Assembly: GCA_001600875.1 (NCBI GenBank)
Contig: BCLD01000016.1
Span: forward strand, 714,271-761,720
Source of the DNA: Solicoccozyma terricola
Taxonomy: Eukaryota > Basidiomycota > Tremellomycetes > Filobasidiales > Piskurozymaceae
Reading direction: 5' to 3'
Length of the DNA stretch: 47,450 nt
Shown here: piece after piece, positions 1 to 47,450 of the stretch
How the letters are laid out: each line of letters opens with the position of its first letter
How positions within the stretch are numbered: the stretch's first letter is position 1
The notes under the pieces: generated by a model
The model's input: the letters and a program-made list of their open reading frames with translations, nothing else
What the model was told of the DNA's origin: nothing
Databases searched by the model: none
Position numbers and translations under genes: made by a program

Positions 1-1849
1 AAGTGAGTTTGGCGAAAGAAGGGGGGGGGGGGGGGAAGGGTAGCTTGCATTTGGGTCGGAGGAACTCGAACGTTGATTCTTGGGCGTGACGTTTTTTAAG
101 ATACATACAACGTGGGAAGATGAAAATATCATTTCTTCTTCGTACACCGCTTTATATCTTCTGTATTAGTGAATGGGGAGAACCGGAATTCGTCGTGAGT
201 CGTCTTGTCGTTGTTCTCTTTTTGGGGGGGGGGGGGGGGCGCGGGAACGGCTTGGTCGTCCGGTCCTAGATTACGAACAAGGGTTTAAAATTAAGTCTTT
301 TTCCCCCACGGTTTTTCTTCTAGTTACGATCACAAATGGAATATCTACATCTTCAAATCCTTTCAGTCGTGACGATAAGTCAATTGAATAAGCTCTTTCA
401 ACGAAGGAGTAATTTCGATTTACGTCGACTTGTAGAAGGTGAGGAGAATCTCGCTCTTTTCCACCCTAATTCTGACACCCCCGAGGGGTAGGAAGGGTTT
501 CTCATGTTTCTGGCAATCGCAAAAAAAGTAAAACAAGGGCTCATATCGTTTTGGTTTTCCGGGGGATAGGCACCGACTCATTCTCAATCGCCCTTTTGAA
601 TGACATGCAAACGGATTTTTGTTATCTCACTTCTACACTTCAACCATTACGGATGTCAGCTTCGTTGAGAGACGCAGCTGCAAGTGCTCTAGTACCTCCT
701 AGCAAGATCAAGGTACGTGTCAAGCAACGCTGTGATGGAATGAACGACGAAAAATTACTGATGGAATGGAATAACCCCCCCCCCCCCCCCGATAGGATCT
801 GCTGTATGTCTTATTGGTGGCAGATGGCAAGATCGTTAGTCTTCTAAGACCGAGAAAACATTCTATCCATCCATCAGGTATGTCAGGCGTCTCTCGTTTG
901 GTGTAGTTGGGGATTTTTCTCGAGCCTTACTGAAATTTTCCACCACCCGGAATCTAGATCTTCATCTTCTCCTGAACATGCTCAAGACTTCTCCTGCACT
1001 ACGGACTCAGGAAACTTGGTTGCCTATTTGTCTACCTAAATTCAATCCTGATGGCTTCGTCTACACATTCATATCTTATCCTCGTACGGACGTTGGATTG
1101 GTTTTTCTCAGTGCGGATAGGGAAGGGTTCGTTGAGCTTAGAGAGTGGAAGGAAACGGTGTTGGCGGTCAGTGTTACCTGTAATGTGTCCTGGACATGAT
1201 ATCTGAGCTGACATATTTCCAAATCCGACAGAACTTGGAAAGCGAAAAGGTCCTTCAACGTATCGAGGAGGCATTGCAAAGTCATCCGTATTCTGCAGGT
1301 AAGGTTACTCTCGCCTCGACTGGTACTCCTGGACTCATGTGCGCATCCCGTCTCACGCTAGCCGACGTGGGATTCCCCGGGCTCCGTCACTTTGTGTGCA
1401 AATCCCGAAAGAATGTTCAAATCACATCACCACGATGGGAAGCGCCGTACGCTGAAGATGGCACAAATCGTCATCGGTGAATGCTTAAGCGTCTGCTTTG
1501 GGATTGCGGGTAGCTGACATGATCTGCCCTTTCAGACTGGTAACCCTTTATCAGCATCTGTACGACGCCATTCACGCTCGATCTGGCCAAGCTGCACCTC
1601 TCAAGCTGATCCACTTGCGGACGGAGCATGAGATTTGCTTGGGATGGGTAAGAAGCGGGATCGATCTACTACTAGAGCACAGAGCTGACGCAACCCCATG
1701 CCCCGCAGATCACGCAACCATTCGAAATTTACCTGGCAATCTCCCCGAACCTTCCCAAGTCTGCTGCGGTAGGAGCTGCGAATGCGATAGTTAGATGGGT
1801 AGCAAAGGAAGAAAGTCGACTGTTCCTGCGCGAGGCTCCAGTGTTTTGA
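1..1849 (+). CDS. MON1: Vacuolar fusion protein MON1 (3' part; 5' end outside window)
   Basis: Mon1 pairs with Ccz1 as the guanine-nucleotide exchange factor for the late-endosome/vacuole Rab Ypt7, on endosome and vacuole membranes. Exons I can splice: 1-2, 101-194, 324-438, 570-712, 796-877, 958-1166, 1232-1298, 1362-1476, 1536-1647, 1709-1849 (TGA); all phases close. Family landmarks in order: PLYIFCISEWGEPEFV, LRSQMEYLHLQILSVV, LRRLVEG-TDSFSIALLNDMQ, LLRPRKHSIHPSDLHLL, TWLPICLPKFNPDGF, and the C-terminal block ending in VRWVAKEESRLFLREAPVF. These are the tandem longin domains typical of Mon1. The N-terminus lies left of the window. Ten short exons with introns of about 60-130 nt; introns near 20-37, 224-239 and 777-790 contain G or C runs. 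Convergent with the hydrolase, only 88 bp away. Identification is by recognised family motifs; I am confident. Confidence 0.93.
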
Positions 1850-1937
1850 AACAAGAGAGATATGCGTTCTCTACTATGGAAGGACTTATCCTACGAAACA
1901 ATCATCGGGCAATCCGGACCAACTCCCCTTACTCTTC

Positions 1938-3582
1938 CTAAACTTTCAACGAATCATACAGGGTTCTCTCGTACTCGTTGTAGATGTCCCACCACGGGTC
2001 AGGGTTACGTGCAATCAACTGGGTTCCGCAAACAGCCTGGAGATCGACAGTATTTTATTTGATAATCAGCATCACCAACGACTTCAACGCATCCCCATTC
2101 GTTACTCACCACGAGGCCGGAAGTTGGATCCATCCAGAACTGGGTCTTTGCTGCCCCACCCCAAGTTCCACTTCCAGCCTTCCTCCCGCTTTCCAATTCA
2201 ATGAGGTTCAAACTCATCGCCACCGAGTGATTCCTTGTTTCTGTGGTGGGTGATGGGTGGACGTAGGTCTCGTAATGCATGAATGCAACATGTCCTTCGC
2301 GGGAGGTATCAGGGACGTCCGCCAATCCAACTTTAGGATCTCTGGCAAACTTCTGCTTGATCGGTAGTGTTGGCTCGAAAAGGAGGTTGAAAGATTCCTT
2401 GGAGAGTAGCGGTTGCTTTGGTGGATCAGGATTGTTTGGCGAACACTTCATGACGTTTTGCAAGAGGACGAGGTAATCATGAAGCGTACCCATCAACCCT
2501 CCACCTCCAGAGTGAATTCCTACTAGTTGCGGGTTATCCGTTCGACCCATCGGCAAACTATCTTGCTTGATCAAGCCACCCGTCTCTGGATCCCTCGAAC
2601 ACACACTCATCATCCTACTCTTCATATCCTCCCTAGGGAAAAACGTCAAGTCCTCGATCCCACAAGGCTGAAACAAGTTCTGCTGGAAGAAAGCATCCAA
2701 TGACATTCCAGAGACTCGAGTGATGAGAATTCCAACCCAGTCGATCCCCACAGAGTATTTCCAAGAAGTTCCCGGCTCGTAGACGAGCGGGAAGGTGAAT
2801 GATTCAATGTCCGCATTGGCTGATAGCATTTGAATTCGATCGGGTCTGTCATTCCCCCATGTAATGTAATGAGGGGACGTGAAGTGGTATGCGAGACCTT
2901 GAGGAGGCGGCAAGAGTGTTCAAGTCAGCTCCCATGGATTTATCTGCAAGATGAAGATACTCACCCGCAGTGTGACTCATCAACATCCTCAAGGTGATTG
3001 CATTCTTCGGCTCCTCCCAAATCTCTTGACCAGATTTCTCGACACTTTGCACCTTGTCGATTTGTCCGACGCCAGTGGTGGATTCTGCCAGGCTAGACCC
3101 CCCAGTGTAACCTTTCAAGATCTTGAGTTTGGTAAGCTCGGGGCAATGTCTGGCTATGAGAGAGGGGTCGTCGAGGGAGACTAGCCCGCGGTCCAACAGT
3201 TGAAGGGCGGCGAGCTGGAGGAAAAAGGGGACATGTGAGACGGGACGACGAGGAGGGTGTCGACGAGAACGGGCTCACACATGTAACCAGCTTGGTCTGC
3301 GAGAACAAATGCAGAACTGTATCGCAGATCGACGTTAGACACCGCCCGCACCTTCACGAGTCTACCGGAAACTCTGTCAAACCACCACTTACCAGTCTTG
3401 TTGTTTACTCTTTCTCCACCTTCCTGTCCGTAAACTTTCTGACCATCTTGGTTCTCGTAGATGATCTCGTTGGCATTCGCGGCGCCGAAGAAGACTCCTG
3501 GCACCAGACCTTCATCGACAACGCGGCGGAGGAGGGAGTCGAGAGTGGAGGAACTTGATAGGGTTGGCAGAGGGAGAGACAT
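1938..3582 (-). CDS. Beta-lactamase-related serine hydrolase (class C / esterase type)
   Basis: Five exons (minus): 3393-3582, 3279-3316, 2965-3214, 2110-2897, 1938-2036; total 455 codons including stop. The 38-nt second exon is needed to restore LHLFSQTKLVTC, which carries the S-x-x-K nucleophile motif (SQTK), followed by LAALQLLDRGLVSLDD, the usual beta-lactamase/transpeptidase-fold sequence. A WKYSVGIDW segment supplies the Tyr-containing second motif, and the last exon restores CGTQLIARNPDPW before a short tail. There is no clear signal peptide from the chosen ATG, so it is probably intracellular. Members of this fold hydrolyse esters, amides or lactones; some act in fungal polyketide clusters (LovD-type acyltransferases), but no cluster is nearby and the substrate cannot be inferred. 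The chosen ATG is the first in frame with the conserved N-terminus; a longer upstream frame looks non-coding. Confidence 0.88.
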
Positions 3583-3910
3583 TTGTGCACTGATAACGGG
3601 GGACGTAGATGATGGAAGGATGAAAGTAGCTGGACCAAAGTAGCAATGCGATGGGAGCCTTATGACTGCCCGACTGCCCGACTGCTCCTTTGTGCTTCCC
3701 TCCACTCCACCACTCCGGCTGGTTGACCGGCAACATGCATCCCATCCAACATCTCTCGATAGATCTTAGTTTCGCCGCGATCGCGATTGCAGCCGGGCCG
3801 GGCAACGCCGAAGCGGAGATAAGACACCATTATCTCCGTAACCGCCACCGCCACCCCGCCACCCCGCCACCCCGCTTGTTAACCGCCATGGTTCATATCC
3901 TTGTCCTCAT
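3583..3910. other. Intergenic gap, hydrolase promoter / HTS1 3' end
   Basis: Both neighbours are on the minus strand. The gap holds a short CCGCCAC/CCCGCCAC tandem tract around 3842-3873. I see no gene or recognisable promoter element. Confidence 0.5.
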
Positions 3911-6257
3911 CTACAGGGTCTGCAACTGCTGTCGCACGTACTCGATCAAGTCACTTCTTTTGACGACATCACCCTCCGTCGTTCCACCCTCCTTTCCAAG
4001 CTGTCTCCTCACTCGTGCAGTACCCGCTTCAACCTCGGCGGGACCGAGAATAATCGTGTACGGAGTTTGATCCTTGTCGCACGCATCCAGTTGGTGGTTT
4101 GGTTTCGGTTTACGCTTGTACATGAATTCGGCCTGTGGACGCAAAATGGTCAGCTACTGTGTTCTGACAAGGAGCGGAGTCCCAACAGACTCACCTTGAT
4201 ACCAGCCTCCCACAACTCCTTGCACAGAGCCATCCTCTCTTTTAACAAGCCATCTCCACCCATTGCCACCACATAAACCTCCGTCTCCTTCCCTCTAGCC
4301 TCTTTCAACTCTTGTTCCTTCCGTTTCTGAAGCATGATGGAGTACACCCTCTCCACCCCAATGGACACACCCACACATGGGACCTTCCCGGTTCCCTTTT
4401 TTCCACCTGCGGACTCGTAAAACATCCCAACAAGCTCATCGTATCGTCCACCAGCAGCGATTGAACCGACACCGATCTGCGATTCATCCACTTCTTCTTC
4501 CTCTCCGGGCTTTGTGGTGGATTTCTTTGGCTTCGCCGCGGGTTTTCCATCAGGTTTCAGACCAGATCCAACGGGTGGATTCGTGGTCTTGCCTGGTGGT
4601 GCTGATGCTTCATGGACGGCTTCGTAGATGATTCCAGTATAATAATCAAGACCACGAGCGAGGGACATGTCGAAAGACATCTAACAACGTGGATGCAAGG
4701 GATGAGACGATGAGTGGGATTGAACAAGAGTTCCCCTTGGCAAACGCAATCACGACTCACCTTGTCCAAAACACCGAAAATCTCCAAATAGCCAAACAAC
4801 AACTCCATATCTGCCAAACCCTCCTTTGCAGATGCAACAGCCATCAGTTTCGCGTCGCTCTGCAAGCGTTTGAGGAGCTCGAAGCCAGATCCTGGGAAAG
4901 AGTGAATTAAGCCGATAAGAACTTTTTTTTTTTCCAATGATACGGCAAAAACGAGATGCAACCTACCCTTCAATGAAACGTATTCCCCGATTCGATCTGC
5001 GATTTCAGGGTCTAATCCCTTCTCCTCCGTCATTTCTTTCTTAACGTCGACCCATGACATCTGCATGAAAGAGTCTGTGATCAGTCCGGGAAAACGAACA
5101 CCTGCGTTCGACGCGAACCGAACTCACCTTGTCAAGTTTATCAACTGCACTACTGATCGTCCTCGTTTTATCTGCTGGAACACCAGCGAGCTCGAAAATT
5201 CCATCCAAGATCTTCCTGTGGTTTAGCTGATCGATCGAGGATGAAGGGCAGCATCCTTGTCAGAAACCCATTCCCTTTCGAGTTGGAGCAAAGGGGAGCA
5301 AAAAGAGTAAAAACTCACTTTGACGACGAATTCACCGATCTCTAATGCCTTCAAAGCTTCACACAAAATCGTCAAGATTTCCGCATCTGGGACCATAGGA
5401 TCAAAAGATCCAGCGATGTCGAAATCCTGTAATTTTTTCAAGCATGAGCGAAAAGGATCCCCCCCGTAAGGTTCATTCAGACTATGCCAACCTCCCTATC
5501 GTCACTTCAAACTCACACATTGGTAAAACTCCCTCATTCGACCTTTGGACATGGCAGGCTGATCACGTCGGTATACTTTCGCGATTTGATATCGTTTCAT
5601 TGAGGGGTAAAGGTGTTGGTTCATGGCTAGGAACCGAGCGAATGGGACCTGGTATGCGCAAGGAATGAGGGCGTTTAGAAAGGGTCACGGGAAAGCAGAT
5701 CCGGTGGAGACGAACAGTTAAATCATATCGCAGGGAACACAATTCACCACCTTGATCTTGAAGATCGTAAATGAGTTTCGAGTCCTCTCCGTACCTGTCA
5801 TGGTAGGACGATTTTAGATGAATTTGCCATGTATGGCAGCACGCCAAAACACTCACTTCCCACTCAATATCTCCTTCAACTCGAACACCGGGGTATCAAT
5901 CGACATTCCACCATGTTTCTTGAATATCTCTGCAAGAGAATCAAAGATCTTCTGCCTCAACAAAGTAGCACTAGGTCCCTGATCTTTGGTTCCCTTTGGT
6001 GTTTTCAGCGTGAGTTTGGCCACCCCAGTAGACGAAGATGCAGAATTGGGGTTTAGCTGCTGCTTGAGAGACAGCATTTCCTGTAATTCCGATTGGAATG
6101 ATTGACTAGAGGCTTTGAGCGATTTGATTAATGTCCCAAGCTCGGCGACTCGAGCTGACATGGTTGAGGTGTCGGTGGACATGGTACGTGGGAACTGAGT
6201 TGTGAGACGACGACGAGAGATGTGAAGAATGCGAGGTCTGAGAAGGGCGAATGACAT
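3911..6257 (-). CDS. HTS1: Histidyl-tRNA synthetase (cytosolic and mitochondrial)
   Basis: Charges tRNA-His with histidine. Nine exons (minus): 5857-6257, 5716-5794, 5517-5648, 5319-5426, 5128-5226, 4967-5060, 4761-4891, 4195-4680, 3911-4132; 583 aa with all phases closing. Class II motifs: KTPKGTKD at the catalytic-domain start, [15 protein letters not shown] (motif 2, about residues 187-201), ARGLDYYTG (histidine-binding HisA, about 356-364) and GGRYDELV (about 425-432), then the anticodon-binding domain. The first Met is followed by an Arg-rich, acid-poor stretch ([17 protein letters not shown]), a mitochondrial presequence; a second in-frame Met about 25 residues later (MSTDTSTMS) would start a cytosolic form, as in yeast HTS1. 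A Lys/Pro/Glu-rich insertion (about residues 376-415) precedes the GGRYDEL motif and looks lineage-specific. The intron after DLT uses an atypical GTTCGT donor. Confidence 0.96.
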
Positions 6258-6828
6258 GCAAGGTTCCCCTGGAGGACTGTGAGAGACTACGTCCGAGATG
6301 AATGACCAGAGTTTGTCGTTTGAATTGACTCGAGCGGGCTTCTCTCAACTTTCCCAACTTTCCCAGTTTATTCATTAAAAACACGTCATCGCGAAAAAAT
6401 AACAGCATGACGCCGACCACCACCACCACCTCTCTCTCACAGCAGTACTCTGGCAGCTGACAACTGACATCACAGTTTCCCACAATGTAATCTACGTAGA
6501 GCAGCTCTAAAGCACGAAGCATTCCGTATTCAGGGAGCGGCATTCCACTGGGCGAACCCTGCCTACCAAAGAGTAGATAGACCGGTCGAAATCCTGCACC
6601 GATTATGATCACCAAGCAATAGATCTGTTCTCGGAGTTCAGATCAGTCATCATCGCCGCAACGTAGAACACGTAGACGAACACGAACACTCACATGCCGT
6701 CTGAAACTATGAGAATTCGTCTTCAATCTCGAAACATGCTGTCTTGGACAGTTTCGAACAAAGAACGGGGATAGACTTTGAAGGCACCTTCGACGTCTTC
6801 TCCCTAAACACCTCAAATTCCAGTATCA
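6258..6828. other. Intergenic gap of 571 bp (HTS1 promoter side)
   Basis: Upstream of HTS1 and downstream of the zinc-ribbon gene, both minus. I checked both strands for coding exons, tRNA boxes and C/D snoRNA boxes. A box-C-like ATGATGA (minus, near 6650) has no paired box D with a terminal stem. I see nothing convincing here. Confidence 0.5.
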
Positions 6829-7800
6829 TCATCCCAATCCCCAACTCTTCCCTAGCCCTCCCAAGCCTCCTAGAGCCTCCTCATCCTTCCTTTTACTCTC
6901 AGCTAACAATTTTGCCAACCCACTCTTCTTCTTCCGTTTCCCACTTGATAATAACGCTGCTGTGGTAGATGGCCCAACGAGAGGTATCGAGTTCTTGGGT
7001 AGACCACCGATTGGAGAAGCTGATCGTGAGGATGTAGATGAATGTGGGAGGGATGAAGGGAGCATGGGTGGGAATGGAGAAGTTGATGCGGTTGGGTGGG
7101 AGGTTGGAATGTGTGCTAGGCGAGGAGATGTGAGGAGGGAGGGTGAAGGTTGAGTTGATGTTGAGAGGCGAGCGGTAGATTGGATGATGTCGGAGGGTGA
7201 TTGAGAGATGGTTGAAGAGGATGCTTTTGTGTCGTTTGCATCGTCCATAGGTGCCTGTTGGTGAGCAGTTGTTGAAGGTATTCTCCTTGTTCTTCTTGCT
7301 GGAGGAAAGGACTCGATCGTCTTCCTATCTGATCCACCAAGAGTGAACTTGGTACCACACATTGAACAGATCCCCCTCAACATGTTCTTCGGTGCTTTAG
7401 AAACGATGACGGTCTTCTTCTTCTTAGGGGAAGATTCCAAACAGGCTGTATCGCTGTCTACCTCCGATGCTGATCGTTTGAGCACACCCCGACCTCTCTT
7501 CACCGTTCCAACTAATCCGCCTTCGAGTCGTGGATCCTTCTTCACCTTGACCACCTTCCATCCAAATCCTTCTCTCAAGCACCCGCATGTCTGACAACAC
7601 CATTTCCGAGTCGCTTCCTTGGGTAAATTGAAGAGTAGTTGAACTCTCGCTGCATGGAGAGCGGAAAGAGGAGGCGAGAGTGATTGAAGAAGGGAGGGGA
7701 TGACGGCGATGTAAGCGGGTGGAGGAAGGGTGGGAGTCGGCGAGGAGGAGAGAGTGGACGATGGGAGCGGGGTGGACTGTCGACTGATGCTGATGCTCAT
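6829..7800 (-). CDS. Snm1/Rpr2-like zinc-ribbon protein (putative RNase MRP/P subunit)
   Basis: Single-exon gene of 323 aa. The start chosen is the ATG at 7798-7800 (MSISISRQST); the open frame extends upstream but crosses a TATATATT stretch near 7911-7918 that could be the promoter. Residues about 30-60 form a helical segment with AARVQLLFNLP, followed by CCQTCG and, about 80 residues later, CSMCGT, giving a CxxC...CxxC pair. This arrangement matches the Rpr2/Rpp21/Snm1 family of RNase P/MRP proteins, whose zinc ribbon is needed for RNA binding. The central insertion is basic (KRGRGVLKRS, SPKKKK) and the C-terminal 130 residues are Ser/Thr/Pro-rich and disordered, ending in a Lys-rich helix and a Gly-rich tail. 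The assignment rests on cysteine spacing and helix position only. It lies head-to-tail behind UTP17, which also acts in the nucleolus, but that proximity is weak evidence. Confidence 0.5.
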   Translation of the reverse strand: MSISISRQSTPLPSSTLSSSPTPTLPPPAYIAVIPSLLQSLSPPLSALHAARVQLLFNLPKEATRKWCCQTCGCLREGFGWKVVKVKKDPRLEGGLVGTVKRGRGVLKRSASEVDSDTACLESSPKKKKTVIVSKAPKNMLRGICSMCGTKFTLGGSDRKTIESFPPARRTRRIPSTTAHQQAPMDDANDTKASSSTISQSPSDIIQSTARLSTSTQPSPSLLTSPRLAHIPTSHPTASTSPFPPMLPSSLPHSSTSSRSASPIGGLPKNSIPLVGPSTTAALLSSGKRKKKSGLAKLLAESKRKDEEALGGLGGLGKSWGLG

Positions 7801-7955
7801 GGTGTGTGTGTGGACATGTGGTCGAGATGTCTCCATGAACCGGGAGTCTTGGTCGACCAAAACGCTCTGTCCGGGCTGTCTTGGCCGTCGCCACTCCAAT
7901 GGGCAGATGCGAAATATATATGGTAGGTGGGCGGCGCTATCTATGTCAACTGTAT

Positions 7956-10900
7956 TCACACCTCGCTCGGCCTCGACTTCCTCTTCGATCCAACCTTCTG
8001 GCCCTCTGGCCCTTCAGCTGCTTTCGTACCACCAGTAGCCACCTCCTGCTCCTTGCGTTTCTTGGCGGAGAACTCGGGCATCACAAACGTAGCAGGTCTA
8101 GACGATGATACGTTCGAAACCTTTGATGGGGTTGCTTGTGACGGTGTAGATCGTGCAGACGCCGGCGTAGGCGTCGATATATCCATGGGTGTTTTCGTTG
8201 ATTGAGGGTGAACGGGATGGGATGCCACTGTACGAGGAGAGAGAGAGGCGTCGTCAGCAAGGGAAGCTTTTTTTCAGACCATTGCCGCACGCGGATATTT
8301 CCTCACATGGTGCAAGCACATCCGTAAACCAACCACTCAGTTCCTCAACGTCAGCATCACTGACAACCTTCGCTCTCTTCCCCTTGTCTGGCAAAACCAT
8401 CCCATCTTCTACGAACACCTTGCCTTCGGCTATTGCTGCATCGACGTCGACGTTTGGTGCCGTCCAGTCCGCGTATATGATCTCGGTGGAGACTTGATCG
8501 GATGTAACGTTGTCAGCCGAATGCGTGGATTCGTTGATGGACGTCGACAGACCAAGGAAGTCATCCAAGAACTTGTCAAGGAGGAGATCAACCGGTGGAA
8601 GAGTATAAGCCGGACCGTCGAATACGGTCGAGTACCGACTTCGCTTCTCAACGACGGGCGTTGACAACTCATCCAGAGACTTTACGTGAACGTCCGTCTG
8701 GATATCACCTAAAGAACCCTTGCCAAACATCTCTTCCCAGATCGTAGTCCGCTTGATCTCCTCGGCGGACTGACCAGGTCGAAGAACCTTGATCGGCTGA
8801 ACGAATGGTTTCACATTCTCTCCGATTCGATACAATAATGAGCGGGGACCACCGAGGGCGATGAATTCGAGGTCTGACGTTGAAGGGATGATCTCGCCTG
8901 ATGTTTGGGCCCAAGATAGGGCGGACAGGGAGAATGAAAGTTTGCGTGTGGAGAGGGGAGACGGTGAGGTTGGGTCCCAGATAGAGACGTGAGTCGTGGC
9001 GGAAGCCCCCTCCGTCCGATCTTGATGGGTCTCAGTAGTGACAAAGTATGGACTCGAGGGAGAGGCTAGCAGGGAGGATGAGACACGCGCTGGGTCACAC
9101 CACGAAACTGTCCAAAGTAAAACTCGTAGTCAAGACCCCTGAAGGCGATGCTAGATACCAATCTCACTCACCCTCCGCAGAAAGCAAATCCCAAACGCAC
9201 ACGCCCGACTTCCTGCCGATAGCAGCGATCCAACGTCCAGTTTCACCGACGAAACCGACATCACGAATATTTCGCACGGCGCCGTCGAGAATCCGAAGCA
9301 TGACGTTGGACCGAGTGTCCCACAATGTCAGTGCATCCGGATGAGCGAGAACGATGAGTGAGCTATCTGGGGAGAATGCAGCGGCGTTGATAGGCAGGTT
9401 GCGGTATGAGAAGGTAGATCGGAGAGCCCAGAATGCTAACAGATGCAAGACAGTGTCAGCTAAATGTTTGGAGAACTGTCACTGGAGCAGACGACGGAGA
9501 GAGATGGAGTAGTGTCCTCAGAAAAAAAAGAAGAGGGGTATCAACACGCGGGCGTTCCTCTTTCGAGGTCGGCATTGAGACTGTTGAGCTTGTAAAAAAA
9601 TTGATCATCCCTGGACGTGGTGTTGGGAAAGGGGGGAGGAGGGGGATGGGGATAGGACGAGAGAACGCTTAACGCTTACATTCTTTGGTTTCAGGGACTC
9701 CCTTCTTGACTAAAAGCGACGGAACACAAAGAGATAGCACAGCAGTCAGTAAAGTACGATGGACAATCTGTACGACCTCTGGATCCACTAGTGTCTCTCG
9801 AAATCTCCTCAGAATTGCAGAACAAAAAAGTTCCACATATCCTCTTGCGAGAATTCAGGGAAAAAATTAGAATGTGATTGTTGATCATCACCGGAGATTT
9901 GACATCGAGGAATAGTGGTGATGCAAGACGAGTCGGATGATATGGCGGAAGAGAGACTCACCATTCTCCATCTCGAGCGCGACGAGAGCACTCTTGATCG
10001 CCCACAGCTTGGCGGTACCATCGGCACTGGTTGTTAATAAGAAAGGATCGCTGGCTCCTCCACGTCGACTTGGTCCAGCGATAGAAGGAGGGTCGCAGAA
10101 GGATAAACCGGTGATGTCTGATGATCCATGGGCTCGAAGTAGATGAGTGTTGAGGGCGTAGCTGTAGAATATTGACAAGAATATCAGCAAGGTTGACAAA
10201 AGTAAAAAAAGAAAACGGCGCCAACTCACGTCTTGGTGATACCATCCCATCTCCAAACCTTGACAGCTTTTGCCTTCCCACCACCTTCAGTAACATCCCC
10301 ATCCCTACTCTCACTCGTCGCCATCCACTCTGCTTTCCCATTCGGTCCATTGTAGAAGACGACTCTTTCGACTCGGACCGGCTCGACTTCGTTGTCCTCC
10401 CTTCTCGAAACCCGATTCGAAGGCGCTACTTCCAGATCGAACAGAACCGAATTCGTTACCGGGTTATAAAATTGTATTGTTGAAGGATGCGATGATGGAA
10501 GTACGAAACAACCGGTCGGTTGATGAATCGCCAACGGGACATTCTTCCCACTTGACGCTGGATAAACAGGATCCAATCTGACTCCTCTTCCTACTCCCGT
10601 CGCAGCTCCAGTCCCAGTCAAGTTCTTCATCACAGAACCATCCTTCATCGTTATCCAATACTCTTCTTGATCTCCACCTTTCCTGACTGGTTTAACAGCT
10701 ATTGATTGAATCCCACCAGATCCCAACCTAGGAACGAAATCCTTCTTCCCTGATTCAACCTCCCATTTAACCAACACATTCTCTTCACCACCTGATAACA
10801 ATAAAGCACCAGTTGAAGAGAATGTGATTGCTGAAACAGCATGTGAATGCCAATGCCAAACAGTGCATGGTAATTTCCCTCGAACTTCCTCTTTCTCTCC

Positions 10901-11821
10901 TCGTTCATCAAGATCGCCACCACGTATCCCTTGAGCTTTCAAAGCGTGATCATTCCGGAACGCTTCTTCGAGGCCATACCATAATCTCACTTGACCTTTG
11001 TGGTCACCAGTTGCGAACCAGTTCTCTTCACGACCTTGCATGGAGGTAGGAAGGAGTTTAGAATCGGTACCTCCGGGGAACCAAGCGGATGTTGTTATCG
11101 AGTAAGTGGTTGAGAATGTACACCATGTTTGGGTTGTGACATCCATTACGTAAATGTTGAGGAATGAAGTTACGAGGAGGTATTGACCGTTTGGTGATAG
11201 TGATAAAGAAGAGACGGAACGTGGTACTCGTTTGATGAGCGATTGAATGAGTGGTTTCTTGGTCATGAATCTCGAGATTGGAATTTCGTATATTCGATGA
11301 TGTACCTCAAGATCTGAGCAGGAAACCGGGGGGGGGGGGTTCCAAAAGATCAGTTTCATGGGCTTTTCATGTTGACGAGGAAGAGATACTCACTATCCCG
11401 TATAAACCGAGGACAAACAGCTACCCACACCTTTCCTTTCCCATCTACCATCCCCACGCACATCTTCACAACCCTCAGCCTTACATCCCTTCCTTCATTC
11501 GTCCCTACTTCAATCGTCGTGATCAGCCTTCCTTCCGTCCAATCCCAAATCTTGACTGTACCATCTACACTAGCAGTGATTAGATGCAGTGGGTTGAGAG
11601 GAGAGAGGGAGAATGAGGTGATCGGTGCGGTGTGACCGTCGGCGGAGGCGGATGAAGTGGATGGAGTGGAGGATGGGGTGGATGAGGGAAGAGTGGAGAT
11701 TGGGGTGTAGTCGGGTGGAGTGGATGAGTGTATTATTATACGTGATCCTTTGGCTTTGAAGTAGTATCTATACGAGGAGATTTCATTCGATGTAAGGAAA
11801 AGGAAAAGAAAAAAGAGGAAG

Positions 11822-11854
<33 letters not shown>

Positions 11855-12358
11855 TGCAGAAAAAGTTTCGAAGGGACTCCTTTTTTTTTTTTCGAGACGA
11901 GGGATCGAGATGATGAAAAAAAAAAAAAATGCTCACCGACCATCATCACTCCATAGCATAGGTATTTTCCCATTCTCACTCTCATCCACCAGTTCGAAAT
12001 TCAATCTCTGCACCCCATCCGCATCTTCCTCTCCACCAGCATCAACCCCCCTCTCATCCACCACCTGCACGGCATCCTGTCTATCTCTCCTCTTCTTCTT
12101 CTTCTTCCCTGGTGTACTCTCTGCCTCAGCACCACCAACGACCGAGGACGATATATCGATCACCCTCCTGGGCTGGGTAGGAGTCAACCCATCCTCAGCC
12201 CTCCGACTCTTCCTCCCTTCCTCTCCCGCCCTGCCCAACGAGGACGGAGTGGAACCCTCACCCTTCTCCCGCCGTCGTCTGCGAGGAGTGGATGCAGGGG
12301 ACGACGGGGATGGGGATGAAAGAGTGAGTTTGGAAGAGGAAGCGACGGGATTGTACAT
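7956..12358 (-). CDS. UTP17: Small-subunit processome t-UTP protein Utp17/Nan1 (WDR75)
   Basis: WD40 scaffold of the t-UTP/UTP-A complex that binds nascent pre-rRNA in the nucleolus. Exons (minus): 11937-12358, 11394-11767, 10230-11313, 9962-10161, 9680-9709, 9172-9435, 8307-9107, 7956-8227; 1148 aa. The N-terminus is a charged disordered region with GKKKKKRR. WD repeats include DGTVKIWDW, GQVRLWY, DGTAKLW and ALTLWDTRS; the order of blades and the conserved segment LPPVDLLLDKFLDD near the C-terminus fit WDR75/Nan1. The C-terminal tail is Lys/Ser-rich. The 30-nt exon 9680-9709 (KKGVPETKE) keeps frame whether included or skipped; I include it because it separates two long introns, one with a strong snoRNA candidate and one with a weaker one. 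Intron 1 (11768-11936) has poly(A)/poly(T) tracts. The ATG at 12356-12358 is the first true ATG. It shares a 276-bp divergent promoter with the Pex-like gene. Confidence 0.9.
9514..9616 (-). ncRNA. Candidate second intronic box C/D snoRNA (25S rRNA guide)
   Basis: In the neighbouring UTP17 intron 9436-9679, sense strand. A box-C-like GGGATGA (9605-9611, one mismatch to RTGATGA) and box D CTGA (9518-9521) are flanked by a 4-bp stem, GTCC with GGAC. The internal stretch CAAGCUCAACAG (complement of 9581-9592) is a perfect 12-nt match to the universally conserved 25S/28S segment CUGUUGAGCUUG, and ends one nucleotide before CUCA, a plausible degenerate box D'. Weaker than the other snoRNA because boxes C and D' deviate and the stem is short; the guide match is what makes it credible. 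Confidence 0.55.
9801..9900 (-). ncRNA. Intronic box C/D snoRNA, predicted 5.8S rRNA 2'-O-methylation guide
   Basis: In the UTP17 intron 9710-9961, sense strand. Box C GTGATGA is at 9885-9891 and box D CTGA at 9809-9812, 83 nt end to end, a typical C/D size. The flanks form a perfect 8-bp terminal stem: AAATCTCC (9893-9900) with GGAGATTT (9801-9808). Directly upstream of box D the RNA reads GUUCUGCAAUU, complementary to AAUUGCAGAA of 5.8S rRNA (10 Watson-Crick pairs plus a G-U). The fifth nucleotide upstream of box D pairs with the G of AAUUG, which corresponds to human 5.8S Gm75, guided in humans by SNORD96. A second CTGA (near 9856-9859) may be box D'. The host encodes an rRNA-processing factor, as is common for snoRNA hosts. 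Boxes, stem and guide are seen directly; modification is inferred. Confidence 0.85.
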
Positions 12359-12634
12359 ATTGTTGAAGAGGGAAGAGGGGACGAGGAGGGGGGGAGGAAT
12401 TTGCTGAGAAGCGTTGAACCAAAAAAGTCGCGCCAGGACGGGCACGTGATATGAATAATTCGCGGGTAATCCGCGGATTGTCGGGTCAGAAAAGGGATGA
12501 ACGTCACGTGATCCTATATTCCCCCGCTGATATTCCGCGGATTGGCCTTTTCTGTCGGCTAATGGGTACCATTTACCTCCTCACCGTACTTTCCCACTCC
12601 AATACACCCATCCCTCCCATACACCCATCCCACC
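12359..12634. promoter_or_regulatory. Divergent promoter UTP17 / Pex-like gene with two CACGTGAT sites
   Basis: 276 bp between two divergent ATGs. CACGTGAT occurs at 12443-12450 and CACGTGAT again at 12505-12512; CCGCGGATTG occurs twice (12471-12480, 12535-12544). CACGTG is the core recognised by bHLH factors such as Cbf1. Paired spacing of about 62 bp suggests real sites, but binding is inferred. Confidence 0.5.
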
Positions 12635-13579
12635 ATGCGACCACCGCCTCTCCCACAGCGACACTTCCCCAAACCATCCTCACTACCCGCTTTCATCAAA
12701 CGACTCGGCTACATCGTATCCCTCACTCTCGGTGTTAGTGCAGCCGTCAGTTTGGTATGGTCCGTGAGTGTTCTCCCGTGTCCACGTTAGGGAATCATGG
12801 AGTACCACTTATTGGGTTCGTTCGGGTTTTTGGGGGGGAACTAGACTTTTTTGTTACCTCTTTTATATTCTACTTTCTCAGCGAGGAAAGCGGTGACAGA
12901 TCAACAAATCTCACAACTTGATACATTCATTCGATCCCTTACAATACTTCGCAAATCGAGTATATATCATAATCCAATCCCATCGCAATCATCACCAACT
13001 GCGGAGGAAGGAGATACACGAACTCGAGATGGTGTTGTCATTCAGAATCATGGGGAAAAAATGGAAGATTCTTTATTGATTGAAGATATCGATATCGATC
13101 CTTCCTTGACTCCCACCCCTACTACACGCATCACCTCACAACCCAACACATCCCCACTCTCCCTCTTATCAAAACTCACATCACTTCCTACCACACTACA
13201 TTCCCTATCATCCCACATGGACGCAACAACAACAACGCGAACATCACTCATCTCAACCATTCAATCATTCACATCCAAACTCCATACTGAAATCTTCATC
13301 TCATCACGTTCTAATCCCTCGACGTTTGGCGGTGTAGGAATGCATTCTCTAGATGATAATTTGGAAAAGGAAGGTGGTGGGAGGAAAGGAGTAGGGAAGG
13401 ATGAGAAATGGGATGAGATTAGGAAAGAGATTAGGTTGATTAAAGGAATGTTGTTGAGTCGGTGAGTCTGGCTGGGGTTATCAAGTTGGGGTGTGCCGTC
13501 CGGAAGGTATTGAAGAGTTGCGGCTGACTTGGGAATTGTTTGGGAATCGGATAGACGGAATCTTTGGTCTGGGGTATAG
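12635..13579 (+). CDS. Single-pass membrane protein, Pex14/Pex17-like
   Basis: Three exons: 12635-12763, 12845-13461, 13555-13579; 256 aa. Exon 1 gives a Pro-rich N-terminus then a hydrophobic segment (LGYIVSLTLGVSAAVSLVWS) continuing into TFLLPLLYSTFSARKAV, so one membrane anchor around residues 27-55. The remainder is Ser/Thr-rich with a predicted helix (ISQLDTFIRSLTILRK), and ends EIRLIKGMLLSRRNLWSGV. The motif I-K-G-x-L-L-S-R-R-N near the C-terminus resembles the tail of filamentous-fungal Pex14/17 (Pex33-type) peroxins, docking factors for peroxisomal matrix import. If the last intron is not removed, the frame stops at TGA 13463-13465 and loses this tail; the third exon restores the family-like ending. 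Similarity is short, so function is tentative; a generic hypothetical membrane protein is the alternative. Confidence 0.6.
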
Positions 13580-13898
13580 TAAAAAGATCATTTGTGAACT
13601 TTGCATGTTGGTTATGGCAGTAGTGGAGAGCAGACTTTCACGAGGAGATGTATGATATTTAACGAAATTTCGATTTATCATCGGGATCGTTGGAGAATGT
13701 TCTCGGTATTTGCTCAGCAGATCTGGTCGAACTTTTGGCGTTTCCCAATATCAACCTCCCATCCTTTTGATGCAATGTAATGTGATTATCAAGCTACAAA
13801 AAGACATAAATACAGTTCAACCTATTTAGATCCATAATCTAATTTGCCAAGGATCCCACCAACCCCCCCCCCCCCCCCNCTTCCATTCATCGCCACTC
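13580..13898. other. Convergent 3' intergenic gap with poly-C tract
   Basis: Between the Pex-like gene (+) and COQ7 (-). Holds an 18-nt C run interrupted by an N (about 13864-13880) just beyond the COQ7 stop. No gene seen. Confidence 0.5.
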
Positions 13899-14871
13899 TC
13901 AAACCCTTCCAGCAACCCAAATAGCACCTCTACATCCAACCTCAATCACACTACTCAATAACGCATGTGCAGGAGCCATCTGTGCTCCATTATCAACGGC
14001 CGTATCGAGGTGCTCGAGTTCATCATCTCTGAATTCCGTCAGGACGGAGAGAAGGAGTGGAAGGGATGGGTGAGTTGGGTGGTGAGTTGTTGAGGAGAGG
14101 GTGGAAGTGGGTGTAGATGAGTGATCGGTAGGGGGTGTGAGGGGAGAGGAATGGTCGATTGGAGAGGTGGATGGAGGAGGTAACATCTCCTTGAGCGCTT
14201 TGATCTGACTATCCGAGTTCAAACCCGCCCAGCATCAGCCGGGGATGTGTTTTACACCTCGGGATTCGGATTTTATCCGATCTCCAATTCACTCACTCAT
14301 CGTAATGTTCCCCGATGACTGTCTCTACGGCCTCGGTACAAGCCATCAATGATTTCTTCCCCATTAGTGCTGTGACAACTCCTAGTCCCATCGCTGCACC
14401 TTTCCAGATCGGATAGAGTACGGTCGGTCGGACTCGATGTTGATGTTGAATCGAGTCCATCGTTCGGAGATGATGTCGTTCGGTTTCCCACATTTCCTAG
14501 TTCCCCAGGGAGAGATGTCGTTATTTAGATCAAGCAACTCAAACAGACGATAAACGAACAACTCTCACCTCAACCTGCTTAGCCGTGGCTTTATCACCTT
14601 TCAAATCCATCACCAACTTTTGACCTCTGTATATCCAATTAGCTCCGAGCTCCCCAGCCTGATCGACTCTGATCGTTCGTTCAAGTAATGTCCGCTGCTC
14701 TGGTGTGAGATCGGTGGGTGTTGAGGATGTAGCGGGTGTTGAGGAACCGGTTGGTTGATGGTAGGCATGCGATGCAAGACCTCGAGACAGAGGAGGAAGA
14801 CGGGAAGTCGATGCGATCGGTTGGAGAAGGGATGTACTGGCAAGGAAGCGGCTGATGGGTGGCCTGGTCAT
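13899..14871 (-). CDS. COQ7: 5-demethoxyubiquinone hydroxylase Coq7
   Basis: Mitochondrial di-iron monooxygenase that hydroxylates demethoxyubiquinone in the penultimate step of coenzyme Q synthesis, inner membrane. Exons (minus): 14569-14871, 14297-14496, 13899-14208; 270 aa. The N-terminus is a Ser/Arg presequence. Ligand motifs of the family are intact: RVDQAGELGANWIYRGQ, EEMWETERHHL, VETVIGEHYDDQI and FRDDELEHLDTAVDNGA. Between the last two there is an insertion rich in Pro/Ser/Thr (about residues 180-215: TSPIDHSSPL..., STLSSTTHHPTHPS) that makes it longer than the usual 200-230 aa and looks lineage-specific. The start ATG at 14869-14871 is divergent to VMA12, 193 bp away. Confidence 0.96.
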
Positions 14872-15064
14872 GGTTGGAAGGGTGATCCGAAGATGCCGAT
14901 GTCGAGGTGGCAGTAGTAGTGAGAGTGGATGTTGGATGTTGGATGATGTCGATGTCACAAGTCCAGATTCGATCGAGAACGACGCGGTTGATTCATCCCT
15001 CCGTCAGGCATATTCATACGGTCAACATCCACAATGCAGCTTGTGGCTTGTCCTCGGTAGTATC

Positions 15065-16245
15065 ATGCCCACCACCACCACCGACACCACCGACACCGCC
15101 GTCGACCTTCTCAGCCTGACGCAGGACCTCAAACAAACCCTTCAAGCACTCCTGCATGAGAGCTTGGAACCAGTGTTACCCGTCGACATCCGGCAGAGAT
15201 TGATTGCTCGTCCCGAACTATACTCGCATGCAGACGATGGAGTAAAGCCACATGAGGATCCACTGGAGATACAGCCGTACTATGCAACGTCACAAGAACA
15301 GTTGTCTTCTGATGTTGGTGAACGGGAAGATGATGGAACAGCCGACGATGAATCTTGGGTCGAAAGGTCACTCCTCGTTGATATCGCGAGGTGGTCACGG
15401 CATCCTAAATCCTCCAAATCATTACGAAGAGCTCATTTAGGTACGCCCTGGGAACAGTTTGCACCACATATCAAGATCTAGGGACCCAAGATCTAACAAT
15501 TCACCCCAAATCCCTCTACTCAGACCCTCACGATTACTCCCTCATCGCCCTTTGCGCAGGCACCAAAACATACATAACCCCAGCTCAACGTCGATTATTC
15601 GCTTCAAATCCACGAACAGCATCTTCCTTCCTCCCTTCTCATCTTATCCCACCTGATCCTTTATCATCCACCTTGAGCATCGGACATGAATATAGGATCG
15701 CAAGTAGAGAATTAAGTGCGATCGCGAATGTGGTTTTTTCAGTGGGTGGGGTTGCAGGTGCGGTTTGGTGGGTTTGTCAGAGTAGTGCTGGGATGAGTCG
15801 AGAGTTGGTGGGTTTTCGCTTCGGTGTGCGCTGGAAACCTCTGCAGATACTGACTGATGACTAGGGGTGTAAACAACAGTCGACTCTAATAGCGATCCTT
15901 TGCGCTCTCGTCGTCCTTTTCGCTGAAATATGGCTATACATCTCGGTATCATCTCGAGTTTCAAAAGCGAAAATCGCAGAAGGAGAAGCGATGAGGAATG
16001 AGGTTGTTGTGGGTATGAAAGGGTTGGATGATGTTGAGGGGTTGGATGTTTTAGAGAATCGGAGGATGGTTGGGTTGGTGGAGTTGGAGAATGCTGAGGA
16101 GGAAGAGGAGGAGGACAATGAGACGATGAGGACGAACACTGAATCTAAAGAAGACATTCAAATAGAACCTGTGACTACAATCCCAGCATCAGACGTGGAA
16201 GCAACAACGACGATTCGACTACGACGAAGACCACTGAAAAGTTAA
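15065..16245 (+). CDS. VMA12: V-ATPase assembly factor Vma12 (ER membrane)
   Basis: Vma12 (Vph2/TMEM199) with Vma22 stabilises the V-ATPase Vph1 subunit in the ER. Exons: 15065-15440, 15482-15807, 15865-16245; 360 aa. Recognised from the pattern YRIASRELSAIANVVFSVGG, AGAVWWVC (TM1), then LIAILCALVVLFAEIWLYI (TM2), two adjacent membrane helices after a soluble N-terminal domain, followed by an acidic cytosolic tail (ENAEEEEEEDNE). N-terminal residues 1-125 include a TTDTTDTAVDLL start and a helical region. The first intron is only 41 nt (15441-15481), the shortest in the window, and its removal is essential because the unspliced frame stops in it. Divergent from COQ7. The 3' region is pyrimidine-rich. 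Confidence 0.88.
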
Positions 16246-16661
16246 TGCTTCGGTTTGTTACGAAATAGTTTATATGCTCATTTGCCCATATACAATTTCC
16301 CCGTTCGACTTGTCCGAAAAGTCTTCCTTTTTTCTTTGTTTGTCTTCTTCTTGCCACCCCGTTCCCTGTCCGCAATCGTGGACGTTTTAAACGAAACCCA
16401 ATTATTGCTTTTTCTACTTCATTTCCCAATTCCCATCTACCGTCCGGGCCGTCGCCAACGACTCTATTCCTTTCATTCCTTGTTCTGTTCTTGTAACCTC
16501 TTCATTTCCCATATATGCGGATTCACAAATTCCTGCTTTTCCAAAATCTCTCTAGATAGATCCTTTGCACCTGATATCCAACCCAAGCAATTCTAATCTC
16601 CACCGAAAAAAAAAAGAAAAAAAGAAAAAAAAGGATATACACATCAGTTACCCCTCAAAGA
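16246..16661. other. Convergent 3' intergenic gap, pyrimidine-rich with poly-A stretch
   Basis: Between VMA12 (+) and the SET-domain gene (-). T/C-rich on the plus strand with A-rich stretch near 16606-16633; likely 3'-UTR sequence of both genes. No gene seen. Confidence 0.5.
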
Positions 16662-17794
16662 CTACACCGCACCATGCAAAATCCACCAACTCACAGATTC
16701 ACCACAACCACATTGAAATCCCCTATCCATCTCCCATTCCGTAGAAGGATAGAAAAATGTCAAAGCCTGACCTTTTGGAATCGGTTTGGATAAGGATTTG
16801 AGTGTCCATTTAGAGGGTGAAGAAGAGGAGAGGTCGAATGCAGTGTTTGGAGTGCATGAGTGATTGACTGGGATAGTTTGAAGAAGAAAAGGAACAAGGC
16901 GATGTGTGTGTGTGTGTGTGTGTCAGCGTGTAGATCAATATCAAAAAAAAAGTATCAGTGTTCATTCGACACAATCAATCACACCGAACGCTCTTCAAGG
17001 AAGACGAAGGAATTCATAATGATGAATGAAACTCTTCGCCTGTACTTAGGCAGAGCAGTCCTTGCTACGTTTGCGAAAGGGGTATTGCTCGCTGTGCTCG
17101 GAGGACAGTATTCCTTCTTCGCATACGACAAGGGAGATGAGTGCTCGCTTCGCTCGCAAAGAGAATGAAGGCTCGCTATGCTGGTAAGATAATAGTCTTT
17201 GCTATGCAAAGAGAGAAGAGATGATTGCTCGCTTCATTCACGAAGAATATGATTGCTCGCTGCGCTCTCGGAAGAAGAGCTCCCTAACGAGAGCAAGGCA
17301 CTTTGTTCGCTCCGCAAAGAGATTCATGCTCGCTTCGTTCGCGAAAAAGGACCTACCAAACAGTAAATCCGAATTCAACTCGAAATGATCCGTCGAATTA
17401 ACCCCAAATTGAACCGACGAATACGCTTTAATCGGTGCGAGTGATATATTTGATAATACAGTGAGTACTGTATTTGGTTGAAGATCCTATATGGATTAAA
17501 AGAAAGGGATTTGGTGAATCGGGTCAGACCTTGGGCCTGGGCCGACTCGGAAAAAGGTAAACACACACCCACCTTCTCAGCAGCCAAACAACTATCAAAC
17601 CCATCCTCCTCATCCCCTGCATCCCTATCCCCATCCCTATCCGCATCTAAACCCCCACCACCACCTCCGCCAAGCACTACTTTAAACAACCCGTCATGAG
17701 TCGGTTTATATTTCAGTGCATGCGTCGCTGGGACAGGTTTTGAATATGGGATAGGAGGAGATGAAGGGAGGTGTGTGGTTATGAGGATGGTCAT
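16662..17794 (-). CDS. Small SET-domain protein with repeat-filled intron
   Basis: Exons (minus): 17573-17794, 17357-17486, 16662-16867; 185 aa. Exon 2 ends NSDLLF and exon 3 begins with the completing Val then NHSCTPNTAFDL, which together give the SET signature VNHSCxPN; ALTFFYPSTEWEM and GFQCGCGES follow, resembling the SET C-terminal turn and cysteine-rich post-SET of small fungal SET proteins. SET domains methylate lysines, but this one is short and lacks visible pre-SET; the first exon holds a 7-Gly/Asp-rich insertion (GGGGGGGLDADRDGDRDAGD). The intron between exons 2 and 3 (16868-17356) is 489 nt and carries the dispersed repeat. An alternative 33-nt intron at the end would move the stop to about 16645. 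Methyltransferase activity is inferred from family only. Confidence 0.75.
16903..16924. repeat. GT dinucleotide microsatellite
   Basis: About ten GT units inside the SET-gene intron, next to the acceptor-proximal end of the repeat-bearing intron. Confidence 0.8.
17030..17348 (-). repeat. Intron repeat array, copy 1 (SET-gene intron 2)
   Basis: In the sense (minus) direction this consists of degenerate units of roughly 27-36 nt with core GCGARCGNAGCGAGCA followed by a T/C-rich spacer (TCATCTCTTC-like). About eight units are recognisable. It includes the hairpin block GCTCTCGTTAGGGAGC at 17279-17294. No open frame is shared between copies. The same family occurs at 18465-18622, 22226-22340 and 30600-31512, each inside an intron and in sense orientation. 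Confidence 0.85.
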
Positions 17795-17818
17795 GATGGG
17801 ATGTAGCGATGTCTAGAT

Positions 17819-17863
<45 letters not shown>

Positions 17864-18254
17864 GGGGATGGAATGGTTTGAGTGTATCTGTGTGTGTGCG
17901 TTGCTGTCCTATCCCGTACCCTACATCCTTTGCTCTCTCTTCTCTCCTGTGTCTCACCGGTTCGGCCGGGTAACTGTTTCCACAGCTGAAATCAAATCTC
18001 GACCCGCCAACTCGTGTTTCAGCTTACGTCATGTGCACGTGACCCGGGATCGGGAACCAAGTTTCACATGTTTCCGACGATCCCTCCTTCCCTCCCCCAG
18101 CTTCCCGGCTCATTCCGGGGGGCGTCATACGTCATCTGCTTCCGGGCGAGTAGATAACAGGACACAAACATCCAGCTGTCCACACAAACACACACACCCA
18201 CCCATACATCCCACACATCCCACACATCCCACCTTGGAGCGTTGTATAGCAATC
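17795..18254. promoter_or_regulatory. Divergent promoter, SET gene / disordered-protein gene
   Basis: 460 bp. Holds a 44-nt G run at 17819-17862 directly upstream of the SET ATG, a CACGTGACC site (18036-18044), and a CCCACACAT tandem tract (about 18203-18232) just before the plus-strand gene. CACGTG is a bHLH-type core; its use here is inferred. Confidence 0.5.
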
Positions 18255-19852
18255 ATGCAAGGAGTAAGTGGAGTGTGGTGGACAGGCGAAGTAGTAGAGG
18301 AGACAGTGGAGGAGCACGGGAGTCGATGGAAAAGGCGTTCCTGATACAACGAAACGGTTACTGATGTTGATAACCACTTGCTTGCTTGCTCGCTTGCTCC
18401 GACCTATTGACTCGGATAGTTTATCGATCAAGCTAAGAATTTCACGGAGAGTGAGGCGGGACAAGAGGAGTTTGGTGAGTGAGAGGAGCGAGAATTCGTT
18501 TCTGTTGTCTTTGCGGTGCAAAGACCATGCTCCCGTTAGGGAGCTCTTTGTCTGCGAGCGCAGCGAGCATTCGTCTCTTCCGCGAACGTAGTGAGCAACA
18601 GTCTGCCTGAGCGTAGCGAAGAATTATTCTCCTTCTCCTTCTTCCTCTTCCGTCTCTTTCTCTGTCTTCTCTCCTTTCACTTCTTCTTTCTCTTCCGCGT
18701 CTTCTTCTTCCTTCTTCCTCTTCTTCTTCTTCCTTCTTCCTCCTCTTCTTCTTCGTCTTTTCTCATCCTATAGTAGAGCGTAGGGTGATTGCTCGTTGTA
18801 TCTAAGCGGGAAACTGACTGGGATGCTTTGGGGCTTGGTCCGGGTGATTATAGAGAAAGCTGTGAGGAATTCCTTTTATGACATCTTCGTCCTTGTTGAT
18901 ATCTCTAACCGTTCATTCGCTTCATCATTTTTCATTCTTTTAACAGACTGGAATCAACATCTCGTCTTACCTCGGTGGTGGCGGGGGAAACCAATCCGGT
19001 TCACAGAATCAACAAGGTGTGGAATCCACCACCCAACAAGGTCAATCTAATCCAAACAACAACGACGATGAGAATAATGAATTGAGTGGTGGGGTTGGTG
19101 GATACGATGATTGTGAGTTGGGGTTTCCCTCCACATTTCTTTTTCTTGCTTTTTTTCAAATTCCATAAAGGTGAAAAGAGTAGGGAGTGGTTATTAATTC
19201 CGCTTTGTGGTTGGGTAGCTACTTCGAGTGGTGGATATGGAAAGAATCAAGCTGGTGATTCGTTTTCTCGTCAGGTGAGGTCCTTCCCCCTTCCCCCTTC
19301 TCCCCCTTCTCCCCCCCTCCCCCACCTATCCACACGTCACCCATCCTTCCATTACTCCTTACACTCCCCAATGTCCATACCACCTTACCTCTTCCCCACC
19401 CCTTCACAGAATCAAATGGGAGCAGACACTCAAGGTCAATCCAACGACCAATCTGATACGTACCTTCCACAATCTGGTGGGACGGGCACTTCTACACCTG
19501 CTTATAGGCGTGAAGATGATGATGGTTCTGCTGGGTGAGTTTTTCGCTCCGTTTGAACGATGGGGCGTTTGGACCGCAGGGGAAAAAAAGGGGGGGGGGG
19601 GGGGCGGAGCTGGTGTGTGTGGTGGGGTTCTGAGGCTGATTGGGCTTTCATTTCATCGCTGCGTTGGATCTACGCTCTTGGATATAGTCTTGTGAGTGTT
19701 TGCACCGTTCCTCGATTCTTCTTGTTCGGGGAGGAATCATAGACGGAACCACTAATCGCGTCTCCCTTCCCTTGTATTTTTCACAGAACCCAAATGGGAA
19801 CAAAGACAAGACCAATAACACGCAACAAGAGGAGGACGAGGTTGAGATTTAA
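18255..19852 (+). CDS. Unrecognised Gly/Asn/Gln-rich disordered protein
   Basis: Not a family I recognise. Exons: 18255-18263, 18947-19112, 19219-19274, 19410-19534, 19688-19691, 19787-19852; 141 aa. The first exon encodes only Met-Gln-Gly. The product starts MQGTGINISSYLGGGGG, then Asn/Gln/Ser-rich segments (NQSGSQNQQGV, NPNNNDDENNE, GQSNDQSDTYLPQ) and an acidic end (QQEEDEVEI). No membrane segment, signal peptide or folded domain is visible; composition suggests a soluble, disordered, possibly stress-related protein. The 4-nt exon TCTT (19688-19691) is required to reach the last exon in the frame NPNGNKDKTNN that matches the composition and stops at TAA; direct splicing instead gives an Arg-rich tail. 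Intron 1 is 683 nt and holds a copy of the dispersed repeat plus a long CTT-rich tract. Moderately sure it is a gene, unsure of its exact exons. Confidence 0.6.
18465..18622 (+). repeat. Intron repeat array, copy 2 (disordered-protein gene intron 1)
   Basis: Sense-strand units such as TGCGAGCGCAGCGAGCATTC and CGCGAACGTAGTGAGCAACA. Contains the perfect hairpin GCTCCC-GTTA-GGGAGC at 18529-18544, preceded by GCAAAGACC as in copy 4. Followed by a CTT/TCC pyrimidine tract (18622-18775). A single further unit (GATTGCTCG) near 18787 is in the opposite sense. Confidence 0.85.
18622..18775 (+). repeat. CTT/TCC-rich pyrimidine tract in intron
   Basis: About 150 nt of almost pure C/T on the sense strand (cttcttcctc-like), in intron 1 of the disordered-protein gene. 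Low-complexity; no coding value. Confidence 0.8.
19688..19691 (+). other. Candidate 4-nt microexon of the disordered-protein gene
   Basis: Context GGATATAG|TCTT|GTGAGTG. It converts phase 2 to phase 0 so that the last exon reads NPNGNKDKTNNTQQEEDEVEI and stops. Confidence 0.5.
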
Positions 19853-20189
19853 GTTGGCCAGTGGAATGAAAAAGTTGAGAATGGTTCGGAAGAATGGATG
19901 ATTGGGTTTGCGGGATTGTATGTTGATGATATGAGACATGATAGACCAGATAATATTATTCCAAATCGATGCGGTATCTACTGTCGGAGTTCAATGAGAA
20001 CAAAATTGCAACATTTGGAGATGAATGAACCAGGTCATGTCTATGTAGAATATCTTATTGGGTTATACATTTGGAAACCAGATCCGGATGGAGTGTATCG
20101 TGATTCCGGGCTAATTCTATGGGATTCTGTCATCTGGGGATGTGCCTTCTATTCATCGGCGATATATTGCAAAACACGGAAAGGAACAT
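19853..20189. other. Convergent 3' intergenic gap
   Basis: Between the disordered-protein gene (+) and the CDF gene (-). AT-richer than its neighbours; open frames here show no family features. No gene or RNA motif recognised. Confidence 0.5.
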
Positions 20190-22574
20190 CTAAGAGTGCT
20201 TGCGGTGTTCCTTGATGATCGAACGTCCAAACACGTCAGCGTCCCACATCACCCCCAACCTCCTGACCAACCGCCAACTCACCGGCTTATGTTCAACTTC
20301 ATGATCGATATGAACAAAACACCTATCAACATCCGGTAGAGCCTCGATTTGATCCTGTAGATCTTGTGCGATATCATGTGCTTTCCATAATGGCATCGCC
20401 CCATCCATGACGATGTCAATCTCGACAAAGTATTCGGGTCCTGAATGGTAGACTCGACATGTGTCGATGGCTTTAATGGCATCGTTGAATGTCATGGCCT
20501 GGGCGGTGGAGGGGGGGGGGGGGGATATGTGTGCAAACGAGGGGTTGGGATTGCACGGTGTCAGAAGGCCACGAGAAGATTTGAATTTCCTCCACAACCG
20601 GCACACACCTTGTACACGACCAACTGTTGGAAATCAACAGGTGCAGCGATCCCAGCGAGGAGTTTAAATTGTGCTACATGTATGAGCAAATGTTAGCTAC
20701 CCATGAGTTCTCTCAACCGGGACTGTCATTCTCACCAAAGAGCGTCCTAGTCCATGCGAAGATGATACAAGTCGCAATGAGCATAGCGCCCATAGGATCC
20801 AACTGGAGTAATGTGATGGATTAGCATCGGGTTGCAAGACGAGTTGCAACCGGGATATGCGGTGTTTATTCCAACTCACAAACCAAATGATCTTGGCACC
20901 GGCGGCGGAAGTGAAGATACCGAAACTGATATGCCCCGCCTGAGTGTCAGCCCTGAATGTTTTAGGTCTCAAGCCATTGAACCTCAAACCATCTCACCCG
21001 TTGCTAGTTGAAAACAACAGCATGTCAGTTCCATTGCACACCGGCGTTGCAAATCCCCCCGACCAGAACACTCACACAAACAAATCATTCCTATGATCCT
21101 CGAATAGCACTTGAACCTGACTGGAATGTTTCCTTATCGAGAAACAGTACAAGAACAGCGCGAATTTGGTGACTGTCGATGAGATGACCCATCAGCCCTC
21201 CATTCAGGCCCGACCTCGACTCCTCTTCCAAAAGGAAAATAAGAATCTCCCGCTCAGACTGTAACTCACGAAACGCGACACCAACAGCGATCAAACTCGG
21301 GATATGAAGCTTTGTTGTGTCTTCTCCTTTTGTATGTGTCGCGATCGATCTAATCGATTCGACGATAAGAATTAGATTGACCATTCCCATGAGGCCGCCG
21401 TAGACAATGTTACCGCTGGTAAGGTTGGTTTTGAATGGAAATGCCACATTGATCAGGACGAGGCTCCTTTCATGAAACCACTTCGTAACCAGGGCAGTCA
21501 ACACTCACACTGCGGGGAAACGACCACGATCAGCAAACGATGGACAAGATTCCTCGTGATACAATCTTGACGACGACCAACAACTCACTACTCTCAAATC
21601 GACTTCCACCCATCGGCCATTTCTTCTCGTCCACATTTTTACTCTTCTTATGCAACACATTGAGGAGCACATTGGCGAATGGATCAAAGACTGCGTCGAT
21701 TGCAGTTGCGAAGAGGGATAGAGATAGGGACGAGATTGCGGCGTATAGCTAGATATGAAAGTCGGATGATGTGGGCGGCGAGGACCGACGGAAAGGGTTG
21801 AGAAGAGGTCATATGATGATCGGTGAAGACGGTGTCGGAAATGTCCAATCAGATCAGCATCAAGTCCTCTCAAGTGAAACCCAAACAAGCACACCCACCT
21901 GAAGTGCCGCCAGCGCGAAATTAGCGATAAAGCTCGCTCTAATAGCGATCCTAACCTTGAGTGCGTTATCTTGCGTCGATTGAGCTGCATCGGCGGTATG
22001 TGCGTGTAAAGGTTTGAGGAGGTTTGCGATGTGCTATAGAGGAGAGATGATGGTGGACTTAAATGACAGCGAAAAGGATCGGTAGATGGGTGTGTCGGGA
22101 TACGAACATCGTTTTGACCTTGATAGAATTCTGACATCTTCTTCCCGCCTTTCTTGCGACTGGAAATGACCGGATCGAGTAAACCATCAGCTCAGAGTAC
22201 CTTCCTTTCACGGGAAATTTGACGTTGCTCATTGCCCTCGCGGAGTATGATATTCTGCGCTACGCTCAGAGATGGAGAGTGTTGCTCGCTATGGCGAGCA
22301 TGGTCCTCGCGAGACACGAACTCTCGGTACGCTCGCAGACTCACTTTCTCAACTCCATCAACTCCCCTTCCCCCATAATCCTGCCTCTCAACAACAACGG
22401 GTCTCTCTCCCCTGCCTCCCTCCCCAAACTAGAACTCGGAGTCTCATCCACGACGATATCGTGCGATGTGCTTGTGGTGTTGTGAGTTGAGCGGTCGAAG
22501 ACGGTGGTAAGTGGTGGTGAGGATATGGGAAGGGTGGATAGGTGGATTGTCTCTGTTGTGGTGGATGTTGCCAT
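20190..22574 (-). CDS. Cation diffusion facilitator, Mn-type (DxxxD motifs)
   Basis: Proton-coupled divalent metal efflux transporter. Exons (minus): 22345-22574, 22108-22159, 21899-22033, 21589-21748, 21509, 20998-21003 and others: 21270-21415, 21076-21172, 20880-20925, 20736-20802, 20609-20673, 20283-20498, 20190-20210; 413 aa. Family features: RKKGGKKMSEFYQGQND before TM1; ATAIDAVFDPFAN in TM2 and EDHRNDLFVNGFG in TM5, both with D-x-x-x-D, the signature of manganese-type CDFs rather than the zinc-type HxxxD; LDPMGAM before TM6; and the cytosolic C-terminal domain KAIDTCRVYHSGPEYFVEIDI ending HIDHEVEHKP. Two microexons are needed: a single T at 21509 (joins ES-I-GNIVYGG) and CAACGG at 20998-21003 (gives FVNGFGIFTS). 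The intron after QND uses GTTCGT. Intron 1 holds the dispersed repeat. Metal specificity and membrane (Golgi/vacuole) are inferred. Confidence 0.92.
20998..21003 (-). other. 6-nt microexon of the CDF gene
   Basis: Sense context AACTAG|CAACGG|GTGAGATG. Joined to GT of the upstream exon and T of the downstream exon it encodes Val-Asn-Gly, completing DHRNDLFVNGFGIFTS, the family consensus at TM5. Confidence 0.8.
21509..21509 (-). other. Candidate 1-nt microexon of the CDF gene
   Basis: Sense context CCCCGCAG|T|GTGAGTG: a consensus acceptor and donor separated by one nucleotide. The upstream exon ends in phase 1 (A) and the downstream one begins with C, so A+T+C makes Ile and gives RFESIGNIVYGG, matching the conserved RFETIGNI of CDFs. 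I found no donor at phase 2 in the upstream exon edge and no other internal exon of suitable length without a stop. Confidence 0.65.
22226..22340 (-). repeat. Intron repeat array, copy 3 (CDF intron 1)
   Basis: Three to four degenerate units, sense strand: TGCGAGCGTACCGAGAG, CTCGCCATAGCGAGCAACA, TGAGCGTAGCGCAGAATATC. It occupies most of the 185-nt intron 22160-22344. No hairpin block is seen in this copy. Confidence 0.75.
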
Positions 22575-23880
22575 GATGACAGCGATGGATTGTTGATGAC
22601 ACTGTCGTCGATGCCAGCTTGATCCACTCCATTGAATAGGAAATCGCCGATCACAAATGGCCCACATGGGTGGCGGAGCACGTGACACGGTGGCGGTGGC
22701 AAGATATGGGGTTCAGAAATCCCAGTATGAGATCGAAAGGAAGGGCCGCCCAAAGCAATTGGGTGGTGCTAGAAGTGGAATACATGCTGTGTCTACCAGC
22801 GAAGAAAGTGAGAAACCCCAGTCAAATTGGGCAAAGCGAAAAGCAAAAACAAACGCAAAAGGCGTAGTCACCAATGTCATTCAAATCGCCGAGACAAGCG
22901 AGATTTCCAAATGCGAAAAGTCCAAAGGTTGGACATCGACCTTGAACTCCAAGACAGCACCCACAGCGTCGAAGAATGCATGCTGCTATCGATCTTGCTA
23001 AAGATTTTGCCAGCTCGAGCTCAGGGTACGACAACAGCAGTCACAGTCAATCAAGGATGGTCCACACGTACAAGGGTCTTTTAAAAGAGTTGCAAATGGG
23101 CATTGACAAGGGGAAGCTTGCCGTTGAGGATTAGAATTGTTAAAGTGAGCAGAGCAAACCTGTAGAAGAACAAATCAGACGTCACTTTGAATGCAATGAG
23201 ACAATATGGCCACGGACCACTGCCCCTTAACATTTGCGCATGTGCTAATGACAAAACGGCTGATATGAGTCGAGAAGGCTAGATGGAGGAGGTCTGTTAC
23301 GGTTGTACAAAAATAGGCTCATAATACAGCCTATTATCTGTCCGGCCGTGCAACAGGCCAACTGTCTGGCAGCAGTACTTCTTACAACCCATGCGTCCAT
23401 CTGATCGTCTGTCTGAAAATCCCAAACAAGTATAAAAGGCAGGTTCGAAGTCTTGTCAACCTTGTACTTTTCTTCTTTCTGATCACCAAAAAAGATATAT
23501 TTTTGTGACCGTGACTTCGACGAGTTCAACAGTCTTCCAATCTGAGGCAAATTGGAAACCGCGAATCTGTGCGGCACATATCTCATCGTTTCGTACTCGT
23601 GGATCGGCGAGCTGCGAAATGGGCTGATCGACTCGAGCCATTCCCATTGGTGTCTGACTCCCGCCTCATGTCATACAGGTCCTGCACTCCTAGTATAGTA
23701 GCTCTTCGACATGAAGGAAGACGAGTAATGATCGCCGCTGCCACCGCCACCCAACTTTCACGTGACATTGTGTCTCCCACGTGGCCCTTCAACTATCTCT
23801 CAACCATCCCCCTACAACCACCCCTACGACGATCCATCACCATCTTCATCTCCCTCATCCCCCACCCCCCCTCTTCAATC
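22575..23880. promoter_or_regulatory. 1.3-kb divergent region, CDF / TFB1
   Basis: Largest gap in the window. CACGTG cores at 22679-22684, 23759-23764 (CACGTGACA) and 23778-23783 (CACGTGG), the last two about 100-120 bp before the TFB1 ATG. A TATAAAAGG box is at about 23431-23440 on the plus strand, followed by GGTTCGAAGTC (about 23442), which resembles a pol III B box but with no tRNA fold. A possible small ORF at 22976-23134 is listed separately. Confidence 0.45.
22976..23134 (+). CDS. Possible small gene or 3' exon (52 codons), unrecognised
   Basis: A frame starting MHAAIDLAKDFASSSSG and ending KELQMGIDKGKLAVED before TAG has protein-like composition (helical C-terminus GLLKELQMGIDKGKLAV) and lies in the 1.3-kb gap with no other feature. 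Just upstream, a lysine/arginine-rich frame begins at 22827 (MGKAKSKNKRKRRS), so the two might be exons of one small basic protein, but I cannot find a splice junction that joins them cleanly. I recognise no family. It could equally be random open sequence or a 5' UTR. Confidence 0.25.
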   Translation: MHAAIDLAKDFASSSSGYDNSSHSQSRMVHTYKGLLKELQMGIDKGKLAVED

Positions 23881-26616
23881 ATGTCCACTCCCACTACCAC
23901 ACGTAGATACCGTGCATCATACAAGAAATCACCCGGCACTCTCTACCTGACCCCCACCACCCTCTCATGGAACGCAGACACTCGAGGGACAGAAGTAGTC
24001 CGTGTTCAACAACTGTCTCGGGTAGCAGGGATGTTTCAATCGAAAGCAGGAGCGAGCAAGACTAGTATTAAGATTGTTTTTGTGAATGATATTCCACAAG
24101 GAGGTCTGACGTTTGTCTTTACTGGGGAAGCTGTTAAAGGGTTGACGACAGAAGAGGAGATGTCAGAGGTTGTGAATACGGCGGAAAAGGCATTGAAGGA
24201 TCGACAAGAGGTCGTCGGGGTCTTGACGAATGTTATTGGAGCGAATAACGAGAGGAGGGCAGCTGCGAAGGAGGATGGAAAGGTTGATGGGGAAGATGAG
24301 GTTGATAGTGGTCAATCGTTGGCTCCGTCTCCAGTAGCGTCTGGATCGGGATCGGGAATGGGAACAACGAGAATACCAGATGGATCAGCACCACCTCCTG
24401 CGAAACGTCAACGACTGACAGCGGCGACATCTAGATCGGGTACTCCTGGTACACCTGGCACACCAGGCGGTGTCGATGTTACAGGAATGTCAAAATCAAA
24501 TAATTACGATCTCAGACGAGCCGTATTGTTGAAGCATCCAGAGTTGAAGAAATTGTATATCGATGTTGTGGTAAAGCAGCAGGGCAAGGTTTTAACGGAG
24601 GAGGAATTCTGGAGTGGTCGACAAGTGGGTGATCGTTTTTTTTTTCCCCTTTCTTTGCGACAAGTCCCAACCGTGAACACTGACCCGTTTTGTAAAATCG
24701 TTACAGCACCTCGTACAACAAGAATCCCTAATCCAATCCCAAATACCCGGTCGATCATCTCAACTGCTCGACGATCGGTTCGGATTCTCATCATCTTCCA
24801 AAGCTACGACAGGAGGTGGAACCGGGTTAGGTGTAGCAGCAGCTGGGAAACCAAAATTGGATGCGGAAGGTCCGAAGACGATGGCGCTTTCGCAGGAATT
24901 GATCATGGAGATTTTCGAAGAATTTCCAATCGTTCAGAGGATTTATGTTGATAATGTCGGTGGAGAGAATGGAGTGAGTATTGCCTTAACAAACTGTTCT
25001 CTAAAGTTCCCCGCGTTCGAGACGTTGATGAAATTTTATTCCCCTGCGAATAGCTCACCGAGACGGAATTCTGGCAGCGGTATTTCAATTCAACGTTATG
25101 GGATCGACATCGAGCTTCTACCCGTACAAATTCGACTGCAGCTGGTACAAGAGAAGAGAGGGAGAAACATGACGACGTATTTGACAAGTACTTGGAGGAG
25201 CCGGATGATGGTGAGTTCCCCGAGTTGTATGTTTAGTGGGTTGGAAACACGTTGATGGAGGTTTGGGGATGGGCAAAGACCTTGAACCGAGACAGGCGCC
25301 AAAGAGGAGCGTGGATATGTTTTTGGATCTTGCTGCCACGGAAGAGGATCACGATGAGGTAAATAACGTGGTTTCCGCATTGATTTTCCATCATGGCCTC
25401 AAGTTGATAAGCCATTATTCAGACTGGAAATATCAATGATTATACAATGCAAGCGGGTAAACAGCGGAACACCTTACCTTTGATCAGGCGATTCAATGAG
25501 CATTCGAATCGGTTGGTGATGAGGGAGTGAGTGGGCGGGTCATCTGTCGCGAAATGGCAATTCATGGCTGAAGCTTTCACGGAGTAGCGAGGAAACGGAC
25601 GAAGTTGATGAAGATGAATTGAGAGTGAGTCAACACTCCGTTTGCCGTCGATTAAACTTTCCTGAAAAACCCCCTCTCGCACTCCCAGAACCGGATCTAC
25701 AACGAGATCGAGATAAACGATCTCCGAGCGCCACAACAGGAAGTGACCTACAAACTCGACGTACAAGGGCGACAGGACAAATTCAGTGCGTCCAAGGGAA
25801 ATCAGGAGGATGAGTTGGAGGCGTTTGCCGCTAGGAAGAGCTCCAAAGTGAGTCGTTCTAGAGTTCTTTAAAGCTACACGTTTCGCTGAACATCTTCCGA
25901 CACGGACGCAGGAACTGCGCGCTCTCATCAAAGAAGGACGTTCAACCCTCTTGACGTGGAAGCCAAATCTCCCTTCTATCGTTCCTCGACTTCCAGACGA
26001 CCATCCTGGTGCTCCGGGGGCTGTGCGGGCGAGGTCTTCCGCGACAGCTGGACCTAATTCCACGGTGGAGGGATATGCGAGGTGTAAGAGGCTGGCACAG
26101 GAGGCGATTCGGAATGTTACGGATGCGATCGTTACGGCGAACGATGCGTCCGCAGACAAATGTGAGTGGCTAGCGACGGTATCCACCGTGATACCGTTGG
26201 ACACTAACAAAGCGGGGTGATTCCCATCTAGCTCCGATCCCTGTCGACATCATGAATCAAATCCTATCATGCCATAACGCAGCTTGCGAATTCCTTCGCC
26301 AATTCTGGTCTGCTGTTCTACCTAACCTGCCTGGAACGCTCGGCGCGCCAACGAATCAACAAAAAGTAGACAAGGCGAAGAAGATGGTAGATTATTTGGC
26401 AAAGACTGGAGAAAAGGTGGATGGGGTGGTGAAGAGTGCCGTAAAGTCGGGCATGGCGGATCCAGATAGAGTCAAGGAGGTGAGTGTTTGGTTGGGAAAG
26501 ACCACATTTGAAACGGGGGNATTGACCTTAATCCAACTTTACAGGCACTCGCACCCACGCTCTTCGCTGTCAGCAAAGCAGTCGCGCATTACGAGGCATC
26601 AAGCGGCAAGAGGTAG
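23881..26616 (+). CDS. TFB1: TFIIH core subunit p62/Tfb1
   Basis: Scaffold subunit of TFIIH for pol II initiation and nucleotide-excision repair. Exons: 23881-24624, 24707-24973, 25054-25210, 25279-25358, 25423-25526, 25585-25624, 25689-25847, 25912-26161, 26232-26479, 26545-26616; 706 aa, all phases closing. An N-terminal PH-like domain (about 1-110: YRASYKKSPGTLYLTPTTLSWN, VFTGEAVKGLTTEEEM) binds activators and XPG/TFIIE. Two BSD repeats follow: LLKHPELKKLYIDVV...LTEEEFW (about 215-246) and LIMEIFEEFPIVQRIYVDNV...LTETEFWQRYF (about 308-345). GNINDYTMQAGKQRNTLPLIRRFNEHS and a C-terminal helical region (LAPTLFAVSKAVAHYEAS) are typical. A Ser/Gly/Thr-Pro-rich linker (SGTPGTPGTPG) lies between PH and BSD1. 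One N at 26520 sits in the last intron. Confidence 0.95.
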
Positions 26617-26769
26617 GGAGAGTGGCTGCTCGGTCTGCTGCATTCATCAGTGAGCATTGTCTAGATAGCAATGTATCCTCGAACGAACAGATACGGCGAA
26701 TTGTACAAGTAATGAACTGTCGCTCTTCCATACCAAATGGCGACTTTTCTGCCGAAGCGGGTGTCCTTC

Positions 26770-28187
26770 TCACATACCGTCCACACCTTCCGGTACCCTT
26801 CCCTCACTCAACACTTTTTCCAACCTTCTAACCTCGTCAATGCTCGATGCACCCTTGATCATCTCTCTAATCCGCGTCTTCTCATCATCAGTCATCAATC
26901 TGCCTTTCCCAACGACCGCCTCTGCGCCACTAGCTTTGGCGGTGGCAGCGAGAGCAGCAGAGTTCGCTGCGTCCGAAGTCAGGGACAAAGCGAGCTTGGT
27001 TGGGAGATGTGTTTCAGGTGTCTCGAAGAGAGCTTTCGCGGATGCTCGCTCAGCATCTTTTATACGTCGGAAATCAAGGGTCCTAAGGCTTGATCCCATC
27101 TGCGGGATGAGGTTTTTACCATCAGATTTTAAAGCAAGTGACCAAGCGGATTGTTTTGATGACCCACCTTCCAAATCACCCATTCTCGGTAATATTTCTC
27201 ACCTCGGACAGGGTTTGAGAGGAGGGACAGATGTATGAGGTTGGAGAGGTTTGCGAGGGGGAGTAGGGAAGAGAGGGTGGCTAGGGAGTTACTGGAGAGG
27301 TCTGGATACGATTGAATGCGTAAGTAGATCGTTCACAGATATCGGAGGAAGTTACACATCACTCACTCAGACTTTCAAGTTGAGGAACCTATACCACCGA
27401 CATGTTTCAACGTATTCAGCATACAATTGGCTTCGACTATATCAAGTGATCACTCACGCTATTTGCAAAGTTGGGAGCGATAGCTGAGATGTTGTTGTTG
27501 GATACATGGATTGTCCGTATCCGAGGTGCTGATGGAGGGTGTATTGATGGTGAGTGGATATGCGCACACCACAAAACCGTCTCCAGCCACTGATTCAAGG
27601 TCGGCGAAGGAGTTTCTCACTCCTACGGGATATCGTCGACCATCGTCCAATTCTACCGCGTCCATCCTTCTACCTCCTGGATCAACATTACAGAACGACA
27701 CTCACACAATGGCAAATTCCCCAGCACAGTCAACGAATTATCGGTGAGATTCAATGTATCATATGAGCCTTGATGCGATGCCAGGTTTTCAATGAGTGGG
27801 ATTTGAAGGCCTGTGAGGAATAAGAGGGTGGGTTGTTGTGGACATTATTAGTTGATTGTCAGACTGAACTGGAAAGTGGGTGGGTGGGTGCTGTCACGCA
27901 CCTCGAAGATCCAACTCTCTCTCCTTGAGCGGGTTGAGATGCTGGTGGGATGCAATCGTAATGGGTAGGTCGAGGAGGGAACGGTAAGATTTGTTGGAAT
28001 TACAACGATTGACGGACACAGCAGAGACACAGAGGACAGAGGTCAGTATGGGACGAGGATGTTGGACGATGCAGATACTTGCCGACTGAGACCGCGCGAC
28101 GACCTGATGGATGAGACGACAATAATCAGCGTGTGACGGACGAAATCTTCGCGCACGCATGCTACTAACCTCTGGAGTAAGCCTCAT
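26770..28187 (-). CDS. LEA1: U2 snRNP protein A' (Lea1)
   Basis: Leucine-rich-repeat protein that binds U2 B'' and U2 snRNA stem-loop IV in the spliceosome. Exons (minus): 28170-28187, 28083-28103, 27902-27941, 27706-27810, 27458-27528, 27367-27388, 27168-27301, 26770-27099; 246 aa, the usual size. Reads MRLTPEVVARSQSHLNPLKERELDLRGLQIP, then LRRs (TIHVSNNNISAIAPNF, LESLNLSSNSLATL, LIHLSLLSNPVRGEKYYREWVIWKM), then SLRTLDFRRIKDAERA, the canonical cap. The first three exons are only 18, 21 and 40 nt. The second intron starts GCAAGT and ends CACCAG, a GC-AG intron; using the nearby GT shifts phase and breaks HLNPLKERE. The 177-nt intron 27529-27705 is long for this gene. Tail to tail with TFB1, 153 bp. 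Confidence 0.93.
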
Positions 28188-28524
28188 CTGTGTGTTGTTG
28201 TGGTGGTGAGGGCGTGTGTGTATCTGTCCTGTCGAGCTGAGGATGTTGTAGAGGGTTGTGTGGGAATATCCCGAGGTCGCCGATGTCCGTGTCAGTGTCC
28301 GCGATGTCCGCGGTGTCAAGAAATAAATCTCTCATTTCATTTTCCCACTCGAGCTGTTTACATGTTTGTGGGCAACTATTCGTTCTCCTCTAAAAGTCAT
28401 TTCTCCCCGTTTCTCTCCCTCGCATTGGTATTCACAGATATGCAATCGAATCGTTTAGAGACTATCAAGTTTGGTGTAACAAGTCAGATGGGTTGCCCAG
28501 ACAATTCCATGCATTTCCCTAGAC
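28188..28524. other. LEA1 promoter / FBA1 3' region (337 bp)
   Basis: Tandem minus-strand genes. Contains GATGTCCG-like repeats near 28281-28314 (GTCCGCGATGTCCGCGGTGTC), just upstream of the LEA1 ATG; a similar GTCGATGTCCGTG tandem lies at 34336-34388. No gene seen. Confidence 0.45.
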
Positions 28525-29483
28525 TTACCGGTTGACGTTACCGAGGTCCTTGCACGCAACCTGGATACGCTCCTTCATGGTCTTCTCACCCTCACGAACC
28601 CAAACACGCGGGTCGTAGCTGAAATGAATGAAAAAGACAAAATCTATTCAGGATATCCCGTTCCCCACGAAGACCTCCGCGATCAAAATCACTGCCACTA
28701 CCACTCACTACTTCTTGTTGGGCTTGTCTTGACCGTCTGGGTTACCGACTTGGCTCTGGAGGTAGCCCTCCTTGGACTTGAAGAAGTCACGCATACCAAT
28801 AAGGTAAGCGAATTGGGTGTCAGTGTCGACGTTCATCTTGACGACTCCGTGGGAGACGGCCTCGGTGATTTCCTCCTTGGAGGAACCGGAACCACCGTGG
28901 AAGACGAGGAAGAGGGGCTTGTCACCACCCTTGCCCTTGAGTTGTTGAGCGGCGTAAGCTTGGTGCTTGCCAAGGAGCTCGGGGCGGAGAACGACGTTTC
29001 CTGGCTTGTAGACACCGTGAACGTTACCGAAGCTGAAGGAGGGAGGGAGGGAGCACTTCGTTAGATTCCACACCTGAAAACCCCGAAACCCCGCTCGAAA
29101 ACGAAGAAACTCACGCGGCGGCAATGGAGAAGTTGGGGCTGATGGCGTTCAAAGCAGAGAACACCTCGTAGATGTCTTCCGGCTGGGTGTACAACGAAGA
29201 GTTGTCGGCACCAGTGTTATCAACACCATCCTCTTCACCACCGGTGATACCGATTTCCATCTCGAGGAAGACTGTGGGTCGGAGGTGGGACGGGATGTCA
29301 ACGAGGTGTTTCATCGAGCTCGTTTTTTGGGGGGGAATCTCCACTCACGATCAATAGGAGCCATTCGCTTGAAGTACTTTACGCAATCAGCAATGTTCTC
29401 CTCCTTGGACTCCTCTGACAAATCGAGCATGTGGGAACTGAAAATCCCGCCCAAATCGTTCTTATCAGCTCACAGTCCCCCCC

Positions 29484-29533
<50 letters not shown>

Positions 29534-31548
29534 GGGCACATCTCCGCACACTCACGAGAACAAAGCAACACCGTGCTCCTTGAAGTACTTCTCATCGGCA
29601 TCAAGCATTCCATCCATCCACGGCAACAACTTCTTCGCACAATGATCAGTGTGCAAGACAACTGGGATCCCATACGCAGGTGCGATAGCACGAATGAAAT
29701 GAGCAGCTGCAATTGCACCTGCTACGGAAGCGTTTTGGGTTTTGGAATCGTTTGCGATACCTTTACCGGCGAAGAAGGCGGCTCCACCTTGAGAGCATTG
29801 AAGGATGATGGGTGATTTGAGATCACGAGCGGCTTCGAGAGCGGCGTTGGCGGTGGATGAGGATGTGACGTTCTGGGGGCCGGGGGAGGGGGGGGGGGGG
29901 GGGGGTCAGGATATGCAGCGATTTGAACAAGTGACTTCGATGATGGCTTACGATGGCTGGGATAGCGTACTGGAACGAGAGAAAGACAGAAGAAAAAAAC
30001 GCCCGACATTATCAGTTTTGGGGTTTCTGATCTCATAACATCCGCTACATATCCAACAGATGGAAAAACCATGACAACTCACGTTGTGCTTCTTAGCGTG
30101 CTCGAAGAGCTGACGGGTTTGAGTACCGGTCAAAACACCAGCCTGAACGGAGGGGAAAAGGTGGGAATGAAAAGTGAGTCAGTAAGGATGTATAAGATAA
30201 GGGAATTCATATACCGAAACCAAGGGAGGGGGGTTTTTATTTTCGGGAGAACCACCAGTCAGAGGAAAGCAGAAATGGAAGAGGATATAGAGAAGAGAAG
30301 GGAATTCGTAGGAAACGAGGTATACCTGCATACAACCCGAAGACAACGATGAAAGATTGCACCCGATGAAGCTCGGTAGAATCTAAGGAAAGAGGTACGA
30401 TGACGCGGAACGTTCTCAAAAGCCAGAAAGAAGATCCATATCAAACTTCAGTCTCGACACGAGTAGAACGAGTTGTGTCGAAAACTGGCATGACACGTGG
30501 GGAATCGAGACCCAAGCAATAGGAAAATCGCTTCATCCTGTCTTCCAACGTCGTCGGAAATCCTTCCTCCCCCCACCACCCACCCCCCAGATGAAACCAT
30601 CGAGCGGAGTACTGCTTACTACCGTCGCGAAGAGATGAATGCTCCGTCCGTCGGCGAAGAAAGAAAGAGAATACTACTCGCTCCATTCGCAACGAAGAGA
30701 GTATTGTTGACTTTGTTTCGCAAAGAAAGAGAAAATCGCTCACTCCATTCGCGAACAAGACGGTATTTGCTCTATTCGCGAAGAAAGAGAATCTTGCTCC
30801 CTTTTGTTCGTGATGAGATGAGAACACTGCTCAATCCCGTTCGTGAAGAGATCAAGGCAATCCGATTCGGGTTTGCGAAGAGAGTACGGCTCACTTCCTT
30901 CCGAGAAAGGACACCCATGATTCACTCCACTTCACGAAGAGAGAACAGATTATTGTTGCTCAGTCCGTTCACGAAGAAATGAATGCTTCGCTCCCGTTCG
31001 CGCGAAAAAACAACGAACAGAGATTTTGCTTACTCCGTTTGCAGAAGCAGAATAGAGTATTGCTCATTGCGTTCGCGAGAGCAGAACAGAGTATTGCTCA
31101 CTGCGTTCGCAGGACAGAGTATTGCTCACTGCGTTCGCAGAAGCAGAATAGAGTATTGCTCACTGCGTTCGCAGAAGCAGAATAGAGTATTGCTCACTGC
31201 AATCGCGAGAGCAGTACAGACTATTGCTCAATGCGTTCGCAGAAGCAGAGCTCCCTAACGGGACCCAGGTCTTTGCTCCGCGAAGAATTGATTGCTGGCT
31301 TCGCTCGTGAAGAAATGAATGCTGGCTTCGCTCGCGATGAATGCTCGCTTTGCTCGCGGAAGACAGTAGTCTTCTTCGCTCCGCGAAGACAGAAGAGATG
31401 AGTGCTCGCTTCGCTCGCGAAGAATTGAGTGCTCACTACGTTCGGGGAGAAGATGAATGCCCGCTTCGCTCGCGAAGAAATGACTGCTCGCTACGTTCGC
31501 GTCAGCGCTGTGTACACTCACGGGGACGATAGATAGAGCACCAGACAT
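28525..31548 (-). CDS. FBA1: Fructose-1,6-bisphosphate aldolase, class II
   Basis: Zinc-dependent glycolytic/gluconeogenic enzyme, cytosolic. Exons (minus): 31522-31548, 30083-30142, 29950-29967, 29556-29872, 29349-29437, 29115-29271, 28709-29032, 28525-28618; 361 aa, the normal size. Reads MSGALSIVPAGVLTGTQTRQLFEHAKKHN then YAIPAI (an 18-nt exon) and NVTSSSTANAALEAA. Catalytic and zinc motifs: VVLHTDHCAKKLLPW, LEMEIGITGGEEDGV, AFGNVHGVYKPGN, LVFHGGSGSS (phosphate loop) and MNVDTDTQFA. Intron 1 is 1379 nt, more than ten times the usual length, and is largely the dispersed repeat array. Introns at 29438-29555 and 29873-29949 contain C and G runs. As a highly expressed gene, its long 5' intron may matter for expression; that is inference. 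Confidence 0.97.
29485..29531. repeat. 47-nt poly-C run in FBA1 intron
   Basis: Uninterrupted C run in the intron 29438-29555. Length is likely unstable or approximate in the assembly. Confidence 0.8.
30600..31512 (-). repeat. Intron repeat array, copy 4 (FBA1 intron 1), the largest
   Basis: About 25-30 units. Sense-strand consensus GCGAACGNAGYGAGCA plus ANTACTCTATTCTGCTTCT-like spacer; units near 31035-31240 are almost identical (period about 28-34 nt), while those at 30600-31000 are more diverged, consistent with recent tandem growth at one end. The hairpin block (GGTCCC-GTTA-GGGAGC-like) is at 31250-31264. The plus strand keeps several frames open by chance of the repeat; none resembles a protein. 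Confidence 0.9.
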
Positions 31549-32312
31549 TGTGAGTTGTGAGTTGTGAGTTGTAAAAGTGTGTGTGGATCGAGTTGTGAGG
31601 TGTGGTGTGGGAGTGGAGTGTTACGTGGATTGGGAACCGCTGGTCCCAATCTTTTTTGAATCCCCATCCCATCCCATCCCATCCGATCCGGGGTGTGACG
31701 TGTATGGAAATGGAAATAGCTGCACGTGACCGGCCTATTTCGGGACTGTTCGGATCTAATCCAATCACAGCGGAGAGCAACGTAGAGCAACGTAGAGCCC
31801 ACCTACCATCTCTTGCCCCAATCCATATACACCCGCAGCATCTTGCATTTCCCTGCTCCCAAGTCCCGTCTGTCCGACACTGGGGATTATTCCCCCCTGG
31901 CGAATAACACGGGGGAAGAACGAAGAACAACAAATGTTCGAATGGTTTGTCGATAGATATATACATGAAACACACCATTCTTCGAATCTTAGAACACGGG
32001 TGGGTGATGACCAGGACCCCCAACCGACCCACTCCTGGTTATCGGATACCCCGTATGATTTTTCCCAAGCCCACGTGATAACCCCCCGTCCCCCGTTTGT
32101 ATCCGCGGTGCGGTATCGGATTTTTGCGCGGTGACGTCATCGATCGGCGGTTTATTGAGACAGGGTATAGGAGGTATTAGATCCCTCGTTAGGATGTAAA
32201 TTCTTGGGAGAAAGAAAAGGAACAAAGTGTTGAAACACACCATTCTCGAACCCACCCNCCCNCCCCNCNNCCCNCGACCACCACCCACGACCACCACCTT
32301 CCCGATCCCATC
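31549..32312. promoter_or_regulatory. Divergent promoter FBA1 / six-TM membrane protein (764 bp)
   Basis: CACGTG cores at 31723-31728 (GCACGTGACC) and 32072-32077 (CCACGTGATA), a CCAAT at about 31757, an ATATATAC stretch near 31951-31960, a CCCAT tandem tract (about 31663-31688) and several N bases at 32258-32274. No gene seen in the gap. Confidence 0.5.
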
Positions 32313-34248
32313 ATGTCTCAATCCCATCATATCACATACCATTCCACTCCTCTCCGATCTTTACATTTCTTCCAACCTACACTCGTCCATCTCCATCCAA
32401 CCGATACCACCACCTCAACTCCTACATCTACATCTACATCTGAAGGCGGTGATAGGGGGAAATATCACTTGGATGATAATTCTCTCGTTTATAATTCTAG
32501 AAAAGCTAGGAAGGGGAGATATCAAACTCATTCAACACATGTACATCATTCTGGATTAGCTTCTCATTTCAGACGATCGACTTCGATCGACCAACCACAA
32601 CAACAACCATCGACGAGAGAAATTGGAAAATTAAAAAGATCGGATAGTTGGTTAGGTAGAGCCAATATCAGAATATCAGGAAAAGGTGGAAGGAATAGGT
32701 TTAAACCGCATTTGGATGCGGATGTTTCGTTTTGGATTGCGGTTTTATTTACTTTGGGGAGTTGTGTTTGGGTTGTTAATGGTGAGTGAGGGAGGGGTGT
32801 GGGGGGGGGGGGGGTTGTTTCTTTACGTGCTGATGGAACCCCCACGGCATCGGTATAGGGTTCCTCGTACTATTACCAATATACATCGATACGTTAAATT
32901 CGACAACATACTTTCGAGCAGCGGCTGCACTCGCTTTTCTAGGAGGTACGATTTTCGAAATTGGATCGTATTTGATGGTTGTTGAAGCGTTGAATAGGTG
33001 AGTGGAGATGCCAATCTCGCATTGTCATGTCATGTCATTATCTCGTGTGTGGGAGGGGTTCTTTTTGTAACTTGTCCCCTTTTTTTTTTTTTTTTTTCCT
33101 TCCTTTTCCTTTTTCAATCTGATGATAATCGATACGCGGGGGAAAAATCCCAACAGAGGAAGAGAAAATAATTTCGGAGCTTCATTATATCATCTAGCAC
33201 ATTCTCCTTCATTCACATCACCACCTACAACTAGGCATTCAAGTTCAGAACACACAGACGCTGATTCTCCAATTGGGAACAACGAGGATGGGAAAACGAC
33301 ATCAGGAGGCGGTTGGATAACGGATGGGGTTGAGAAACAGTTTGTTTGGTGGTATGTTTCGGTGGTAGAGATGATGTTGAGGCGGATGAGACGATGAACG
33401 CTGATTGGGATGGATTTCTCTCTCGTCCGCGCCGACAGGGGTAAGGGCTTATGGCATGATATCGGATACGTAGCAGCCTATGTCCAATTATGGGCAGCTA
33501 CAATCTTCTGGATTGCTACATTGTGAGGAACATTCCGTACCCCCTGTCCTGTCCCTTGTATATCCAACGCCTGATTGATTTTATTCGCTGGGTTGGGTCG
33601 TTGGTAGGACCGGTCTTCCAGGTGTTATCAAGGGATTCCCCGATGACCCTAGTGTTGCTATCGTCGATGTGTTTTTCTGGACCCCACAAGGTGATTTTTC
33701 ACCATCGTACTCTGGCTATTGGCGTGCTGATGCCCCTCTACTTGGCGTACAACTAAACAGTCATTGGTGGTACTGGATTCATGATCTCCTCGGCGCTACT
33801 TATGCTCGAGGTTCAAACTGCATGGTACAAACCTGCTCTTAGCGATATAGGATGGCATGGTGAGGAAGATGACAAACCTTACCCGACCCGTGTTCACCCT
33901 TTCCTGACCCGTGGCGCCCCCCCCCCCCCCCCGGGGGGCGATCTTGAACATCAGTTGGATTCTGGAATTTCGCAGGAGCTGTCGGATTCATGCTCTGTGG
34001 GGTTTTCGGATATTCAACAGCGGAGAAATGGGTAGAACATAGTGGGATTACCACGTTCTGGGGTGAGTGAGATTTTCCCCCATCCTCCTGTGGATGGGGG
34101 GGGGGGGGGAAATCTTGCGAGGCAGGAAAAAGCTGATACAATTTGGGGCAAAACAGGTTCATGGTCTTTCTTGATTGGAAGTATCATGCAAGTGTATGAG
34201 GTCATTTGGAGAGAGCCCCCGCCGGAGAAGGACGAGGAGGAGAAGTGA
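32313..34248 (+). CDS. Conserved fungal integral membrane protein, about six TM helices
   Basis: Exons: 32313-32781, 32859-32997, 33157-33351, 33439-33522, 33608-33690, 33761-33859, 33955-34062, 34157-34248; 422 aa. The N-terminal ~135 residues are hydrophilic and likely cytosolic (KLKRSDSWLGRANIRISGKG), then SFWIAVLFTLGSCVWVVNGF (TM1), AAAALAFLGGTIFEIGSYLMVV (TM2), a Ser/Asp-rich loop, GYVAAYVQLWAATIFWIATL (TM3), IGGTGFMISSALLMLEVQTA (TM4), FWNFAGAVGFMLCGVFGYST (TM5), WSFLIGSIMQVYEVIW (TM6) and an acidic C-terminus. Similar fungal proteins exist as uncharacterised integral membrane proteins; I cannot assign a substrate. Introns have G or C runs at 32800-32813 and 33908-33922. Confidence 0.82.
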
Positions 34249-34335
34249 TGTATATATGAACCAAAAAGCGACACTGTAATCGGTAGATTTGGTTGACAGA
34301 CATGGCATGTGCGGACTGCGGGGTGGCGAATTCTG

Positions 34336-34388
34336 CCGTCGATGTCCGTGAGGGTCGTCGATGTCCGTGCGGGTCGTCGATGTCCGTT
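34336..34388 (+). repeat. 18-bp tandem repeat upstream of the complex I gene
   Basis: About 2.7 copies of GTCGATGTCCGTGNGGGTC, within 80-130 bp of the NDUFB10-like ATG. Could be a promoter element array; no factor inferred. Confidence 0.6.
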
Positions 34389-34466
34389 TCCATCTCACCC
34401 GCGTGCTCTCCTCCCGTAAATGGTCGACATATCCTCCCTCCAACCACTCCGTTCTTCACTCGCACC

Positions 34467-34866
34467 ATGTCGTCCCAGATCGAGGAGTACAAGAGTATGT
34501 CGCACTGGTCGTACTTGCGTCAGTCTACACGCTCACACATCCCGCCTTCCCACCTCCCCCGCACACAGACACTCTCGACGCCCGCGACAAGCACATCCGG
34601 GAAGCTTGGGTGAAAGCAATGGAAGCTCGACTAGTCCGTGATGAACTCATCAAGTGTCAACGAGCAGAAGGTGTCAATAATTATCAATCATGCAAGGAGC
34701 TCGCGGAGAAGTATACGGGTATGATACGGGAGAATAGAGTGAGTGCGCTGATCGTCGGCTTGGGTTTTTTCATTCATTATTCTGTGGGGTATCAATACTG
34801 ATCGAGTTGCTCATTGGCCCCCGTTTGTTACAGGTCAAGGGATACAGAGTCATCGATTTGGAGTAA
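34467..34866 (+). CDS. Mitochondrial complex I subunit, NDUFB10/PDSW-like
   Basis: Exons: 34467-34494, 34569-34738, 34834-34866; 76 aa. Reads MSSQIEEYKNTLDARDKHIREAWVKAMEARLV, then KCQRAEGVNNYQSCKELAEKY and VKGYRVIDLE. The Cys-x11-Cys pair in a helical hairpin, the length and the basic helix REAWVKAM match fungal 12-kDa NDUFB10-type accessory subunits of NADH:ubiquinone oxidoreductase, which are imported into the intermembrane space by the Mia40 disulfide route. Its presence implies a respiratory fungus with complex I, unlike Saccharomyces. The first exon is 28 nt. The gene follows the six-TM protein on the same strand, 218 bp downstream. Confidence 0.82.
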
Positions 34867-35089
34867 ATTGTATCTGTTGGAACATCGCCGCCATCATTCC
34901 AGATCCTTTGTTTCTCCAGCGGGAATTTCTTGTGCCAAGCGTTGCAATGAGCAAACTTTCAGGTCCTCCTTGATTTGAGCGTGCGTGAGGAAAATGTCTC
35001 TCTGCTTCCTATATACGGGATATTCTCAATCTACAGGGTGGTCGTTACTGTCTCTCTCTTCCACCTCATCTAACCCCGGATCATGCCAT

Positions 35090-37260
35090 CTATGCGAGCT
35101 GAATACCATTGGAGAAGTCCGAGACGAGTTGAGAGACTTGAACGGCGAGATCTACGTCCCGCACACGTATCAGCCACGATTGCGAGTTGTGAACGAAATA
35201 AAACCTGCCCCCCTGCTACTCACCATCCGCCGCGACCTTTGTACTCGCCTCCGCATACACCCTCACACAATCCTCCGTTCCACTCGGTCTAACAAAGCTT
35301 CTTCCCTTTTCAAACATCCTCACCTTGGCATCCACCTTTGCTTGCAAACCTGGAGGCTCAACCAATCTTCTCTCCGCGTCCTCGGTCTTGAATGCCGATC
35401 TATCCTTCACATTCACTTTGACGAGTCGATTTGGGAGATCCTCGTATGCCGCATCCCATTCCTCGGGACCCCATTTCTTGTGTGCGAGGATGACCTCGAC
35501 GAGGAGGAGGTCGGATAGAGCGTCTCCGACAGCTTGGTTGATGAGACGAGTGAGAGATTGAAGGGTTGTTACAGCGGAAGCTTGGTTTGGTGTCTTTGCT
35601 TCGTATGTCTCCAAGAGATTGAGCGTTTCTGGGGAGAAAATGACGGTACCGTGACCATTGGCTTCAAAGTAGACTCCAATGTCGTATCTCTCTGCGGCAT
35701 GATGAAGATGCTTGACGCCGGTCGGGACGCATTTGACCGGGAGACCCTGGGAAAGAGGGGGGGGGGGGTTCATGCAGCCGAGTCAGCCGTTGAAGGATAA
35801 ACGTTTGATTTCCTGTTGCACTCACTGATCCCTCCAGATACGCTGTCGAGCTTCCATTCGCGTACGCCGTCTGAACTACACCCAACTTGATCTCTTCCTC
35901 CAAACCTGCCGTCTTGACAAGATCTCCTATGAATCCAGCAGCCAAAGTCGCGATTTTATCACCGTCCAATAGTCTGAATTTACCTTCACTTCCTTCCTTG
36001 CCGCCATTGTAAGTGACATAATAATAAACCACCCTATCGGCATCTCCATCGATCGAACAAGCACGTCTAGCAGTCGGGTGACCCTCTGGTGATTTACCGA
36101 GCTCAACGAGGACGGCTGGTGGTGCTCGTTGTCCCGTTTTAACGTAGTCGGCACCACAGTTGAAGTTTAGAGCGCCGCTGGACTCGATTGATGTGCATAC
36201 AGGTAGGATTCGAAGGTGTTTGGCGATCATTGGTGCGATGCGGGTGAGAGATAGAGTTCCAACGCCGTTGGCGCAATCGATGACGAGTGGTATGTCTTGC
36301 GTTTTACCCGACTGATGGAGGGGGGAGGGGGGGGGGGTTGTTTGTTTGTTTCCAAGTCTCGGAGTGGTTCATTCGATTTTACCGCACAAACTCACCATCA
36401 GTTTATTGAATGAATCTGCCATTTTCTCAATATATCCTTCAAACGACAATTCCCCGTAATCCTTCCTCTCCTCATTCTTCAAATTCAATCCTCGTACGAT
36501 GTAATGCAAGACAGGTGTTGTAACGATTCCACGATTATCCCACTTTTCCAAAACGTCTCCGATTGGAGTTTGCATACATTTCAAACCAGCTTCCAACGCC
36601 GTTACCAAACCTGGTCCTGATGAACGAGTATCACGACCATAAACGACGTTCGAGGGCTTCGAGAGGTCAATCTTGAGTGTAACGATGAATGTAGTTAACG
36701 CTGAAAGAAGTTCTGAAGTGGTTTCAGCGTTTGATAACGTTGTTGCATGAGATTCCCAAGAAGATTCAAGCATCTCTCCTCTTGGATCGATTATCTTGGC
36801 CCCGTTGTCCTGGTGAGAGGGGAGGGGAGGGGAGGGGAGGGGAGGGTAAAGCAACGAAAAAAAGAGACGGTCATCCTTTGAATCTAGGAAGGGTAGTTGG
36901 GGGAAAGGGAGTCTTACCTCTTCAGGGTTATGACTAGCCGTGACCATAACTCCAACACAACGACCATCTAGCTTCTTTGAACGAAGAGTAGCTAACAGTC
37001 CAACGCGGAAGAGAACAGAGGAAAGTGTTGCTCCTCTGTTGAAAACGAAAACCAAAAAAGAGGGGGGTAAGAATATGAATCTGCTGATATGTAAGAGCGG
37101 GGGGGAAAAAAAAAACACCAAATCCTCACTTGGTTCGGAATCCTGCAGTTCCATAAGTGAATTGTAGACCTTGAGGTTTCGGGTATTTATCTGAAGCTGC
37201 CATTATCTCATGAACTGGCAAGTACTTGTTTGCGGAGCTGCTGGATGTTGATGCCGCCAT
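35090..37260 (-). CDS. PCM1: Phosphoacetylglucosamine mutase (Pcm1/Agm1, PGM3)
   Basis: Interconverts GlcNAc-6-P and GlcNAc-1-P for UDP-GlcNAc, chitin, N-glycan and GPI synthesis; cytosolic. Exons (minus): 37130-37260, 36918-37035, 36396-36809, 35826-36311, 35224-35746, 35090-35136; 572 aa. Phosphohexomutase motifs: the catalytic phosphoserine loop TASHNPE (Ser about 78), the metal loop SIDGDADRVVYYY, the sugar-binding EANGHGTVIF and the phosphate-binding RPSGTEDCVRVYAE. The final exon, 47 nt, gives VSQLVSDFSNGIQLA and was found by phase. Introns hold G runs at 35759-35768 and 36324-36338 and a GGGGA tandem tract (about 36820-36845). Tail to tail with the NDUFB10-like gene. Confidence 0.95.
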
Positions 37261-37966
37261 AGTGGAGGGTGGAATGTAGGATAGAGTAGCGCGCTGGCTG
37301 GTTGTTTGATTGGTTGAACTTGGCACCGATGGACGTTTTCGGAGACCTTACTGCAAGTTGACTAGAGTTGGTAATTGACTCGATGGGGGTTGTAGAGAGT
37401 GGGGTGAACTTGGAACGTTGCACGACGGTAGGTGATCGCTGTGCCCTTTGCCGCTCTGTTGTGATGGATGTGATGTGATGTGCACCGCGGAATTGGTAAA
37501 TAATATTCCTCAGTGGCGATCGATCGGGGGCCACTGTGGGCACCAGGCGTGTCAGCTGTCTTCCATTCAGGGAAATCGTATGTATCAACAGGTTCAAGGT
37601 GGTGGTCCTTCTCACAGTCGTGGTTTCTCGTGGTTTCCAGACCTCGTCCGTCACGATGACTATACCCAGTTGACGACGTTGGATGTACTGGATACTGGAT
37701 GGGTGGGGGACAGCCAATACTCCCCTATGACGTGTCATTCCCGGTTTGTTTACTTTGAATAATGGAAGATCATCCAACCATATGCATCCATCCAGTTCAA
37801 CGGGATCGTCAACGAACATCATCCATCATCCATCATCCATCAACCATCAACAAGATTCAACGGAAGAACGGTACATTTTGCATGTCCTCGTAATCTCCCC
37901 CTCTCCATCCATCCATCCCCTCCGCTCCGCCGTACAGCAACCCCAACCTCGTCCCCCTACCACCAG
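37261..37966. promoter_or_regulatory. Divergent region PCM1 / CDC5 (706 bp)
   Basis: Includes CATCCATCAT tandem tracts near 37821-37850, within 150 bp of the CDC5 ATG. No CACGTG core and no gene recognised. Confidence 0.4.
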
Positions 37967-41452
<3,486 letters not shown>

Positions 41453-41738
41453 GGTAGCCGTTTTGGCCGGAGTGAGCGAAGCGTGATCACAATCATTCCT
41501 TTCATATTTCCTTCCTTTCACCGTTTGTACAATTATTTTTTTCTCATTTTTTAACGACGCATGTTACCTTCCAAGTGATGAAACGAAAAATTTCGACACG
41601 AGGAGACGGGTCATCTGCCCGTTCGCATTCGATGATTCTTATCTACTCGGTACTTTGTCAAAACAGATGACTCTGTTTCCTCCCTTTTGTTTCCTTCTCG
41701 CACCATATTTACACGGTCAATGATTCTGAGCTTCTCCC

Positions 41739-43159
41739 TCAATTGAACCTCTCCTTCAAACTTTTGTACATGTCCTGAACAGTGACATTCAATGGAGTAT
41801 ACTTGATGCCCAAAACTTTCTCCGCCTTCTTGCCTGAATGGACATTAGCTGACTTGTTATTCTCAGGTCCAGAACCAGGTTTGCCAACCGGGAGATTTGG
41901 TGGTGGAGATGGGAAAGTGTGGAGGATATCGACTGGAGAGTGGGTGTGGGTGTGGGTAAGTATGGGTTCGGATACCTGGACGTCGAGTAAAAAGCGGGGC
42001 TCATGGAGGAAAAAGGCTCACCGATATCTTGTCCACTGAATGGACCATTGGAGATGATGAACCTCTCACCACCCGCCTCAGGGACGGTCAAAGCGAGGAA
42101 ATGAGCAAGAGCGACGTCACGGACCTAGATAAAAGAGTCCCCGCCAAAAAAACGAAACGAATCATTCAGCCAGAAAGCAGAAATCCCGAAAGCAAAACCA
42201 GGATTCTTCCTCACATCGATCCAATTTCCTGCGGTTTCCGAAAGATCATTATCCGTTTTTTTACCCGTACAATAAGCCCAAAAGTTTGCAATTGAAGTAT
42301 TGATTTTTTCTGGTGATTCAACTTGATGAATGATGGGTCCAAATACTAAAGGAGGATTAATAGTTGCGAAATCCCAATTTGGTTTTTCATCTTGTAATAT
42401 TTTCCAAGCTGCTTTTTCAGCTAATGTTTTTGAAGCTCGATATTTATCACCACCTGGAGCTTGATTTCCATCTTTTTCAACGATTTGCGGGGAATATTCG
42501 TTCCAGTCGATTTCAGTGAATGTGTATGGTGGACCTGAGGAATGGTGGGTGCCAGAAGGGGTGGGTGAGATGATAGCGGCAACAGAGGAGGTGATTACCA
42601 TGCGTTGGAGGTTGGGGCTGAGTGGGGGGGGGGGGGGGGGGGTGGTGTGGTGTGGGGAAGGGGGAAGGTAATATGATAAGACCCCAGCGAAGACTGTCAA
42701 AGAGACAAGGAAGCCACTCACTTATTCTTCAACGCAGACTTCATGATACCAACAGTACCCTGCACAGCAGGATCGATGAGTTCTTCCGGAGTAGCTGCGT
42801 CGATGTAGAATCTGCGCCGCCCCGGGGGGGGGGGGGGAAGACGCTCAAGTTTTAGGGGAATTCTACGATATTCTTCTTGGCATGATCCATTTGATCAGGA
42901 CCACTCACGGAGAAGCAGTGTGCGCTAAAGAGACACGGTGGAATGATTTCCATATTTACATCAGTCGACGCCTTTGTTTTTAAAATTAAACGAAACACAA
43001 GGCGGAGAGATACTCACCTATCCCATCGACACCCTTGACAGCCTCATCGAAACTTCCTGGCTGCGGGGATCAAGCAAAGAATTGAAACAACACGAGAAGT
43101 CAGTTGTAAACTCTGTCGCGGTTACCCTTCCCCTACCACCCTACCACCCTACCACCCCT

Positions 43160-43242
<83 letters not shown>

Positions 43243-43474
43243 CCTCCTCCTCCCCCTTCTTCGCCCAACTCACCTCCGCGATATCCTCCACAATCACATA
43301 CTCAAAATCACCTAACCCTTTAAAAAGATCAACCAAATATTTCCCTTTCGCATCTGATCGAACTGTACCCCGAACTTTGTAACCTTTAGAGAGTAGGGTT
43401 TGACATAGATGAGCTGCGATGAAACCTGATGCGCCGGAGACGAGGACTTTGGATCCGGGTTTGATAGCTGGCAT
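41739..43474 (-). CDS. Extended short-chain dehydrogenase/reductase (dihydroflavonol reductase-like)
   Basis: NADPH-dependent oxidoreductase of the aldehyde/ketone reductase type (Gre2/DFR-like), probably cytosolic. Exons (minus): 43274-43474, 43018-43060, 42909-42924, 42722-42811, 42215-42617, 42022-42124, 41739-41932; 349 aa. The Rossmann start is VLVSGASGFIAAHLCQTLL (GxxGxxA); the catalytic region has MVITSSVAAI and YRASKTLAEKAAW (YxxxK); AHTASPF precedes DAATPEELIDPAVQGT. A 16-nt exon (42909-42924) supplies AHTASP. Intron 1 contains an 80-nt C run and others hold G runs (42624-42642, 42824-42836). Convergent with CDC5. Substrate cannot be read from sequence; Gre2-like methylglyoxal or secondary-metabolite ketones are possible. 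Confidence 0.9.
43161..43240. repeat. 80-nt poly-C run in SDR intron 1
   Basis: The longest homopolymer in the window, inside the intron 43061-43273. It ends about 33 bp from the upstream exon's donor edge. True length is uncertain because such runs are hard to sequence. Confidence 0.85.
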
Positions 43475-44273
43475 GGTGGGGTTGCGGTGGGGTTGCGGTG
43501 GGTTGCGGTGGGATGGTTGGGGTGGGAGGTGGATGTCTGGGTGATTGTGAAACTGGACTGTGAAACTGGACTGCCACGATGAGGAGGGAGGGATCCACGA
43601 TCTAATAATGATTTTTTTAATTTCACCGATCGGTCCGGGGTCCCCGGTGCGGGGGTGGGTGGTGCCTCCACCTCAAATACACAGGTCACGTGATGGATCA
43701 GGAAGGGGTGGGGTGGGGTGGAGGGGGGTGGAGGGGGGTGGCGCGTGGATGGATCGAGACATGTCCCGCATGGAATCTATACTGATCACCCACAGAAAGA
43801 TCTCGCTGACTGGATGGATATCTCCATCTGGGTCCCCCCGGGGGGGGGGGGGGGGGTGATTGAGGAGGGGGAACTAGGTACTGCATAGTGATCGATCAAT
43901 CATCCCGTCGAACAAGTGTTGAAAACGGCGGCTCGATGAACGGGCGGGAACAAGGCTGAGATGCGACCGCTGGGTACTGGTTGATCCTGCTCTTACCCTG
44001 TAAATACCTATAGAACCACGAGAGGGTATCAGAGGTGCTACCTTGCGTGATACAGCACGCTGTCACCCGTCCCCCTCCCCCCTCGGTCCCCCCAATAATA
44101 TTCGCCACCCGCCCTCCCATTGCCACGTCACTGTTTTCCCATTTTTTATCAGATTAACCCGTCGGATCACAGTCATCCCATCGCCCCAAGTTCGTGGCGA
44201 AAACACACCACACATCATCATCAACTACAACCCACACCACACCCACATACATACATACATACTACCAACCACC
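43475..44273. promoter_or_regulatory. Divergent promoter SDR / ISU1 (799 bp)
   Basis: CACGTGATGG site at 43687-43696, GGGGTGGAGG tandem tract about 43706-43740 and a G run at 43842-43856. CACGTG is a bHLH-type core and could serve either gene; inferred. No gene recognised. Confidence 0.45.
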
Positions 44274-44670
44274 ATGGCATCCCTACGTACCTCCCTCACA
44301 CGCACTCTCCTCACTGCAACCCGTACAACCCCATCCCGTCTCATTCCATCCCGCGCAATCATCGCAGGTCCATCAAGAGTAGGAGGAGTAGCCACTACTA
44401 CTACCAGATCTTATCATGCAAAAGTAATCGATCATTATGAGAATCCAAGGAATGTAGGAACAATGGATAAGAATGATGAACATGTTGGCACTGGATTGGT
44501 TGGTGCACCTGGTGAGTTTGGAGAACACACACCGAGGTTTTCGGGAAAAGGGAAAAACTGAAGTTTTAAATAAACGTGTTCCCCATCCCCTACCCCCCCT
44601 TTCCTTTCTACAATCTGTCCCGACGATACTGACGATGAGGAACCCCCCCCCCCCCCCCCCCCGCCCCCTT

Positions 44671-44701
<31 letters not shown>

Positions 44702-45337
44702 GCATGCGGAGACGTAATGAAACTCCAAATCAAAGTCGACGAGAACGGTATCATATCCGATGTTAAATTCAAAACATTTGGATGTGGATCAGCAATCGCT
44801 TCTTCTTCATATATGACTGAAAGAGTTAAAGGTTTATCACTCGATCAAGCGGGTGGAATTAAAAATACAGAAATTGCAAAGGAATTGAGTTTGCCACCGG
44901 TTAAATTACATTGTAGTATGTTGGCAGAGGATGCTATAAGGGTGAGTTTTCCGGGGAGGGGAGAGAGGAGAGGGGTGGAAGGGGTCGATGCCGAGAAGGA
45001 AAAAAAAAGCAACGCGCGTTTTCATCATCGTCGGCTGAGAGATCAAAACCCCCCGCGCCGTCAAACCATCCACTGATCATCTCCCCATCTACGGTTTTTT
45101 CTTCTTCTTCTTCTTCTTCACAACCAGTCCGCCATCAAAGACTACAGGTCTAAACGCGCCAAGGTTTCTGGGACCGTGAGTTTTCCCCTCCTTTCTTTTT
45201 CCCCCGCGTTTCGTTCCGTATTCGGGGTGGAACTATGGGGAACTGATATGAAGCATTAACCCGTCCTTTTTTTTTTCGGTGGATATCAGTTGAATCCAGA
45301 GGTTCCGGCTGATGCTATGGTTGGTGCGTCGGCTTGA
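44274..45337 (+). CDS. ISU1: Mitochondrial Fe-S cluster scaffold Isu1
   Basis: Scaffold on which Nfs1 assembles [2Fe-2S] clusters in the mitochondrial matrix, passed on by Ssq1/Jac1. Exons: 44274-44511, 44703-44941, 45128-45175, 45290-45337; 190 aa. The N-terminal ~50 residues are an Arg/Ser/Thr-rich presequence (SRLIPSRAIIAGPSR). Mature start YHAKVIDHYENPRNVG; cluster ligands in GAPACGDVMKLQ, FKTFGCGSAIASSS and LPPVKLHCSMLAEDAIR, the latter containing the LPPVK Ssq1-binding motif. The final exons give AIKDYRSKRAKVSGT and LNPEVPADAMVGASA. Intron 1 holds C20 and C29 runs just before its acceptor. Cluster-binding residues are all present, so it is a functional scaffold rather than a paralogue. 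Confidence 0.97.
44643..44699. repeat. Poly-C tracts before the ISU1 intron 1 acceptor
   Basis: C20 (44643-44662), then GCCCCCTT, then C29 (44671-44699) immediately before AAG|CATGC. They form the polypyrimidine region of the acceptor. Confidence 0.8.
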
Positions 45338-45976
45338 TGAAAAGAAGGAGGTTGGGGGTGACGGACCAGAGGAATTGGGAAAATGGGCCGCCGCAAAAGG
45401 AGGGGAAAAGGAAAAAAATTCGCGATCGATTTTTTTTTTGGGGGGGCGCAATGGTTCCGCTGGTTACCCAGAAATCCGTCATTGAGCTGCGGGGGAGTAG
45501 GATTGGGGAGTTTTTAAGCAGGAGGGAAGTTTGGGAGGGATTGAAATAGTGATGCGATGCGATGCGATGCGATTCGTGTCCGAATTTAGTCTGGAAATAT
45601 TTCTTCCACTTGACAAAAAAAGAACCCCCATCGAGATCCATGTGGAATGATGGCGAAGAGAGGGGTGGAGGGTATATGTATATATATACTTCTTTTTCTT
45701 TGTCTCTTGTATTTTTCTTATTTTCCGTCTCGAGTTACACGATATGAGTTAGTTCTGTTGTGACATTGTCGTCGTTGGCTACCAGATGGGGGAGAATGAG
45801 TTGTTTTTGTCATCCATGTCATCCATCAGACGACCGGCCGATGCGTGTCATTTCTTCAATCTATATCGATGGGTTCACAAGTACATCTATCCCTCCACCC
45901 TCTATCTACATCCTTTCTCGCGGCATCTTCCCCCCCCCCCCGCCCCCATCAGATTCTATAAAACGTCCTAGACTTC
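45338..45976. other. Convergent 3' gap (639 bp), ISU1 / PYP1-like
   Basis: Contains a GATGC pentamer tandem (about 45551-45572) and a TATATATA stretch near 45676-45687. Frames here have no protein-like features. I see no gene. Confidence 0.45.
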
Positions 45977-47450
45977 CTAGTTCGCTCCGTTGACGACTGG
46001 AATTTCTCGCGATTCTTCAGAGAGAATTTGAGGGATAGTTTCTTCACCTTTAACTACCTGCTGAACTCGAGCAAGGACTTTTTTGCTGTTTGGACCAAAA
46101 CCCCCAGAGAACCGTTATCCCGGGTCAGTCATCGAAAAAGAGAAGGAGGTCCAAGGATGATTAACACTGAGACGCGAAAAAAAGACTCACAAATCACGGA
46201 ATTCAACATGCTTGATGTGTTCTTTCCGACAGTAATTGGCGAGATCGGAATGACCTTCCTCGTTGAGTTTCACAAAAAGGAGATCAGCGTGTGCAGCTGC
46301 TGACATGTCTGATCCATCGCAAAGACAAGATTGGGTTGAGATTTAGCTCAATGTGTGTGTCTCTCGGGTCGAAGGGACAGGAGGAGGACCATACCGGATA
46401 CACCATCACCACAGAAAAAAAGGGTGGGCTTGGAAGGTAGATCTCGGTATGGCAGGATCGCCTTGGATTTATCATGACCAAAGCCGCTGTACGCCGCGCC
46501 GGAGAGGGGGGGGGGGGATCTCAATCAGTATCCTACCGACCGATCGATCGGTGGACCTCGATCTAAACTCACCTCTCCGGATGACGATAAACGATCTCCC
46601 ACGTCTTTCCCACCTTTTCAGGATCGGTGTATTCGACGTCGTTAGCGATGATCTCGATCTCTGCGGCTTCTTCTGGAGTCATCAGATTCGTAAGCACGGC
46701 TCGAATGATAGGAGCCATGCCTCTGTGGGTTGGGGGTTTTCGGCATGAGCTGCTTATTAAACGCCTGAGGTTGAAACGCCCGAGAGAAGATCTTACGAGG
46801 AAACAATGATCACTGGGACTCCATTGCTTTTACACCATCGGTAAAACTCTTGAAATCCAGGATCGAGCTTGATATCTGCGAATCGCAAGAACATCCCACA
46901 TCAGGAGGGTCTTCGAGGTCATTAATCTTGACATTAATCGCTTCGCAATCCACCCACTCTTCCTCAAGATCTCCTTGCATTCCTCGAATGGCACATGGAC
47001 GCTGTCTAGCATGCCACGAAATGAGTCTCGGAAAGTACTTTCACCCGAAAGGACTTTTTGGTTCTCCGCTTTTCTGTGCAAAGTGAGGTGTGCCTTGCAT
47101 CAGGTAGGGAGATCTGTAGCGGTTGGGGGGGGGGGGGATCAAAACCGACCTCTTCTCAACGCCATAACCTGTGGAACGTCGGGGAGAAGGGGATGAGGAG
47201 AAAGTCAGACTACATTGTCCCTGTCTGGCAATATCCACCGCTGTCTCTCAAGCTCACCAAGGTTGTCAGTCATGACTGCGACGTGAAACCATTGCTCATA
47301 TCAATAAATCTATCCTGGAAAGCGAGGACTGAGCTGGGGGGGGGGGGGGTCGAGTCCTTGTCGGTGATCGTTCCATCCTATCAAGGGGGGGGGGGGGGGG
47401 CAGGCAAAGGTCAGCGTGAGGCAGATTTGTGGGCGCGGGGGGGGGGGGGG
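45977..47450 (-). CDS. PYP1: HAD-superfamily phosphatase, Pyp1/YNL010W-like (5' end beyond window)
   Basis: HAD phosphatase of the fungal YNL010W/Pyp1 family (sugar-alcohol phosphate phosphatase). Exons I can splice (minus): 47351-47377 (provisional), 47258-47275, 47150-47168, 46958-47073, 46797-46875, 46573-46722, 46395-46486, 46191-46308, 45977-46085. Reads DGTITDKDS (nucleophile loop), MTDNLGYGVEKR, STFRDSFRGMLDSVHVPFEECKEILRKNIKLDPGFQEFY, VPVIIVSSGMAPIIRAVL, ESGFGHDKSKAIL and LFFCGDGVSDMSAA, the expected HAD order, then a 36-codon tail ending PVVNGAN. The step from DKDS to YMTDN cannot be spliced: a poly-C stretch interrupts the region about 47276-47350 with no usable donor, and further G runs reach the window edge. 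Metabolic role is from the family only. Confidence 0.85.

Follow-up and report, generated by a model that had tools for sequence, protein, structure and literature searches.

The window analysed here is a stretch of 47,450 nt of the Solicoccozyma terricola genome (contig BCLD01000016.1) and harbours four arrays of a short core unit, termed A (e.g., 31485..31500 on the minus strand, found by core search and reading 5'-GCGAACGTAGCGAGCA-3' on the transcribed-sense strand), all of which are oriented in sense direction relative to their genes. The core search yielded 33 matches with up to three mismatches in the window, as compared to 1.44 expected from shuffled sequence. Overall, 27 of the 33 locate within the four arrays (6, 2, 1 and 18 in arrays 1–4, respectively), and the remaining six, outside the arrays, contain three mismatches each. 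The repeat family described in the first-pass annotation of this DNA is, therefore, real.

Array 1 (17030..17348, minus strand) was delineated by core matches, module parsing and exon frames and is composed of A units together with two B modules and one degenerate C module. The donor of its intron locates at 17356 (gtaggt), with the first unit 14 nt downstream, and the acceptor at 16145 in the present gene model as opposed to ~16868 in the first-pass annotation. A Pfam scan assigned no family to this gene, leaving its earlier naming as SET without Pfam confirmation; the stretch NHSCTPN...YPSTEWEM...CGCG resembles the end of a SET domain. Array 2 (18475..18622, plus strand) comprises the GTGAGT donor at 18475, a degenerate A unit, an exact B-C composite, two A units and a D-like unit identified by eye. 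The composite (18509..18544, plus strand; contig positions 732779-732814) reads CTTTGCGGTGCAAAG followed by ACCAT and GCTCCCGTTAGGGAGC and contains two stems. The array (d5 = 4; sense model score 29) resides in intron 2 of 8 of the gene model, the acceptor of which is uncertain, and not in intron 1 as previously assigned.

The assignments of arrays 3 and 4 to first introns were confirmed. Array 3 (degenerate units at 22226-22340 within the intron 22160..22344, minus strand) lies in the first intron of a CDF (cation-efflux) gene, as evident from the gene model and the Pfam family Cation_efflux. It is weak, consisting of a single core match with three mismatches and further degenerate units recognised by eye; GTGAGT is followed ~8 nt on by the first unit (likewise by eye). 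Array 4 (30600-31512, minus strand) was defined from core matches, gene model and aldolase homology and contains 18–20 A units, depending on the cut-off chosen, as well as B and C modules. It occupies intron 1 of FBA1 (30143..31521, 1379 nt), with the first unit 21 nt past the donor; these intron bounds derive from a gene model with the array masked, the unmasked model beginning inside the array. The identity of FBA1 is backed by an aldolase alignment.

Genome-wide distribution and position within introns

Core units number in the hundreds and are spread through the 23.9 Mb genome. Exact matches to the core amount to 207, as compared to none for a reversed-pattern control, which excludes chance genome-wide. 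Arrays vary in length, with up to 23 strong units, and were expanded locally, the flanks of units within an array being identical or near-identical. No Rfam family matched at gathering score in the window and six further loci (seven sources), and no described counterpart of such arrays was found in a search of the open-licence PubMed Central literature.

Among 60 arrays with flanks, 46 are located in a sense intron model, two in an antisense one, two overlap a sense model and 10 have no model. Sense placement in introns of unrelated genes, previously claimed for the four arrays of the window together with a proposal to examine placement and strand genome-wide, thus extends well beyond them and into many unrelated genes (46 sense versus 2 antisense, n = 48, binomial p 8e-12). 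Six arrays or single units lack both a sense model and a good donor, and 42 other introns of more than 200 nt carry no array as defined in this analysis.

The arrays are anchored at the 5' splice site. GTGAGT was found 0–30 nt before a unit in 57 cases (54 distinct donors), after a unit in none and in antisense in four, a genome-wide count that is free of gene models. Using the splice matrix alone, a donor was detected at most 60 nt upstream of the array in 34/60, downstream in 0/60 and on the antisense side in 1/60, with 8.8 % for random windows. The gene models are ab initio, having been seeded with a general splice consensus and then trained on the DNA under study, so that an artefact of the gene finder used here may be considered; it is extremely improbable in view of these two model-independent results and of protein homology crossing the junctions, which runs seamlessly in RPS23, GUK1 and, after a short exon 1, FBA1.

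Array introns also lie close to the gene start. Of the 28 array introns in high-confidence genes, 25 are the first or second intron of their gene, as compared to 133 of 446 other introns (p 4e-10), a base from which 29 introns belonging to 5'-truncated genes were left out; the median distance from start codon to donor is 238 nt for array introns and 1244 nt for others. Array donors score higher than those of other introns shorter than 150 nt (mean 6.83 versus 6.16), so there is no sign that arrays rescue poor sites, and this explanation was rejected. Orientation and donor anchoring require an RNA- or transcription-linked cause, irrespective of whether the arrays are functional or selfish; transcription-coupled or donor-targeted insertion is possible.

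Many sense copies residing in introns, with similarity starting near the 5' splice site, would also be expected of introners, i.e., whole new introns made by a mobile element, and the first-pass annotation had called the arrays somewhat like such elements. In PMC9860276, similarity extending to the 3' splice site is given as the defining feature. The present arrays start at a median of 23 nt from the 5' splice site, but end at a median of 172 nt from the 3' splice site (16 and 172 nt, respectively, with looser bounds), and the tails of array introns differ; the arrays themselves have diffuse ends. Since these introns share the arrays but not their remaining sequence, the arrays are not introners, and the comparison does not hold on the defining feature. 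Intron phase lends no support either: phase 0 was counted in 15/28 array introns and 195/475 others (p 0.24), an early impression of a bias from few genes being lost on counting. This origin is accordingly considered very unlikely. As far as described in PMC9860276 and PMC4457414, introners and introner-like elements share with the arrays the multi-copy intron family, sense orientation and similarity near the 5' splice site, whereas the arrays are tandem units rather than whole introns, have unrelated 3' ends and occupy promoter-proximal introns. The fungal cases named in these accounts are from Pezizomycotina/ascomycetes.

Predicted hairpin fold and covariation of the core unit

The core fits a 15-nt hairpin with two outer pairs, tandem G.A/A.G mismatches, two inner pairs and a GNA loop. 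Positions 5 and 11 covary: genome-wide, G-C, A-T, A-C and G-T occur 476, 190, 17 and 14 times, respectively, with about 347, 61, 146 and 143 expected under independence. Within arrays, 423 of 479 units have a Watson-Crick pair at 5/11 as compared to 257 +/- 10 after permutation, and held-out loci agree. Pairs 1/15, 2/14 and 6/10 displayed no clear excess over permutation (418 versus 416.9, 427 versus 423.0 and 414 versus 416.7, respectively). In the energy model, unit A folds as a hairpin in 290/479 cases when taken alone, in 9/479 with 40-nt flanks and in 5/479 within whole segments; in sequence context, the core hairpin is thus only weakly predicted. Fold z-scores are likewise weak and near equal (mean -1.07 sense, -0.63 antisense).

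CpG-type changes that keep the fold (102/1403) exceed those breaking a G.A pair (19/938, p 5e-9), also when C11->T is taken as fold-keeping (113/1671, p 2e-8). CpG decay was rejected as source of the 5/11 coupling, position 5 not being in a CpG and T11 without A5 being rare (11/268 G5 units). Two unit lineages may conceivably be its sole cause: among units of different arrays with flanks within 2 of 22 bases, the 5/11 state was the same in 41 and opposite in 32 cases. Recombination could reassort unit flanks, limiting this flank-matched comparison. That the units serve as U1 decoys, through the GTGAGC of A-T units, is less plausible, since G-C units, in which the GT is lost, are more numerous.

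Composite modules, copying and a possible role in RNA

Array units are joined by short U/C-rich linkers, and further hairpin modules recur at set spacing, with B and C representing longer hairpins that are often present a few times per array. The block A-7-B-5-C-9-A was found with the same linkers in unrelated genes; such recurrence of homologous blocks demonstrates that copying happened. The B-C composite had no exact match in a control set of viral contigs, and the A-linker pattern none in a control set of prokaryote genomes. Flanking parts are mostly unrelated, as pairwise BLAST comparison gave seven hits among 43 tails and two among 54 heads. The seven tail hits are probably in part leftover units or C tracts.

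Passive tandem repeats, expanded by slippage and retained where least harmful, would account for the variable length and local expansion of the arrays, and introns tolerate inserts. The genome-wide 5/11 covariation and the donor anchoring (57:0:4) weigh strongly against this improbable explanation, as do the composite modules common to unrelated genes: a simple minisatellite would be a single tandem unit of local origin, whereas four module types with set linkers are shared here.

A selfish repeat, copied strand- and site-specifically from intron to intron with hairpins serving the copying and not the host, is a competing possibility to be taken seriously, even if somewhat less probable than the reading favoured below. 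Insertion or gene conversion might start from GTGAGT-like sequence downstream of the 5' splice site; alternatively, intron RNA might be converted back into DNA. The shared blocks, the mostly unrelated tails and upstream flanks and the similarity of units to the donor (GTGAGC/GTGAGT) agree with such a repeat. However, it needs an extra cause for the promoter-proximal bias, and fold-keeping changes exceed fold-breaking ones, so that either the sequence came under constraint once the copies had spread, or the copies still seen are all young. A selfish repeat would be one that recognises strand and splice site, making intron lengthening and the spread of sequence between introns directly testable.

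The favoured reading, with a probability of roughly 45 %, is that the arrays constitute an intronic, cis-acting RNA element that is dispersed over the genome and would be recognised next to the 5' splice site in the nascent pre-mRNA. Strings of hairpin-like units with U/C-rich linkers, located in sense orientation directly behind the donor of promoter-proximal introns, would act as this element and be read next to that site; shared blocks and unrelated flanks suggest that it may have spread by copying of the array alone from intron to intron. The role in splicing or expression raised in the first-pass annotation is favoured by donor anchoring, promoter-proximal bias and the covarying pair, and remains, like the function and the reader protein of the arrays, a presumption. 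More tentatively, about a hundred or more genes could share an intronic RNA platform, i.e., small G.A hairpins and U/C linkers strung together directly downstream of the donor of an early intron, with one dedicated protein (or the U1 snRNP) reading all of them, and with shared co-transcriptional splicing control spread by array copying. If the arrays act in RNA, a compact fungal genome would carry in its introns a layer of splicing or expression that spans multiple genes, to which the single hairpin family, strand and position offer a clear handle.

Parallels exist in several known systems, as far as covered by the respective accounts. In yeast, intron stems close to the 5' splice site matter (PMC12350175). 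The stems of Saccharomyces cerevisiae (zipper stems and an intron helix on early spliceosome complexes) resemble the arrays as intronic RNA stems in this position, but are described there as showing little conservation (20-30 % between species for most) and as being dispersed among unrelated introns, in contrast to one sequence family in many genes (PMC12350175). Motifs of intron-mediated enhancement likewise concern many genes and introns near the gene start, but the plant motifs are short words such as TTNGATYTG, as opposed to a tandem hairpin-like array tied to the 5' splice site (PMC8157754). The array location fits intron-mediated enhancement, in which a transcribed promoter-proximal intron would increase expression. 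Tandem repeats and introns are also associated in the repeat-driven intron gain of Cryptococcus CNN00420, from a related yeast group, where, however, a ~107 nt repeat with a whole intron and exon ends duplicates in one gene (PMC2395259).

Placement of the arrays in sense introns

Within the window, which spans 47 kb of contig 16, 27 of the 33 matches to the core of the hairpin-like unit A lay inside the four arrays (17030–17348, minus strand; 18475–18622, plus strand; the minus-strand intron 22160–22344 of the CDF gene; and intron 1 of FBA1, minus strand). In the 23.9-Mb genome, the exact core occurred 207 times and the reversed pattern not once; allowing G at position 5 contributed 476 and a further 14 exact cores (697 in total), and the places listed could be grouped by hand into about 100 clusters. 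The repeat family described in the first-pass annotation is thus real, and its four arrays form part of a larger set than claimed.

The sample comprised 60 arrays, window included, an array being defined as at least two units at ≤2 mismatches or one exact unit. It was drawn from the 40 clusters that come first along the genome, fetched as 20 stretches of 9.4 kb and another 20 of 2.6 kb, and from 12 later stretches of 2–3 kb, five of which lengthened flanks of three earlier ones, while seven represented hand-picked clusters, most with several exact cores. Genes were predicted with a small gene finder of our own based on splice, branch and coding signals, which was seeded with an assumed splice consensus; retraining on the stretches obtained gave GTGAGT, CTGAC/T and CAG as consensus.

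The proposed location in sense introns was borne out: 46 of the 60 arrays lay within a sense intron model and two overlapped a sense model (FBA1, where the array falls into the first intron once masked, and stretch L055), versus two in an antisense intron model (L040/L049/L050, 3221–3434 of the joined stretch, minus strand; L044/L051, L044 1278–1501, plus strand) and 10 without gene model, of which several came from short or edge stretches. Neither array in an antisense model had a donor-like sequence immediately ahead of it. Exceptions to the pattern, lacking both a surrounding sense model and a good upstream donor, were the arrays or single units of L040/L049/L050, L044, L032, L019, L009 and L037 (2437). 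Neighbouring arrays less than 3 kb apart formed seven divergent, no convergent and four same-direction pairs, the pattern predicted when array orientation tracks that of the host gene. The divergent pairs are located in L012, L016, L021, L043, L044, L056 and the window (17086/18554), each presumably flanking a divergent promoter.

Introns carrying arrays of at least three units measured 215–1913 nt, compared to a median of 80 nt for other introns. In genes scoring at least 40, 25 of 28 array introns were intron 1 or 2, compared with 133 of the 446 other introns whose gene model includes a start. The median distance between start codon and donor was 238 nt for array introns and 1244 nt for the others.

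Protein homology across the predicted junctions lends the array introns independent support. It was gapless over the 674-nt array intron of RPS23 (KGIVLEK joined to VGVEAKQ), consistent with the array intron of GUK1, fitting in FBA1 from the residue after the short exon 1, and fitting in RAD50 next to a four-residue gap. In RVB1, an 11-residue gap coincides exactly with the array intron, so one predicted splice site is probably wrong there. The host genes are diverse, encoding ribosomal protein S23, aldolase, guanylate kinase, RAD50, RVB1, ClpP, a NUBP-type ATPase, PIG-S, acyl-CoA oxidase, an endonuclease, a CCCH-finger protein (presumably U2AF35-like) and a metallophosphatase, which we take to be Dbr1-like. 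The condensin subunit predicted at another locus, L022, shared 53–55 % identity with its top matches from Naganishia, Kwoniella and another Tremellales species (among the best 120 of 2343 matches); we therefore assign the organism to the Tremellomycetes, with no close relative among these proteins.

Anchoring at the 5' splice site and spread

Across 47 array introns, the median distance was 23 nt from the donor to the start of the first unit (≤50 nt in 31) and 172 nt from the end of the last unit to the acceptor; the 5' gap was the shorter one in 43 of 47 (40 of 43 under looser array bounds). Irrespective of gene models, 34 of the 60 arrays had a good donor no more than 60 nt upstream, none had one downstream and one had it on the antisense side, versus 8.8 % of random windows; the 34 include six of the 10 arrays without gene model as well as L055. 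Genome-wide, GTGAGT preceded a unit by 0–30 nt in 57 cases (54 distinct donors), followed one in none and occurred antisense in four.

Only seven BLAST matches were obtained between pairs of 43 array-intron tails, some probably reflecting leftover units or C tracts, and two between pairs of 54 upstream flanks. Since tails and flanks are mostly unrelated and array blocks common, arrays were apparently copied without the remaining intron. We consider a cis-acting role in the nascent RNA the most likely reading of the arrays (probability roughly 0.45); ranked next, a selfish repeat seeking out donor sites is a tentative possibility. The suggested likeness to introners did not hold, as similarity stops short of the 3' splice site and tails of different array introns are mostly unrelated. 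The arrays did not qualify as minisatellites, and the window and six loci scanned against Rfam gave no match. The family is set apart from the introners, minisatellites and Rfam families examined, its novelty being judged on these outcomes and against the open-licence literature. Its location in early introns would be compatible with intron-mediated enhancement.

C-rich tracts directly upstream of 3' splice sites (array introns of L011, L023, L024, L031, L035, L036 and L048) appear as if acting like a polypyrimidine tract. The window also contains long C (or G) runs, the longest reaching 80 nt, at 29477–29531, 43161–43240 and 17819–17867.

Predicted unit A hairpin and further modules

With ViennaRNA, two sense 16-mers folded as ((..((...))..)). 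and their antisense remained unfolded. The fold consists of outer pairs 1–15 and 2–14, G3·A13 and A4·G12, inner pairs 5–11 and 6–10, and a GNA loop. Positions 5 and 11 covaried in the first 30 arrays and again in 31 later-fetched ones (G-C 149, A-T 96, A-C 11 and G-T 5 of 272); genome-wide, the states numbered 476, 190 (207 minus 17), 17 and 14, respectively. Within arrays, this pair was Watson-Crick in 423 of 479 units versus 257 ± 10 after permutation, and the other three pairs displayed no clear excess over permutation in these units. Both states co-occurred in most arrays (29 of 31 later, 21 of 23 earlier), and their coupling could partly stem from two old unit types. Adenines 4, 9 and 13 were best conserved (472, 470 and 469 of 479). 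A structural scan for the G·A form yielded 308 sense hits, one antisense and a shuffle mean of 0.55, partly by construction, as arrays were chosen by core.

Folded alone, 290 of 479 units took the hairpin as their minimum-energy form; nine did so with 40-nt flanks and five in whole segments. Segment stability relative to shuffles differed little between strands (mean z −1.07 sense, −0.63 antisense). A weak unit A, one covarying pair out of four and similar strand z-scores speak against a simple hairpin account. A putative protein gripping the G·A hairpin would reconcile these observations.

Scattered among 469 copies of unit A in 54 segments were modules B (CUUCGC-GGA-GCGAAG and variants, 68 copies), C (GCUCCC-GUNA-GGGAGC, 39) and D (CUGARC-GNA-GYGAAG, 28). 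Linkers were 81 % pyrimidine and partly fixed in length (B–C, 5 nt in 25 of 33; C–A, 9 nt in 21 of 38; A–A, 11–12 nt in 145 and 6–7 nt in 65 of 327), and the B–C composite occurred 44 times in the genome. The energy model predicts stable stems for B and C in isolation (mean pair probability 0.92); with 40-nt flanks, C retained 0.80 and B only 0.24.

Next to the donor, G-C units predominated, at 45 of 54 distinct donors counted by eye and 44 of 52 counted by script, compared with 179 of 334 units further inside the fetched arrays. These first units also carried T in the loop more often than the inner ones (16 of 54 versus 44 of 334, p 0.004). CpG-type changes keeping the fold (102 of 1403; 113 of 1671 including C11→T) exceeded those breaking G·A pairs (19 of 938). 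C-to-T and G-to-A changes at CpG sites 2–3 and 6–7 of the A units in fetched arrays suggest decay of methylated CpG.
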